64,000 nt of DNA, from positions 248,001 through 312,000 of the forward strand of contig JAHUUI010000002.1 in the NCBI GenBank assembly GCA_019218315.1, given 5' to 3'. Shown one piece after another: positions 1 to 64,000 of this stretch (positions are counted from its first letter, which is position 1; each line of letters begins with the position of its first letter). The notes beneath the pieces were generated by a model. That model was given only the letters and a program-made list of their open reading frames with translations, was not told the origin of the DNA and did not search any database. A program made the position numbers and the translations under genes. The stretch comes from Cardiobacteriaceae bacterium TAE3-ERU3. GTDB taxonomy: Bacteria; Pseudomonadota; Gammaproteobacteria; Cardiobacteriales; Cardiobacteriaceae.

Positions 1-52
1 CCCAGCCAATCGCCTGATCGGTCCCATCTATGGATTCTGTCATATTACTCAT
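1..52 (-). CDS. N-terminus of an unidentified protein (cut by window edge)
   Basis: An open frame starts with ATG at 52, five bases after the bamB stop, and runs off the window. Only 17 residues are visible (MSNMTESIDGTDQAIGW). In many gammaproteobacteria the GTPase gene der follows bamB, but Der normally starts almost directly with its G1 loop and nothing like that is visible. This is therefore either another gene or an N-terminally extended Der. No strong Shine-Dalgarno is seen, so translation probably depends on coupling to bamB. Identity cannot be decided from this fragment. Confidence 0.35.
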   Translation of the reverse strand, partial: MSNMTESIDGTDQAIGW

Positions 53-57
53 TCATT

Positions 58-1215
58 TTATTGTGGCTGTACAGCAACGACGTCGCCATCAGCAAGTTGC
101 CAAACAATAGCGCTTTGGCCAATGTAAGGGGCGCCAAGCGCATTGGTATCGCCAATACGCGTTTGGCCAATCAAATTTCCATTGTTGATATTGAGCCAAT
201 GAAGGTAGCCTTCACCATCGACGCTACCAACTCGCCCAGGGATCGCTACCATAGGGGAAAGATAACGGCCTTCTAGTTGGTCATTATGCCAACGGATATC
301 ACCATCACGCTGATTTATGGCATAGATATGATCGATACCATCGTGCAAAAAAAGCGCATCCGGGGACATTGCAAAATCATCTGCAGTGGACACTTGAGGT
401 TGAGACCAAACTACCTGACCACTTTGCAGATCTACAGCAAATGTATTGGCCTGATAGGCTGAACCAAACATAATTCCTTGATTGATTTTTGGTGTTGCAT
501 CGATATCTACCAAGCGCTGTATATCATTATATCCTTCACCAACCGCTACGCGCTGCTCTGCGACAGGGAAGCCAGATGCCTGATCAAGAACAATAAGTCG
601 ACCGCTGTCAGTCGTGATAATCACCACACCACCGCCCACAACCGGTTCAGCATAACCCCTAACGCTGAGTTGTGGCTCACCGATTCTATACTGCCAACGC
701 TGGGTGCCATCTGTAGTGCTATAAGCATAAATACTGCCTTCACCAGTACGCACAATCACCATATCCCCAGCCAATGCAGGACGCGCCAAAACAGCACCGC
801 CTACATTTGTACGCCACGTAATACTGCCATCGCTGCTATTGAGTGCCAGTAATTCTCCATTGCGTGTAGCAGCAAAAAGCTGCCCATTACCATAGCGAAC
901 ACCAGCTGTAATTTCTAGATCCAAATCGCGGCTAAACTTTTTGCTCCCACTGCGTAAATCATATGCTGCCAAAATGCCATCAGCACTGATCGCATAAACC
1001 GTATCAGCGCTACCATCTGGAGCAAGTGCAAGTGAAGCTGTATCACCACCCTCACCAAGGCTATCTGACCAAAGCACAGCTGTTTGAAGACTCGCATCTA
1101 TTGCAGGCAAAGGCTTTGCAGCTGGTCTATTGTCTTCACCGAGGAAGAAATTGGCAGGTGAACAAGCACTCATTAGTGCTGCGCACACCATCAATGGTAA
1201 AACGGAAATACGCAT
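58..1215 (-). CDS. bamB: Outer membrane assembly lipoprotein BamB
   Basis: BamB is the beta-propeller lipoprotein subunit of the BAM complex that inserts outer-membrane beta-barrels. The protein begins with a lipoprotein signal (MRISVLPLMVCAALMSAC; lipobox LMSA-C) and continues with repeated PQQ-like blades, for example the segments around LAAYDLRSG, LLALNSSDGSITW, IYAYSTTDGTQRW and HWLNINNGN. I chose the ATG at 1215 over the upstream in-frame start at 1251 because the signal peptide begins there and a good GAAGGAG lies 7-8 bases upstream. It follows yfgM by one base, the usual hisS-yfgM-bamB order. At about 385 residues it has normal family length. Confidence 0.93.
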   Translation of the reverse strand: MRISVLPLMVCAALMSACSPANFFLGEDNRPAAKPLPAIDASLQTAVLWSDSLGEGGDTASLALAPDGSADTVYAISADGILAAYDLRSGSKKFSRDLDLEITAGVRYGNGQLFAATRNGELLALNSSDGSITWRTNVGGAVLARPALAGDMVIVRTGEGSIYAYSTTDGTQRWQYRIGEPQLSVRGYAEPVVGGGVVIITTDSGRLIVLDQASGFPVAEQRVAVGEGYNDIQRLVDIDATPKINQGIMFGSAYQANTFAVDLQSGQVVWSQPQVSTADDFAMSPDALFLHDGIDHIYAINQRDGDIRWHNDQLEGRYLSPMVAIPGRVGSVDGEGYLHWLNINNGNLIGQTRIGDTNALGAPYIGQSAIVWQLADGDVVAVQPQ

Positions 1216-1216
1216 A

Positions 1217-1849
1217 TTATTTCTCCTTCTCAGTATTAACGGCAAGTTCACCTTCTAGTGCTGCGACTTGAGCTTGAATAAACCCTGACTCATCCGGATT
1301 ATCACGCAAAGCTTGCTTATACGCATCCAAAGCTGCTTGTTGCTCTCCTTGGTTCTGCGCGATAACTGCATTTAACAACGGAATTTGACGTTCGTATGCA
1401 CTGCCTTTGAGTGCCTGCAATGTTTGCTTTGCAGCACTGTAGTCTTGCTTGGTGATATGTATTTGTGCCAATTGCCAGTTTGCCGTCTGAGAAACTAGCG
1501 CATCATCACTTTTTGCAGCCAAATCATAATAATTTTGTGCTTTATCCAGCTGATTGTCATTGCTATACGCAGCCGCCATCAACAGTGAAGCAAGAGGCTT
1601 AAGATTTCCATCTTCGATTTTTGCATAGGTTGCCTCAGCCTTATCCAGCTCATCAGCAGCCACTGCTTCGTTCAACGCAATTACTTGAGCAGATACTTCG
1701 CCAGCAATATGCTGTTGTTTATTCTTCCACCATTCGTATCCTGCAATCACAACAATTGCCAGGACAATGCCGCCGATGATCGCTAGCCCATAACGCTGTA
1801 ACCACGCTCTGACCAACTCCCCTGTTTCTTCATCTGTACGGTCAATCAT
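1217..1849 (-). CDS. yfgM: YfgM-type periplasmic TPR protein, SecYEG ancillary subunit
   Basis: This is a 210-residue single-span inner-membrane protein. A short cytoplasmic N-terminus rich in charged residues is followed by one membrane segment at about residues 20-41 (YGLAIIGGIVLAIVVIAGY). The periplasmic part is made of TPR-like helix pairs with Asp/Lys/Ala-rich repeats. In E. coli YfgM works with PpiD at the SecYEG translocon and helps client transfer to periplasmic chaperones. The call rests on topology plus its position between hisS (8-base overlap) and bamB (1-base gap). Confidence 0.88.
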   Translation of the reverse strand: MIDRTDEETGELVRAWLQRYGLAIIGGIVLAIVVIAGYEWWKNKQQHIAGEVSAQVIALNEAVAADELDKAEATYAKIEDGNLKPLASLLMAAAYSNDNQLDKAQNYYDLAAKSDDALVSQTANWQLAQIHITKQDYSAAKQTLQALKGSAYERQIPLLNAVIAQNQGEQQAALDAYKQALRDNPDESGFIQAQVAALEGELAVNTEKEK

Positions 1850-3113
1850 TCTCTACTCCTTGTAATACCTCGACCAAGCCCGCTTCGCTGTGTTGGGTTT
1901 GCTCACCAGTACGTAGGTTTTTTAATGTCACTACGCCCTCAGCACGCTCGCCATCGCCCATTATCATTGCAAAAATTGCACCTGATTGATCGGCTTTTTT
2001 CATTTGCGCTTTCATGGACTGATTTTGTGGGTGGAAGACTACTTTCATGTTCAATTGCTGCCGCAACCTTGCACATAAATCCATCATGGGCGCTTGTTGC
2101 TCTACACCCAGCGCAATACCATATGCCAAAACAGATTCTGGCTTAATCTGCCCTTGTTGTTCTGCAAGTAATAAGATGCGATCAATACCAAACGCAAAGC
2201 CCGCGGCTGGTGTTGGCTTACCACCTAATTGCTCCACCAAGGCATCATATCGACCACCAGCACAAATCGTGCCCTGAGCTCCAAGAGCATCTGTAGTCCA
2301 CTCAAATACACTGTGATTGTAATAATCAAGGCCACGAACTAAGCGTTTATTGCGCTGGTAGGCAATGCCCAACTCATCAAGTAACGCACAAACACGAGAG
2401 AAATGCTCTTGGCTTGCTTCACCAAGAAAATCATCTAACACTGGAGCATCATCCAAAACTTTTTGTACTTGAGGATTTTTGCTATCGAGTATACGCAGAG
2501 GATTGGTCTCTAGGCGGCGCACGCTATCTTCATCCAAGCTTTCGATATGTTGACGCAAATAAATCACTAGTGCTTTTTGGTACTCGCGTCGCTCTTCCAA
2601 AGTGCCAATAGTATTGTATTCAAGCTGAACTTGATCCAAAAAGCCTAGGCGCTCAAATAATTTGGCGCCAATAAAAATCAATTCAGCATCGAGCGCGGGA
2701 TCATCAAAACCAAAGGCTTCGACGCTGATCTGAGTAAATTGTCTATAACGACCTTTTTGTGGCCGTTCATAACGAAACATGGGGCCTTCAACATACAGGC
2801 GCTGTGGTTGCTGTAACAAGCCTTCTTCGATCATTGTCCGAACGACGCCCGCAGTCGCTTCAGGGCGCAACGTAATACTTTCATCATTGCGGTCATTGAA
2901 AGTATACATTTCCTTACTGACTACATCAGTCTCTTCCCCGATACTGCGCTTGAACAAAGCCGTTTTTTCCAGTACCGGTATTTCCCAAGGCTGATAGCCA
3001 AACTGCTGTAATGTTTCTGCGATAATCTGCTTGAGGATAAATAGTTTACTTGACTCCGGCGGTAGGATATTACGCATACCGCGCAAAGATTGAATAGGCT
3101 CTATTTTACTCAT
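1842..3113 (-). CDS. hisS: Histidine--tRNA ligase
   Basis: Class II aminoacyl-tRNA synthetase that charges tRNA-His in the cytoplasm. The 423-residue length fits the family (E. coli 424). Visible motifs are class II motif 1 and 2 regions (RPEATAGVVR; FRYERPQKGRYRQF), the two histidine-specific signatures (LVRGLDYYNHSVFEW and AGGRYDALVEQLGG), and a C-terminal anticodon-binding domain from about residue 325. The start MSKIEPIQSLRGMRNILP matches the canonical N-terminus. Its first codons overlap the end of rodZ by 8 bases and its end overlaps yfgM by 8, so the three genes are likely translationally coupled. Confidence 0.97.
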   Translation of the reverse strand: MSKIEPIQSLRGMRNILPPESSKLFILKQIIAETLQQFGYQPWEIPVLEKTALFKRSIGEETDVVSKEMYTFNDRNDESITLRPEATAGVVRTMIEEGLLQQPQRLYVEGPMFRYERPQKGRYRQFTQISVEAFGFDDPALDAELIFIGAKLFERLGFLDQVQLEYNTIGTLEERREYQKALVIYLRQHIESLDEDSVRRLETNPLRILDSKNPQVQKVLDDAPVLDDFLGEASQEHFSRVCALLDELGIAYQRNKRLVRGLDYYNHSVFEWTTDALGAQGTICAGGRYDALVEQLGGKPTPAAGFAFGIDRILLLAEQQGQIKPESVLAYGIALGVEQQAPMMDLCARLRQQLNMKVVFHPQNQSMKAQMKKADQSGAIFAMIMGDGERAEGVVTLKNLRTGEQTQHSEAGLVEVLQGVEND

Positions 3114-4083
3114 TCGGAATACTCAAATTAAACAATCGGGTCTGGCCTTTATTGCGGTAATCAGCTAGAGGTTTATTCTCACCATTAATCGTCAGCGTAA
3201 TCGCAGTAGGACGACCAATATTTAAGCGATATGGTCCGGCCTCAGCTGTAAGCTCAATCTCTGAACCAGCAGAATAAATTTGTGATGAAATAACTTTGCC
3301 GTCACCACCGCGAATTTCGATCCAGTTTTCCTCACTGGTCTTCAGTGTTGCCTTTCCCATCTCTTTCTGTGCAGCAGCTGCAGAATCTTGCGCCTCTGTA
3401 TCTAGCGAAGTTTGATCATTTGCTGCTAGATCTCCGTCCAGAGAAGAAAGCGCCAATCCCTCAGTGCCATTCATATCTTGAGTTGTATCACTTTCCAAAG
3501 CTACCCCTTCAACCGAGGTTAGGGATGGAATATCGGACTGAAGCTGAGTATTTTCTACTTCCACCGTAAATTCAGGCTCTTGCACATCAGCTTCTGGTTG
3601 TTCAATCTGCTCGACAACCTCTGTTGATACCGTTTCAGTGAAGGTGCCGCGGATTTGCTGTAGCAACCAAGAATCGTCATCAAGTAACTGAGCAATAACA
3701 CCACCACCAATTAATAACACCAGCAGTAAGCTGATCCAACCACGAGCCATCGAACGCTTATAGGGCTTTCCTTGGCTTTCAATATTTGCAGAATTGATGC
3801 GCAGAGACTGCTCAGCTCGTGGCTGTGCAACTGCAGAAAACTCTCTAGCGACCAAGTCTTCATCAACTTCTAAAAATCTGGCATAGATATTGAGATAGCC
3901 TCTGGTGAACACTGGTGCGCCAATCTCACCAAATTGGTTGTTCTCGAGCTTTTCAATGATGTCTTTACGCAAATTGGTATGCATTGCAGCTGAGGCAATA
4001 CTCATACCTTTCGCCTCGCGCGCTTCACGTAAAATTCCGCCGACACCGGCTGACTGATTATTTGATACTGATTGTTGACTCAT
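3106..4083 (-). CDS. rodZ: Cytoskeleton protein RodZ
   Basis: RodZ couples the MreB cytoskeleton to the elongation machinery and maintains rod shape. Domain order in 325 residues: an N-terminal Cro/CI-like helix-turn-helix (about 15-80, including LREAREAKGMSIASAA), a basic juxtamembrane stretch, one membrane span at about 112-131 (GWISLLLVLLIGGGVIAQLL), a long acidic Ser/Thr/Glu-rich periplasmic linker, and a C-terminal DUF4115 beta domain from about residue 248 (SEENWIEIRGGDGKV). It lies three bases after pilF and overlaps hisS, the usual gammaproteobacterial arrangement. Confidence 0.93.
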   Translation of the reverse strand: MSQQSVSNNQSAGVGGILREAREAKGMSIASAAMHTNLRKDIIEKLENNQFGEIGAPVFTRGYLNIYARFLEVDEDLVAREFSAVAQPRAEQSLRINSANIESQGKPYKRSMARGWISLLLVLLIGGGVIAQLLDDDSWLLQQIRGTFTETVSTEVVEQIEQPEADVQEPEFTVEVENTQLQSDIPSLTSVEGVALESDTTQDMNGTEGLALSSLDGDLAANDQTSLDTEAQDSAAAAQKEMGKATLKTSEENWIEIRGGDGKVISSQIYSAGSEIELTAEAGPYRLNIGRPTAITLTINGENKPLADYRNKGQTRLFNLSIPNE

Positions 4084-4086
4084 CTT

Positions 4087-4815
4087 TTAATTTCCAGATG
4101 AAATGGCACTATTGGCTCGCAGCATTCGCTGCAAGTTCTGAATTTCTCGCTCATCTCCGAGCATTTGGGCAGCTTGAATACCCAACATAATACTTTCTGG
4201 ACTATATCCGACATAAGTATGAACAACTCGTAAATACTGCTGCGCTGTATTTGCATCTCCTTGATTCAATGCAATTTCAGCGAGCGGTAGTAAAGCGCCA
4301 GCTGCATAGCGATCATAACTCAATGCTTGTTCATACGCAGAAACAGCGCCAGCATTATTACCCCGCTCTTGTGCACAATTGCCCTCTGCAATATAAGATA
4401 AGGTTGCAAAAGCTTGATCCTTGCCTCGCATTCGTTGATAGAGAGCCTGTCGCTCTGGATCACGGTTGAACTTGCACAAGAATGTCGCAAAATTTATAAA
4501 ACCAAGAGCGTAGTCCGGGTGGCTAGTCGTCAATTTTTCATAGACTTGATATCCAGCTGCAATATCACCCTTTTCTTCATAGAGTACAGCAAGTACGTTC
4601 CATGCTTCTGCTGGTTCAGAGTCAATTTCTATGGCACGCTTCAGTTTTGGTTCAGCAAGGTCATAACGCCCCATTTGTAAATACTGCGCACCGAGGGAAA
4701 GATAATCCTGATAAGCTCTTTCATAATCGGGTTTTACCTTTGACCCGCTATTTGTCGAGGCACAACCTGAAAGTAATGCAACTATTCCGACAATATATAG
4801 GTAGTTCTTTTTCAT
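4087..4815 (-). CDS. pilF: Type IV pilus biogenesis/stability lipoprotein PilW (PilF)
   Basis: Outer-membrane lipoprotein with TPR repeats that pilots the PilQ secretin for type IV pili. The N-terminus is a lipoprotein signal peptide (MKKNYLYIVGIVALLSGC; lipobox LLSG-C), followed by about six TPR units (for example YLQMGRYDLAEPKLKRAIEI and AWNVLAVLYEEKGDIAAGY). The length of 242 residues matches the family. It overlaps rlmN by 4 bases (ATGA) and lies directly before rodZ. This is indirect evidence that the organism makes type IV pili; no other pilus gene is in the window. Confidence 0.9.
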   Translation of the reverse strand: MKKNYLYIVGIVALLSGCASTNSGSKVKPDYERAYQDYLSLGAQYLQMGRYDLAEPKLKRAIEIDSEPAEAWNVLAVLYEEKGDIAAGYQVYEKLTTSHPDYALGFINFATFLCKFNRDPERQALYQRMRGKDQAFATLSYIAEGNCAQERGNNAGAVSAYEQALSYDRYAAGALLPLAEIALNQGDANTAQQYLRVVHTYVGYSPESIMLGIQAAQMLGDEREIQNLQRMLRANSAISSGN

Positions 4816-5921
4816 GCCATCCCCACTGGCTGACGAGAAAGTTTTCGCTCACGTCGACTACGGTCATTAACCTGCCCGACGAGCTGCCCACACGCAGCAT
4901 CAATATCCTCACCGCGGGTTTTGCGAATTGTCGCAATATAACCAGCATTAGTTAGATAGCGTTGAAACGCCAAAATATCACTGCGCTTCGAACACTCATA
5001 GCGGCTGCCTGGAAAAGGGTTAAATGGAATCAAATTGATTTTTCCGGGTATATCTTTGAGTAAGGCTGCCAATTGCTTGGCATGATCTAAATGGTCATTT
5101 ACCCCACGCAGCATGACATATTCCCAAGTCACGCCACCATGCTGATTATTATGCGTAACATACTCATGGCACGCCTTGAGTAAGGCATCTAATCCATAGC
5201 GCTGATTAATAGGCACAATTTCATTGCGCAACTCATCATTAGGCGCATGAAGCGATACGGCCAGACTTAAATCGGTTACTTCCTTCAACTTTTCAATCGC
5301 GGGCACAACACCAGAAGTACTTAAGGTAACGCGGCGCTTTGACAAGCCAAAGCCCCAGTCATCCATCATGATTCGGGTAGCTGGCAAAACATTATTGAAG
5401 TTAACCAGCGGTTCACCCATCCCCATCAGGACAACGTTGGTTACGATACGCTTGCCATCATTGCCGCAGCCAAGCAGGTTTTTAGCCATCCAAACCTGGA
5501 CGAGTATTTCACCAGAGGATAAATTGCGGTTAAACCCGGCATGCGCCGTTGAGCAAAATGGGCAGGCTAATGCACAGCCGGCCTGTGAAGAAATACACAA
5601 AGTACCGCGATCATCTTCAGGAATAAATACTGTTTCAATACTGTTCCCGCACGGAAAGCGAAACACCCATTTGCGGGTGCCATCGCTTGCGGTCTTATCT
5701 GTCAGAATTTCTGGCAAACGACATTCTGCAACCTCAGCAAGCTTTGCACGCAAAGCTTTACTGAGATCAGTCATTTCAGAAAAATCCAATACGCGCTCAT
5801 GATAAAGCCATTTCATAACCTGCCGCGCACGAAACGGCTTTTCGCCAAGCTCGGCGAACCATGCTGTCAACGCCTCACGATCGAGGTCAAAAAGATTGGT
5901 TTTATCAGATTTCGAGCGCAT
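4812..5921 (-). CDS. rlmN: 23S rRNA (A2503)/tRNA (A37) C2-methyltransferase RlmN
   Basis: Radical-SAM enzyme that methylates C2 of A2503 in 23S rRNA and A37 in some tRNAs. The CxxxCxxC iron-sulfur motif is present as CALACPFC, preceded by the family-typical GTLCISSQAG. VLMGMGEPLVN and the C-terminal TRGEDIDAACGQLVGQV are also present; the last carries the cysteine that is transiently methylated. At 369 residues it is of normal length. Its ATG overlaps the ndk stop (TAATG) and its end overlaps pilF by 4 bases. Confidence 0.97.
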   Translation of the reverse strand: MRSKSDKTNLFDLDREALTAWFAELGEKPFRARQVMKWLYHERVLDFSEMTDLSKALRAKLAEVAECRLPEILTDKTASDGTRKWVFRFPCGNSIETVFIPEDDRGTLCISSQAGCALACPFCSTAHAGFNRNLSSGEILVQVWMAKNLLGCGNDGKRIVTNVVLMGMGEPLVNFNNVLPATRIMMDDWGFGLSKRRVTLSTSGVVPAIEKLKEVTDLSLAVSLHAPNDELRNEIVPINQRYGLDALLKACHEYVTHNNQHGGVTWEYVMLRGVNDHLDHAKQLAALLKDIPGKINLIPFNPFPGSRYECSKRSDILAFQRYLTNAGYIATIRKTRGEDIDAACGQLVGQVNDRSRRERKLSRQPVGMA

Positions 5922-6349
5922 TACTTACGGTCACAAAGCTCGTTTTGCTCAAAGAAATAAGCAATTTCCTGGCGTGCAGTTTCAGGTGCGTCAGAGCCGT
6001 GAACGGCATTAGCATCAATGCTGTCAGCGAAATCTGCACGGATAGTGCCTGGAGCTGCTTCTTTAGGATTGGTAGCGCCCATGACTTCGCGGTTTTTAGC
6101 GATCGCGCCTTCACCTTCGAGTACCTGAATCATGACAGGGCCAGAAATCATAAACTCAACGAGGTCGTTGAAAAAAGGACGTTCTTTATGTACTGCGTAG
6201 AAACCTTCTGCATCTTCGCGGGTGAGTTGCTTCATTTTAGCTGCAACGATGCGCAGGCCTGCTTGCTCAAAACGGCTGTAAATTTCGCCAATAACGTTTT
6301 TTGCAACAGCATCAGGCTTGATAATAGAAAGGGTACGTTCAGTGGTCAT
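5921..6349 (-). CDS. ndk: Nucleoside diphosphate kinase
   Basis: Cytoplasmic enzyme that transfers the gamma phosphate between nucleoside di- and triphosphates through a phosphohistidine. The sequence starts [17 protein letters not shown] and carries the active-site region as [12 protein letters not shown], with the catalytic histidine in HGSD. Length 142 is standard. GGAG lies about 7 bases before the ATG. It is the first gene of the operon running to bamB. A terminator-like hairpin at 6372-6406 sits only 23 bases upstream, so its promoter probably overlaps or precedes that hairpin. Confidence 0.97.
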
Positions 6350-6371
6350 GTAGACTCCATGTATTTATTTA

Positions 6372-6406
6372 AAAGAAAAACAGGCGGTATATTAACATAA
6401 CCGCCC
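6372..6406 (-). terminator. Intrinsic terminator after dsbA, close to ndk
   Basis: On the minus strand GGCGGT (6400-6405) pairs with ACCGCC (6383-6388) across a 10-12 base AT-rich loop and is followed by TG and a T-rich run (TTTTTCTTTT). This fits a Rho-independent terminator for dsbA. The loop also holds a possible extended -10 (TGtTAATAT, at 6389-6397), so the ndk promoter may be embedded in it. That part is inference. Confidence 0.6.
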
Positions 6407-6482
6407 GTCAATTCGGCAATAGCTTATGCAGCATCCACCCTGTTAGAAATTTCCTTCACACAGATGAACACCACTGCTACGT

Positions 6483-7091
6483 TTACTTGCTTTGTGCAAG
6501 CTCTTCGAGTTTCGGGAAAAAGCTCTCGTAATCACCTTGGAACGGTACTTCATAAGTACCATTGATGACAAACGATGGCACGCCACTTAAACCTGAATCT
6601 TGGAAAAGTTTTTTCGCGCGTGCAATCTCTTGCTTAACACCAAAAGATTTCCAGGCTTTTTCTACTTTTTCCTTATCCACGCCTTGGCTCACCAAAAAAG
6701 ACTTAGCCTTGTCTTCATCAAGAATAATGCCGTTATTGTGCTGCTTATGTACTTGCTCGAATACGGCATCATCAATATCAAGATCTAACGCTTTGGCTGC
6801 ATAATAGAGATGGCCGCCAATTTCCCAGCGCGCACTAGGCATAGCCGGGACAGTTTCAAATGCGACCTTCTCGGATTTATCATTTTCTACCCACGCTTCA
6901 AGCGGTCCGTGCATATCGTAGCAATGCGGGCAACCGTACCAAAAGAACTCTACGATTGTAGGTTCTTCTACTTTTTCGATTTCTGTAGCAAGCGGCAAAT
7001 AGTCTCGGCCTTCAATATATTTGAATTGGGCAAATGCACTGGTAGTCATCAACCCCGCTAAAATGCCAGCCAATAATACAGATTTCTTCAT
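6483..7091 (-). CDS. dsbA: Thiol:disulfide interchange protein DsbA
   Basis: Periplasmic oxidase that introduces disulfide bonds into exported proteins. A Sec signal peptide (MKKSVLLAGILAGLMTTSAFA) precedes a thioredoxin fold with the active site CPHC in FFWYGCPHCYDMHG and an inserted helical domain. The cis-proline loop is in SGVPSFVING near the C-terminus. I chose the ATG at 7091 rather than the GTG one codon upstream because AAGGA lies about 8 bases before it. The gene stands alone, diverges from hemB and is followed by a terminator. Confidence 0.95.
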   Translation of the reverse strand: MKKSVLLAGILAGLMTTSAFAQFKYIEGRDYLPLATEIEKVEEPTIVEFFWYGCPHCYDMHGPLEAWVENDKSEKVAFETVPAMPSARWEIGGHLYYAAKALDLDIDDAVFEQVHKQHNNGIILDEDKAKSFLVSQGVDKEKVEKAWKSFGVKQEIARAKKLFQDSGLSGVPSFVINGTYEVPFQGDYESFFPKLEELAQSK

Positions 7092-7210
7092 CACTCTATC
7101 CTTGCTTTGTTTATTGATCGAAAGAGATTATATAGGATCGAGAATGCAATTGTGCGCTTGCCATTCGTTAACTGTGTAGCCTAAAGCGTAACCTCTATAC
7201 CCAAGGTACA

Positions 7211-9091
<1,881 letters not shown>

Positions 9092-9102
<11 letters not shown>

Positions 9103-10150
9103 TTTTATCAATGCCGTACGCCAATGGCATGACGACCAGCTTGATTGCAAACCCTTCGCCCATGATGGCGGCGTAGCCTACAATCGCGGCGTTCTCATGC
9201 TTTCTACCCGCTTCCCATGCCTGCGTGAACGAGCGCGCTACCGAGCGGCCATGCAAGAACTGGCTGCTGAACATCACGCTGAACTCAATACCGTCAATAT
9301 AGAGCAGCACATCATTCCGCATCGCGTACAAGCAGGGCTCAAGCCCATGCCCGGGGTAAAGAACATCATCGCTGTCGCATCAGGAAAAGGTGGTGTCGGC
9401 AAGTCTACTCTTAGCGTCAATCTTGCCATTGCACTACTTCAGCAAGGTGCACGTGTTGGCCTACTCGACGCTGATATTTACGGCCCCAGTCAGGCGAAAA
9501 TGCTTGGTGGTGCACAGCGCCCCGAAACCACTGATGGCAAAACCATGGAACCCGTCATCCGCCACGGACTGCAAACCATCTCCATAGCGGATCTCATTGA
9601 AGAAGATACCGCCATGATTTGGCGCGGACCCATTGTTACTCAAACGCTATCACAGCTACTCAAAGAAACGCACTGGGATGATCTGGACTACCTCATTATT
9701 GATCTTCCTCCAGGAACCGGTGATGCACAACTCACCCTCGCACAGCAAATTCCAGTTAGTGGTGCAGTGATCATCACCACCCCGCAGGACATTGCCCTAA
9801 TCGACGCGAAAAAAGCCAAAACCATGTTTGATAAAGTATCCATCCCAACGCTAGGGCTGGTCGAAAACATGAGCTACTACTGCTGCCCGAATTGCGGCCA
9901 CGAAGATCCGATCTTCGGCCAAGGCGGTGGCGCAGTACTTGCCGAAGAATATGGCATCAAGCTACTTGGGCAACTGCCACTCAACGGGCAAATTCGCGCA
10001 CTCTCAGACAGCGGCAATCCAATCATCAGCGCTGAAGAAGAAAGCGATAGTGCACATATCTTGCGCCAAATCGCCACTCGCCTCACCGCTATACTTGCCG
10101 AGAAACGTAAAAGCTTCACCCAAGCTTTTCCAAAAATTGTCGTTGAGTAA
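9092..10150 (+). CDS. mrp: Iron-sulfur cluster carrier protein Mrp/ApbC
   Basis: P-loop ATPase of the Mrp/Nbp35 family that binds and transfers Fe-S clusters. The deviant Walker A is GKGGVGKST and the switch region LIIDLPPGTGDAQL is intact. The cluster-ligand pair CPNC occurs in YYCCPNCGHEDPIFG. The first 90 or so residues take the place of the usual DUF59 region but are poorly conserved. The ATG at 9092 is preceded by AGAAGAG and overlaps the aroE end. Its position in a hemB-aroE operon has no obvious functional logic. Confidence 0.93.
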
Positions 10151-10329
10151 AACAAACATCATAAAATCGACACGCAGCCAAGTGCCTTGATTCATCTCTC
10201 TACCGTACATGAAGTTTATAGGCGCTCAGCTGCAACTGATATGATCCCACGCCAACAGCGTATGGATTTTGAAAGTAATTCGCTATATCCTGTCCGACCT
10301 TGATTAACCGCAATAGCAACCGAATACTT

Positions 10330-10899
10330 ATGAGCATTAAAAACGACCGCTGGATCCGTGAAATGGCTGAACAACACGGCATGATTGAACCATTTGCGCC
10401 ACAGCTAATCAGCCGAACAGAAAGTGGCGAACGCATCGTTTCTTACGGCACTTCCAGCTATGGCTACGACGTACGTTGTGCGCCTGAATTTAAAGTATTT
10501 ACCAACATCAATTCAGCCATCGTTGACCCAAAAGCATTTGACCCAAGCGGCTTTGTTGATATCGAAAGCGACGTCTGCATCATCCCACCTAACTCATTTG
10601 CCCTCGCTCGTACCGTCGAATACTTCCGCATCCCACGCGACGTTCTGACCATCTGCTTGGGTAAATCGACCTATGCGCGTTGCGGCATTATCGTTAACGT
10701 CACTCCGCTTGAGCCGGAATGGGAAGGCCACGTCACCCTAGAATTTTCCAACACCACAACCCTACCGGCCAAAATATACGCCAACGAAGGCGTCGCGCAA
10801 ATGCTGTTCCTGCAATCAGACGAAGCATGCGAAACCTCTTACAAAGACCGTGCAGGCAAGTATCAAGGCCAGCGTGGCGTCACCCTACCGCGGACATAA
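10330..10899 (+). CDS. dcd: dCTP deaminase
   Basis: Deaminates dCTP to dUTP for dTMP synthesis. The start [19 protein letters not shown] is typical of the 188-190 residue form found in Pseudomonas and relatives. [15 protein letters not shown], the active-site stretch with E in [18 protein letters not shown], and [12 protein letters not shown] at the end are all present. I preferred the ATG at 10330 over the in-frame start at 10300 on family length. A weakly informative 180-base gap separates it from mrp, with no clear Shine-Dalgarno. Confidence 0.95.
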
Positions 10900-10936
10900 C
10901 GTAAACCAGGCGATTTTATATTTCAGATAAAATGCG

Positions 10937-10973
10937 GAATCTCATAAAATACGGCCGTATTTTTATGAGATTC
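10937..10973. repeat. Near-perfect 18-base palindrome between dcd and the GAD-like gene
   Basis: The left arm (10937-10954, starting GAATCTCATAAAATACGG) and the right arm (10955-10973) are inverted copies with a single extra T in the right arm and no loop. It begins 38 bases after the dcd stop. It may act as a terminator in either direction, because both arms contain A/T runs, or as a protein-binding palindrome. Which of these applies cannot be told from sequence. Confidence 0.6.
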
Positions 10974-11157
10974 TTCTGGCTGTGCAGCATAAAAAGTCTC
11001 CAGAAAACGGTTACACACATAACGTAAGACATTGTTATTGCTTTTTTTTATTTTAGTTACTCTATGACCATTTTTTCTGAAATCAAACTATAAATCAATG
11101 TATCTTTGTATGAATTTCAGCCGTTTACCAGTGTTCTCAATATAACTGCCTTCCCAT

Positions 11158-11799
11158 TCAAGAAATGCTCGGAAATAATTCGTTCATTAACTGCGGTTGC
11201 CCGCCAAACTGGCGCAGAATATCAAGCTGAACGTCCATACGGACTTTGGCAAGAGAATCGACAGTTATTTTTTCATCAGGCAACGTGACCAAAAATGGTT
11301 CAAAGGCATACATTTCATCTGGTTTTAGCTCACCAAGTTTTGCCAATGCTTGAAGAAATAATGGTTTCCCATCATAATTTCTAAAGTCGTATCGCTCGTC
11401 ATCGCCACATAATCTGGTACCAACGGAAATATCAGCATCCTCTTCGCTTTGTCGCTTGAGAATTTTTTTCTCGTCTGCCCATAGTGATTGCTGCTGGGGC
11501 ATGACGTCAATGAATTGTCGGCTGTGCTGACCATAGAGCAGTAACTCACCGAAAGCAGTACGTGCATAGCAGTGGAAGGTATCCAGTTCAGCGCATCTAC
11601 AGCCTTCGAACCATGTCTCGACCATGGCATCATAATCGTCAGGGTTAACCAGCCACAGCAGACCATTACGGAAACTGCACCAACCCAGTTCCCGCCAAAA
11701 ATACAGCAGGCGGTTGGGTAAAATACCTGTCCATTTGTCGATGGTTTCCTGACTGACCGGCATAGAGGAAGTTGGTTGCCCCGCTTGTGTAATAACCAT
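11158..11799 (-). CDS. GAD-like / DUF1851 (Tdi1-type) immunity-like protein, 5' end possibly frameshifted
   Basis: Residues about 10-90 resemble the GAD-like domain (SQETIDKWTGILPNRLLYFW, then GLLWLVNPDDY). The C-terminal half resembles DUF1851/Tdi1_C (LFLQALAKLGELKPDEMYAFEP and LAKVRMDVQLDILRQFGG). Proteins of this family occur as immunity partners of type VI or contact-dependent effectors. No toxin gene is next to it, so it would be an orphan. The open frame starts at an ATG at 11799 with no upstream Shine-Dalgarno. A better family N-terminus (MNRDVTELDIAKLEW) begins at 11840 in another frame, and one extra base near 11790-11796 would join the two. The family call is fairly sure; its role is inference. 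Confidence 0.7.
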   Translation of the reverse strand: MVITQAGQPTSSMPVSQETIDKWTGILPNRLLYFWRELGWCSFRNGLLWLVNPDDYDAMVETWFEGCRCAELDTFHCYARTAFGELLLYGQHSRQFIDVMPQQQSLWADEKKILKRQSEEDADISVGTRLCGDDERYDFRNYDGKPLFLQALAKLGELKPDEMYAFEPFLVTLPDEKITVDSLAKVRMDVQLDILRQFGGQPQLMNELFPSIS

Positions 11800-11949
11800 T
11801 CAAGCTTGGCTATATCCAGTTCTGTTACGTCTCGATTCATATTGGACTCTCTCTTGTTTTCCTATTTTTATAGGCTGATTGCCATAAGGCGCGCAAAACC
11901 AATAAACAACAAAATGATACCTTGTTATGCGCAGTACACTCTACCAAGA

Positions 11950-12879
11950 TCAAGAGGTTTTGTGTTTACGGCGGTATTTGACCATCGCACGGGTAATGAG
12001 CGGCATCATATACATCGGTAATTGTAATGCGCCGATCAGCGGTAAATAGATGCTGCCGAGGAATGGGCCGGCAATGGTGTAGGTGAGTAATACGTTGCGG
12101 CTGCCGCTGGCAATTGCTGCCGGAAAGGCTTCAGCATCACCACCACGGCGGTAAAGCAGATAACCAGCAGCAAATGCACCTATGCTTAAGCACATGGCAA
12201 TTGCCAGTAGCAAACTGGCGAAGCCGCTATCATGGTTAAAAGTCTGGCGGAATGCCGCAGTCAAGCCGAAGGGGAAAGCAAACACCAGCACCACAGTCAA
12301 TTGTGAGACGGGTGGATATATGCGCTCAAGAATATGCTCATTGATGTAATGGCGCGCCAAGGTCGCGAGTAGCATTGGCCCGACGATATAAATCAGCAGG
12401 CGACGCACGTAAAGCGCGAGATCAATGCTCGCACCGTCACCACGAAACAGCCACAGCACGACCAATAGAACCAGCGGCATCAGCAATGTTGCGGCAATGG
12501 TATTTGCCATCGCCTGCAATGCATCATAGCCGACCGACTTAACCAGTGCACCAGTCGCAAATAGCGGTGCAGTCGCGGTGATCGCAGCGATCGCGAGCAA
12601 CAAATCATCGCGAGCGCCAAGCACCCATGCGATGCCGGTAAATACCACGCACATGACGATGGTATGCACAACGGCAAATCCCCACACATGCCCGGCAACC
12701 AAACGCCTGACCAGTTGACGCTGATTGATGCCAAGCAAGGTAAAGAACATCAGAAAAAACAGGATATAGGGCAATACAGGCAATAGCTGCGCAGCAATAT
12801 CCGGTAATGCAAAGCCCAATCCACAAAAAACCAACATCAATATCGGGCTATGTCGTGCCAGCCACTGCAATACTCTCAT
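11950..12879 (-). CDS. Bile acid:sodium symporter (BASS) family transporter
   Basis: A polytopic inner-membrane protein of about 309 residues with some nine or ten hydrophobic segments in the BASS/SBF arrangement. Features include the GFALPDIAAQLLPVLPYILFF entry helices, a conserved central stretch ITATAPLFATGALVKSVG, and LASGSRN-like IASGSRNVLLTYTIAGP near the end. Relatives move organic anions with sodium; the substrate is not predictable here. I prefer the second of two tandem ATGs (12879) because GAGAAG lies 6 bases before it. It is a single gene with no obvious operon partner. Confidence 0.8.
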   Translation of the reverse strand: MRVLQWLARHSPILMLVFCGLGFALPDIAAQLLPVLPYILFFLMFFTLLGINQRQLVRRLVAGHVWGFAVVHTIVMCVVFTGIAWVLGARDDLLLAIAAITATAPLFATGALVKSVGYDALQAMANTIAATLLMPLVLLVVLWLFRGDGASIDLALYVRRLLIYIVGPMLLATLARHYINEHILERIYPPVSQLTVVLVFAFPFGLTAAFRQTFNHDSGFASLLLAIAMCLSIGAFAAGYLLYRRGGDAEAFPAAIASGSRNVLLTYTIAGPFLGSIYLPLIGALQLPMYMMPLITRAMVKYRRKHKTS

Positions 12880-13055
12880 CATTATCTTCTCTATACATTA
12901 ATATTATTAAAATAATAAGTTATGCCTATTTTTTTAGCAAGATACGCGTACTCTCTATAGTATGAATATCTGCGACACAGGCACAACACATTAAAGGGGG
13001 TTCCTTATTTTATATTTTGCTTACGTTTTCCGTATTTTATTGAAAATAAAATCAG

Positions 13056-13090
13056 AAAAGCCCCTGTAACAACAAGCTACAGAGGCTTTT
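13056..13090 (-). terminator. Intrinsic terminator of msrAB
   Basis: Reading the minus strand, AAAAGCC and CTGTA (with one C/A mismatch between them) form a 12-pair stem with the segment at 13056-13068. The loop is about nine bases and a T-rich tract follows. It starts about 20 bases after the msrAB stop. Confidence 0.65.
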
Positions 13091-13110
13091 ATCAAATCAG
13101 AATAGTGAGC

Positions 13111-14703
13111 TTAGTTAACGGCATCGCCGCGAAGCACGGCTGCTTTCAAATGACCATAGCCTTGCTCATCCATTTGCGCCAATGGTACGAAGCGCAAGCT
13201 TGCACCATTGATGCAATAACGCAACCCGCCTTTGTCTTGCGGTCCATCATTGAATACGTGACCAAGGTGCGCATCGGCCACACGGCTACGCACTTCCACG
13301 CGGTGCATGTTAAATGCGTTGTCATCGTGCTCGGTAACAACTTCATCGACGATCGGGCGAGTAAAACTTGGCCAACCGCAGCCAGAATCATACTTGTCAG
13401 CCGAACTGAACAGTGGCTCACCACTAACGATATCAACATAAATACCCGGCTCGAACAGGTGATCGTATTCATGACTGAATGCACGCTCAGTAGCATTTTT
13501 CTGCGTCACATCGTAGGACAATGCTCCCAAGCGCTGACGAATCGTTTCTGCATCTGGCTTGCTGTAGCGGCTAGCATCAACTGTGATTTCTTCCGCAGAT
13601 ACCGGTTGGGCTGATGTGGTTGAATTTTCCAACGGAATATCTGCTTTTGATACATCGATGTGGCAATAGCCGTTCGGGTTCTTGGCAAGATAGTCCTGAT
13701 GGTACTCTTCAGCTTTGTAGAAAGCAGTGAGTGGTTCATTTTCAACGACCAACGGCTTGCTGTATTTTTCCTGCTCTGCTTTCAGCGCAGCAGCGACGAT
13801 ATCCGCTTCGGCTGGATCAGTGTAAAACACACCAGTGCGGTATTGGGTACCGTGATCGTTGCCCTGACGATTAAGCGTGGTCGGATCGACGACGCGGAAG
13901 TAATATTGCAGGATGTCTTCAAGGCTGATGCGGTCGGCGTCATAAGTCACTTCGACGGTTTCCGCATGACCGGTATTATTGCGTACAACTTGCTGATAAG
14001 TTGGGTCTTCAGTATGGCCATTGGCGTAGCCGGAAACAGCGTCTATAACGCCGGGAATACGCTCGAAATATGCCTCAAGCCCCCAAAAACAGCCGCCTGC
14101 AAGATAGATTTTCTTGGCATTCATTACTTTTGCCTCTTGTTGATCAGATTTAGGTTGATAAAAAGATTTAGCTGCGGCAAGTGATTGATCCGGGTTATTA
14201 ACCAGCATCAATGCTTGTTCTTTGGTGAGGTTGCCTTTGTGCAACTTGACCAGCTTGCCATTAGTACCGACCAACGCCCAACTCGGATAGACAGCGACGC
14301 CAATCTGGCGTGTCAGCTCACCACCATCATTGAGCAAAACGGGTAAGTCAGGATAAGACAAACCGCTGTACCATTCGATAAAGTCGCTGTTATTTTTTTC
14401 ACTGAGATAGCCTGGGGAAGCAACGCTGACGATATTTACATCTGCAAAAGCCGGATCTTTACGCCATTCTTCAGTTTCAGCCAAAGTTGCAAGGCACAAT
14501 GGGCACCAGCTCGCCCAGAATTTAACAAGCGTCGGCTTGCTGTTGTCAAACAGATTATCTTGCGCTGCATTCGGTGCGGATGGCAATGCACGTAGTTCCT
14601 TGCCAACATTACCCGGCAACAAACCTGAATTACCGCTAGATACGGCAAAAGCCAGTGCTGCACAACACAGTACGGCGCATGCTATGGTGATTATTTTACG
14701 CAT
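13111..14703 (-). CDS. msrAB: Thioredoxin-MsrA-MsrB fusion, periplasmic methionine sulfoxide reductase (PilB-like)
   Basis: A three-domain repair enzyme for oxidised methionine, with the layout of Neisseria PilB/MsrAB. A signal sequence or anchor ([20 protein letters not shown]) is followed by a thioredoxin/TlpA-like domain with active site CPLC in [12 protein letters not shown]. MsrA follows from about residue 205, with [11 protein letters not shown] giving the catalytic cysteine. MsrB lies from about residue 380, with CGWPSF and [11 protein letters not shown] (catalytic cysteine) and the zinc-type or structural Cys of its fold. The start at 14703 is preferred over 14718 because the signal peptide begins there and a GGA lies upstream. 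The 530-residue length is close to the Neisseria protein. Confidence 0.94.
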
Positions 14704-14740
14704 GGTGGTTCCAGTCATTAGAAAAACATGAGGTTATCAC

Positions 14741-14768
14741 AGTATTCATTTTATTTTTCATGAATACT
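14741..14768. repeat. Nine-base perfect inverted repeat across the dnaE stop
   Basis: AGTATTCAT (14741-14749) and ATGAATACT (14760-14768) are perfect inverted copies around a 10-base T-rich loop. The repeat covers the dnaE stop codon and lies about 38 bases before the msrAB start. It lacks a following U tract on the minus strand, so it is not a textbook terminator there. It could protect the 3' end of the long bamA-dnaE mRNA; that is inference. Confidence 0.4.
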
Positions 14769-17700
14769 TACAAATAATCCGGTCATGCCCAAACCAATCT
14801 TGCAGCTGCCTCAAGCGCACTTCATCAAAATCAAAGCGCCCGGGTATGCGCAACTCTGCTTGCGCCTCAACATCTCGTGCTGCAAAGTTGAGCGTCAACC
14901 CAGCACCCGGCTGCTCTTGGTCTTCAACCTGGTTAGCTTCAAGCAGACTACAAAATGCTTCCCATACACCAGCACTGTGATCACAATCAATCACGATCTT
15001 GCTCAGTAGCGCATACTGCGCTTCTTCGATTGTCCAGATTTTTTGCGCAGTTATGCGCCATTCATCTTTGAAATGAGCAAATTCTGCCTTGGCATCAATG
15101 ATGAGCACTGCATCTTGCTGCAATAGATGATCTGCCTCATTTGCTAAATCACCAAATACGGATATTTCTCTTCGCCCTGAGCGATCATCAAGGGTAATAA
15201 AAGCCATTGGGTGACCCTTTTTACTGGTCATTTTACGCGCCTCAGTCACCAAGCCACCCAGCCGCAATGAGATACCATCGCCACGACGGTGTGGCTTAAC
15301 CCATTGCTCAATATCTTCAGCGAGATCGCCGAGTTGATAGCTGCAAATATCTTGCAAGACGCCCCGCACAGCGTTAATTGGGTGATCACTCAAGAACAAG
15401 CCCAGCGCTTCCTTTTCATACTCCAGCTGCTCACGGCTTTCCCATGCTGCATCTTTGGATATATCGAGAATACTGGTTGCTGACTCATCACCACCGTCAG
15501 TAAACAAGCCAAACATGTCTTTTTGGTGGTGCTTTTGATTCTTATGATGCTGCTCAGCCAGCTTAATCGCCTGCGGAATAGCAGCGAACAATCCACCGCG
15601 ATTAGGCTCGATAAAATCAAATGCGCCACAGCGGACAAGTGTTTCAAGGGTTTTTTTATTGAGCTTTTTGAGGTCTATTCGCTGACACAGATCAAGCAAG
15701 GATTTAAATTCGCCACCCGCCTTGCGTTCATCAAGCAGCACATTAACCGCTGCTTGACCAACGCCCTTGACTGCACCCAAACCATAGATAATTTCGCCTT
15801 GTTCACTAACCGAAAATGCATACTGAGAACGGTTGATACATGGCGGTAATACTTCAATGCCCATCTCTTGGCACTCATCGATCATCATCACGATCTTATC
15901 AGTCGAGTCCATTTCCGAGGTCAAAACTGCTGCCATCAGCTCAGCCGGATAATGTGCTTTTAGCCATGCCGTCTGATAGGCAAGCAAGGCATAGGCCGCT
16001 GAGTGGGACTTATTAAATCCGTACTCGGCAAATTTCGCCATCAAGTCAAAAATTTCGGTCGCAGTCTGTTGTAGTACGCCACTTTCAACGGCACGTGCAA
16101 CGAAGATACCGCGCTGCTCATCCATAACTTCCGCTTTTTTCTTACCCATCGCACGGCGCAGCATATCCGCTTCACCGAGGCTATAGCTAGCGAGCGTCTG
16201 CGCAACCTGCATAACCTGCTCCTGATACACCATAACTCCGTATGTGGTATCGAGGATCGGCTCTAGCGCTGGGTGTGGATAAACGACTTTAGCCAGCCCG
16301 TGCTTACGGTTGATGAAGTCATCCACCATGCCTGATTGCAGAGGTCCGGGTCGGAACAGTGCCACCAATGCGATGATGTCTTCAAAGGTATCCGGTTGCA
16401 GCTTGCGAATCAGCTCTTTCATACCGCGCGATTCAAGCTGGAAGACGGCTGTCGTCTTGCACGACTTGAGCAAGGCAAACGCCTTCGGGTCATCCAGCGG
16501 TAGGCTAATAATGTCGAGCGGTGGCTGCCCTTCGCGCGCACGGCTGGTATTGACGAACGCCACCGCCCAATCAATAACCGTTAGGGTACGCAAGCCAAGG
16601 AAGTCGAACTTGACCAATCCGGCTGCTTCAATGTCGTCTTTATCAAACTGCGAGCTGATATTGCCGCCGGCGTGTTCGGTATAAACTGCAGAGTAATCAC
16701 TGATTTTACTCGGTGCAATAACCACACCACCGGCGTGCTTACCAACGTTACGCGCCAAGCCTTCAAGCTTCAGTGCAATATCGAGCAATGCACGGGTTTC
16801 TTCATTGTTCTCGTACTGCTCGATCAACCCGGGCGAAACCATATCCGGCTTTTCCTGACTTTTCGCGGTACGGCCAAGCGCATCTGGCAAGGTCACGCCG
16901 AGTACGGTAGGAATCAACTTGGCAATGCCGTCCACTACCGGATACGACATCCCCAACACACGACCAACATCACGCACCACCGCTTTCGCAGCCATCGTAC
17001 CGTGTGTTGCAATCTGCGACACTTTTTCACGACCGTATTTCTGCGCGACGTAATCAATAACGGCATCGCGCTTTTCCATACAGAAATCGACGTCGAAATC
17101 CGGCATCGAAACACGCTCAGGGTTAAGGAAGCGCTCAAAGAGCAGGTCATACTCAAGAGGATCAAGGTCAGTGATCTTTAGCGCGTAGGCAACTAGAGAA
17201 CCAGCACCGGAGCCACGCCCCGGGCCAACTGGAATATCGTGATCTTTTGCCCATTGGATAAAGTCGGCAACAATCAGGAAGTAGCCAGGGAAACCCATGT
17301 CGCAGATAACACCCAATTCAATATCGAGGCGCTTTTGATAAATAGGCCTCGCCGCATCACGCTCAGCTTGATCGGCAAATAATTGCTCAAGGCGCAACTC
17401 AAGCCCACGGTGGGACTCTTCGTGCAAGTACTCCTCAATCGTCTGCCCCGGTGGAATCGGGAAATCGGGCAGTACGTTTTTACCCAGTGTCAGCTCAAGA
17501 TTACAGCGCTCAGCAATTGCCACACTGTTTGCAAGCAAAGTCGGAGCATCCGCAAAGGTTTCGCGCATATCCGCGCAGCTGGTAAAGTAGTTTTGCTCGG
17601 TGTAGTTGTGTGGCCTACGCGTATCTTCAACCTGATAACCGCTACTGATACACACCCGCGCTTCATGGACGTCATAGTCCTCACTGCTTGAAAAACAGGC

Positions 17701-18303
17701 CAAATTGGTCGCGACTGCAGCAATACCCAGTTTGTTGCCAAGGCGCTGACATGCATTCATATAAGCCTGCTCGCCGGGCTTGCCAAGGCGGGCAACTTGC
17801 AGATAATAATTCTCACCAAATACGGATTGCCAATGATGCAAGCGCGCCTCAGCTGCAACCTCATCACCCTTGCTGATCAGCGCGGCAATATCACCATCCA
17901 TCGCACCACTCAGAGCAATTAACCCTTCGCATTGTTCTTGCGTCAAGCGCGACATATTCACAGCCACTTGCCCTTGCGCCTGGTCTTCTTGATAAGCATA
18001 GCTAACCAATTCGCACAAGTGCACAAAACCACGGTGATTTTGCGCAAGCAGTACCATCTGCACAATGCTGCCATCTTCATCACGAAGTGATAAATCACAA
18101 CCAATAATCGGCTTGATGCCGGCTGCGCGAGCCTTTTTGTAGAATTTAATGGCCGCGTAAAGATTATTGCGGTCAGTCAGCGCAATTGCAGAAGCATTTT
18201 CGGCTTGAGCAAGTTTGGTGATTTGCGCAATACGCAAGATGCTGTCACTCAACGAAAATTCGCTGTGTAAGTGCAAGTGGATAAAGTCAGCAGAAGTGGT
18301 CAT
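14758..18303 (-). CDS. dnaE: DNA polymerase III subunit alpha
   Basis: Replicative polymerase subunit, 1181 residues, close to the 1160 of E. coli. Domain order: N-terminal PHP domain (FIHLHLHSEFSLSDS), then the C-family polymerase palm with GPGRGSGAGSLVAYAL and the catalytic aspartates in MPDFDVDFC. FFRPGP-like LFRPGPLQSGMVDDF and YGFNKSHSAAYALLAYQTAWLK come next, followed by a HhH region and an OB domain near the C-terminus (LGGLVTEARKMTSKKGHPM). Its ATG overlaps the rnhB stop by 4 bases, so it is the last gene of the bamA-lpx operon, as in many gammaproteobacteria. Confidence 0.97.
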   Translation of the reverse strand: MTTSADFIHLHLHSEFSLSDSILRIAQITKLAQAENASAIALTDRNNLYAAIKFYKKARAAGIKPIIGCDLSLRDEDGSIVQMVLLAQNHRGFVHLCELVSYAYQEDQAQGQVAVNMSRLTQEQCEGLIALSGAMDGDIAALISKGDEVAAEARLHHWQSVFGENYYLQVARLGKPGEQAYMNACQRLGNKLGIAAVATNLACFSSSEDYDVHEARVCISSGYQVEDTRRPHNYTEQNYFTSCADMRETFADAPTLLANSVAIAERCNLELTLGKNVLPDFPIPPGQTIEEYLHEESHRGLELRLEQLFADQAERDAARPIYQKRLDIELGVICDMGFPGYFLIVADFIQWAKDHDIPVGPGRGSGAGSLVAYALKITDLDPLEYDLLFERFLNPERVSMPDFDVDFCMEKRDAVIDYVAQKYGREKVSQIATHGTMAAKAVVRDVGRVLGMSYPVVDGIAKLIPTVLGVTLPDALGRTAKSQEKPDMVSPGLIEQYENNEETRALLDIALKLEGLARNVGKHAGGVVIAPSKISDYSAVYTEHAGGNISSQFDKDDIEAAGLVKFDFLGLRTLTVIDWAVAFVNTSRAREGQPPLDIISLPLDDPKAFALLKSCKTTAVFQLESRGMKELIRKLQPDTFEDIIALVALFRPGPLQSGMVDDFINRKHGLAKVVYPHPALEPILDTTYGVMVYQEQVMQVAQTLASYSLGEADMLRRAMGKKKAEVMDEQRGIFVARAVESGVLQQTATEIFDLMAKFAEYGFNKSHSAAYALLAYQTAWLKAHYPAELMAAVLTSEMDSTDKIVMMIDECQEMGIEVLPPCINRSQYAFSVSEQGEIIYGLGAVKGVGQAAVNVLLDERKAGGEFKSLLDLCQRIDLKKLNKKTLETLVRCGAFDFIEPNRGGLFAAIPQAIKLAEQHHKNQKHHQKDMFGLFTDGGDESATSILDISKDAAWESREQLEYEKEALGLFLSDHPINAVRGVLQDICSYQLGDLAEDIEQWVKPHRRGDGISLRLGGLVTEARKMTSKKGHPMAFITLDDRSGRREISVFGDLANEADHLLQQDAVLIIDAKAEFAHFKDEWRITAQKIWTIEEAQYALLSKIVIDCDHSAGVWEAFCSLLEANQVEDQEQPGAGLTLNFAARDVEAQAELRIPGRFDFDEVRLRQLQDWFGHDRIICKYS

Positions 18304-18875
18304 AGTTCAAGCGTTGGCTGGGCAGCAATCATTTTAACGGGCGCATAGCTTAGCCGATGCAGCGCACAAATACCATGCGCCTGCATTGCTGTAATGTGCC
18401 CTTTTGTTGGGTAGCCTTTATGTGCAAGCAAGCCATAGTGTGGGTAAATTGCGTCAAGCAATGCCATTTGCCGATCACGCACCACTTTGGCAATGATCGA
18501 AGCTGCTGCAATCGCGGGGACGTCTCGGTCACCACCAACAACAGCGCGCGCCGGTATGTTGATTTGTGGCACAAATTTACCGTCGACCAATACTTCACTT
18601 GGCGTACAGTGCAATGCCAAAACTGCCCGTTTCATTGCCAATAAAGTGGCATGGTGAATATTGAACTGATCAATCTCTTGCGCTGATGCTTGTGCCCAAC
18701 GCCACGCCACGGCCTGAGCGCAAATAGCACTAAATAATTGCTCGCGCCGACGTGCGGTAAGCTTTTTACTGTCAGTAAGGCCCGGTAAATCATAATCTGC
18801 AGGCAAAATCACCGCTGCTGCGACAACATTACCGATCAGTGCACCACGCCCCGCTTCATCAACACCAGCAATCAC
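18300..18875 (-). CDS. rnhB: Ribonuclease HII
   Basis: Removes misincorporated ribonucleotides and RNA from RNA:DNA hybrids. The catalytic DEAGRG motif is present at the start (IAGVDEAGRGALIGNVV). The family usually reads GRGPLAGPV or similar, so the P-to-A change next to the motif is a mild oddity. Other acidic positions lie in LTDSKKL and ALLDAIYPHYGLLAHKGYPT, the latter a conserved family signature. I chose the GTG at 18875, which overlaps the lpxB stop (GTGA); an in-frame GTG at 18890 is the alternative. The product is about 191 residues. It overlaps dnaE by 4 bases. Confidence 0.93.
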   Translation of the reverse strand: MIAGVDEAGRGALIGNVVAAAVILPADYDLPGLTDSKKLTARRREQLFSAICAQAVAWRWAQASAQEIDQFNIHHATLLAMKRAVLALHCTPSEVLVDGKFVPQINIPARAVVGGDRDVPAIAAASIIAKVVRDRQMALLDAIYPHYGLLAHKGYPTKGHITAMQAHGICALHRLSYAPVKMIAAQPTLEL

Positions 18876-20008
18876 AGCGCACCACCACACAATGCGGCAA
18901 TGGCAGCCGCAGCTCGCGCTGAGACATTATCAGGCAGCTGCGCTGCAACCGCAGCCAGCTCAGTACGCTGTGCTGCATGGCTGACGGGATCAGCCAATAA
19001 AGGAAGCAGCGCTGATGCTAACTCTTGGCTATTGCATTCATCCTGAATACATTCACGCACCACATCACGTCCAGCAAGCAAGTTCGGCAACGAAAAGCGA
19101 TCTATTTTAAGCATTCGCTTGGCAATTTGTGCCGTCAGCCATTGTACGCGATACGCAACGACCATCGGTCGCTCAAGCAATGCTGCTTCAAGGGTAATTG
19201 TACCGCTGGTCAATAACAGTGCATCACAAGCACTCATCAAGAGATTACTCGGCGCATCGCTAATACTGATACCTTCATATCCTGCACACTGTTCGGTAAT
19301 GGTCGGTAAAAATTCAGGCAATACGCAAGAAACGACCCCGTGTAGCTCGGGCAATTGTTGCCGCAACTCGGCAAAAGCACATAAATAAACTGGTAAAAGA
19401 CGATTGATTTCACCACTGCGTGAACCGGGGAAAATGCCCAGGCGTAATGTCGCAGGCAAACCAAGCTGCCCTTCGGCTACAGCTTTTTCCATCGGCGCAA
19501 TACGGTCGCGTAAGGTATGGCCAACGCATACCGCACGCACATGGTTACGCTGATAAACAGCAGTCTCGAATGGGAATAAACACAGCACCAAATCAACCGC
19601 CACTTTGATTTTTTCAATGCGCTTTTCTTTCCACGCCCACAATGACGGACTAACATAATGCACCGTCGTCACCCCACGACCACGCATATGCTGTGCGATG
19701 CGCAAATTAAAGTCCGGCGCATCAACGCCTATAAATAAATCGGGCGGATCATCATGCCAGTATTCCAATAAATCACTTTTCAGACGCAATAAATCGGGCA
19801 AATGCTTTAAGACTTCAACCAAACCCATCACCGAAAGGCGGTTAATGTCGGCAAGGCTCTGTAAGCCTGCATTCTGCATCATAGCACCGCCGATACCTGT
19901 AAAACGCACACTCGGCCACAGCTCACGCAGGGCCTCCATTAAAGGCGCTCCTAGCCGATCACCAGACTGTTCACCGGCGATAATTGCGATATGGCGTGGT
20001 GTCTGCAC
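18872..20008 (-). CDS. lpxB: Lipid-A-disaccharide synthase
   Basis: Joins UDP-2,3-diacylglucosamine and lipid X to form the lipid A disaccharide at the inner face of the cytoplasmic membrane. The N-terminal motif is IIAGEQSGDRLGAPLMEAL and the conserved SLSVMGLVEVL-like region reads INRLSVMGLVEVLKHLP. VSPSLWAWKEKR and LGIFPGSRSGEINRLLP are also diagnostic. Length 378 matches the family. It follows lpxA by 14 bases and overlaps rnhB, giving the standard lpxD-fabZ-lpxA-lpxB order. Confidence 0.97.
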   Translation of the reverse strand: MQTPRHIAIIAGEQSGDRLGAPLMEALRELWPSVRFTGIGGAMMQNAGLQSLADINRLSVMGLVEVLKHLPDLLRLKSDLLEYWHDDPPDLFIGVDAPDFNLRIAQHMRGRGVTTVHYVSPSLWAWKEKRIEKIKVAVDLVLCLFPFETAVYQRNHVRAVCVGHTLRDRIAPMEKAVAEGQLGLPATLRLGIFPGSRSGEINRLLPVYLCAFAELRQQLPELHGVVSCVLPEFLPTITEQCAGYEGISISDAPSNLLMSACDALLLTSGTITLEAALLERPMVVAYRVQWLTAQIAKRMLKIDRFSLPNLLAGRDVVRECIQDECNSQELASALLPLLADPVSHAAQRTELAAVAAQLPDNVSARAAAAIAALCGGAL

Positions 20009-20022
20009 TATTACGTTCTGAT

Positions 20023-20799
20023 TTAGCGGATCAAGCCGCGTTTTCCGGTCTCAGCGATAAAATCAGCAATGCACTGCACCACTGGCGCTTCCTTTGCCAG
20101 CTCATTGACAGCCAAACGCGCGTCTTTGAGCAACAGTCCGTCACGATAAATAAGTTTGTGCGCGGCTTTGATCGCATTGACTTCACTCGATTCAAATCCT
20201 TGACGCTTCATACCTTCGAGATTTAATCCCGCAGCTTTAGCCGGCATCCCGGCAACCATCGCATACGGCGGTACATTCTGCTTCACACCTGAAGAAAACG
20301 CACAAATAGCAAGGCGACCGATATGAACAAATTGATAAACCAAAGCATAGCCACCCAGAACAACATAATCATCTATATGCACATGTCCTGCAAGTGAAGC
20401 ATTGTTGGCAAAAATAGTATGATTGCCAATCACACAGTCATGAGCAATGTGAACATAGGCCATGATCCAGTTATTCGACCCGACAACCGTTGTACCACCA
20501 TCCTGAACCGTTCCACGATTAAAAGTACAAAACTCACGAATGGTATTGTGATCACCAATATGCAACCATGTTTCTTCACCTGCATATTTTTTATCTTGTG
20601 GTGCGGCACCAAGCGATGCATATTGATAAATAGTATTGTGTTTACCAATCGTCGTTGGCCCTTCAATCACCACGTGTGGGCCAATTTTTGTGCCACTGTC
20701 GATGCGCACGTCGGCACCGATCACACTATACGCACCTACAGAGACATCATCAGCAAGCTCAGCCTTTGGGTCGATAATTGCGCTGGGGTGAATCATCAC
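20023..20799 (-). CDS. lpxA: Acyl-ACP--UDP-N-acetylglucosamine O-acyltransferase
   Basis: First committed step of lipid A synthesis. The N-terminal part is a left-handed beta-helix of hexapeptide repeats (for example IIDPKAELADDVSVGAYSVI and HNTIREFCTFNRGT); the catalytic histidine lies in the VHIAHDCVIGN region. A helical C-terminal domain follows (EVNAIKAAHKLIYRDGL). The length of 258 fits (E. coli 262). The ATG overlaps the fabZ stop by 4 bases. Confidence 0.97.
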   Translation of the reverse strand: MMIHPSAIIDPKAELADDVSVGAYSVIGADVRIDSGTKIGPHVVIEGPTTIGKHNTIYQYASLGAAPQDKKYAGEETWLHIGDHNTIREFCTFNRGTVQDGGTTVVGSNNWIMAYVHIAHDCVIGNHTIFANNASLAGHVHIDDYVVLGGYALVYQFVHIGRLAICAFSSGVKQNVPPYAMVAGMPAKAAGLNLEGMKRQGFESSEVNAIKAAHKLIYRDGLLLKDARLAVNELAKEAPVVQCIADFIAETGKRGLIR

Positions 20800-21281
20800 G
20801 CACCGCCCTTACCTGCCGCAGTACACATAATTTCTGCATTACACACCACTTTATCATCCACTGTTGCTTTAGCATCAAACGTCCAAATACCACGGCGTGA
20901 ACCTTTGAGTGCAACGTTTAAAATCAATTGATCACCAGGAACAACTGTTTTACGGAAACGCGCCTTATCAATGCCAACAAAGAAATAAATACCGTCTTCT
21001 TCCGGTTCATCAGGTAAGCCCATTTCTTTTTTACCGGATTTAACGCCGAGGATTCCGGCGGCTTGTGCCATCGCTTCAATCACCAGTACACCTGGCATAA
21101 CCGGCTTCTTAGGAAAGTGCCCCTGAAAGTACGGCTCATTCATGGTAACGTTTTTTAGCGCCTTGATATGGCTTCCCGCTTCTACCTCAATGATGCGGTC
21201 AATCAGCAGAAATGGATAACGATGCGGCAAATAGCGGCAAATTTCTTCAATATCCATCATAGAATCGTTGGTTGTAGTCAT
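20796..21281 (-). CDS. fabZ: 3-hydroxyacyl-[acyl-carrier-protein] dehydratase FabZ
   Basis: Hot-dog fold dehydratase that feeds fatty acid synthesis and competes with LpxA for hydroxyacyl-ACP. The signature YLPHRYPFLLIDRI and the catalytic helix GHFPKKPVMPGVLVIEAMAQ with its His and Glu are intact. I chose the ATG at 21281, not the in-frame start at 21359. It overlaps the lpxD stop (ATGA), has GGAAAAG upstream and gives a 161-residue protein; the longer form would add 26 residues read from within lpxD. Confidence 0.96.
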   Translation of the reverse strand: MTTTNDSMMDIEEICRYLPHRYPFLLIDRIIEVEAGSHIKALKNVTMNEPYFQGHFPKKPVMPGVLVIEAMAQAAGILGVKSGKKEMGLPDEPEEDGIYFFVGIDKARFRKTVVPGDQLILNVALKGSRRGIWTFDAKATVDDKVVCNAEIMCTAAGKGGA

Positions 21282-22249
21282 TTTTCTTTTCCAAATAATT
21301 TTAATTTTCCGACAAAGCGTGCCCATTGGCGGTGCGGCATAACCGTCAAAGCTGAGCAATATAATCCGGGTTTGGTAATGGATTTACTTACTGAGGAGTG
21401 CCCTGTGAACTGCGCGCCATCACAAATTTGAATATGTCCGGCAAAGACGCTTGCCCCGCCAACAACGCAGTGTTTACCAAAACGCACAGAGCCTGCAATC
21501 ACACAATTACCGGCAATAATCGTATGTGCACCAATATGCACGTTATGGCCGACCTGAATCAGATTGTCGAGTTTGACGCCATCTTCAAGGACGGTATCGC
21601 GAATTGCACCACAGTCAATGGTTGTATTCGCACCGATATCAACATCGTCTCCGATACGCACACCACCAAGTTGTGCAACAGCTTCCCAACGGCTACCAGT
21701 ATGTGCATAGCCAAAGCCGCGTGAGCCGATTACAGCGCCACAATCAATAAAAGCACGTTCACCGATAACTGTCTTGCGCAACAAGCGAGCTCCAGCTGCA
21801 ATATAGCCATCAGCACCAACTGTAACACCACTTTCGATGACAACATTTGCCCCAATAACGCAGCGGTCACCTATGCTAACACCTGCTTCTATGACGGCAC
21901 CTGCTGCGATAGATACATCTTCACCAATTTTAACGCCATCAGCGATATATGCATTGGAATGAATGCCTATGGATTGAGCCGACGACTCAAAGCACTGCGC
22001 AACTTTTTTCCATGCCGTCTTCACATCTTTCACAACCAGCTGTGCTGCTGGTGTATCAACTTCCTCTGCAACAAGCAAAGCACTTAACTTTGTGTCAGTA
22101 GCGTATTTAGCATAGCGTGATTCTGCCAAAAAGCCGATCTCACCTATATGACCATCATCTATTGTCCCAGCGCCATTGATCACTAATGCTCCATCACCAA
22201 TGAGCTTTGCGCCAATCTGTTTGGCAATATCATCAAGTTTAATTGTCAT
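21278..22249 (-). CDS. lpxD: UDP-3-O-(3-hydroxyacyl)glucosamine N-acyltransferase
   Basis: Third step of lipid A synthesis, adding the N-linked hydroxyacyl chain. An N-terminal uridine-binding domain (about 1-100) precedes a left-handed beta-helix of hexapeptide repeats. The diagnostic stretch SRGFGYAHTGSRW and the catalytic histidine region LIQVGHNVHIGAHTII are visible. At 323 residues it is slightly shorter than E. coli LpxD (341). Its first 11 bases overlap the end of skp. Confidence 0.96.
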   Translation of the reverse strand: MTIKLDDIAKQIGAKLIGDGALVINGAGTIDDGHIGEIGFLAESRYAKYATDTKLSALLVAEEVDTPAAQLVVKDVKTAWKKVAQCFESSAQSIGIHSNAYIADGVKIGEDVSIAAGAVIEAGVSIGDRCVIGANVVIESGVTVGADGYIAAGARLLRKTVIGERAFIDCGAVIGSRGFGYAHTGSRWEAVAQLGGVRIGDDVDIGANTTIDCGAIRDTVLEDGVKLDNLIQVGHNVHIGAHTIIAGNCVIAGSVRFGKHCVVGGASVFAGHIQICDGAQFTGHSSVSKSITKPGLYCSALTVMPHRQWARFVGKLKLFGKEK

Positions 22250-22931
22250 TTTGTTTCTGCCTTACTTCCTGTTGCAGGCGCTCAATCACAATCGATGTCA
22301 AATCAGCTTCTGCACTGACGTAAATCACGCCAGTATCATTGAGAATAACGTCATAGCCATGTTCTTTGGCCAAATTAACGATTTCATCAACAACTTGCTG
22401 CTGTAGCGTTGCCAGTTCTTCATTGCGCCGTACGCTGTACGCATCACGAAAAGAAGCATTGATCCGCGCAAATGTACGGCGCTTGGCAATTACCTGCTTT
22501 TCAAGCTCGGAATATTCATCCCCGCGTGGCATATCAGCAAGCTGGGTTTCAAACGCCTGTATTTCATCAGACTGCCTATCAAGCTCAGCCTTTTGTTGCG
22601 CGAACTCGCTATCCAAGCGAGCTCGTAAAATTGCAAGCTGTGGAATGGAAGCCATCACACGGCGTAAATTAACAAACCCTAATTGAAGTGAATCACCATT
22701 GGCCTTGTGTAGTTCTCCTTGCAGTTGACGACCAACAATATCAGCTTGCGCTGCAGAGACAGTTTGCTCATCATCCAGAGTAGTTTGTTCACTTAGCCAA
22801 CTTGCATTAGTAGATTCTACATCTGTAGGTTGTACTGTCTCTTCATGGGCTTCCTGCTGCTCCTGTGCATTAGCTTGGGCACTAAATATGCTACCAAGTA
22901 GTATCAGCAGAAAACTTCGTCTCAAGCTCAT
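22239..22931 (-). CDS. skp: OmpH/Skp-family periplasmic chaperone, with long N-terminal extension
   Basis: Skp trimers hold unfolded outer-membrane proteins in the periplasm for the BAM complex. A signal peptide (MSLRRSFLLILLGSIFSAQANA) is followed by about 55 residues rich in Gln, Glu, Thr and Ser that I do not recognise. The OmpH domain then starts around LQLGFVNLRRVMASIPQLAIL, with coiled-coil tentacle helices (AQQKAELDRQSDEIQAFE) and a C-terminal DVILNDTGVIYVSAEADLT. The 230 residues exceed the usual 160-170 because of that extension. It sits in the canonical place between bamA (TAATG overlap) and lpxD. Confidence 0.88.
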   Translation of the reverse strand: MSLRRSFLLILLGSIFSAQANAQEQQEAHEETVQPTDVESTNASWLSEQTTLDDEQTVSAAQADIVGRQLQGELHKANGDSLQLGFVNLRRVMASIPQLAILRARLDSEFAQQKAELDRQSDEIQAFETQLADMPRGDEYSELEKQVIAKRRTFARINASFRDAYSVRRNEELATLQQQVVDEIVNLAKEHGYDVILNDTGVIYVSAEADLTSIVIERLQQEVRQKQNDN

Positions 22932-25222
22932 TAGAAACTCGTACCAATCGTGAACTGGAACGACTCTGTCTGATCGCCATCTTTCTTGTTGATCGGTTTT
23001 GCCCAGCTAAGCTTGAGAGGCCCAAGTGGTGAACGCCACTGTAATGCGACACCAGCAGAATAACGGAAATCGCTCGCATCAAAATCGCTAACTGAGCTAT
23101 ATACGCTGCCAAAATCGACAAACCCACCTACACGATAACTTGCATCCCGCTTTCCGAAGCCAACAGGGAAGTAGAGCTCAGCACCACCATTTACGCGGAA
23201 ATCACCACCTGCATTATCACCGTTGCTGTATTTAGGCCCGATTGAGCCATACTGATAGCCACGTACAGTTGAGATACCACCTGCGTAGTAATGACGGAAA
23301 AACGGTAAATCATCTGTCTTGCCATAGCCATCTCCATAGGAAACCTGCCCACGGAGGCCTACAACCATCGAGTTTTCACCAAAATTAAAGTACGTATTAT
23401 TTTGAAGTGCTGTCTTATAGTACGTTGCTGTACTACCAGGCGCTGTTACTTCTGCACTGATACGGTTATACGTACCTTGAGTCGGCATGTAATCATCATC
23501 GAGCGTATCTCTTGCCCAAGAAAGAGTCAGTACGCCTTCGTGGTACTTTTTCCCGTCCCTATCGATGGTATCGCGGATTTCTTTTGCAACATTATTACCC
23601 AGTGTAATATCGAGACCACGGTAACCACCGCCAAAGTAGATATTTTGATACTCACTGAGGGGATAACCAAAAGTTACCGTTGCATTACGGTCATCAGAAG
23701 CCCAATTTGATAAGTCTTCCTGAGCAAAATCATAGCTTGCATAAGATAAGTTATATGTTGCCGAAATACCATCAGCCGTAAAATAGGGATCGGTAAATGA
23801 GAAACTGTATTTCTCTGTTGATTTACTTTTGCCAAAACCAAGGCTCAAACGGTTACCAGTACCAAAGAAGTTATTGTCACCATACTCAAGGTTGAACAAT
23901 GCTCCGCTACCCTCACCGTAACCAACACCGCCTTGAATGAAGCTGGTACTCTGCTCTGTAATTTCATAATTGAGATCAACCAGACCATCTTCACCAGGTA
24001 CAGGAATGATATTTTGCTTCAGCGTCGCTACCTGAGGTAAACGCCGTAACCGCTCTTCTGAACGCTGTATATCTGAAGCTGAAAACGTACTCGCTTCCTG
24101 CTGACGCATCTCACGGCGAAGTACTCGATCATAAGTCTTATCGTTACCTGTGAAATTGATCTCACGGACATAAGTAATTTCACCGGGCACAACGACAAAA
24201 TTGAGGCTAACTTCTTGAGTCAAAGGATCAACTTGGGGTTCAATCTCAATATTCGCCTGTGCATAGCCTTCATCAGCCAACCGCTGCTTCAACGCACTTG
24301 CAGTTTGCTGAACGAGGCTTCGGTTATAACGTGAAGGGGTCGAAAAGCTGACCAATTGATCAAGCTCAGAAAGCGGCACAATTGTCTTACCACTAATAGT
24401 GTAATTGGTAATGGTATAAGGTAACCCTTCATCTACAGTTACCGTCCAATAAAGATCCTTCCGATCAGGCGTAACAGCCACTTCTGAAGATTTAACCCGG
24501 AAATTGATAAACCCATTGTTTAGGTAGAAATCTTCCAGACGTTCAAGATCTTTAGCTATACGTTGTTCATTATATTGATCAGAACTGGTAAAGAATGAAT
24601 TCCAGCGCCATGTTGTCGTATCGAACAACTCAATCAATTGATCATCGCTGTAGATCTTATTCCCGACAATATCGATCTGCTTGATGCGCGTAGAGCGACC
24701 TTCGGAAATATTCAGGTCAATCGCAACACGATTGCGTGGCAAATTGCGAACAGTCGGGGTAATTTCAACATTATATTTACTGCGCGCCTGATATTGCTGT
24801 GCCATCTCGTTAGTCAGCTGATTCACCAAAGCAGGATTGAAGCTCTGGCCTTCTGCAAAGCCAATCTCAGCGAATGACTGTTTCAGATCACTGGTCTTTA
24901 ATGCCTTGTTGCCCTCAATATTGATCTCGGCAATGGTTGGAAACTCCTTGACCAGAACGACCAGCGTCTGACCATCACGAGCAAGCTTCACATCTGAAAA
25001 CAAACCTGAGTTGTATACAGACTGTATAGCGGTAATCGAGTCATCTAGATCAAAGGACTCTCCCGGCTGTACCGGCAAATACGAAAACACAGTACCAGCG
25101 GAAACCCGTTGTAACCCTTCTACACGCACATCGGCGATACGAAATGCCTCTGCGTAAGCAGCAGAAGATAAGGCGACGGATACAGCGCCAGCCAGCAGAT
25201 GCTTTTGAAGCTTGTTGCCCAT
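22931..25222 (-). CDS. bamA: Outer membrane protein assembly factor BamA
   Basis: Essential Omp85 protein that folds beta-barrels into the outer membrane. A signal peptide (MGNKLQKHLLAGAVSVALSSAAYA) is followed by five POTRA domains (about 25-420) and a C-terminal beta-barrel. The barrel includes the conserved VRGYQYGSIGP (VRGF/Y motif of loop 6) and ends in ...FQFTIGTSF with the C-terminal aromatic. I chose the ATG at 25222: AGGAT is upstream and the signal peptide starts there, whereas the longer form begins at 25303. The product is about 763 residues. A terminator-like hairpin lies just ahead of the start (25231-25265). Confidence 0.97.
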   Translation of the reverse strand: MGNKLQKHLLAGAVSVALSSAAYAEAFRIADVRVEGLQRVSAGTVFSYLPVQPGESFDLDDSITAIQSVYNSGLFSDVKLARDGQTLVVLVKEFPTIAEINIEGNKALKTSDLKQSFAEIGFAEGQSFNPALVNQLTNEMAQQYQARSKYNVEITPTVRNLPRNRVAIDLNISEGRSTRIKQIDIVGNKIYSDDQLIELFDTTTWRWNSFFTSSDQYNEQRIAKDLERLEDFYLNNGFINFRVKSSEVAVTPDRKDLYWTVTVDEGLPYTITNYTISGKTIVPLSELDQLVSFSTPSRYNRSLVQQTASALKQRLADEGYAQANIEIEPQVDPLTQEVSLNFVVVPGEITYVREINFTGNDKTYDRVLRREMRQQEASTFSASDIQRSEERLRRLPQVATLKQNIIPVPGEDGLVDLNYEITEQSTSFIQGGVGYGEGSGALFNLEYGDNNFFGTGNRLSLGFGKSKSTEKYSFSFTDPYFTADGISATYNLSYASYDFAQEDLSNWASDDRNATVTFGYPLSEYQNIYFGGGYRGLDITLGNNVAKEIRDTIDRDGKKYHEGVLTLSWARDTLDDDYMPTQGTYNRISAEVTAPGSTATYYKTALQNNTYFNFGENSMVVGLRGQVSYGDGYGKTDDLPFFRHYYAGGISTVRGYQYGSIGPKYSNGDNAGGDFRVNGGAELYFPVGFGKRDASYRVGGFVDFGSVYSSVSDFDASDFRYSAGVALQWRSPLGPLKLSWAKPINKKDGDQTESFQFTIGTSF

Positions 25223-25230
25223 ATCAAATC

Positions 25231-25265
25231 CTGAAAAAATAAAGCAGCATCTTAGCAAATGCTGC
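25231..25265 (-). promoter_or_regulatory. Terminator-like leader hairpin ahead of bamA
   Basis: On the minus strand GCAGCAT (25259-25265) pairs with ATGCTGC (25244-25250) around an 8-base loop and is followed at once by TTTATTTTTT, then the bamA Shine-Dalgarno. Shape and U-rich tail fit an intrinsic terminator, but it lies between any bamA promoter in 25266-25414 and the gene. It could be an attenuator, or stop read-through from ldh. Function is inference. Confidence 0.45.
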
Positions 25266-25414
25266 TCATCTCTGCCAATGGAAATGCGCGCAATAGCGAA
25301 CAATAAACAGGTAAAAAGTACTTCTCTCGGCGCATACCTTCCTAAGTGTTATGCTCTAGTGCCAAAAAGCACTCTACCTATCGCACTATTTATACAAGTG
25401 GCATTTTAAGAACA

Positions 25415-25449
25415 CAAAAAAACCGCCCGAAGTATTCATCAGGCGGTTT
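25415..25449 (-). terminator. Intrinsic terminator of the rpiA-argF-ldh operon
   Basis: AAACCGCC (25420-25427) and GGCGGTTT (25442-25449) form an 8-pair stem with a 14-base loop. Read on the minus strand it is followed by a run of at least six T. It lies about 20 bases after the ldh stop. Confidence 0.85.
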
Positions 25450-25469
25450 AGGTGTAAATACGCACAAAA

Positions 25470-26387
25470 TCAATCTTTCATGCTGTCGCGAGTTTCTTTC
25501 AATACTGCAGCGCTCTTTTCCAGCCCTTCCTGTTCTTTAGCTGAAAGATTCGGCTTAAGCACCTGAATAATACCATTTTTACCCAATACACAAGGTAAAG
25601 ACAGGCACACACCATAATCACTCGGCGTACTTAAGGTATAAATACCGCGGCGGTCACCCAAAATACCGGAAACAATCTTCATTACCGATGCGCCGATACC
25701 GTAATAAGTCGCCTGCTTGCCAGCAATAATCTTAGCTGCAGCACCTCGTACTTTCTCTTCAATTTCGCTACGGCGAGCTTCTGACCACTCAGCACCACTT
25801 TGGAGCATAAATGTATCCAAAGTTAGCCCGGCAACACGAGCACTGTCCCAGCAAAGCACTGAGGAGTCACCATGCTCACCAAGCACTGTTGCATGAATAT
25901 AGCGCGCACTGACGTTGCTTGCTTGTGAAATCAAACCACGGAAACGCGCTGTATCAAGCAATGTACCAGTACCTAAAACAAGCTCAGGATTAGGATGCAA
26001 ACTGCGTGTTACATCAGTCATGATGTCAACCGGGTTTGTCGCAATAACCACAACAGCATCAGGGGCATATTTAGCAACTTCCGGAACAATCTCACCAAAA
26101 ATAGCGCTATTACGAGCAAGGAGATCAAGCCTAGATTCACCCGGTTTTTGATTAACACCAGCGGCAATAACAATGACTTTAGCGCCCTTGAGGTCTTCAT
26201 AATCACCAGCACGCACACGAGTTGAACCTGCGATTGCCGCACCATGGGCAATATCTGCCGCTTCTGCAACAGCGCGATCATGATTCTTATCCAAGAGTAC
26301 CAATTCGCTACAGGCATTGCTCAACGCAATTGCATTAGCTGATGCTGCGCCGACAAATCCCGCACCAATTACACCAACATCTACCAT
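25470..26387 (-). CDS. ldh: L-lactate dehydrogenase
   Basis: NAD-dependent interconversion of pyruvate and L-lactate. The Rossmann loop is VGVIGAGFVGAASA. The specificity loop reads AAGVNQKPGESRLDLLARN; the Gln before KPG is the lactate-type residue, where malate enzymes have Arg (family knowledge). The catalytic His is in VLGEHGDSSVL, with the substrate Arg in DTARFR. The 305-residue length is normal. AAAGGAG lies 7 bases before the ATG. It is the last gene of an rpiA-argF-ldh operon, and the window also has a lactate permease at 45937. Confidence 0.9.
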   Translation of the reverse strand: MVDVGVIGAGFVGAASANAIALSNACSELVLLDKNHDRAVAEAADIAHGAAIAGSTRVRAGDYEDLKGAKVIVIAAGVNQKPGESRLDLLARNSAIFGEIVPEVAKYAPDAVVVIATNPVDIMTDVTRSLHPNPELVLGTGTLLDTARFRGLISQASNVSARYIHATVLGEHGDSSVLCWDSARVAGLTLDTFMLQSGAEWSEARRSEIEEKVRGAAAKIIAGKQATYYGIGASVMKIVSGILGDRRGIYTLSTPSDYGVCLSLPCVLGKNGIIQVLKPNLSAKEQEGLEKSAAVLKETRDSMKD

Positions 26388-26418
26388 GACAAACTCCTTT
26401 CCGAATTAATAACACAAT

Positions 26419-27450
26419 TCATAAACTTTTGTCTGTTTCACAATTTTGCACTTTTTCGCACAAAGTTGCAACCATTAAAGCTTTAATTGTGTGCATCCGA
26501 TTTTCGGCCTGATCAAAGACAAGAGAATGGCTACTATTGAAGACTTCTCTTGCAACTTCAATACCATTCAAGCCATGTTCTTGAAAGAAAAGCTCTCCTG
26601 TCGGGGTGTTACGGTCATGGAAAGCAGGGAGGCAGTGCATGAACTTAACATCACGATTTCCACATAAAACCATTAATTCCACATTAACACGATAAGGCAT
26701 TAACAATTCTACACGCTTCCCCCAAGATGCCTTGTCTTCCCCCATCGAAAGCCAAGTGTCAGTGTGAATAAAATCGCAATCCTGAACCGCCGAAATGGCA
26801 CGATCCGTAATCAGAATGCGTGCCCTGCTCTCTTCGGCCAACTCGTGAGCCTTTTTGACTACAGCTGCATCAGGTTGCAATGCTTTAGGCGCAGCAATGC
26901 GGACATCCATTCCCATCAAAGCCCCCGTAAGGAGCAGTGAATTACCCATGTTGTTGCGCGCATCCCCTAAATAGGCAAAGCGCATATCATGGAAATCCTT
27001 GTTGCAATGCTCACGCATAGTTAGTAAATCAGCCAGCATTTGCGTTGGATGAAAATCATCTGTTAAACCATTGTAGACTGGAACGCCTGCATGCTCAGCC
27101 AACTCATCAACAGTGCGCTGAGCAAAACCACGATACTGAATGGCATCATAAAAACGCCCCAATACTTTCGCTGTATCGGCGACACTTTCTTTATCACCCA
27201 GTTGAGAGCGACCGGGGCCAAGATAAGTACACTGAGCCCCCTGATCAAAACTGGCTGATTCAAATGCGCACCGGGTACGGGTCGAGCTCTTTTCGAAAAT
27301 CAACACAATCTTTTTCTTGTTCAAATAAGCTGTTTCCTGCCCAGCTTTATTATCCGCTTTCAATTTAGCGGCAAGATCAAGCAGTGCAATCACGTCATCG
27401 CGTGAATGCTCAACCAAACGAAGTAACGATTTTTGATACCAATGATTCAT
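26419..27450 (-). CDS. argF: Ornithine carbamoyltransferase
   Basis: Forms citrulline from ornithine and carbamoyl phosphate. The carbamoyl-phosphate motif STRTR appears in [13 protein letters not shown], with [25 protein letters not shown] and the ornithine/catalytic loop HCLPAFHD. The sequence resembles enterobacterial ArgF throughout and its 343 residues are slightly longer. A catabolic ArcB role cannot be excluded, but no arcA or arcC is nearby and carAB occurs at 60231. It lies 24 bases after rpiA and 31 bases before ldh. Confidence 0.93.
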
Positions 27451-27474
27451 GATGATGTGCCTGTTTATATGCCT

Positions 27475-28131
27475 TTAACGAACTTCTATTTCGCCGGAAG
27501 GTTGAGCGAGAATAACGACATCTGCAGCCTGACGTGCAAATACGCCATTAGTCACCACACCAGGGATATTATTGATTGTTTCTTCAAGTGTATACGGATC
27601 ACTGATGCGCAGATGATGTACATCGATAATCCAATTACCATTATCAGTCACCACACCTTCACGCCAACGTGGCTCCCCACCTAATGCGAGCAACTGACGC
27701 CCGACATAGCTACGCGCCATAGGAATAACTTCCACGGGCAATGGAAATACACCCAAAACGTCCACTGCTTTTGATGCATCAGCAATACAAACAAATTTTT
27801 TGGAAGCGGCGGCGACAATTTTTTCACGCGTTAATGCCGCGCCACCACCTTTAATCATATATTTGTTCGGATCAATTTCATCGCAGCCATCGACGTAAAC
27901 ATCAATTTCGTCACAGGCATTTAAATCACGCACCTGATATCCGGCTGCTTTGAGCGCCTCGGTTGTTCCTTCAGAAGAGGAAGCAATATCCTTGAACTGT
28001 AAACCACTTTTGCCCAACGCTTCGACGAATTTCAGTACTGTAGAACCACTACCTACCCCCAAAGTCATACCATCTTCAACATATTCCAGTGCTTTCTCTG
28101 CTGCTTTTTGCTTTAATACGTCCTGATTCAC
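27475..28131 (-). CDS. rpiA: Ribose-5-phosphate isomerase A
   Basis: Interconverts ribose 5-phosphate and ribulose 5-phosphate in the pentose phosphate pathway. Signatures are [19 protein letters not shown], the catalytic-acid region [21 protein letters not shown], and [19 protein letters not shown]. Length 218 matches E. coli RpiA (219). The start codon is GTG at 28131 with CGGAG six bases upstream. Its start is only 23 bases from the divergent ilvA start, so the promoters of the two genes must overlap or sit inside the opposite gene. Confidence 0.96.
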
Positions 28132-28154
28132 GTTTTACTCCGGTTAAATTCAAC

Positions 28155-29678
28155 ATGACACAACAGTATATCGAGAAAATCCTCACCGCGCCTGTCTACG
28201 ACATCGCCATCGAAAGCCAACTTGACACCTTGCCACGCCTATCAGCCAGATTAGGCCATACTGTCTTGTGCAAACGTGAAGATCTACAGCCGGTTTTTTC
28301 CTTTAAATGCCGCGGTGCGTACAACAAAATGTATCGCTTGAGTCAAGAAGAGCGTGAACGCGGCGTCATTTGCTCCTCAGCCGGAAACCATGCCCAAGGT
28401 GTCGCACTGTCTGCCAGCAAACTTGGCATTAATGCAACCATCGTCATGCCCGGCACGACGCCGGCAATCAAAGTTGATGCCGTACGGCGCCTTGGCGGAG
28501 AATGGGTTAATGTCGTGTTGCATGGTGATTTTTATGATGAAGCATCTAAGCACGCACAAGCATTGCAATTAGAACATGGCTTAACCTATATCCATCCTTT
28601 CGATGATCCAGATACAATTGCCGGCCAAGGCACCATAGGTCTAGAAATTCTGCGCCAACACCCTCGCCCGATTAACGCTATCTTTGCCCCAATCGGTGGT
28701 GGTGGACTCATGGCCGGTGTTGCTCTACTGGTCAAAGCATTACGCCCCGATATCAAGCTAATAGGCGTAGAACCGGATGATGCAGCTTCCATGACCGAAG
28801 CCGTACGCCACGGCAAACGCACCACGCTCGATCACGTTGGCATCTTTGCAGATGGCGTCGCAGTCAAGCAGCCCGGTGAACACACTTACGCCATCATCAA
28901 AGAATTGGTTGATGATTTCATCACCGTCAGCACTGATGAAATCTGCGCTGCAATGAAGGACCTCTTCGACGATACACGCGCCGTTGCAGAGCCATCCGGT
29001 GCACTCGCCACTGCCGGGCTCAAAAAATGGGCGGCACAGCAAACCAACAAGAACCAAACCCTGATCAGCATCGTATCTGGTGCCAATGTCAATTTCGATC
29101 GCCTGCGCTACGTTGCTGAGCGTGCAGAAATTGGCGAGCGCCGTGAAGGGCTATTTGCCGTCACGATTCCAGAGCGCCCTGGTACATTCCTCAAATTCTG
29201 CGAACTGATTGGCGACCTTGCCGTCACTGAATTCAACTACCGCTACCAAGACAACCAGCAAGCGCAAATCTTTGTCGGCATCCAGCTAAGCGGCGGACAA
29301 AAGCAACTCGACGAAGTCATGAACAAGCTCAACGAACACGGCTACACCACCGAGAACCTGACTGATAACGAACTCGCCAAACTGCATCTGCGCTATATGA
29401 TCGGTGGTGCGGCGGCTGGTATTAACAATGAATACTTGTTTCGCTTCGGCTTCCCCGAACGACCCGGCGCATTACTGCATTTTTTGCGTACTCTTGGCGA
29501 CGATTTCAACATCAGCCTATTCCACTACCGCAATCATGGCTCAGATTACGGCCGTGTCTTATGTGGCATCCAAGCCGATGACCCTAACTTACTCGAACAG
29601 CACCTTGAACGTATAGGCTATGAGTACAGCGAAGAAACGCAAAACCCTGCATATCGTCGCTTTTTACAGCCAACCTAA
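28155..29678 (+). CDS. ilvA: Threonine ammonia-lyase, biosynthetic (IlvA)
   Basis: PLP enzyme that deaminates threonine to 2-oxobutyrate, the first step to isoleucine. The PLP lysine is in FSFKCRGAYNKM and the cofactor glycine loop is PIGGGGLMAG. Two ACT-like regulatory domains follow from about residue 330 (RREGLFAVTIPERPGTFLKF and FRFGFPERPGALLHFL), which marks the allosteric biosynthetic form. I chose the ATG at 28155; the longer in-frame start at 28089 lies inside rpiA. The product is 507 residues (E. coli 514). No leader peptide or attenuator is visible and the Shine-Dalgarno is weak. Confidence 0.96.
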   Translation: MTQQYIEKILTAPVYDIAIESQLDTLPRLSARLGHTVLCKREDLQPVFSFKCRGAYNKMYRLSQEERERGVICSSAGNHAQGVALSASKLGINATIVMPGTTPAIKVDAVRRLGGEWVNVVLHGDFYDEASKHAQALQLEHGLTYIHPFDDPDTIAGQGTIGLEILRQHPRPINAIFAPIGGGGLMAGVALLVKALRPDIKLIGVEPDDAASMTEAVRHGKRTTLDHVGIFADGVAVKQPGEHTYAIIKELVDDFITVSTDEICAAMKDLFDDTRAVAEPSGALATAGLKKWAAQQTNKNQTLISIVSGANVNFDRLRYVAERAEIGERREGLFAVTIPERPGTFLKFCELIGDLAVTEFNYRYQDNQQAQIFVGIQLSGGQKQLDEVMNKLNEHGYTTENLTDNELAKLHLRYMIGGAAAGINNEYLFRFGFPERPGALLHFLRTLGDDFNISLFHYRNHGSDYGRVLCGIQADDPNLLEQHLERIGYEYSEETQNPAYRRFLQPT

Positions 29679-29696
29679 GGCACAAAAGAAACGTAT

Positions 29697-29725
29697 AAAA
29701 AATGGCGGGATTTCCGCCATTTTTA
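29697..29725. terminator. Bidirectional terminator between ilvA and sixA
   Basis: AATGGCGG (29701-29708) and CCGCCATT (29714-29721) form an 8-pair stem with a 5-base loop. T runs follow on the plus strand and an A run precedes, so it can end ilvA and the converging pgeF-serA-sixA transcript. Confidence 0.85.
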
Positions 29726-29745
29726 TTTTTAGCTTATTTGAATGG

Positions 29746-30168
29746 CTAAAAACGGTACTGAGCTTTGAGCGTCCAAATGCCATTGTCATTCTGCAGCCAG
29801 CACACACTGCTGTAATCATGCGCGGATATATTTTTACCAAGCAATTCACTCGTGATGCCATGTATCCACGGTAAATGGCCGACAATCACAGCATCTTGCC
29901 CTTCCAGCTGTTGTAGCGTTTCGCGCACACAGGAAAATCCGCAGCCCGGGTTTAAGCCATCTAATACTGTCGCATGCTCATCGTAGTATGCGACAGTTTG
30001 CTGGGCACGTGTCGCTTGTGAGCAGTATGCTGGAAATTTGATGCCTTGATCTTTGATCCATGCAGCAGAATCCGCCGCTTGCTGCTGTCCACAGTCAGTC
30101 AGAGGCCGCTCAAGATCACTACGGGCAAAGCCGGCTTCCGCATGGCGCCACAAAATCCATTCGTACAT
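29746..30168 (-). CDS. sixA: Phosphohistidine phosphatase SixA
   Basis: Small histidine phosphatase of the phosphoglycerate-mutase fold that dephosphorylates phosphohistidine proteins, in E. coli the ArcB HPt domain or the nitrogen PTS. The catalytic RHA motif is near the N-terminus (ILWRHAEAGFA), followed by RPLTDCGQQQA, and the second histidine is in VIVGHLPWIHG. At 140 residues it is slightly shorter than the E. coli protein (161). It follows serA by 33 bases as last gene of pgeF-serA-sixA. Confidence 0.85.
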   Translation of the reverse strand: MYEWILWRHAEAGFARSDLERPLTDCGQQQAADSAAWIKDQGIKFPAYCSQATRAQQTVAYYDEHATVLDGLNPGCGFSCVRETLQQLEGQDAVIVGHLPWIHGITSELLGKNISAHDYSSVCWLQNDNGIWTLKAQYRF

Positions 30169-30201
30169 TTACTTCTCCTGCAAAATTGAACAAGTACCGC
30201 C

Positions 30202-31425
30202 TTAATGTGCCTGATAGAGTAAGCGTGCGCGGATTGTTCCTTCGATACTCTTAATTTGCTCCAATGCGACGGCCGCATCATTTTGATTCACATCCATTAC
30301 CAAATACCCAATTTCACCTTTGGTGATCAAACTCTGCGCAGAAATGTTGATATCGTGTTCGGCAAACAAGCGGTTAATTGCCGAGAGTACGCCTGGGCGG
30401 TTTTTGTGAATATGCAGAATACGCAGCGTCCCTACCTGACGTGGCAACGCAATTTCCGGGAAATTTACTGCACTAACTGTATAACCGTTGTCGAGAAACT
30501 GGGCAAATTTCTCAGCCACTTCAAGCCCGATATTGGCCTGTGCTTCAACGGTAGAACCACCAATATGTGGCGTCAGAATGACATTATCTAGGCCACGTAA
30601 TGGACTATCTAGCGGTTCATCATTACTTTTTGGCTCAGTAGGGAATACATCTATCGCAGCGCCGCCAAGATGGCCTGAAGAAATTGCCTCAGCGAGGTCG
30701 TCAATTTCCACACAATGCCCACGCGCAGCATTAATCAGTATTGCACCTTTTTTCATCAAGTAAAGCTCGCGTGACTTAATGATGTTTTTGGTGCTTGGGA
30801 GTTGTGGCACGTGGAGAGACACAACGTCCGAGCGTTGCAGCAAGTCATCCATGCTCGATGCAGCTTCAGCATTACCCAGAGGCAATTTGGTCAATACATC
30901 GTAAAAAATAACCTTCATACCCATGCTTTCTGCCAATACTGATACCTGAGTACCGATATTGCCATAGCCAACAATACCCAGCGTTTTCCCACGCGCCTCA
31001 AATGCACCACGTGCCTGCTTCGGCCAGGTGCCGTTATGCACCGCCGCGCTTTTACTCGGCAGCCCGCGCAATAAAGCAATAATTTCACAAATAACTAACT
31101 CAGCTACCGAACGAGTATTGGAATACGGTGCATTAAATACTGGGATGCCGAGTTCTTGCGCCGCATCCACATCCACTTGATTGGTGCCGATACAAAAGCA
31201 ACCAATCGCCTTTAAGTGAGGTGCTTTTTCCAACACTTCACGAGTCAGCTGTGTACGCGAACGAATACCGATGACGTCTGTCTTCTCGAGTTGTTTATCT
31301 AACGCATCACCATCAAGTGCCGTGTCAAGCAGCTCAACTTGGCTAAACCCGGCTTGCTTGAGTGCCGTCACGGCATTTTCATGGATGTTTTCAAGCAAGG
31401 TGATATGCACGGCTTTGTTATTCAT
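30202..31425 (-). CDS. serA: D-3-phosphoglycerate dehydrogenase
   Basis: First step of serine biosynthesis. A 2-hydroxyacid dehydrogenase core carries the NAD motif LGIVGYGNIGTQVSVLAESMG, with catalytic Arg, Glu and His in NAARGHCVE, FPTEP and LTPHIGGSTVEAQ. A C-terminal ACT domain follows from about residue 335 (LHIHKNRPGVLSAINRLF), typical of serine-inhibited enzymes. The start at 31425 (MNNKAVHITLLENIH) is supported by GAGG nine bases upstream; the in-frame ATG at 31440 has no space for a ribosome site. The 407-residue length matches E. coli SerA (410). Confidence 0.96.
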   Translation of the reverse strand: MNNKAVHITLLENIHENAVTALKQAGFSQVELLDTALDGDALDKQLEKTDVIGIRSRTQLTREVLEKAPHLKAIGCFCIGTNQVDVDAAQELGIPVFNAPYSNTRSVAELVICEIIALLRGLPSKSAAVHNGTWPKQARGAFEARGKTLGIVGYGNIGTQVSVLAESMGMKVIFYDVLTKLPLGNAEAASSMDDLLQRSDVVSLHVPQLPSTKNIIKSRELYLMKKGAILINAARGHCVEIDDLAEAISSGHLGGAAIDVFPTEPKSNDEPLDSPLRGLDNVILTPHIGGSTVEAQANIGLEVAEKFAQFLDNGYTVSAVNFPEIALPRQVGTLRILHIHKNRPGVLSAINRLFAEHDINISAQSLITKGEIGYLVMDVNQNDAAVALEQIKSIEGTIRARLLYQAH

Positions 31426-31436
31426 ACTGACATTCC

Positions 31437-32186
31437 TCAATGTGATAAATCGTTAGCCCTCTGCGGGCGGATAAAACTTGCAATACGGCCAGATAATGCA
31501 CCGTCGCGGCGATGGGAAAAATAACCGGCATCTGCAAATGTACAAATACCAGCATCAAAAATACGCGCGCTATCAATACCCGATGCGCTTAGCTGCGCAC
31601 CGGCAATAGCGGCAATATCAGCTTGCCAATGCCCTACTTTTCCTGCACTGAAAAAAGCACTGTATTTGCTATCAAGCGCGATAAAGCGGTCGCGAAAAGC
31701 ATCATCAACTTCATAACTCGCCTGCCGGATACACGGCCCAATCCATGCGTAAAGTGTCTCTGCCGAGCTGTGCATTTGCTCAATAGTTGCGCCGATAATC
31801 CCTTGATAAAGCCCTTGCCAACCAGCATGGATTGCAGCGACCTCACTCCCTTCTGCATTCGTAAGCAGGATAGGAACGCAGTCCGCTGTTAACACTACCG
31901 GCATAAAAGCTGGATCTCGACTGATCACAGCATCTGCTTCAATGCCTGGCTGATAGGTTTCTTGATCAACTACTGTTGCAGAGTGCGTCTGCGTCAGCCA
32001 CATCGGCGTCACATTTTCAATATCGAGAATGGCTAACCACGCTTGGCGATTGGCCTCCACAACCATGCGATCACAAGAAATATGGCGCGCCAAATTGAAA
32101 CCATTATCAGCGTGTGGATGATCTGTACGGGTAGTACCGCTGAGCAGTGACAATGGCCAGTTTGCTTGTGTGTATAAATCATTCAT
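31437..32186 (-). CDS. pgeF: Peptidoglycan editing factor PgeF (multicopper polyphenol oxidase/laccase fold)
   Basis: YfiH/PgeF proteins remove wrongly incorporated L-Ser-containing peptidoglycan precursors (family knowledge from E. coli). The metal-site residues of the fold are visible: His in TQTHSATVVD, Cys in VLTADCVPILL and His in AAIHAGWQGL. The N-terminal FNLARHISCD and the C-terminal FSHRRDGALSGRIASFI are also typical. Length 249 is normal. It starts the pgeF-serA-sixA group, 11 bases before serA, and diverges from the tRNA-Pro gene. Confidence 0.9.
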   Translation of the reverse strand: MNDLYTQANWPLSLLSGTTRTDHPHADNGFNLARHISCDRMVVEANRQAWLAILDIENVTPMWLTQTHSATVVDQETYQPGIEADAVISRDPAFMPVVLTADCVPILLTNAEGSEVAAIHAGWQGLYQGIIGATIEQMHSSAETLYAWIGPCIRQASYEVDDAFRDRFIALDSKYSAFFSAGKVGHWQADIAAIAGAQLSASGIDSARIFDAGICTFADAGYFSHRRDGALSGRIASFIRPQRANDLSH

Positions 32187-32205
32187 ATTAGCGCTTCGAT
32201 CAGGG

Positions 32206-32235
32206 TTGGTTTTTTAGCGACGCTTGATATATAAT
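32206..32235 (+). promoter_or_regulatory. Promoter of tRNA-Pro
   Basis: TTGGTT at 32206-32211 and a perfect TATAAT at 32230-32235 are separated by 18 bases. The discriminator after the -10 is GCGCCGCC, the GC-rich type associated with stringent control of stable RNA genes (family knowledge). Confidence 0.7.
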
Positions 32236-32249
32236 GCGCCGCCTTGGTT

Positions 32250-32326
32250 CGGGGTGTAGCGCAGCCTGGTAGCGCACTTGCATGGGGTGCAAGGGGTCGC
32301 AGGTTCAAATCCTGTCTCCCCGACCA
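32250..32326 (+). tRNA. tRNA-Pro (GGG anticodon)
   Basis: A 77-base cloverleaf with the 3' CCA encoded. The acceptor ends CGGGG... and ...CCCCG pair, the D-arm is GCGCAGCCTGGTAGCGC, and the T-arm contains GGTTCAAATCC. The anticodon stem CTTGC/GCAAG encloses the loop ATGGGGT, giving anticodon GGG at 32284-32286, which reads CCC/CCU proline codons. The overall sequence resembles E. coli proL. It has its own promoter. Confidence 0.97.
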
Positions 32327-32402
32327 TTTTCCACTCTTCGCCTCTCGACTGTTAATCCCATTTCTATATTTAGCCAGTTTCATGGCGACTTTCATCCCAC
32401 TT

Positions 32403-33374
32403 CTACGCTGTTCTTCGCGTCGCCTGACCACACAATGAAATCAATGCTGTCTTATATTCGCTATCAGCAAATGGAGAAAGTGCGGTTACCGCATCGTCTG
32501 CGAGTTTTTGCGCGGCTTGCTTAGTATAATCAAGCGCATCTGTTTTGCCGATCAAAGTGATTACTTCATCTATCGCCTCGCGATCACCCTGCTCAATAAT
32601 TTCACGCATTCTTGCTCTACCTGCATCATCGAGTTGGCTCATGGCACGAATAATCGGCAACGTTGGTTTACCTTCAGCCAAATCATCACCCAATGACTTG
32701 CCAATCGTCTCAGCATCGCCAGTGTAGTCAAGGATGTCATCCATAATCTGAAACGCCATGCCAAGCTTGCGCCCGTATTCTGCCAAGGCCTCGACCATAT
32801 CATCACCAACTTTAGCAAGCTGCGCCGCCACTCGGCATGCTGCTGCGAACAAGACGGCAGTCTTTAACTCAATAACGCGGTAATAGCGCTCTTCATCAAC
32901 ATCTGGATCATGAACGTTACTCAGCTGCATCACCTCTCCGGCTGCAATCTGATTTGTTGCATCAGCCATTGTTTCCAAAATAGCAAACTCTCCAGTGCGC
33001 ACCATCAATTGAAAAGCCCGCGTATAGAGAAAATCGCCAACCAATACACTGGCCGCATTGCCAAAAGCAATATTTGCAGCTTCCTGACCTCGGCGCAGCT
33101 CAGATTCATCGACGACATCATCATGCAGCAAAGTGGCATTATGGATAAATTCAATAAAGGCAGCTGCGAGAATATCGTCCTCACCCTCGTATTGACACAA
33201 ACCACTAGCAAGCAAGGTCAGTACAGGTCGGAAACGTTTCCCACCGTTGCCAATTGCATAGGCCATGACCAGCTCGGCAAGCGGTACTTCCGAATACATT
33301 TCACGACGCATCAGCGCCTCTGCCGCTTCCAACTTATCCGCGACCAACGCCCGGATATCGGCCTCACTCGTCAT
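32403..33374 (-). CDS. ispB: Octaprenyl diphosphate synthase (trans-isoprenyl diphosphate synthase)
   Basis: Builds the long isoprenoid side chain of ubiquinone and menaquinone. The first aspartate-rich motif is LLHDDVVDESELRRG and the second QIMDDILDYTG; GNGGKRFRPVLTLLASG carries the allylic-substrate Lys and Arg. The ATG at 33374 has a perfect AGGAGG 5 bases upstream, giving 323 residues, exactly the length of E. coli IspB. The C8 chain length (ubiquinone-8) is inferred from that similarity. It is convergent with the tRNA gene. Confidence 0.92.
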   Translation of the reverse strand: MTSEADIRALVADKLEAAEALMRREMYSEVPLAELVMAYAIGNGGKRFRPVLTLLASGLCQYEGEDDILAAAFIEFIHNATLLHDDVVDESELRRGQEAANIAFGNAASVLVGDFLYTRAFQLMVRTGEFAILETMADATNQIAAGEVMQLSNVHDPDVDEERYYRVIELKTAVLFAAACRVAAQLAKVGDDMVEALAEYGRKLGMAFQIMDDILDYTGDAETIGKSLGDDLAEGKPTLPIIRAMSQLDDAGRARMREIIEQGDREAIDEVITLIGKTDALDYTKQAAQKLADDAVTALSPFADSEYKTALISLCGQATRRTA

Positions 33375-33449
33375 CGTGCCTCCTGATTGACCACAAAGCC
33401 CAGTATTGTAACCGATCAATGCCACATACGCAGCACAGTGAATAATGAT

Positions 33450-33836
33450 TTATAGTGCTGAAAAGAACAGGATCAAAATACAGACCATGCCAAAGCCCCA
33501 AACTGTCGAGCGCAGCATAGCCAGATCTTTGATATAGCACAAAATATACACAAAGCGACTAAGCAAAAACAATCCGGCAAAAAGATTGGTTGTTCCCAAT
33601 GAAGCATTACCGCTAAATTGCGCCAGTAGCACCACAAAAGCAAAAGGTGCGAAAATCTCATAGCTATTCTGCTGTGCGGCATTAGCCCTCGCCACAACGC
33701 CTTCAGCACGAGCAAAAAAGCCTCGCGGATCGTGGTTGGCTTTCATCGTTAGGCCGCCACCTTTGTATTTTCCGTAAACGGCACAAAGCCAAGGAAGAAA
33801 CATCGCTATCAACACACACCAATTTGCAAAGATCAC
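33450..33836 (-). CDS. MAPEG family membrane protein
   Basis: A 128-residue protein with four hydrophobic segments (about 3-21, 60-78, 82-100 and 108-127). A conserved polar loop, RANAAQQNSYEIFAPFAFVV, resembles the RA.AN..E..P motif of MAPEG (microsomal glutathione transferase-like) proteins. Bacterial members are mostly uncharacterised and some have glutathione-dependent peroxidase or transferase activity. It follows the SLC13 permease gene by 14 bases and may be co-transcribed with it. Confidence 0.8.
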   Translation of the reverse strand: MIFANWCVLIAMFLPWLCAVYGKYKGGGLTMKANHDPRGFFARAEGVVARANAAQQNSYEIFAPFAFVVLLAQFSGNASLGTTNLFAGLFLLSRFVYILCYIKDLAMLRSTVWGFGMVCILILFFSAL

Positions 33837-33850
33837 CTTACGTCCTCACT

Positions 33851-35638
33851 TTAAACGGGGAAACACCACAAAATGACTGGAATCGTCACGACCAAAACCA
33901 AAATAGACAATGGCAATCCCATACGCCAATAATCACCGAACTGGTAGCCTCCCGGAGACATAACCAACGTATTGGACTGATGCCCTATAGGCGTCAGGAA
34001 AGCTGATGAAGAAGCCACGGCAACGGCCATCAGCAATGGTTCAGGCGAGTAATCCATCCCTTCTGCAAGCTTGAGCGCAATTGGCGCAGCAAGAATTACC
34101 GCTGCAGCGTTATTGATGATATTGGTCAGGACCATAATGGTCGACATCAAAACAATCAGCATCATTGCCGGGCTCATATCAGCGGCAATCGACAATATTG
34201 CGTTGGCAATCAGCTCAGATCCACCACTGCTTTGCAACGCTCCACCAACAGGGATCATCGCCGCGAGCAGGACAATCACGCTCATATCGACGTTTTTATA
34301 AATTTCACCCGGATGAATAATACCGGCCAAGACCATTAACAGTGCGGCGCCAACCAAAGCTACTTCAGCGGGTAAAATTCCAAAAGTAATCAAACCCAAT
34401 GCACCAAAGAATATCATGCTGGTCAATGCCACTTTCTTGGGCTTGCCAATGCTGATACTGCGCGAGGCAAGCGGCAAACAGCCAAGCTCCTTGATGGTGC
34501 CGGGCAGGCGATGTGCTCGCCCCTGAATCAAGAGAATATCACCTTGCATAAAGCGGATGCGTGACAGGCGTTGGCGCAAGCGCTGACCTCGCCGTGCCAC
34601 AGCCAAAACGTTGATGCCGAATGCCTCACGCACGCTTAGGCGCGTCAAGGAACTGCCGATCAACATTGAGCCAGGGGTAATAATCACTTCAGCCATTTTG
34701 ACATTGCGCTTATTGCGCTCGCCATCTTCCTCTTCGTGAGGTACGTGCTCAGTCAAAGCCAGGCCAGTTTTGTCCAACAAGATTTTAAGGCTATCCGAGC
34801 TAGCCTCAATCATTAAAATATCGCCGTTGTGCAATACTTCAAACGTCGAGGGTAATGGTCTGCGCTTATTGCTCCGCACCAAAGCGACAACGCTAATATC
34901 CGCTTCATCTTCAATCGCAGAGATCAAATCATGCAATGTCCGCCCGGCGAAATCACAACCTTCAGGCAATATGACCTCAGTCAAATAGCTATCGATAGCA
35001 AATAAATCTTCATCTTTGCTCACCTCGGCACGTACCGGAATCAAGCGCCAGCCGATCAAGGTAATGAATACGATACCGGCGAGTGTTGCTGCAACCCCAA
35101 CAGGTGAAAAATCAAACATTGAGAACGACTCACCCGTCGCTTGACGCATGTATCCGGCAATAATGATGTTTGGTGGTGTGCCAATCATGGTCTGCATTCC
35201 GCCGAGCAGTGACCCGAATGCAATCGGCATCAACAGCAAACTTGGTGAACGGTCTGACTTACGCGCCAACCAAATTGCAACTGGCATAATTAGTGCCAAA
35301 GCGCCAACGTTATTCATAAATGCAGAACACACTGCGACCAGGGATGTTAGCGTAAATATCTGTACTAACAGGTTGTCACCAACCTTGGTCAGTAAACGAG
35401 CCAGTACATCAACCACCCCTGCATTGGTCGCAGCAAAGCTGAGTATCAGGACTGCAGCTACGGTGATAACAGCTGGATGTCCAAAGCCGGAAAAGACTTC
35501 ATTTGCAGGGACGACGCCAGTCAACGCACAAGCGAGCAACGCCATTAATGCGACAAGATCATAGCGCCAGCGATCCCAGACAAACAACACCAGTGTTGTG
35601 CCAATAATCAGGAAAACAATAATTTGATCTATCGTCAT
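33851..35638 (-). CDS. SLC13/DASS-type permease with two RCK-C (TrkA-C) domains
   Basis: An inner-membrane transporter of about 595 residues. Two blocks of hydrophobic helices (about 1-190 and 385-595) flank a cytoplasmic part with two TrkA-C-like domains (TLHDLISAIEDEADISVVALVR and SLTRLSVREAFGINVLAVARRG). Transport motifs include NNVGALALIMPVAIW, TPPNIIIAGYM and, in the second half, NIINNAAAVILAAPIAL and SSSAFLTPIGHQSNTLVM. Relatives move dicarboxylates, sulfate or other anions with sodium; the substrate is not predictable. The ATG at 35638 is preferred over an upstream TTG although no clear Shine-Dalgarno is visible. Confidence 0.85.
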   Translation of the reverse strand: MTIDQIIVFLIIGTTLVLFVWDRWRYDLVALMALLACALTGVVPANEVFSGFGHPAVITVAAVLILSFAATNAGVVDVLARLLTKVGDNLLVQIFTLTSLVAVCSAFMNNVGALALIMPVAIWLARKSDRSPSLLLMPIAFGSLLGGMQTMIGTPPNIIIAGYMRQATGESFSMFDFSPVGVAATLAGIVFITLIGWRLIPVRAEVSKDEDLFAIDSYLTEVILPEGCDFAGRTLHDLISAIEDEADISVVALVRSNKRRPLPSTFEVLHNGDILMIEASSDSLKILLDKTGLALTEHVPHEEEDGERNKRNVKMAEVIITPGSMLIGSSLTRLSVREAFGINVLAVARRGQRLRQRLSRIRFMQGDILLIQGRAHRLPGTIKELGCLPLASRSISIGKPKKVALTSMIFFGALGLITFGILPAEVALVGAALLMVLAGIIHPGEIYKNVDMSVIVLLAAMIPVGGALQSSGGSELIANAILSIAADMSPAMMLIVLMSTIMVLTNIINNAAAVILAAPIALKLAEGMDYSPEPLLMAVAVASSSAFLTPIGHQSNTLVMSPGGYQFGDYWRMGLPLSILVLVVTIPVILWCFPV

Positions 35639-35732
35639 AAGTAGTGGTTCATACGGCGGTGAATAAAATAATGGCAAACAGTATGACCGAGCAACGATAT
35701 TTTTTCCATGTACAATTTATCCCCTGTACTGC

Positions 35733-37427
35733 TCAGTACGGCGAACCATTAGCGATTTCAATTTCTTCAATCAGCAAATTGAGCCGCTCATCCCCATGAA
35801 AACGGCTAACTTGTAAAGCATAGACAGCACGCACTCGAGTACCAGGTGCGTAATCCACATTATGGAAGAACCACATAGCTTGAAGAACACGCCCACTACC
35901 CGGCTCACGAAGTGTTAGGCGGCTATGATTAGCGCCAAGACAGCGGCAATTGATGATATCAAAAACATTACAGAACGTCGGTGCAGGGAGCTGTTGACCC
36001 CAAGGCTCCAGATGCTCGAGATAATTTGCCCACTGAACATTGAGCAAATCTGGTGCCAGCTCTCCATCAATGTAGTGAAATTGCTGTGGTATGGCCGTCA
36101 CCTGATTGCTATAGGCTTTTTCTAGCGCCAGCAGCAAAGCAGGATAAGCATCTGGTTGCACACTGAACCCCGCCGCCATCGCATGCCCACCATGCTTTAA
36201 TGTACCGGCCGGCAGGATCGTCGCTGCTTCGTCAAGCAATGCTTTGACGTTGATCCCCGCAACTGAGCGCATTGATGCTTTAATCCATGCGCCATCTTCA
36301 CTTAAAGTTGCAATCAATGCCGGGCGATTCAGCTGCGCTTTGAGGCGGCCAGCCACGATACCAATCACGCCCTCATGCCAATCAGGTCGATACGCACTGG
36401 CAATTGCACGGGTCGTATCGACCATAGAGAGTGCATCGTGCAAGATGTCATTTTCAAGCGTCTTACGCGCTCGATTAAGCGCATCAAAATCAGCGGCAAA
36501 ATCATGCGCTGTCTGCCAGTCATCACTGAGTAAAAGTGCGACCCCATCGCGCATATCACCAAGGCGACCGGCTGCATTCAGGCGTGGTGCGATAGCAAAG
36601 GCAATATCTTGAGCCGTTAGGTGCGCGGCTTGTACATTGGCAACTGCGGCAAGAGCAAGTAACCCGGGATTACCTTGACGCGAACGAAGGCGCTGTAAAC
36701 CATAGTGAACCAGTATGCGGTTATTGCGCGACAGCGGCACCAGATCAGCAATTGTCGCTAAAGCGACTAAATCAAAATAATCGGTCAAATTCAGTCCATC
36801 GGGCCACTGACCATCATTAACAAGGCTACGACGCAACGCAAACAGAACATAAAGTGCGACGCCTGCGCCACATAGACTACGCTCACCAAAGCCACAATCC
36901 TCACGCTGAGGGTTAACCACTGCGCATGCGACGGGGAAAGCTTCGCCCGGTAAATGGTGATCGGTAATGATTAAATCCACCTCGTGTGCGGCCAACCATT
37001 CGGCTGCTTCAAAACTCTGAATACCGTTATCAACTGTAATCAACAAGTCTGGCAAGCTTGGCAGCGCATTCAATCCAGCAACACTCAGCCCATAACCATG
37101 CGCCTTACGATCGGGTATAAACCAGTCGACCCTGCCACCAAGGCGGCGCAAAACGCGCACCATTAATGCCGTGGAGCAAGCGCCATCTACGTCATAATCA
37201 CCAAAAATCAAAATACGCTGCTGATTGTCTAGTGCCTGACGGATACGCGCCACAGCTTGATCCAAATCAGCCATATCGTGTGGTGCCGCCAGAGAGGCCA
37301 ATCGTTTGTCATATTCATCAGGGCTAGCCAGCCGCGCTGCATAGATACGCTTGACCAAAGGGTGCCAGTCAGCCGGCAGCCGCGCAGGATCGAACTGCGC
37401 GGGGCGTTCACGAATCACAGAAGACAT
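35733..37427 (-). CDS. recJ: Single-stranded-DNA-specific exonuclease RecJ
   Basis: 5'-3' ssDNA exonuclease in recombination and mismatch repair. The DHH phosphoesterase motifs are visible: ILIFGDYDVDGACSTALM, LLITVDNGIQSFEAAEWL and IITDHHLPGEAFPVACAVVNP. The DHHA1 region with GGHAMAAGFSV lies near residue 400, followed by an OB-like C-terminal part. Its 564 residues are close to E. coli RecJ (577). It lies 11 bases after hom and shares its direction. Confidence 0.96.
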   Translation of the reverse strand: MSSVIRERPAQFDPARLPADWHPLVKRIYAARLASPDEYDKRLASLAAPHDMADLDQAVARIRQALDNQQRILIFGDYDVDGACSTALMVRVLRRLGGRVDWFIPDRKAHGYGLSVAGLNALPSLPDLLITVDNGIQSFEAAEWLAAHEVDLIITDHHLPGEAFPVACAVVNPQREDCGFGERSLCGAGVALYVLFALRRSLVNDGQWPDGLNLTDYFDLVALATIADLVPLSRNNRILVHYGLQRLRSRQGNPGLLALAAVANVQAAHLTAQDIAFAIAPRLNAAGRLGDMRDGVALLLSDDWQTAHDFAADFDALNRARKTLENDILHDALSMVDTTRAIASAYRPDWHEGVIGIVAGRLKAQLNRPALIATLSEDGAWIKASMRSVAGINVKALLDEAATILPAGTLKHGGHAMAAGFSVQPDAYPALLLALEKAYSNQVTAIPQQFHYIDGELAPDLLNVQWANYLEHLEPWGQQLPAPTFCNVFDIINCRCLGANHSRLTLREPGSGRVLQAMWFFHNVDYAPGTRVRAVYALQVSRFHGDERLNLLIEEIEIANGSPY

Positions 37428-37438
37428 GAAAGCAGTAA

Positions 37439-38749
37439 TTACTCGATGTCTTCAACGCGCAAGCGCTTGATTTCACCACGCATACAATCCAGCTTGGCTA
37501 TTTCCGCCAAAGCAGCATTGAAGCGACGTTCTTCGATCTTTTCAGTGAGGAAAATCAGTGGTACATGGTTCGCTTCACGCAAGGCACTCTTTTGTATCAT
37601 TGAGCGGATAGAAATACCGTGATTAGCCAAAATACGTGTAATATCGGCAACCACCCCACTTCGGTCTTCGACCAGTAGCGACAAATAATACGCACTGACG
37701 AAATCATCAGACGGCAATACCGGCAATTCGTTCTCTTCAAATACGGTATTGAACCCAAATTCTGCCAAACGATCGCTCTGATCAAGGTTTAGCTCACGAA
37801 CTACGTCGATCAGATCCGCCACGACAGCTGAAGCTGTCGGCAATTTACCGGCGCCCGGACCGTAATGCAGGCTGTTGCCAATCGCATTCCCTTTGACCTG
37901 CACCGCATTCATTACCCCGTTAACACTCGAAAGAAGGGCATGCTTGGGAATTAAAGTCGGATGGACGCGAATTTCCACACCATCCTCACGCCGCACAGCC
38001 AAACCAAGGTGCTTGATGGCATAACCCAGCTCATCGGCAATATCGATATCGAGTGGCGTCACATTGGTGATGCCTTCCACATACGTCTTATCAAATTGCA
38101 ACGGAATACCAAATGCAATTGACGCCAAGATGGTGATTTTATGCGCTGCGTCAATACCTTCAACGTCATAAGTCGGATCAGCTTCCGCATAACCAAGCTT
38201 TTGGGCTTCGGCAAGCACATCAGCAAAATTGCGCCCTTTTTGCGTCATCTCACTAAGAATAAAGTTGCCAGTGCCATTGATTATGCCTGCAACTTCGCTG
38301 ATCTCATTACCGCTCATGCCCTCACGCAGAACCTTAATAATCGGAATTCCACCAGCTACTGCGGCTTCATAAGCCAACTCCAGCCCCTGCTCACGTGATT
38401 TGGCAAAAAGCGCCTGCCCATGCTTGGCAATCAAAGCCTTATTTGCGGTAACGACATGCTTGCCATGATCAAGTGCGGCTTCAATTAAAGACTTGGCCGC
38501 ATCTTCACCACCAGCCAATTCCAGCACAATGTCAATCTTGGGATCGGTCGCAAGTGCCATGCTGTCAGTCGTACAGATAAATGGCAATGTAGTGGTATCC
38601 TCACCAGCCCATGAACGTCGTGCGACCTGCGTCACGTGCAAGCGATAACCACAGCGCCGCTCAATTTCAGCTGCATTTTTTGCCAGTACCTCGATAACGC
38701 CTTTACCAACTGTTCCGTAGCCAATCACGCCAATCGCAACTTCTTTCAC
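37439..38749 (-). CDS. hom: Homoserine dehydrogenase
   Basis: NAD(P)-dependent reduction of aspartate semialdehyde to homoserine for threonine and methionine. The N-terminal Rossmann motif is IGVIGYGTVGKGVIEVL. Catalytic and substrate regions are VVTANKALIAKHG, GGIPIIKVLREG, GIINGTGNFILSEM and KLGYAEADPTYDVEGIDAAHK. A C-terminal ACT domain begins around residue 350. It is a monofunctional enzyme, without aspartate kinase. I chose the GTG at 38749, with AGGTG upstream and homology starting there; the first codons after the ATG at 38800 look non-coding. The product is about 436 residues. Confidence 0.95.
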   Translation of the reverse strand: MKEVAIGVIGYGTVGKGVIEVLAKNAAEIERRCGYRLHVTQVARRSWAGEDTTTLPFICTTDSMALATDPKIDIVLELAGGEDAAKSLIEAALDHGKHVVTANKALIAKHGQALFAKSREQGLELAYEAAVAGGIPIIKVLREGMSGNEISEVAGIINGTGNFILSEMTQKGRNFADVLAEAQKLGYAEADPTYDVEGIDAAHKITILASIAFGIPLQFDKTYVEGITNVTPLDIDIADELGYAIKHLGLAVRREDGVEIRVHPTLIPKHALLSSVNGVMNAVQVKGNAIGNSLHYGPGAGKLPTASAVVADLIDVVRELNLDQSDRLAEFGFNTVFEENELPVLPSDDFVSAYYLSLLVEDRSGVVADITRILANHGISIRSMIQKSALREANHVPLIFLTEKIEERRFNAALAEIAKLDCMRGEIKRLRVEDIE

Positions 38750-38852
38750 ATTGCACCTGTCTTTAATTAAAACAAGCGAGAAGTATAGCCCAATAAACAC
38801 ACAAAATCACAATGCAATATCAGCATACACTCACGGACTCACAATCAGCGTA

Positions 38853-39827
38853 TCAATCAATACCACATTGCTTTAAATAGTCACGTTGCTCAACACTCAA
38901 GTCCGCAACAGGCACTTTACCCCCTCCACCGGGGATTTCAACGATATAGGCCGGCAATGCAATACCGGATAAACGTGCACGTAAAGCTTGATGAATAGCG
39001 AGTCCTTCGGCAAGCGTTAGGCGAAAATGATTACTACCACGCGCCAAGTCAAGGTGATGGAGGTAATACGGACTAACACCGGCATCGAGCAAAGCATTAC
39101 ATAGATCAGCCAGAGCCACCACACTGTCGTTGACACCACGCAGCAGTACCGTTTGTGAAAACAGCAATACGCCGATATTGCGCAATGCAGCAATGGCTTC
39201 TATTGCCTTTCCGCTCAATTCATTGGCGTGGTTAATGTGTAGCACAACACATACTCTTTGCTTTTGCTGGCTCAGTAGGCTCAGCAGTCGCGCATCTATT
39301 TTTTCTGGCGCAACAACCGGGATACGTGTGTGAATACGCAAGCGGCGAATATGGCTATAGCCATTGAGGGGGGTGATGAACTTCGGCAGCTGTGCCGCAC
39401 TCATATTGAGCGGATCACCACCACTTAATATGACTTCCTCAACCTGCTGGTTGGCTGCAATATAGGCCAAAGCAGCATCACGCTCGGCTGCTGTGAGTGC
39501 CCTACCATTCCGCCCAATGTGCTCCTTGCGAAAACAAAAGCGACAATAAACGGCACAAGTGGGCGCCATTAACCACAGAACGCGATTATCGTAGCGATGA
39601 ACCAAACCAGCTACTGGCGAATGTCGCTCATCACCAATGGGATCATTTAATTCAGCTGGCAGAATAGACAGCTCACGCGCATCTGGCACAAATTGTGCCG
39701 CAATGGGATCATGCTCTGGTTCAGTTGTGTGCATTTGTGAGAGCATTGCCGGCGTTACAGCATATTGATAGTGATCAAGGACGGCCAGCTGTTCGTCCGT
39801 CCATGGCATCAATTGTGAACCGCTCAT
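38853..39827 (-). CDS. epmB: EF-P beta-lysylation protein EpmB (lysine 2,3-aminomutase family)
   Basis: Radical-SAM, PLP-dependent enzyme that makes (R)-beta-lysine for modification of elongation factor P. The cluster motif CxxxCxxC is CAVYCRFC in the stretch PTCAVYCRFCFRKEHIG. VILSGGDPLNM and the C-terminal PAYIVEIPGGGGKVP, which lies near the PLP site, are typical. Length 324 fits EpmB (E. coli 342) rather than the longer KamA. In many genomes epmB is next to efp; here it ends a run of overlapping genes, and its ATG overlaps the stop of the membrane protein upstream (TAATG). Confidence 0.9.
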   Translation of the reverse strand: MSGSQLMPWTDEQLAVLDHYQYAVTPAMLSQMHTTEPEHDPIAAQFVPDARELSILPAELNDPIGDERHSPVAGLVHRYDNRVLWLMAPTCAVYCRFCFRKEHIGRNGRALTAAERDAALAYIAANQQVEEVILSGGDPLNMSAAQLPKFITPLNGYSHIRRLRIHTRIPVVAPEKIDARLLSLLSQQKQRVCVVLHINHANELSGKAIEAIAALRNIGVLLFSQTVLLRGVNDSVVALADLCNALLDAGVSPYYLHHLDLARGSNHFRLTLAEGLAIHQALRARLSGIALPAYIVEIPGGGGKVPVADLSVEQRDYLKQCGID

Positions 39828-41260
39828 TATTCTGGCAATGCCAATACAAAAAGACGATCACCACGGCGATTTTGAAACACTGCTCGTTGCTCAAAATGAG
39901 CCAGAGCTTCTGGTGTCTGTGTACGCCGGCCTACTTCATAAAGCAGCAATGCATCTCGGTCAAAGGATGACGGTAAGCGCTTAATATCGAGAAGGTCGAT
40001 AAAATAAGGGTTATTTTGAGGAAATGGATCTTCACCAGCGAAAAAAAGTGCCTGATAATTATTGGAAAAAACCTTTCCATCACGATGATCATACGCCCAG
40101 ACACCGCCATCACGTAAATAATCAGCGGAAGGTCCGAACTGAATCATGCTGGCAATAGCATAAGCAACCATCAGCCAAAAGAGTACCAATCTATTTTGCG
40201 CCGCCATACGTTGCGTCCGCCAGCGCTGGTAGAGATAAAAGACTGCAGACGCACACATCCACAATACTAGCATTGTGACAGGAACGTACAGTAAATCTGA
40301 CTGTAGCCGACCAAGGTAAAGCAAAGAAAGTGCGCCGATAAGCGTTGCATAACCAAGGCTGAAAGCAAAAAATAACCAAACACGACCAGGCAATACCGCT
40401 GAAGGCCGCTTGATCAAAGCAAGAAATACGATCCCTAAAATGATCAAGCCAAAGTTTTTTGCTGCATTAATAATAACCAACACCCATGCAATCAAAAAAG
40501 CATCGTATCCGGCAAGGTTAAAGCTGCGATCACTACTGATAAACACAGACATAGCCGAAGTTGCTTCATCCAAGCGCCCTGCTAATGCATCGACCGCCAA
40601 AACGATATTTTGGTGGAAAAGTGGTACTAGCCAAATCAGCAACCCACACAATAAATAAAAGGCAGCGATAAATTGAAGCCGCTCAAAAATTCGTCTCACC
40701 AACCGTCCTGAGCCAGGCCAAAATACAAAGCACAATGGAAACCCAAGTATCCACAGCCACACCGATGGCTCTATTGTCGCCGCTAAAAGTAAGAAAAATG
40801 CCCACAAAAAAAATGCACGATAAAAATGCTCTCGGTAGTTGCGTAAAAAGAACCACATACTCAAAATCCAGAGCAAGATAACACCTTGCAAAAGATCCAG
40901 GCTCAATCGCACACTGTTGTATTCCGGATTAAAGTTGAAGAGTAAGAAAAGTAAAAAGACAGTCGTCCGCCCCAATCCAATGAGCAAGCCTATGCGGCAA
41001 AATAACCAGATATAAAGCGTGCTGACCATATTCACCGTTAGCATCCCTAGCGCAGCTGACAGAGTAGGTGAATACTTATCACCAGACAAATACCAAAGAC
41101 TACGCAAGCCCTCAATAGAAAACGTCAGGCCATGGTTATACCAGACAAAATATCCCGTTAAAAATGATATTAAAAAGATCGCACCATTCCAATAGATATA
41201 CTTCGGCAAAAAGCTAAAGAAATATCGCTTGCTATTCATAAGCTGATTATTTATAGCCAT
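39827..41260 (-). CDS. Polytopic membrane protein of unknown function
   Basis: I do not recognise this 477-residue protein. It has roughly ten hydrophobic segments, starting with WNGAIFLISFLTGYFVWY, and ends in a soluble tail of about 100 residues (from YLRDGGVWAYDHRDGKVF) that would lie in the periplasm if the helices number as counted. The general look, with aromatic-rich helices and a hydrophilic C-terminal part, resembles large membrane proteins of cell-surface glycan pathways, but no catalytic motif is visible. It overlaps its upstream neighbour by 10 bases and epmB by one, so it belongs to the same transcription unit. Confidence 0.75.
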   Translation of the reverse strand: MAINNQLMNSKRYFFSFLPKYIYWNGAIFLISFLTGYFVWYNHGLTFSIEGLRSLWYLSGDKYSPTLSAALGMLTVNMVSTLYIWLFCRIGLLIGLGRTTVFLLFLLFNFNPEYNSVRLSLDLLQGVILLWILSMWFFLRNYREHFYRAFFLWAFFLLLAATIEPSVWLWILGFPLCFVFWPGSGRLVRRIFERLQFIAAFYLLCGLLIWLVPLFHQNIVLAVDALAGRLDEATSAMSVFISSDRSFNLAGYDAFLIAWVLVIINAAKNFGLIILGIVFLALIKRPSAVLPGRVWLFFAFSLGYATLIGALSLLYLGRLQSDLLYVPVTMLVLWMCASAVFYLYQRWRTQRMAAQNRLVLFWLMVAYAIASMIQFGPSADYLRDGGVWAYDHRDGKVFSNNYQALFFAGEDPFPQNNPYFIDLLDIKRLPSSFDRDALLLYEVGRRTQTPEALAHFEQRAVFQNRRGDRLFVLALPE

Positions 41261-42168
41261 TGTGACCAGTGACTCATATATGCACTACGCTCACGACCTG
41301 GAATACCCACCAACCGAGCGAATTGGCTCGCAACAGCCTCCGAGGAACAAAAGTACGCTTGCATTGAAATCTGCTTTACCAACTCTTGATTATCATCATC
41401 GCGAATTTGCTCGAACAGTAGGGTTAACTCCGCTGGATGATCAATCGTAATACAGGAACGACGCAAAAATCCATCAGTGTTATCAAGCAATAGTTGATTG
41501 TTTGGAACCACTACTGCTGCACCATTTGCCACTGCTTCGGCGACAAGCTGCCTTTCAAAATACTGCGGCGCAGTGATCAGTAAAATATCGCCTACTTTAA
41601 CTTCATTGTGAATATAGCTAAGCACATCACCATCTGCTGAAGAATAAGGACAGTATGGTAATGTTTCAGGCAATGACGCCATATATAGATCATGTTTGTC
41701 ACCAAGAACATGACAACAAAAGCGACCAACAGACCGGAATTTTTTCTGCGCATAAATACCACGACTAAGTGGCGGCATTATATAAGCATCAATTCCGATA
41801 TCTTTGTAATATTCAAATGATTTTTTATCACTCCCAGCCCAGCGCAGCCAAGGATTTATGCGAGCATATTTTGCGACTATTGTACGCTGCGCATCATCTT
41901 CAGTTTGCAAACTCAATAAACTTTGCTGCTCAAGCCCGGAAAAAAGGGGCAATAATCTTTCAAGGGATTGCCGGGAATGATAAGAGGCGACAAAACGGTC
42001 AAAAGCCATGCTTTTGTAGTACTGGGTAAAAAGCTGCTTATCTTCCTTATTAGCCTGCTTTTCAGAAAGGCACAAATACTCACATGTTCCAATTTTATTA
42101 CGGAAGGCTGTGATAAAGTGATTAAAGCTATCAGATTGCTCCGCAGTACTAACCAATAAAACTTTCAT
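41251..42168 (-). CDS. Protein of unknown function, possibly glycosyltransferase-like
   Basis: A soluble 305-residue protein without signal peptide. It starts with a beta-strand-like MKVLLVSTAEQSDSFNHFI, and a later segment, KKSFEYYKDIGIDAYIMPPLS, followed by RFCCHVLGDKH and LLITAPQYFERQLVAEAVANGAAVVVPNN, recalls the two-Rossmann GT-B layout with a donor-site region. No secure family motif (for example EX7E) is visible, so the glycosyltransferase idea is only inference. It overlaps the DUF3108 gene by one base (TAATG) and the membrane protein gene by 10 bases. The two unknown proteins probably act together. Confidence 0.7.
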   Translation of the reverse strand: MKVLLVSTAEQSDSFNHFITAFRNKIGTCEYLCLSEKQANKEDKQLFTQYYKSMAFDRFVASYHSRQSLERLLPLFSGLEQQSLLSLQTEDDAQRTIVAKYARINPWLRWAGSDKKSFEYYKDIGIDAYIMPPLSRGIYAQKKFRSVGRFCCHVLGDKHDLYMASLPETLPYCPYSSADGDVLSYIHNEVKVGDILLITAPQYFERQLVAEAVANGAAVVVPNNQLLLDNTDGFLRRSCITIDHPAELTLLFEQIRDDDNQELVKQISMQAYFCSSEAVASQFARLVGIPGRERSAYMSHWSQWL

Positions 42169-42875
42169 CAGATAACGCGGTAGTCCATAAGTTTTAGGCT
42201 AAAGCGCGCTTGATCCCCTTTTATTTGTGTCAATTGAACCAATCGTAAAGGGTTATCGGCAAAATAAATTTTCGTCTGTCGGTCACCACTAATTTGGCGG
42301 AAAACCCGAATATTGATATTACCACCTGACTTCGTCTGCCATGTTTCATTGGGCAATTTTTCCACCGTATAAGTCCGGATCTTATCGTCACTAATCATCG
42401 TGTACTTGGCCGCAATTTTATGCTGTTCATCGTCGATCAGCGTTTGAACCACCAATGACAAAACATCAAGCGGCTGAATACCTTCATCGTACTTCAAAAC
42501 TTGCTGGCTATTACCTATTTGTGCTTCAATCTCATGAACTTTTGGGTGATAATCATAAACGAGGCGAAAATCAGCATCTCCTTCCATACTGCGCTGATAA
42601 CGCTGTGGAATAACGCGACCATGATCAAGCAGTCCTTTGCTCGACTCTGTAATTACATCAAAACCAAGCATCTTTGCTGCTAGCGAAGGTGTTGCCACTG
42701 TATCAACACGATAAGTCAGGTCAGTAAAAATAGCATCATGGCGCACTACACCAGCACTAACCCCTCGAACAGAAACTTGATAAGTTGCCTGATAACTTTC
42801 CAGACTATAGCTTCTACATACAGCTAGTAAGAAAAAAACCGCAGCGATATACCTTCGGTATTTAAAGTGTGCCAT
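42168..42875 (-). CDS. DUF3108 domain protein, secreted
   Basis: A periplasmic protein of about 235 residues with an N-terminal signal-like segment (MAHFKYRRYIAAVFFLLAVCRS), then an all-beta DUF3108-type domain: YQATYQVSVRGVSAGV, GRVIPQRYQRS, FRLVYDYHPK, GIQPLDVLSLVVQTL and FADNPLRLVQLTQIKG. The function of the family is unknown. I chose the ATG at 42875; longer in-frame starts up to 43010 lie inside upp and have no signal. It overlaps the upp stop by about 14 bases and its own stop overlaps the next gene. Confidence 0.8.
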   Translation of the reverse strand: MAHFKYRRYIAAVFFLLAVCRSYSLESYQATYQVSVRGVSAGVVRHDAIFTDLTYRVDTVATPSLAAKMLGFDVITESSKGLLDHGRVIPQRYQRSMEGDADFRLVYDYHPKVHEIEAQIGNSQQVLKYDEGIQPLDVLSLVVQTLIDDEQHKIAAKYTMISDDKIRTYTVEKLPNETWQTKSGGNINIRVFRQISGDRQTKIYFADNPLRLVQLTQIKGDQARFSLKLMDYRVI

Positions 42876-43491
42876 ATAGTCTGTCCCCAGCATCTCCCAA
42901 GCCTGGACGAATATAAGCTTTCTCATCGAGCTCACGATCCACGGAGGCAGTATATATAGGTACATCTGGATGAGCTTCACGCAGTGCAGCGATTCCTTCG
43001 GGAGCTGCAAGAATACAGATAAAGCGAATATCCTTTGCCCCCAATTCTTTAACTTTATGAATACTCTCTATCGCCGAAAAACCTGTAGCCAGCATAGGAT
43101 CGACGACCAGTGTAATGCGCTCATCCATGGCTTTGGGCAGCTTGCAGTAATAGGCGCGCGGACGGTGTGTTTCTTCATCACGCTCCATACCAACATAGCC
43201 AACTTTAGCCGCAGGCAACAGCTTCAACACCCCATCCAACAAGCCATTCCCGGCACGCAATATACTTATAATGCAAGTCTTTTTGCCATATAACTCTTTT
43301 GCCTGCATCTTTTCAAGAGGTGTTTCTATTTCGCTGTCTTTCAATGGCAAATCACGCGTTGCCTCGTAGCCTAGCAACAAGCCGATCTCACTGGCTACAG
43401 CGCGAAACTCCATGGTTGTAGTGTTCTTTTTGCGCAAAGTCGTCAGTTTGTGCTGAACCAATGGGTGTGAGATTTCAAAAACATTATCCAT
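42862..43491 (-). CDS. upp: Uracil phosphoribosyltransferase
   Basis: Salvages uracil to UMP with PRPP. The PRPP-binding loop is LVVDPMLATGFSAIESI, and the uracil site near the C-terminus reads YIRPGLGDAGDRLYGTL. The N-terminal HPLVQHKLTTLRKKNTTT is highly typical. Length 209 is standard. It lies two bases after trpC. A pyrimidine salvage gene among trp and envelope genes has no obvious regulatory logic. Confidence 0.96.
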   Translation of the reverse strand: MDNVFEISHPLVQHKLTTLRKKNTTTMEFRAVASEIGLLLGYEATRDLPLKDSEIETPLEKMQAKELYGKKTCIISILRAGNGLLDGVLKLLPAAKVGYVGMERDEETHRPRAYYCKLPKAMDERITLVVDPMLATGFSAIESIHKVKELGAKDIRFICILAAPEGIAALREAHPDVPIYTASVDRELDEKAYIRPGLGDAGDRLYGTL

Positions 43492-43493
43492 TC

Positions 43494-44291
43494 TTATTCT
43501 CCTTTTAATAATTTTGCAAGTGCCTGCCCAGGCTCAGCATGCACCATCAAGCTTCCACCTATTAAATAACTATAAATACCAGCATCTTGTAGTAGCTCGA
43601 TATCTTGTCGCGTCGCAATACCACTTTCACTGATCAAGAACTGCCCTTCCGGCAAACGACCAACTAAATCGATACTGGTCTGCAAATTCACACTAAAATC
43701 TCGCAAATCGCGGTTATTAACACCAATTGCTCCAACCGGTAGCTTTAATGCCCGCTCAAACTCATGCTCATCGTGAACTTCCACCAATACGTCCATCCCA
43801 AGATCGTGTGCCATCAGCGTAAAATCACGTAATACAACATCATCAAGCACAGCTACGATCAATAGAATTGCATCTGCACCAAGTAGTCGAGATTCTGCAA
43901 TTTGGTATTCATCAACAATAAATTCTTTACGTAAAACTGGCAGATCAACCGCAGCCCTTACTTGACGCAAGTACTCATCATGACCTTGAAAGTATTGCTC
44001 ATCAGTCAATACCGACAGGCATGTCGCACCATGAGTAGCATAGCTTTGCGCTGCGCATACCGGATCAAAATCATGGGCAATAATGCCTTGGCTCGGGGAG
44101 GCTCGTTTTACCTCAGCAATCACAGCCGGCTCTTTATTTACAACCTTCTGTTGCAGCACTTGGATAAACCCTCTAGGCAAATCATTGAACTGCGAGATAG
44201 CATCAATTTGACTGCGCATCAGGTGCTGCTTTTGTCTAGCGGCAACTTCTGTGCGCTTGTGCGCTACAATTTCCTGCAAAATGTTGTTCAT
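43494..44291 (-). CDS. trpC: Indole-3-glycerol phosphate synthase
   Basis: Fourth step of tryptophan synthesis. The TIM-barrel motifs are visible: AEVKRASPSQGII (substrate Lys), LRKEFIVDEYQIAESRLLGADAILLI, and IGVNNRDLRDFSVNL with the catalytic Asn region. SESGIATRQDIELL closes the phosphate site. Length 265 marks the monofunctional enzyme, not the TrpC-TrpF fusion of E. coli. It overlaps trpD by 4 bases. trpE, trpG, trpF, trpB and trpA are not in the window. Confidence 0.96.
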   Translation of the reverse strand: MNNILQEIVAHKRTEVAARQKQHLMRSQIDAISQFNDLPRGFIQVLQQKVVNKEPAVIAEVKRASPSQGIIAHDFDPVCAAQSYATHGATCLSVLTDEQYFQGHDEYLRQVRAAVDLPVLRKEFIVDEYQIAESRLLGADAILLIVAVLDDVVLRDFTLMAHDLGMDVLVEVHDEHEFERALKLPVGAIGVNNRDLRDFSVNLQTSIDLVGRLPEGQFLISESGIATRQDIELLQDAGIYSYLIGGSLMVHAEPGQALAKLLKGE

Positions 44292-45325
44292 TGGTTCTCC
44301 TCTGCGAGGCGCTGGCTCATTGCTACAATCTTATCCAGCGTTTTAAGCGCACTGCCGTTATCAAGTAATATCATGGCTTTTTGGATACCGTCAGACAGGT
44401 CTTTAGATTTCCCTGCAACATAAAAAATGGCGGCCGTATTAAGTGCGATCATATCACGACCAACCTTTGGACCACCGCCACCAAAAATTGATTTTATCAA
44501 TTTCAAACTTTCAGCGGCACTGGAAACCTGCAGCTCTTCATGGCTTACATGGTTCATACCAAAAGCCTTAGGTGAGACTTCATATTCACTGATGCTGCCA
44601 TCTTCGTGTAGTTCTGCAACGTAATTATTGTGGGTCACACTAAACTCATCAAGCCCATTATCTGCATGAACCACCAAAATCCGTTTTGACCCTAGAGACT
44701 TGCTCACCTCAGCCATTGGGCGCACCCATTCTTTGGAAAATACACCCAACACTTGGTGTCTAACCCCTGCGGGGTTAGCCAACGGACCAAGGACATTATA
44801 AATAGTACGAACCCCTAATGCCCGACGCACAGGAACAACGTGGCGCATTGCTTGATGATAAGCCTGTGCAAACATAAAACCAAAGCCAACTTCTTGTACA
44901 CATTGCGCTACCTGCTGAGGTGTCAGATCAAGAACCAATCCAGCCTCACGCAGAACATCGGCACTTCCTGACGAGCTGCTTGCTGCAATATTGCCATGTT
45001 TGGCAATCTTGACGCCTCCAGCAGCCGCAAGAAGTGCGCTGGCTGTTGAGACATTAAATAGATTAGCACCATCTCCCCCAGTACCAACTGGATCGACCAA
45101 TACATCATCACCGGTATCAATTTGAATTTCTTTGGCTAAAGAGCGCATTACTTCTGCAGCTGCTGAAACCTCTGAGACAGTTTCACCTTTTAACGCCAAA
45201 CCCATCAATAAACCACCGATAGCTGCAGGATCGGCATCTCCACCCATCATTTTTGTCACAACGTCACGCATTAGCGGTGCAGGTAAATCTTTTTTTGCGG
45301 CAAGTAAGCCAAGAGCTTCTTTCAT
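44288..45325 (-). CDS. trpD: Anthranilate phosphoribosyltransferase
   Basis: Second step of tryptophan synthesis. PRPP site motif DPVGTGGDGANLFNVSTASA, then KHGNIAASSSSGSADVLREAG and NVLGPLANPAGVRHQVLGV are visible. The start at 45325 (MKEALGLLAAKKDLP) is preferred over the alternative start at 45340 because AGGAT is 7-8 bases upstream. The product is about 345 residues, the monofunctional form. It lies just after rluE and overlaps trpC (ATGA). Confidence 0.96.
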   Translation of the reverse strand: MKEALGLLAAKKDLPAPLMRDVVTKMMGGDADPAAIGGLLMGLALKGETVSEVSAAAEVMRSLAKEIQIDTGDDVLVDPVGTGGDGANLFNVSTASALLAAAGGVKIAKHGNIAASSSSGSADVLREAGLVLDLTPQQVAQCVQEVGFGFMFAQAYHQAMRHVVPVRRALGVRTIYNVLGPLANPAGVRHQVLGVFSKEWVRPMAEVSKSLGSKRILVVHADNGLDEFSVTHNNYVAELHEDGSISEYEVSPKAFGMNHVSHEELQVSSAAESLKLIKSIFGGGGPKVGRDMIALNTAAIFYVAGKSKDLSDGIQKAMILLDNGSALKTLDKIVAMSQRLAEENQ

Positions 45326-45326
45326 A

Positions 45327-45914
45327 CTAAATCCTGTCAATGAAGCGATATTCGCCTAATGATAATCCACCTACCGCTACACTGCCAACCTTAACGCGCA
45401 CCAAGCGCAACGTTGGATAGCCAATTGCGGCCGTCATTCTTCTTACTTGACGATTGCGACCTTCCCGGATTGATATAGATATCCATGCAGTAGGTACATT
45501 TTTACGAAAACGGACAGGTGGATCTCGTGGCCATAAATCAGGTATGTCAATTCGGCTAACTTTTGCAGGTGCAGTCATCCCGTCCTTCAAGCGGACACCT
45601 TGGCGAAGTTGCTCTAGAGCAGCCTCTTCCGGCTCGCGCTCAACTTCAACATAATATGTTTTTTCCAGCTTGAACTTTGGATCAGCAATACGCGCTTGCA
45701 ATTTGCCATCATCTGTAAGTACGACCAACCCTTCACTATCACGATCAAGACGACCAGCGGGATAGACACCAGCTATATCGACATAATCTTTTAATGTAGC
45801 ACGGCCATCGCCATCACTGAATTGACATAAAACGCCATATGGCTTGTTCAAAACAAGTAATTTTCGCCCTGGAGCAGGATAAAAAAAATGGCGCCGCTTC
45901 ATCGGCGGCACCAT
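45327..45914 (-). CDS. rluE: 23S rRNA pseudouridine(2457) synthase RluE-type
   Basis: RsuA/RluE-family pseudouridine synthase. The catalytic aspartate is in PAGRLDRDSEGLVVLTDDG, preceded by the typical VLNKPYGVLCQFSD. The C-terminal REGRNRQVRRMTAAIGYPTLRLVRV is diagnostic. At 195 residues it is short and has no S4 domain, which fits RluE. The start is uncertain: neither ATG (45914 or 45902) has a Shine-Dalgarno, and the first codons coincide with a terminator-like hairpin at 45881-45912. Translation may start further in or be controlled by that structure. Confidence 0.88.
   Translation of the reverse strand: MVPPMKRRHFFYPAPGRKLLVLNKPYGVLCQFSDGDGRATLKDYVDIAGVYPAGRLDRDSEGLVVLTDDGKLQARIADPKFKLEKTYYVEVEREPEEAALEQLRQGVRLKDGMTAPAKVSRIDIPDLWPRDPPVRFRKNVPTAWISISIREGRNRQVRRMTAAIGYPTLRLVRVKVGSVAVGGLSLGEYRFIDRI
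45881..45912 (-). terminator. Terminator-like hairpin at the 5' end of rluE
   Basis: On the minus strand GGTGCCGC (45905-45912) pairs with GCGGCGCC (45890-45897), seven Watson-Crick pairs and one wobble, around a 7-base loop. It is followed by one A and eight consecutive T (45881-45888). This is a textbook intrinsic terminator and would end lctP transcription, but it overlaps the annotated first codons of rluE. Confidence 0.7.
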
Positions 45915-45936
45915 CTGTTAGTAGATACTAAATACA

Positions 45937-47640
45937 TCAGTTGGCTGACCAATTCACCAGTCCTGGAACATTGAAGAAATGCAGTGCTATCCATCCAATT
46001 AATCCTAATGCGGAAACATAATAAATCGTTGGAATGATTGTACGGCGTAACGTCTGGCCTTCACGACCAACCAGGCCAACAGTAGCTGATGCTGCAACCA
46101 CGTTGTGGATGGCAATCATATTACCTGCTGCGGCACCGACGGCTTGCAATGAAACAATAAACAGCGGTGAAACACCAATGTTCTCACCAACACCAAACTG
46201 GAATTGAGCGAGCATCATGTTTGATACGGTATTAGAACCAGCAATAAATGCACCCATTGCGCCAATCGCACCAGCAAAGACCGGATAAATTTCACCAAAA
46301 GTGCTGGCCACTGCACTAGCCATTGTGACAGGCATACTGGCTAGATCGGCCATATTTACACCTGAATTAATCATGATACGAACCATCGGAATGGTAAACA
46401 TCAAAACAAACCCGGCACCAAACAAAACTTTACTCGAATCACTGAAAGCACGGGATACCATACGACCACTCATGCGGTGCAATACAATGGCAAATAACAC
46501 GGCAATGACCATGATACCACCCGGCAAATACAACGGCGCAAAGCTTGAACTAACACCTTCAACGCCAAGCAGATCGGGGAATTTGAAGTTGATTGCAAGG
46601 AACCACGATTTCACTTCCGGGAATACACGCGAAACAACCAGCAAGCCCGCCATTAATACATACGGTAACCATGCTGACCACATTGGAATTTTACGGTTAG
46701 TAGAAAGATCCTGGACACTGACTTCAAGCTTACCCATCCAATCTGCAGGCCATTCATCAGCTGGAGCAAAATCCCAAGTCTTTTTCGGGATCAGAAAACC
46801 TGCTTTAGCGGCTGGCACAACGATCAGCATACCAACCATAGCACCAAGCAATGAAGGGAATTCAGGGCCCAGGAACCAACCGGTCAGTGCGTAAGGAACG
46901 GTAAATGCCAATCCGGCAAAAATCGCAAATGGTGCAATAGCCAGACCTTCAGCCCATGATTTATTACGACCGAAGAAACGGGTTGTCATCACAACCATGA
47001 ATAGTGGCATTAAAATACCAATAAAGGCATGCATTAAAGATACTTCTTTACCAACAAAGTGCAGAACCTGCGTCCAATCTACACCTTGTGACTGAGCAAT
47101 AGGCTCGAGAAGAGTTTTATCCAGACCTTTATCTACACCGATCAAAATTGGCGTACCTACTGCACCAAATGATACTGGTGTTGATTGCACCATCATGCCA
47201 ATCATGACTGCGGCCATTGCCGGGAAGCCGATGGCTACAAGCAAAGGTGAAACGACAGCTGCAGGCGCACCATAACCAGCCGCACCTTCGATAAAACAAC
47301 CAAATAACCAGACGACCAAGATCATCTGCACTCGGCGATCCGGGCTGATATCGACAAATCCATTACGGATAACTGCAATAGCGCCTGATTCTTTGAGTGT
47401 ATTGAGCAGCAAAATAGCGCCGAAGATGATCCACAACACACCTGCTGTAATGATGAGACCTTGAAGCGTAGAAGCTGCGACACGCAACCATTCCATTTGC
47501 CAAACCAATCCTGCAATTAAAGCAGTGATTACGAACACTACGGGCATGACAATTTTTGCTGGCAAGCGGAAGCCAATCAGCAAAATACCTGTAATGAGAA
47601 GCGGTGAAAACGCTAACAGCGCCAGCATACCTTGAGACAT
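45937..47640 (-). CDS. lctP: L-lactate permease (LctP family)
   Basis: Proton-driven lactate/glycolate uptake. A 567-residue inner-membrane protein with about 13 helices. It starts [19 protein letters not shown] and carries family stretches [59 protein letters not shown] and [23 protein letters not shown]. It is a single gene followed by a strong hairpin at 45881. With ldh at 25470 it supports lactate metabolism. The 122-base upstream gap is AT-rich and probably holds its promoter; I cannot pick a clear one. Confidence 0.95.
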
Positions 47641-47762
47641 TATATCCCCTACTTAATATTTAAAAGAGTGCACATTAAATAAAATTTAGACTTCATTGGC
47701 AAGCTTTATTGTAAAAATAGTCAATCTCGTTTAGTTAATGTAAAACTATTTTTTCAAAAAAC

Positions 47763-49703
47763 TTATACATCCCCTTCTTCCAAAGCAATCCAACGCTGCA
47801 CCAACTCTTCGAGATCATTCTGCGCCAGCTCTAAAGCTGCGTAGGTTCGCGACTGCTCATCATTATCCCGAGTATAGAACTCAGGATCATTGATTTTCTG
47901 GGTCAGTCGCTCTATTTCGGCTTCCGTTTTCGCCATTTGATCGGGAATAGCATCGAGCTCACGCTGTAATTTGTAGCTAAGCTTAACTGCTTTTTTCTGT
48001 TCTTTATTAGTTGTCTGCTGAGGCTGTTTTTGAGGTTCAACAGCGTTCGACTCGTTACCACTATCAACTTTCTCTTCTGCTGAACCATTTTTCTCAGCGC
48101 CAAGTTGTGCAATATCGCCCCCTTGACGCAACCAATCTTCAAAGCCACCTGGTACTTGCTCAATACAGTTTTTAGCTTGATTAAAGACCCATGAGCGAGT
48201 CACAACCTCATCCAGGAATCTCCGGTCGTGGCTAACCAACAATACTGTCCCAGTATAGCTATCCAACACTTCTTCCAATAACTCTAGCGTTTCTATATCC
48301 AAGTCATTGGTTGGCTCATCCAGAATAAGAACATTTGCTGGCTGAGCAAAAAGGCGGGCCAGCAGTAGGCGAGCCCGCTCACCACCAGACAATGCTGACA
48401 CCGGTGTACGCCAGCGCGCAGGCGGGAACAGGAAATCTTGTAGATAAGCAGCGATGTGCTTGCGCTGACCGTTAATCTCTACATAGTCTTTGCCTTGCCC
48501 TAAACTGTCGCGTAATGTCTCATCTGGATTAAGCGTTGCACGTAACTGATCAAAGTAAGCCACCTGCAATTTTGTACCATGCTTGATGTGACCCTGCTGC
48601 GGTTGCAATTTACCGAGCAAAACATTTAGTAACGTGGTTTTACCCACACCATTAGCACCGATGAGACCAATCTTTTCGCCACGGCTAATAATGTCATTAA
48701 AATTATGAATTAAATTCGCTTGCCCTTCATGAGCAAACGAGACATTTTCTGCAACGATAACCTGCTTACCGGATCGCTCACCACTATCCACGCGCAGGGT
48801 TGCGCTTCCCTGTTGTTTGATACGCTCCGCGCTCTCCGCACGCATGGCTTGTAAAGCACGGACTCGTCCTTCATTACGCGTACGTCGTGCTTTGATACCC
48901 TGTCTGATCCATGCTTCTTCTTCAGCAAGTTTTTTATCAAAACGGGCGTTAGCCTCTGCTTCAGCATGTAGCATTTCTTCGCGTGTACGCAAAAAGCGTT
49001 GATAATTACCGACCACATCAGTCAGTCTGCCGCGGTCAAGATGCCAAATTCGTGTTGCTGTGTTCTCCATAAAAGCACGATCGTGCGTGACGTAAATCAC
49101 AGCACCGGAAAACTGCTTAACCGTCTGTTCTAACCATGCAATAGCAGCCAAATCCAGATGGTTAGTCGGCTCATCAAGCAGTAAAACATCCGGACGACTG
49201 ACCAACACCCTCGCCAACCATACACGACGGCGCCAACCACCAGATAAATCAGCCATGGGGGTTGCACCATTAAGCTCAAATCGCTCAAGAATAGCATCAA
49301 TACGGCTATCGAGTTGCCAGCCATCCAATGCATTAATTTGTGCTTCAAGTTGCTCCATTTCTGTGGCATTAGCTGCGTCAAAGTTATCCATCAGCGCCTG
49401 ATAGCGCTCCATGACTTTTGCCGTCTCAGCCAAGCCATCTGAAACAACTTCTCTGACGCTACGCCCATCTCCAGCTGGAGGGTCTTGTGGCAAATACGCC
49501 ACTTGCACATCGCCACTAAATTGCAAAGTACCATCATCTGGCAACTGCGCACCACGTAAGACATTCAGCAAGGTGGACTTGCCTTCTCCATTGCGCCCGA
49601 GCAATGCAATTCGCTCACCCTTTTCTACCGAAAATGACACGTGATCAAGCAATGGACGTAATCCAAATGCCAAAGACAGATCTTGTGCAACCAGTAAACT
49701 CAT
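47763..49703 (-). CDS. uup: ABC-F family ATPase Uup
   Basis: Soluble protein of two ABC domains joined by a linker, with no membrane partner. ABC-F proteins act on ribosomes, and Uup is also linked to precise transposon excision (family knowledge). Walker A motifs are GRNGEGKST and GANGVGKTT, signatures LSGGWRRR and LSGGERAR, and Walker B VLLLDEPTNHLD and VLILDEPTNDLD. A C-terminal Glu/Lys/Gln-rich linker and coiled coil (about 545-640) distinguishes Uup from other ABC-F members. The 646 residues match E. coli Uup (635). Confidence 0.93.
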   Translation of the reverse strand: MSLLVAQDLSLAFGLRPLLDHVSFSVEKGERIALLGRNGEGKSTLLNVLRGAQLPDDGTLQFSGDVQVAYLPQDPPAGDGRSVREVVSDGLAETAKVMERYQALMDNFDAANATEMEQLEAQINALDGWQLDSRIDAILERFELNGATPMADLSGGWRRRVWLARVLVSRPDVLLLDEPTNHLDLAAIAWLEQTVKQFSGAVIYVTHDRAFMENTATRIWHLDRGRLTDVVGNYQRFLRTREEMLHAEAEANARFDKKLAEEEAWIRQGIKARRTRNEGRVRALQAMRAESAERIKQQGSATLRVDSGERSGKQVIVAENVSFAHEGQANLIHNFNDIISRGEKIGLIGANGVGKTTLLNVLLGKLQPQQGHIKHGTKLQVAYFDQLRATLNPDETLRDSLGQGKDYVEINGQRKHIAAYLQDFLFPPARWRTPVSALSGGERARLLLARLFAQPANVLILDEPTNDLDIETLELLEEVLDSYTGTVLLVSHDRRFLDEVVTRSWVFNQAKNCIEQVPGGFEDWLRQGGDIAQLGAEKNGSAEEKVDSGNESNAVEPQKQPQQTTNKEQKKAVKLSYKLQRELDAIPDQMAKTEAEIERLTQKINDPEFYTRDNDEQSRTYAALELAQNDLEELVQRWIALEEGDV

Positions 49704-49747
49704 AAACAGCCTATCCTTTCAAAACATCAACTCAATTTTAAGGCGCT

Positions 49748-49753
49748 AGTATA
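49748..49753 (-). promoter_or_regulatory. Possible -10 element for uup
   Basis: TATACT on the minus strand lies about 45 bases before the uup start. No convincing -35 at 16-18 bases is present, so this is a weak call. Confidence 0.3.
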
Positions 49754-49927
49754 GCGTTAAACGGCCTAATGGCATTCAGACAATTCAGAATCTATTGATA
49801 AAACCTCAATTTTGGATTTCGTAATTAAACTAAATAAATACGCCCTAGTATATATTTCACCCATGGATTGACATTCACTTACGCGATAGTAGGAAATAAA
49901 ACATCAAATACAACAGTGTATATGAGG

Positions 49928-51469
49928 CTACACACTACTTTCTGGCTCTAGGAGTCCTTGTGATGCCAGCCAATTCACTAATTTTTCTGTTTTGACCTGC
50001 GCTATAGCCTGCCAATCAGGTGCAGAACTACTCTCTCCAGCAATTGCCGCAAGAGTTGCGTCACTGAATTTTCCCATACTGCAAGCTTTGGCAAGGCTTT
50101 TAGCCAAGACATCAATGCTGTACTGCCCAGTCATTTTCGTCGTTAGCCATGCCATGGCATCATCAAGTTCTAATGGTCTAAGCCACGGACTTGCCAAAGC
50201 ATTCACATGCTCATTTTGCATCGTTGCTTTAATTAATCTACGCAAACGTGGGCGTAGTTTCGGCATTTCTCTGCTCTGTGAGCTGATGCAAAGCTGCGAA
50301 GCACGAATATTTACTGCACGTGTACTGATTAGATCAACAATGATACGCACGGCAGATTCATGCTGCTCCTGTGGCAGTAATTGAAGTAACTCTAGTACTT
50401 GAACCGTACCATTACCAACCTGATTAAGTCGCTCGAAAATTGGACGAATGTACGGCGTATCAGCAATTTCTACACTTTTATTAGTATGTGATCGCCAATT
50501 TTTGCCACCATACACTGGAGGCTGAAAATTCCCCTGAATGTACAATTTGAGTAAAGTATCTAGTGTTATACCATACCCAGGATCAATTAAAGCTGTTTGC
50601 TGGCGTTTGATTAACAGAGTTTGATGCTGAGACTGATCATACAGATAATCGAAGTAATACTGGCGTGAGATAGGATTACCCGAAAAATGGTTAAGCATTT
50701 TTATTCGATCATACTCTTGTAAAGGAGGATTAAGAATATCCTGATAGCGCACATCCCCCGCATAGACCAAATGATGTTGCTCAGCCAACTGTATAAAATC
50801 TGGCAGTGTGAATGCGCTGTGATCATTATTCATCATTTTTATAATTGATTGCGCTGGATCACAACTAAGTATCTCTTCACCGACTTCTCGTAGTGCAGCA
50901 CTCCACGCGAGATGTTCCGGCAAATTCATTAATGTAAACGCAATATACTCTGCAATTTCATTAATAGTCGCACTTTCAGCCTTAGCGAGATAAGCCAAAA
51001 TACAGTCTCGCCACCACTCGATCTTTTTCCAGCCCGGATAGGCATCATAGCTAACTAATGCCACACCAGTTGGGGTTAACACATGCGCAATCTGCTTCAA
51101 GATGATGTGGCGAATATTTTGATTTACATGGCTGAATACATCATGACAAATCACGTAGTCAAATACACCGGCCTTTAAACTCAGCGCTTCAATATCACCA
51201 CACATAAAGCGCAAATTAGTAAAGCCAGCGGCCTTTGCTATCTGTTGCGCACACTCAATCGCTATAGCATCTTTATCTATACCCACTAAGCGTGCATCGG
51301 GTAAATACGTCGCGAGCGCCAATAAATGACTACCATCCCCACAACCCAAATCCAGTATGCGAGCCGTTTCCACAGGAGCCGCAGCAAAGCCAAACAAGCT
51401 CACCAACGCTCGTAAATGATCGGGATGTGCTTGTGGCAAGATCCGTGTTGCCTGAATGCTCTGTGACAT
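49928..51469 (-). CDS. PKMT-like class I SAM methyltransferase with regulatory domain
   Basis: A 513-residue cytoplasmic protein. A Rossmann methyltransferase domain (about 35-160) has motif I ILDLGCGDGSHLLALA, followed by LVGIDKD and FDYVICHDVFSHV. A middle region (about 215-300), including AFTLPDFIQLAEQHHLVYAGD, resembles the methyltransferase regulatory domain. The C-terminal part (about 310-510) resembles the helical PKMT-type C-domain. This layout is like the rickettsial protein-lysine methyltransferases that modify outer-membrane proteins. Whether it methylates protein here is inference. It is a single gene flanked by AT-rich gaps. Confidence 0.8.
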   Translation of the reverse strand: MSQSIQATRILPQAHPDHLRALVSLFGFAAAPVETARILDLGCGDGSHLLALATYLPDARLVGIDKDAIAIECAQQIAKAAGFTNLRFMCGDIEALSLKAGVFDYVICHDVFSHVNQNIRHIILKQIAHVLTPTGVALVSYDAYPGWKKIEWWRDCILAYLAKAESATINEIAEYIAFTLMNLPEHLAWSAALREVGEEILSCDPAQSIIKMMNNDHSAFTLPDFIQLAEQHHLVYAGDVRYQDILNPPLQEYDRIKMLNHFSGNPISRQYYFDYLYDQSQHQTLLIKRQQTALIDPGYGITLDTLLKLYIQGNFQPPVYGGKNWRSHTNKSVEIADTPYIRPIFERLNQVGNGTVQVLELLQLLPQEQHESAVRIIVDLISTRAVNIRASQLCISSQSREMPKLRPRLRRLIKATMQNEHVNALASPWLRPLELDDAMAWLTTKMTGQYSIDVLAKSLAKACSMGKFSDATLAAIAGESSSAPDWQAIAQVKTEKLVNWLASQGLLEPESSV

Positions 51470-51993
51470 GTCGATTCCTTAAAACCCAAATCTATTCATA
51501 AAATAATGCACATACTATTTAGCCGCACAGGATACAAAAGTAAAACAAATAAACCAATATATTCATAACTGAACTGGTATTTATACCTACGACTACTTAT
51601 ATTTTTAAAGATGAAGCCAGCTATAGAAGCAAAACGACAGATACTGAATACCCAGTATTTATCTTCCTCCAAATACAGCTCAGAACCTTCTCCATCAGGA
51701 GTCAAACATACGCACTAATTTTCCAAAAAACTTCTCAATACTCATAACTTCACTAAAAATACACAAATTCACCAACAATACCTATATATAACAAATGCTT
51801 CGTTTTGGCTATTTAGAGTGTTACATATAATTAATAACCATTAGTTCATTGATATAAAAACATAATTAATTAATAAAAAACTGCAAATATTGCAAATCTG
51901 TAAACATTCACTATGCTTTCCCGTTCGCCAGATTTTAGTAACTTTCAATATCACTTTTCCATCTGACATTCACACCACACTCAGCGACATACC
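51470..51993. other. AT-rich intergenic region, no gene seen
   Basis: This 524-base gap between two divergent genes is much more AT-rich than its flanks. The only open frame (51496-51705, minus, 69 codons) has no ribosome site and no recognisable sequence. It must hold the promoters for the methyltransferase gene and the DegV-like gene. A small perfect inverted repeat, TGCAA-ATA-TTGCA (51882-51894), is a possible regulator site about 100 bases before the DegV-like start. Confidence 0.6.
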
Positions 51994-52917
51994 ATGAACA
52001 AACACATTATAATTACAACATCATCTGCAGGGCTCAACTATTGTGAGTACGAACATGATGTACATGTTATCTTCGGCACAGTGTCAATCAACGGTCAGAG
52101 ACTCAATAAAGTAGCAACCGATGTCGAAGAAATATGCCCCATGCAGCTACGGGCCGAAATTGAAAAGCATCCTGACGCAAAAGTTCACTTTACCCCACCT
52201 ACAGCACAGATGATCTATACAGACTTGCTTGAGCTACTTGAGCAAAATTACGAAGAATATTTCATTGTCGCTTCCGAACATAAAAGCTCTAAAGACAACT
52301 TCAACCAAGCTCTTGAACTACTAACACCTGAACAAAGAGCTAAATTCAACTTCTACTCTTCTGAAACGCTTGGATTTGGCTGTGGGCTTTTGGCACTAAA
52401 AGCAGATGAACTATTCAAGCAAGGTAAAACCAGCTCTTACGTAATCAATAAGCTGAAAGAGATAGAACAAAACAGCATTTTACTGTGTACAACCTTTGAG
52501 CTTGATAGCGTCCCGGACAATATATTCACCTCTGAGTTCAAGAAATCTTTCTTCCCATCCCTTTCTGGACGTCATCCTCTCGTCAAAGTCCCATCTCTCC
52601 GTACACCAGAAAAAATAGCCAGTTTTAATAGTTATGAAGCACTGCTCGATGGCTTTGTCGATCAGATTAAGAAGTATATTGGCAACTGCCCATACAATGG
52701 CTACGTTATTTGCCCAGTCAATCATCCGGCAAGTCGTTGGTTTGCTGAAACCATGGAAGAAAAATTGGGTGGTGAACATATTTCTGTACTCCCTATCACG
52801 CCTGTAGTCGCCAGTCTGTTCGGCATTGATTTTCTCGCAGTACGTGTATATGCACTGCCAGAGTGCCTAAGCCAACTCTATCGCGCAGAGCAGCGGTCTT
52901 TAGCCGAAGCGGTATAA
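51994..52917 (+). CDS. DegV family (fatty-acid-binding-like) protein, divergent
   Basis: A soluble 307-residue protein. The N-terminal part has the DegV arrangement: a beta-strand start (IIITTSSAGLN), the loop with FGTVSINGQRL, then VHFTPPTAQMIYTDLLELL followed by FIVASEHKSSKDNFNQALELL, matching the TSQPS...HISSKLSGTYQSA pattern of the family in weakened form. The middle has SSETLGFGCGLLALKADEL. DegV proteins bind fatty acids, and FakB members pass them to a kinase (family knowledge). No fakA is visible, so substrate and role are open. Normal family length is about 280. Confidence 0.65.
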   Translation: MNKHIIITTSSAGLNYCEYEHDVHVIFGTVSINGQRLNKVATDVEEICPMQLRAEIEKHPDAKVHFTPPTAQMIYTDLLELLEQNYEEYFIVASEHKSSKDNFNQALELLTPEQRAKFNFYSSETLGFGCGLLALKADELFKQGKTSSYVINKLKEIEQNSILLCTTFELDSVPDNIFTSEFKKSFFPSLSGRHPLVKVPSLRTPEKIASFNSYEALLDGFVDQIKKYIGNCPYNGYVICPVNHPASRWFAETMEEKLGGEHISVLPITPVVASLFGIDFLAVRVYALPECLSQLYRAEQRSLAEAV

Positions 52918-53022
52918 CTACATTCCATTTTGCTATAAGCACGATCCTCATTGGCATTGTGCTTAGCCTAATAGCCATGCTTTAATATGCCGATGCTTAT
53001 TAATAACGATAGATTCTAGTTC

Positions 53023-54192
53023 ATGCGGCACATTGACCGTATTCCACTGCGCTTTCAGCTGGCACAAATTGTCGTCGCGACAACCATTGTGCTGTTTGGT
53101 GCATGGATTTACCACAACGTCTCCGGTAACCTTGCACGCCTTGGCCAAGGTATCAGCTTCGGTTTTCTTGATGATCCGGCAAACTTTCCCGTCAGCCAAT
53201 CGCTGATTGATTACTCAGCCCGCGATTCTTATCTCCGCGTCTTCTGGGTCGGCTTACTCAATACGTTATTGGTATCCGGATTAACCGTCATTACTGCAAC
53301 TATTATTGGCGTAGTTGCTGGTGTGATGCGTATTTCGCCAAATTGGCTACTGCGCAAAATTGCCGCTGTATTCGTCGAAGCATTTCGCAACGTACCGCTG
53401 TTGCTCCAGTTGTTTTTCTGGTACTTCGCCATTCTGCCTGCCCTCCCCCCACCACGAACCAGTGAGGCTATCTGGGGCTGTCAGGATGGTGCAGGCTGCT
53501 TGCTGGCGCTAACCAATCGTGGCCTTTATGCCGCGAAGCCTACGGACAGCACTCTAACCCAGCTCTGCCTACTCATTTTGACTGCGGCAATGATCACAGC
53601 CATTTTATTGATCCGCTACGCACGGCGTAAGCAAATTCGCACTGGTAAAACAACATTGGTATGGCCTTGGATTGTTCTGCTACTGATCACGCCATTCGCC
53701 TTATGGTTTGGTTTTGCAGGTGCCGATGATTTCGTCCGACCAGAGCTTAAAGGCTTCAACTACCGCGGTGGTTTCTTGATTTTACCTGAGCTTGCTGCAC
53801 TATGGCTGGCATTAACTTTATACAGCGCTGCTTATATTGCAGAATACGTACGTGGCGGTATTCAATCAGTCGCTAAAGGGCAATATGAAGCTGCTGCATC
53901 AATTGGCCTTGGCAACGCCCGCGCCATGCAGCTGGTAATCTTGCCGCAAGCACTGCGCGTCATCATCCCACCGCTAACCAACCAATATTTGAACATCGTC
54001 AAGAACTCTTCACTAGCAACCGCAATTGCTTATCCCGACCTTGTATCGGTATTCACCGGCACAGCACTTAATCAAACTGGCCGTGCCATTGAAATCATCA
54101 CCATGACCATGGCTGTTTATCTGTTCATCAGTTTAACCATTGCGCTGTTCATGAATTTGTATAACCGCCGTATCCAGTTGGTGACCCGATGA
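53023..54192 (+). CDS. aapQ: General L-amino acid ABC transporter permease AapQ-type
   Basis: Inner-membrane subunit of a polar amino acid importer. The protein begins with one helix and a long periplasmic stretch, then a HisM-type permease region starting VFWVGLLNTLLVSGLTVI. The EAFRNVPLLLQLFFWYF box and the EAA loop (YEAASIGLGNARAMQLVILPQALRVI in the stretch near residue 290) are present. A large insertion (about 140-210) between helices is characteristic of AapQ and its relatives. Length 389 fits. The stop overlaps the next permease gene (ATGA). No Shine-Dalgarno is obvious and an in-frame stop lies just upstream, so the start is firm. Confidence 0.88.
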   Translation: MRHIDRIPLRFQLAQIVVATTIVLFGAWIYHNVSGNLARLGQGISFGFLDDPANFPVSQSLIDYSARDSYLRVFWVGLLNTLLVSGLTVITATIIGVVAGVMRISPNWLLRKIAAVFVEAFRNVPLLLQLFFWYFAILPALPPPRTSEAIWGCQDGAGCLLALTNRGLYAAKPTDSTLTQLCLLILTAAMITAILLIRYARRKQIRTGKTTLVWPWIVLLLITPFALWFGFAGADDFVRPELKGFNYRGGFLILPELAALWLALTLYSAAYIAEYVRGGIQSVAKGQYEAAASIGLGNARAMQLVILPQALRVIIPPLTNQYLNIVKNSSLATAIAYPDLVSVFTGTALNQTGRAIEIITMTMAVYLFISLTIALFMNLYNRRIQLVTR

Positions 54193-55292
54193 GCGTAAAA
54201 TTCGAGTATCTACCCGACCGAACACCACCACTCACTCAGCGAGGCATCATTGCATGGCTGAGACAAAACCTGTTTTCATCCCCACTCAACACAGCTCTGA
54301 CCATCATTTCGCTGTATATAATTTACCGACTGCTACCCCCGCTCCTTAACTGGATAATTCTCAACGCCGATTTCATCGGCGACGACCGTAGTGCCTGCAC
54401 GTCAGGCGGCGCATGCTGGGTATTCATTGCCAACCGCTGGGAGCAATTTATTTATGGCTACTACCCCAATGGCGAACGCTGGCGCGTAAATCTCGTCTTT
54501 CTCGGGCTACTCCCAATTACAGTTCTGACGATCTATTTTTTGCGTGGTGCAGCGCGTTTTTATGCCATTCTTGCCACGCTGTTTTTGATGCCAATTATTT
54601 CCTGGACACTACTCAAAGGCGGAGTGTTTGGCTTAAGCACTGTGCCGACCAAACTATGGGGCGGGATGATGCTGACTCTGGTCGTCTCTTCGGCCGGTAT
54701 TCTTTTCTCCTTACCGCTCGGTATCTTACTTGCACTTGGTCGCCGCTCACGCCTGCCAATTATTTATGGTGCATGTACTATTTTTATTGAGTTTTGGCGT
54801 GGCGTACCGCTGATTACGGTACTATTTATGGCTTCAGTCATGCTGCCTTTATTCCTTCCTCCGGGCACGACAGTCGATGCGTTATTACGCGCACTGATTG
54901 GTGTAGCATTATTTGCCTCAGCCTATATGGCTGAAGTTGTGCGTGGAGGGCTGGCGGCAGTTGATCGTGGTCAATACGAAGCGGCCGACAGCATTGGCCT
55001 AAGTTATTTCACAAAAATGCGCCTGATCATTCTGCCACAAGCCTTGCGTGCTGTGATCCCGGCAATCACCAATACCTACGTCGGCCTGCTTAAAGACACC
55101 ACGCTAGTCTCCATCATCGGGCTATACGACTTCCTCGGCATCGTCCATTCAGCCTCACAAGACCCTGATTGGCTCGGCTATAGCATTGAAGGTTACGTCT
55201 TCACCGGTATTATTTACTTCTTGCTCTGTTACAGCATGAGCCAAACCAGCTATAAATTAGAACGCTATTTTGCACCGGAGCGTACGCGATGA
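54189..55292 (+). CDS. aapM: General L-amino acid ABC transporter permease AapM-type
   Basis: Partner permease of the upstream gene. It has N-terminal helices, a periplasmic loop with two close cysteines (DDRSACTSGGACWVF), and a C-terminal HisM-type core with IEFWRGVPLITVLFMASVML. The EAA loop includes QYEAADSIGLSYFTKMRLI and ILPQALRAVIPAITNTYVG. The 367-residue length is close to AapM of rhizobia. Its ATG overlaps the aapQ stop and its stop overlaps the ATPase gene start, so the three subunits are translated as one unit. Confidence 0.9.
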   Translation: MSVKFEYLPDRTPPLTQRGIIAWLRQNLFSSPLNTALTIISLYIIYRLLPPLLNWIILNADFIGDDRSACTSGGACWVFIANRWEQFIYGYYPNGERWRVNLVFLGLLPITVLTIYFLRGAARFYAILATLFLMPIISWTLLKGGVFGLSTVPTKLWGGMMLTLVVSSAGILFSLPLGILLALGRRSRLPIIYGACTIFIEFWRGVPLITVLFMASVMLPLFLPPGTTVDALLRALIGVALFASAYMAEVVRGGLAAVDRGQYEAADSIGLSYFTKMRLIILPQALRAVIPAITNTYVGLLKDTTLVSIIGLYDFLGIVHSASQDPDWLGYSIEGYVFTGIIYFLLCYSMSQTSYKLERYFAPERTR

Positions 55293-56032
55293 GCGAACCC
55301 GTCATACACATAGAACACCTCAATAAGTGGTACGGCGACTTCCACGCCCTCAAAGACATCAATCTTGACGTTGCACGCGGTGAGCGAGTCGTCATTGCCG
55401 GGCCATCTGGCTCGGGCAAGTCGACCCTGATTCGCTGTATCAACCTACTTGAGACATGGCAAGAAGGCAGCATTAGCGTCGATGGCGAAGTACTTGATGG
55501 ATCGGCGAAGCAAACCCGTAACTTACGCCGTAAAGTTGGTATGGTTTTCCAGCAATTCAATCTCTTTCCGCATCTAACTGTACTCGACAACCTTACCCTC
55601 GGCCCACAATGGGTCAACAAACAGCCTAAGCGAGATACTGAAGCAAAAGCACGACAAATTCTGGAACGGGTCGGTATAGGTGAGCAAGCTGAAAAATACC
55701 CCGGTCAGCTCTCCGGTGGACAGCAACAACGCGTCGCCATTGCCCGCGCACTATGTATGGACTGCGATATATTGCTATTTGACGAACCCACATCAGCGCT
55801 GGATCCGGAAATGATCAAAGAAGTACTTGATGTCATGGTCGAGCTCGCAGAGCACAGCGACATCACCATGCTCTGCGTTACCCACGAAATGGGCTTTGCT
55901 CGCACTGTTGCTGATCGTATTATATTCATGGACAAAGGCGAGATCATGGAAACTGCTGATCCCGAAACTTTCTTCACCAACCCGCAGCACCCTCGTGCGC
56001 AAGCATTTCTGAGTCAACTGCTGCATCAATAG
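55289..56032 (+). CDS. aapP: Amino acid ABC transporter ATP-binding protein AapP-type
   Basis: ATPase of the importer. Walker A is GPSGSGKST, the Q-loop region is GMVFQQFNLFPHLT, the signature is LSGGQQQR, Walker B is ILLFDEPTSALD, and the H-loop is CVTHEMGFA. Length 247 is standard for the polar amino acid family (GlnQ/AapP). It closes the operon aapQ-aapM-aapP. No periplasmic solute-binding protein gene (aapJ) lies next to it, unlike most operons of this type. Confidence 0.94.
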   Translation: MSEPVIHIEHLNKWYGDFHALKDINLDVARGERVVIAGPSGSGKSTLIRCINLLETWQEGSISVDGEVLDGSAKQTRNLRRKVGMVFQQFNLFPHLTVLDNLTLGPQWVNKQPKRDTEAKARQILERVGIGEQAEKYPGQLSGGQQQRVAIARALCMDCDILLFDEPTSALDPEMIKEVLDVMVELAEHSDITMLCVTHEMGFARTVADRIIFMDKGEIMETADPETFFTNPQHPRAQAFLSQLLHQ

Positions 56033-56044
56033 AGAGGACAAACC

Positions 56045-56539
56045 ATGAGCAAATTTACCCTCACCAGCCCAACCATTAAAGAAGGTGAAACCTTACCTAA
56101 CACCCACGTCTTTAACGACTGGGGTTACAAAGGTGACAATACTTCACCAGAATTGCATTGGCATAATGCCCCAGAAGGCACCAAGAGCTTTGCTATATCG
56201 TGTTACGACCCTGATGCTCCTACTGGTTCAGGCTTCTGGCACTGGTACGTCATTAACTTACCTGCGAATACCACTTCTCTACCTGTCGGCGCAGGCAATC
56301 CTGATCAGCCACAACTCCCTTCTGGCGCCCGTTCGATGAACAACGATATCGCACAAAAAGGTTTTGTCGGCGCATTTCCACCAGAAGGTGATAAGCCGCA
56401 TCGCTATATTTTTACCGTCTATGCACTGAGCGTAGAGCAGCTTGACCTTCCAGAAAACGCCACAACCGCTTTTGCCGGATTCAACGTTCTGGGTAACACC
56501 CTTGCCAAAGCAACATTGACAGCTCATTACAGCTGTTAA
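56045..56539 (+). CDS. YbhB/YbcL (PEBP, Raf kinase inhibitor-like) protein
   Basis: A phosphatidylethanolamine-binding-protein fold, 164 residues, probably cytoplasmic as no signal peptide is visible. Ligand-site stretches are present: KGDNTSPELHWHNAPEGTKSFAISCYDPDAPTG (in part), FWHWYVINLPAN, and GFVGAFPPEGDKPHRYIFTVYAL. The biological role of bacterial members is unclear. GAGAGGA precedes the ATG, which is 12 bases after aapP, so it may be transcribed with the transporter. Confidence 0.9.
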   Translation: MSKFTLTSPTIKEGETLPNTHVFNDWGYKGDNTSPELHWHNAPEGTKSFAISCYDPDAPTGSGFWHWYVINLPANTTSLPVGAGNPDQPQLPSGARSMNNDIAQKGFVGAFPPEGDKPHRYIFTVYALSVEQLDLPENATTAFAGFNVLGNTLAKATLTAHYSC

Positions 56540-56566
56540 TAGTGCCTTGCAGTTGGTCGTTTTAAA

Positions 56567-56588
56567 TGGGCTGCCATCTGGTGGCCCA
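56567..56588 (+). terminator. Hairpin after the PEBP gene, weak terminator
   Basis: TGGGCTGCCA (56567-56576) and TGGTGGCCCA (56579-56588) form a 10-pair stem with two wobbles and a 2-base loop. The following bases are only moderately T-rich (AATTGTTTAC), so termination would be partial. Confidence 0.35.
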
Positions 56589-56633
56589 AATTGTTTACAC
56601 TGTGCAAAATCCTCATCTTCAACTGGAGCCACC

Positions 56634-56809
56634 ATGAAACCTGAAAAAGCCAATCACGACCTCACCAGCAAACTGACCGGCTTACCCAACAATGTTGGCA
56701 ACAAAATGGAGGAAGGCTTACATGCCATAGGCATTAACACCCCGAAGAAATCGAATACTATTTGCACACACCTCTCGAACCTCAGGTAACGACTATCGGC
56801 AACCATTGA
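56634..56809 (+). pseudogene. Small HhH-like ORF with frame disruption, coupled to the next gene
   Basis: ATG at 56634 with GGAG upstream opens a frame whose residues LTGLPNNVGNKMEEGLHAIGI look like a helix-hairpin-helix motif. That frame ends at 56787-56789. Reading on in the -1 frame from the C4 run at 56740-56743 gives PEEIEYYLHTPLEPQVTTIG and a stop at 56807-56809 that overlaps the next start as TGATG. This junction strongly suggests the real protein is about 58 residues and that one base has been lost, by mutation or sequencing error, or is bypassed by frameshifting. The HhH resemblance is my own reading and its function is unknown. Confidence 0.5.
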
Positions 56810-57480
56810 TGAATTTTGATCCAGCACTTGCCAGCAATACGATACTCGCCATAATTGGCCTATTATGGCTGGCACTAACCATTTACGCGGCATTTACCGT
56901 GCGCTGGCATATCGTGCGCGAATATCCATTTACCGTACATATCTTTTTTGCCACCTGTATCGGCCTTAGCTTATTGGCAATGATGCGTACAGGCGTCAAG
57001 CCCGGTCTTGGTATTCATCTAATTGGCTTGACCGCAGCAACCTTAATGATGGGCTGGCGACTTGCATTGCTGGCCGGCGCCATCAGCCAATGCCTTTTGG
57101 TCCTAACCGGCTATGAAGCCATCATTGCTCTCGGCATCAATGGGTTATGTCAAGTAATCATCCCTGTTGCTATAAGCTTCTGGTTTTGCCGCCTTTTACA
57201 ACGCTTGTTACCGCACAATCCTTTTGTATTCACCATTGGTGCCGGCTTTTTTGGAGGCGCATTATCACTTGCTGCCGCACTGGCAACTTCGGCATTTTTG
57301 CTCCACGTACTTGGTGTCTATGATTGGACGTTGCTATGGGAAAAATATCTACGCTTTACATTAATCGCTATTTACCCCGAAGGCTTCATTAATGGTGTCT
57401 TTATCAGTTCAATGGTAGCCTTTCACCCTCGCTTAATCAGTGCGTTTAATCCTGACAGCTATTTTGGAAAGCATCCTTGA
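56809..57480 (+). CDS. CbiM-like (COG3235) energy-coupling-factor-type membrane protein
   Basis: A 223-residue protein with six or seven hydrophobic helices. The layout resembles the COG3235/CbiM-type integral membrane proteins: GVKPGLGIHLIGLTAATLMMGWRLALLAGA contains the typical HL.G....L.G.W.A motif of cobalt/nickel permease relatives. No CbiQ or CbiO partner gene is adjacent, so transport through an ECF module cannot be shown. The start ATG at 56809 overlaps the stop of the small upstream ORF (TGATG); an in-frame TTG lies one codon earlier. Confidence 0.75.
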   Translation: MNFDPALASNTILAIIGLLWLALTIYAAFTVRWHIVREYPFTVHIFFATCIGLSLLAMMRTGVKPGLGIHLIGLTAATLMMGWRLALLAGAISQCLLVLTGYEAIIALGINGLCQVIIPVAISFWFCRLLQRLLPHNPFVFTIGAGFFGGALSLAAALATSAFLLHVLGVYDWTLLWEKYLRFTLIAIYPEGFINGVFISSMVAFHPRLISAFNPDSYFGKHP

Positions 57481-57622
57481 TGCAGATTCTGATATGTTGT
57501 GATTACCGCCTTAGTGTTACTCAATCTAAAATCAATTAAGACCACATAATCTACTTCTCTAAAGGGTATGCTTACTTAATTTACTGATACACTACTTCCC
57601 TTCCTGCGCAATCAGGGTTGGC

Positions 57623-57628
57623 TATAAT
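57623..57628 (+). promoter_or_regulatory. -10 element for glpM
   Basis: A perfect TATAAT lies 15 bases before the glpM start, with AAGGA between. Transcripts would start very close to the ribosome site, so the leader is short. No good -35 is visible. Confidence 0.4.
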
Positions 57629-57643
57629 AGTTAAGGAAAAAAC

Positions 57644-57979
57644 GTGGCACTTTTTCTCAAAGCACTACTCGGCGCCGCAGCCGTAGTTGTAATTCAGTTA
57701 TTCAGTCAGAGTCGTTTGTTTTATCTCGCCGGGCTAGTACCGCTATTTCCGACTTTTGCACTAATCAGCCATTATTTGGTCGGCAGCCAGCGCAGCCCAA
57801 GTGACTTACAGGCTACAGCTCTCTTTGGCCTTTGTGCTTTGGTGCCTTACGCCGCCTACCTGATCAGCGTTTATTGCTTCACCACGCGCCTGCCTCTATG
57901 GATCAATTTATTCGCATCATCCTTGATTTGGTGCATATTTGCTGCAATCTTGATCTACTTGTGGCAGCGATACGTATAA
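57644..57979 (+). CDS. glpM: GlpM family membrane protein
   Basis: A 111-residue protein with four hydrophobic helices. It closely follows the E. coli/Pseudomonas GlpM pattern: LFLKALLGAAAVVVIQL, YLAGLVPLFPTFALISHYLVG, LQATALFGLCALVPYAAYL and LPLWINLFASSLIWC. In Pseudomonas GlpM has been tied to alginate and glycerol metabolism; the molecular function is not known. The start codon is GTG with AAGGA upstream. A bidirectional terminator follows directly. Confidence 0.85.
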   Translation: MALFLKALLGAAAVVVIQLFSQSRLFYLAGLVPLFPTFALISHYLVGSQRSPSDLQATALFGLCALVPYAAYLISVYCFTTRLPLWINLFASSLIWCIFAAILIYLWQRYV

Positions 57980-58005
57980 AAAAAGCGCCATACTGGCGCT
58001 TTTTC
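57978..58005. terminator. Bidirectional terminator between glpM and the universal stress protein gene
   Basis: AGCGCCA (57984-57990) and TGGCGCT (57994-58000) pair around a 3-base loop, extended by flanking A and T runs on both sides. It overlaps or adjoins the glpM stop and ends the converging nhaC-usp transcript. Confidence 0.85.
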
Positions 58006-58023
58006 CAGATTGATCATTTGCCC

Positions 58024-58482
58024 TTAGCAAAACTCATTGCGCACCACCAGCACCGAACGCCGCGAATGGCGCACAACCTTTGCTGTATTCGGACCGAGCA
58101 AATAATCAGCAAGTTCTGGCCTACTCGCCGACATCACAATCAAGTCTGCCGCAATCCGCTCAGCTGTATCCAAAATTGCTTTATACACTGTGCCATGGCC
58201 TATATGTAGGGTATGTGGCACAGATTGAGGCATATAATCTGCGCAGAACGTCTCTAGCCGATCTCGAACACACACCTCAGCCTGCTTCCCAACACTATCA
58301 TCGTACAATGATTTAAACAAATAACCCGAAAATTCAGGCACAACGGCAATTAAATGTATTTCGCCATTAAAGGCTTCGGCTTGGCGTATCGCTTCTTGAA
58401 CCGAGCGCTCTTCACGCACCGGATCAGATAAGTCCACCGGTAATAAAATAATCGTCTTGCCCATATGGGATGAATTAGGCAT
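58024..58482 (-). CDS. Universal stress protein (UspA family)
   Basis: A single Usp domain of 152 residues, cytoplasmic. The N-terminal strand with the conserved Asp is TIILLPVDLSDP. The C-terminal nucleotide-loop region reads SASRPELADYLLGPNTAKVVRHSRRSVLVVR, a variant of the G-2x-G-9x-G(S/T) ATP motif with several glycines missing, so ATP binding is uncertain. AGGAG lies about 10 bases before the ATG. It overlaps the nhaC end by 8 bases, suggesting co-expression with that antiporter. Confidence 0.87.
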   Translation of the reverse strand: MPNSSHMGKTIILLPVDLSDPVREERSVQEAIRQAEAFNGEIHLIAVVPEFSGYLFKSLYDDSVGKQAEVCVRDRLETFCADYMPQSVPHTLHIGHGTVYKAILDTAERIAADLIVMSASRPELADYLLGPNTAKVVRHSRRSVLVVRNEFC

Positions 58483-59995
58483 GATTTTGCTCTCCTACTT
58501 TGGCGGCTTGCGCCTTAATCTGTGCTTCTTCCTTCATTTTTTCCATCGTCCAGCCAGTAGCACCGAGGAATATCGACACAATCGGGCTAAGAATATTAAA
58601 GAATGCGAATGGTGCATAAGCCAAAGTTGGCACACCCAGTACACCGGCGAAAAATGCACCACAGGTATTCCATGGCACTAATACTGAAGTCACCGTGCCG
58701 GAATCTTCAACGGCACGAGAAAGGTTCTTCGGCATCAATCTCGCTTTTGCGTACGCAGCCTTGAACATCCGCGCTGGAACAACAATCGAAATATACTGAT
58801 CTGAAGCGGTAACATTGGTGAACAAACAAGTCGCCACCGTAGCCCCAACCAATGTACCTGTACTGTGAACCAAGCTTAAAATGGCATCTGCAAGGCGTTG
58901 CAGCATACCAGTTGCTTCAAGCGTCCCACCAAACACCATGGCGCAGAAAATCAGCCAAATTGTATTGAGCATCCCAGCCATGCCGCCACGGCTGAACAAA
59001 TCATCAATCACCTGATTACCCGTTTCGATCACAAAGCCATCAGCAAGAGAGGTCATCACAAACTCATAAACTTTACTCATGCTTCCATTGTCAGTTAAGT
59101 GGGCAAGTAAGTCTTGCTGGAAGACAAACGCAAACACCACCCCAAGAACCACACCGAACAATAGCGATGGCAGCGGTGGAATCTTGCGTGCAACCAAGAC
59201 AATGGTCAAAACGGGCACAATCAACAACAAAGGCGTCGTATTAAAGTTGGTGCGGATCAACTCCATCACCGTATCAATCTGGTTGTTGTCCAGCGCGTCG
59301 CCGCGGTAAAAGAAACCCAGCACCAAGAACATCAGCAAAGCAAGAACAATTGCCGGACCCGAGCTATACACCATGTGGCGAATATGGGTAAACAAATCTG
59401 TGCCAACCATAGCTGGTGCAAGGTTAGTCGTTTCAGAAAGTGGCGACATTTTGTCCCCGAAATAAGCACCGGAAATTACTGCGCCAGCTGCCATGCCCAG
59501 CGGTATGCCAAGTGTATCGCCAATTGCAATCAAAGCCACACCAATAGTCCCAGCCGTTGACCAGCTGCTGCCAGTCGCCAGAGAAACCACACAGCTAATC
59601 ACACAAGCGGCAAAGAGAAAAATTGTCGGATTAATCACCATCAAGCCATAGTAGATCAACAGTGGTACAACGCCTGACATAATCCAGCTCGAAATTAATG
59701 CACCTACGACCAACAAAATCAGCATCGCCTGCAACGACATACCGATAGAATCAATTGCTGATAGTTCAATTTTGCTGTAGTGCACGCCGAGTTTAAACAC
59801 CCCGATAATCCCGGCAATAACTGCCGACAAGATCAGTGCAAACTGATTCGGACCATATGTTGCATTGTCCCCAAAAACGATGACGTTAAACGTCATCATA
59901 ACAATCAGAAATACAATTGGAATCAATGAAATAATAATTGACGGTCGGATAGTATTTTCGCTGCCGACTTCTATATCTTTCTCTATATCTTTCAT
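58475..59995 (-). CDS. nhaC: Na+/H+ antiporter NhaC
   Basis: A 506-residue inner-membrane antiporter with about 12 helices. Family stretches are SLATGSSWSTAGTIGVALIAIG, GAVISGAYFGDKMSPLSETTNLAPA, FGGTLEATGMLQRL and FTNVTASDQYISIVVPARMF. NhaC proteins exchange sodium for protons in pH and salt homeostasis, and some members swap malate and lactate ions (MleN), so substrate is not fully fixed. AAGGAC precedes the ATG. The universal stress protein gene overlaps its end. Confidence 0.93.
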   Translation of the reverse strand: MKDIEKDIEVGSENTIRPSIIISLIPIVFLIVMMTFNVIVFGDNATYGPNQFALILSAVIAGIIGVFKLGVHYSKIELSAIDSIGMSLQAMLILLVVGALISSWIMSGVVPLLIYYGLMVINPTIFLFAACVISCVVSLATGSSWSTAGTIGVALIAIGDTLGIPLGMAAGAVISGAYFGDKMSPLSETTNLAPAMVGTDLFTHIRHMVYSSGPAIVLALLMFLVLGFFYRGDALDNNQIDTVMELIRTNFNTTPLLLIVPVLTIVLVARKIPPLPSLLFGVVLGVVFAFVFQQDLLAHLTDNGSMSKVYEFVMTSLADGFVIETGNQVIDDLFSRGGMAGMLNTIWLIFCAMVFGGTLEATGMLQRLADAILSLVHSTGTLVGATVATCLFTNVTASDQYISIVVPARMFKAAYAKARLMPKNLSRAVEDSGTVTSVLVPWNTCGAFFAGVLGVPTLAYAPFAFFNILSPIVSIFLGATGWTMEKMKEEAQIKAQAAKVGEQNHA

Positions 59996-60192
59996 AAGAA
60001 TGAGTCCTTTTATTTATATCTTTTATCAGCGCTTGGCAGCAAAGCAGAGCATCATTACCCTAAATTAATACACAATCGCGATTTGAATTATAGATGACAA
60101 TACAGGAATTAACAAACAATGCTTAAAGTAAATAACCGCTATTATCTTAAAAATAGCATGGCTATTTTCTGGTCTAAACGATGCTCAAACGC

Positions 60193-60198
60193 TATAAT
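60193..60198 (+). promoter_or_regulatory. -10 element for carA
   Basis: TATAAT at 60193-60198 lies 32 bases before the GTG start of carA. The -35 at 17-18 bases is weak (around 60169-60175). The 235-base region to nhaC is AT-rich and no pyrimidine attenuator hairpin is visible. Confidence 0.5.
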
Positions 60199-60230
60199 AG
60201 ATGGGTTTGACTAGCTAATCGGAGAAAAAA

Positions 60231-61364
60231 GTGCGCAAAGCAGCAATATTGGCGTTGGCAGATGGCCGCGTATTTTATGGCAGATCCATCGGCGCAGACG
60301 GTCAGTGCTGCGGCGAGTTGGTATTTAATACCGCGATGACTGGCTATCAAGAAATTCTTACAGACCCATCTTACAATGGGCAAATTGTTACCCTCACTTA
60401 TCCACACATCGGCAATACTGGCGTTAACCAACTTGATGTCGAATCCGACCAAATACATGCCGCCGGTCTCGTTGTACGTGATGTGCCACTGCTCTACAGT
60501 TCATGGCGCAGCGAGCAATCTTTACCAGACTACCTCACAGAGCACAATATTGTCGGTATTTGCGATATTGATACCCGTGAATTAACTCGTCACCTGCGTA
60601 CCCACGGTGCGCAAAATGCCTGCCTGATGACTGGCGACAATATTGACGAACAAGCCGCAATTGCCGCGGCCCAAGCGCAACCGTCCATGACAGGTCTCGA
60701 CCTCGCACAAAAAGTCACCATTGATACCAAGCAAGACTGGCGCGGTGAAACCATCTGGTCACTCGACAGCAACACTTACGGCCAATTGCAAAGCCCAAAA
60801 TTCCACGTTGTCGCTTACGACTTCGGTATCAAAACCAATATCCTGCGCCTACTCGCCGAGCACGGCTGCAAAGTCACACTCGTTCCAGCCAATACCAGTG
60901 CAGAAGAAGCGCTTGCACTCAACCCGGATGGCATTTTTCTGTCCAATGGACCGGGAGATCCTGAGCCACTGACTGATGTAATTGAAGCCATCCGTGTATT
61001 TATCGAGCGCAAAATCCCGCTATTTGGCATTTGCCTCGGGCATCAGTTGCTCGGCCTCGCTTGCGGCGGCAAGACGGTGAAAATGAAGCATGGCCACCAC
61101 GGTGCCAACCATCCCGTGCAGGATCTGGAAACCGGTGCTGTAATGATTACCTCGCAGAACCACGGCTTTGCCGTTGACGAAGCATCATTACCAGCCAACG
61201 TTAAAGCTACCCACCGTTCACTGTTCGATGGCACATTACAAGGGCTTGCCTATACTGATGCACCGATCTTTGCATTCCAAGGCCATCCTGAAGCAAGCCC
61301 CGGCCCACGTGATGCCGAGTTACTGTTCGGACGCTTTATTGATGCGATGAACGCGCAGCAATAA
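60231..61364 (+). CDS. carA: Carbamoyl phosphate synthase small subunit
   Basis: Glutaminase subunit that passes ammonia to CarB for carbamoyl phosphate, used for arginine and pyrimidines. The class I amidotransferase triad is visible: Cys in [12 protein letters not shown] and His/Glu in [11 protein letters not shown]. The N-terminal domain has [19 protein letters not shown]. The start codon is GTG with GGAG upstream. Length 377 matches the family. A LeuE-like gene separates it from carB, where the two are usually adjacent. Confidence 0.97.
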
Positions 61365-61371
61365 CACGGAT

Positions 61372-62013
61372 ATGTTTGGCATCATTGACCCTGTCACCTA
61401 CCTACTTGGTACTATTGCCATAGTCCTGCTACCGGGGCCGAATTCTCTATTCTGTCTCGCAGTTGCAGGTCAATACGGCGTCGCTGCCGGCTACCGGGTA
61501 GCCGCTGCAATTTTTATTGGCGACGGGCTATTGATGCTGGCAACAGCTTTGGGCGCAGCAACATTTTTAAAAGCCAATCCGCAGTGGTTTGATCTATTGC
61601 GCTTGGCTGGTGCGCTGTACCTCGCTTTTCTTGGGCTCAAACTTTTGCTCTCAGCAAAGCAGCTTTGGGGGCAAAAGCCGACCAAAGCCAAGCCTATCAC
61701 ACGTCCACAACGCGTATTTAGCAAAGCTTTGACCTTGAGCCTAACCAATCCAAAAGCGATTTTATTTTTCTTATCATTTTTCGTACAGTTCGTCGATCCC
61801 GACTATCCATACCCACTACTGAGCTTTCTTATTCTCGCAGTCATACTGCAAATTTGTAGCCTGACCTACCTCAGTATTTTGATTTTTGGCGGTTCACGCC
61901 TCGCGCAGCACTTCCGCCAACATTATCGAGCAGGCGCAGCAACTATAGCTGCGATTGGCGTATTGTTCATCGGTTTTGCTGTGCGGCTATGGCAAACGAA
62001 CCTGCAAACATGA
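61372..62013 (+). CDS. LysE/RhtB family exporter (LeuE-like)
   Basis: A 213-residue inner-membrane protein with six helices. Signature stretches of the family are LLPGPNSLFCLAVAGQYGVAAGYRVA, RLAGALYLAFLGLKLL and SLTNPKAILFFLSFFVQF. Relatives export leucine, lysine, homoserine or other amino acids. It resembles LeuE most, but substrate is not fixed by sequence. It lies 7 bases after carA and 50 bases before carB and splits the carAB pair. Its codon use looks like that of its neighbours, so there is no strong sign of recent transfer. Confidence 0.88.
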   Translation: MFGIIDPVTYLLGTIAIVLLPGPNSLFCLAVAGQYGVAAGYRVAAAIFIGDGLLMLATALGAATFLKANPQWFDLLRLAGALYLAFLGLKLLLSAKQLWGQKPTKAKPITRPQRVFSKALTLSLTNPKAILFFLSFFVQFVDPDYPYPLLSFLILAVILQICSLTYLSILIFGGSRLAQHFRQHYRAGAATIAAIGVLFIGFAVRLWQTNLQT

Positions 62014-62063
62014 CCAGCAACCCAAGATTTTTTGTATTCAACCATTATTGACCGGATATCATC

Positions 62064-64000
62064 ATGCCAAAACGTACCGACCTAAAATCCATTCTCATCA
62101 TTGGCGCAGGCCCGATCATCATCGGGCAAGCGTGTGAATTCGACTATTCCGGCGCACAGGCGTGCAAAGCGCTGCGTAATGAGGGTTACCGCGTCATCCT
62201 CGTCAACTCGAATCCAGCGACGATCATGACCGATCCCGAAATGGCTGACGCGACCTATATCGAGCCTATTCAGTGGCAGACTGTAGAAAAGATCATCGCC
62301 AAAGAACGCCCTGATGCCATATTGCCGACCATGGGCGGGCAAACCGCACTGAATTGCGCCCTCGATCTCGACAAACACGGTGTTCTCGAAAAATACAACG
62401 TTGAGCTAATTGGTGCGTCGATTAAAGCAATTGAAACCGCTGAAGACCGCGACCTGTTCAAAAAAGCGATGGATGAAATCGGCCTCGGCAGTGCCAAATC
62501 ATTTGCCGTCCACTCGATGGAAGAAGCGCGAGAAGCACAGGCAGAGCTCGGCTTTCCGGTCATTATTCGTCCGTCATATACCCTTGGCGGTTCAGGCGGC
62601 GGCATTGCTTACAACCGCGACGAATTTGAAGAAATTACCGCACACGGGCTGGATTTATCACCGACCAACGAAGTACTACTCGAAGAATCGCTGCTCGGTT
62701 GGAAAGAATTTGAAATGGAAGTGGTGCGCGACAAGGCGGACAACGCGATTATTGTCTGCGCAATCGAAAACTTTGACCCGATGGGCGTACACACTGGTGA
62801 CTCGATCACCGTTGCTCCTGCGCAAACCCTGACCGATAAGGAATACCAAAACCTGCGCGACGCGTCTATTGCGATTCTACGCAAAATTGGCGTTGAAACC
62901 GGCGGTTCAAACGTGCAATTTTCCATCAATCCCAAAGATGGGCGCGTGATTGTTATCGAGATGAACCCGCGTGTGTCGCGCTCATCTGCGCTGGCTTCAA
63001 AAGCGACCGGCTTCCCGATTGCCTCGGTCGCAGCCCGTCTCGCGGTCGGTTACACCCTCGATGAACTGAAAAACGACATCACCGGCGGCGTGACTCCTGC
63101 ATCATTTGAGCCAAGCATTGACTATGTTGTGACCAAAATTCCACGCTTTGACTTCGTCAAATTCAAGCAAAGTAATCAGAACCTCAACACGCAAATGCGC
63201 TCGGTCGGCGAAGTGATGGCTATTGGCCGTACCTTCAAAGAGTCTCTGAACAAAGCACTGCGCGGACTGGAAAACGGCTACACTGGACTTGACCAGCCCA
63301 AAGCAGTCGAAAACCTCGCCGAAGCGGTCACAACACCAACGCCATCGCGCATTTTCTATGTCGCTGAAGCCTTGCGCCAAGGCTGGAGTATTGAGCAAGC
63401 TTACCAAGCCAGCGCAATCGACCCGTGGTTCCTCGCACAAATTGCCGAGTTGGTTGATATGGAACAGCCATTGCGCGAACAAGGTCTGAATGTACTCGAC
63501 AATCCATCAGCCCTGCTCGCATACAAACGCGCCGGCTTTAGCGACGCATTTATTGCCAAGTGCTGTGGCTGCAAGGAAAGCGAGGTACGCGCCCTGCGTG
63601 AACGCCACGACATTCATGCGGTATACAAGCGCGTCGATTCTTGTGCCGCCGAATTTGCCAGCGCTACAGCCTATCTCTATTCCACTTATGAGCCGTACTG
63701 TGAAGCCGAGCCGACCGACAAACGCAAAGTGATGATTCTTGGCGGTGGTCCTAACCGCATTGGTCAAGGCATTGAATTTGACTACTGCTGCGTCCACGCC
63801 GCACTGGCGCTGAAAGAAAACGATATTGAAACTATCATGGTCAACTGCAACCCCGAAACGGTTTCTACCGACTTTGATACCGCTGACCGCCTCTATTTCG
63901 AGCCACTGACCCTTGAAGATGTGCTCGAAATTGTACGCATCGAACAGCCTGATGGCGTGATTGTGCAGTATGGCGGACAAACTCCACTCAAACTCGCGCG
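62064..64000 (+). CDS. carB: Carbamoyl phosphate synthase large subunit (N-terminal 645 residues)
   Basis: Makes carbamoyl phosphate from bicarbonate, ATP and ammonia delivered by CarA. The frame starts at the ATG at 62064 ([20 protein letters not shown]) and stays open to the end of the window. The first ATP-grasp half includes [41 protein letters not shown] and [20 protein letters not shown]. The second half begins with [22 protein letters not shown] and ends in [12 protein letters not shown]. The full protein should be about 1070 residues, so the C-terminal 40 percent is missing only because the window ends. Confidence 0.96.

Follow-up and report, generated by a model that had tools for sequence, protein, structure and literature searches.

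A small open reading frame (ORF) at positions 56634–56789 of the window, the 64,000-nucleotide stretch of Cardiobacteriaceae bacterium TAE3-ERU3 DNA analysed here, is very probably the decayed, 3′-truncated remnant (pseudogene) of a cdd1-family gene, which encodes a small helix-hairpin-helix (HhH) protein of about 95 residues. The apparent frameshift within it is ordinary gene decay and carries no special coding signal. An otherwise orphan ORF is thereby explained as the remnant of a known family that is seemingly dying out in the genus, and its annotation should be that of a pseudogene fragment, neither a new gene nor a recoding site.

On the forward strand, the ORF begins with an ATG (56634–56636), is preceded by the Shine–Dalgarno motif GGAG (56625–56628) and ends in the zero frame with TAA (56787–56789). 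It contains a C4 run (CCCC, 56740–56743), the proposed shift site, from which the −1 frame reads PEEIEYYLHTPLEPQVTTIGNH and stops at TGA 56807–56809. This stop shares one base with the ATG (56809–56811) of a gene for a CbiM-like membrane protein (56809–57480, forward strand; PF01891 above cut-off). The sequence-only reading had taken this arrangement as the mark of an ancestral gene, intact at about 58 residues, that was broken or shifted at the C4 run. On checking against the sequence, its coordinates are all correct, from the ORF and the C4 run to the −1 frame and the overlap of TGA and ATG (56807–56811); the −1 frame is open to its stop as described, but the translation quoted was short by two residues, NH. 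The locus is single copy in its own genome and is known from one genome of the species.

The family assignment comes from a profile built from ten full-length Cdd1-family relatives (PF11731-like, about 95 residues), from which the window sequence was left out. Searched against the six-frame ORFs of the window, this independent profile matches the zero-frame ORF with E = 1.3 × 10⁻⁶, covering residues 1–40 (56634–56753; profile positions 1 to 39 or 40), with position 1 falling on the ATG at 56634. The N-terminal HhH segment is thus homologous to that of Cdd1, which bears out the 'HhH-like segment' of the sequence-only reading. As in the Cdd1 family, the ORF has an M-x-P-x-K start aligned with profile position 1, an LTxLPN-[I/V]G HhH segment and a GI-x-x-P motif. 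Unlike the family, it lacks the C-terminal half, carries one extra hairpin residue and falls below the curated cut-off of Pfam PF11731 (25.5 bits), scoring 18.1 bits in the 58-residue reading and 14.6 bits in the 51-residue reading. The DPC and WW..RK motifs of the C-terminal half are absent in all frames, and the genome holds no second match. The extra residue lies in an Asn-Asn pair (AAC AAT, 56688–56693, forward strand) inside the hairpin, which reads LPN-N-VG in the window, whereas each of the eight full-length relatives in the alignment has LPN-[I/V]G.

Residues 1–41 also share 41.5% identity with WP_229937577.1, a helix-hairpin-helix domain-containing protein from a Sulfurovum mangrovi plasmid that, unlike the window ORF, is complete at 95 residues. 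Together with the weak Pfam match, this protein points to a link with small HhH proteins some 95 residues long. The HhH-like segment resembles TfoX_C (PF04994) as well, but the match is weak (E = 0.17; 12.5 bits against a cut-off of 23.1) and Cdd1 fits better. The Cdd1 family (PF11731) is entitled 'Pathogenicity locus' and is named for the cdd1 gene that flanks the C. difficile PaLoc; cdd1 of C. difficile is not itself a toxin (PMC4986448).

Searches with cdd1 profiles were extended to 32 genomes of the order and to 12 genomes of the family Cardiobacteriaceae. Whole cdd1 genes (95–98 residues) are found in three Cardiobacteriaceae of other genera (G004, G007 and G009), all at other loci: the gene is flanked by truB-like and queA-like genes in G007, and by genes for an NtrC-type regulator and a murB-like protein in G004 and G009 (names judged from the translated sequences). 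In G001, the second genome of the genus, only profile positions 35–89 remain, interrupted by in-frame TGA and TAG codons and adjoining genes for a WYL-type regulator and a VOC-type protein. This second, separate remnant in the genus corresponds to the C-terminal half and lies at G001:C1:1530531–1530695 on the minus strand (L045). The genome of the window itself gives one cdd1 match, to positions 1–41 of 96; as the window sequence was part of the profile used there, the E-value is not independent. Each genome of the genus therefore holds a different broken piece of cdd1, and neither has the gene whole. The relatives of about 95 residues, taken with the half-gene in G001, point to an ancestor of about 95 residues, not 58. 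Contig C4 of the genome that holds the window also encodes an HhH protein of 85 residues, which proved to be the product of a distinct, nusB-linked gene. Conserved HhH-like proteins of 82–85 residues, not of the Cdd1 family, are encoded downstream of a nusB-like gene in the own genome and near one in G007 (L065, 986–1243; L066, 998–1246).

Upstream of the remnant lies a gene for a YbhB/YbcL-like phosphatidylethanolamine-binding protein (56045–56539, forward strand; PF01161 and TIGR00481 above cut-off). In Rappaport israeli, the ybhB-like gene is followed directly by the cbiM-like gene, no ORF separating the two, and the junction reads TAAACCATG; the same arrangement, again without an ORF, is seen in a Cardiobacteriaceae metagenome-assembled genome (MAG; G011, L191), where the junction is TAATG. 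In G001, ybhB and cbiM lie far apart and the ORF is absent beside either gene. The remnant at the ybhB–cbiM locus is thus an addition found only in its own genome. The sequence-only reading had held that the frameshift interpretation would be wrong if relatives lacked any ORF here; this is in part the case, in Rappaport israeli and the MAG. The 58-residue reading has no homologue in 57 relatives, in the 32 genomes of the order, in 369 genomes of the class, or in phages, IMG/VR viral contigs and GTDB contigs; among plasmids, its sole match is the Sulfurovum Cdd1 protein. Searches of PHROGs, NCBIfam and the PDB gave no match for the ORF.

Whether the reading frame truly shifts at the C4 run was assessed from the homology of the two alternative tails. 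With exact ends, the zero-frame and −1 tails score equally against the profile (27.6 bits each), and 30.2% and 17.6% of shuffled tails, respectively, score as well. A single +1 or −1 shift, tried at each codon from 10 to 50, never raises the score more than 0.9 bits above that of the unshifted frame. The equal scores and this negligible gain mean that a shift at the C4 run is not indicated by homology. Codons 1–40 are unambiguous, and beyond codon 40 the family is followed in no frame: the tail (56754–56808, forward strand) matches neither the Cdd1 family nor, in DNA alignments, the 3′ half of cdd1 or the 5′ flank of cbiM in G001. The frameshift proposed by the sequence-only reading consequently finds no support, given that both tails score alike and that neither restores the missing C-terminal residues, about 55 in number. 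Its intact ancestral gene holds in so far as the ORF descends from a real, broken gene, but the family measures about 95 residues, of which the last 55 or so are absent in every frame. It is possible that a shift at the C4 run was one step of the decay; the protein would still miss more than half of the family length.

These results bear directly on the idea that one base is missing at the C4 run through a sequencing or assembly error, the true ORF being 58 codons long and coupled to cbiM. The homopolymeric nature of the run and the openness of the −1 frame up to the cbiM start are in keeping with such an error, but the match to the family is not improved by taking the −1 tail in place of the zero-frame one, and a gene of 58 codons would still be truncated. 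Moreover, when the 3,204 ORFs of G001 were compared with the window (at least 45% identity), 75 matched over 51,314 bases and none of them was split between frames. The lack of any split frame across these 51 kb makes a base error less likely, and we regard it as improbable. A programmed −1 frameshift, yielding a protein of 58 residues whose translation would be coupled to that of cbiM, is more doubtful still and seems to us extremely improbable. It would account for the stop that overlaps the start as TGATG, and in the MAG the stop of the upstream neighbour likewise overlaps the cbiM start (TAATG); however, the sequence around the run (AAC ACC CCG AAG AAA) contains no in-frame X-XXY-YYZ slippery heptamer, the fold of 56725–56830 is weaker than that of shuffled sequences (z = +1.31), with no downstream stem-loop, and the 58-residue reading, and with it the site, has no relative in the order or class samples. 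Nor is the junction itself, which the sequence-only reading had judged unlikely by chance, a rare event. The cbiM-like gene starts with ATGAAT, such that TGA at 56810–56812 would close the same frame even without the TGA at 56807. Because the gene begins with ATGA, a stop overlapping its start is cheap in that frame, and only the approximately 22 stop-free codons need explanation. In 20,000 dinucleotide shuffles of 56744–56808, the frame stays open to a start-overlapping stop in 39.8% (a chance of 0.40), and 8.9% reproduce TGATG exactly; when 9,118 segments taken from the window itself were put in front of this start, the frame remained open in 44.7%. With such frequencies, the junction is no argument for an intact gene, and the −1 frame with its overlapping stop is what chance allows. 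More generally, where a downstream gene opens with ATGA, a stop overlapping its start carries little weight as evidence.

A working HhH protein of 51 residues, translated from the zero frame as far as the stop at 56789, would be compatible with the open frame, the good Shine–Dalgarno motif and the recognisable N-terminal half. The loss of the C-terminal half and the extra hairpin residue speak against it, as does the absence of this short form from the 32 order genomes, the 369 class genomes, phages, plasmids, IMG/VR and GTDB contigs, and we consider it unlikely. The stop-free N-terminal half and its ribosome-binding motif do sit less comfortably with a pseudogene, since a short peptide could, judging from these signals, be translated, and the extra hairpin asparagine could be tolerated. 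It nevertheless appears to us highly improbable that a species-specific truncated HhH microprotein continues to be made, whether or not the frame shifts at the C4 run, and has translational coupling to the cbiM-like gene as its main role.

We therefore favour the decayed cdd1 remnant. The start signals and first 40 or so codons survive from the ancestral cdd1-family gene, one codon has been added within the HhH hairpin and about 55 C-terminal codons have been lost, presumably with loss of function, although the order of these events is conjectural. The stretch now leading into the cbiM-like gene is either unrelated or eroded past recognition, and no frame after the C4 run yields a complete Cdd1 protein.

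A terminator-like hairpin (9 pairs, loop of 4; 0.5 expected in shuffles) lies directly 3′ of ybhB on the forward strand (56567–56588), and may thus set both the remnant and the cbiM-like gene apart from the upstream operon. The CbiM-like protein has an orthologue of 67% identity in G001. The cbiM-like gene that follows ybhB in Rappaport israeli (L015, L192) contains five in-frame stops over the match and hence looks like a pseudogene. On the 3′ side of the cbiM-like gene in the window, 57644–57979 encodes a hydrophobic protein of 111 residues whose NCBIfam match, to PRK09272.1-5, is weak (18.3 bits; cut-off 162).
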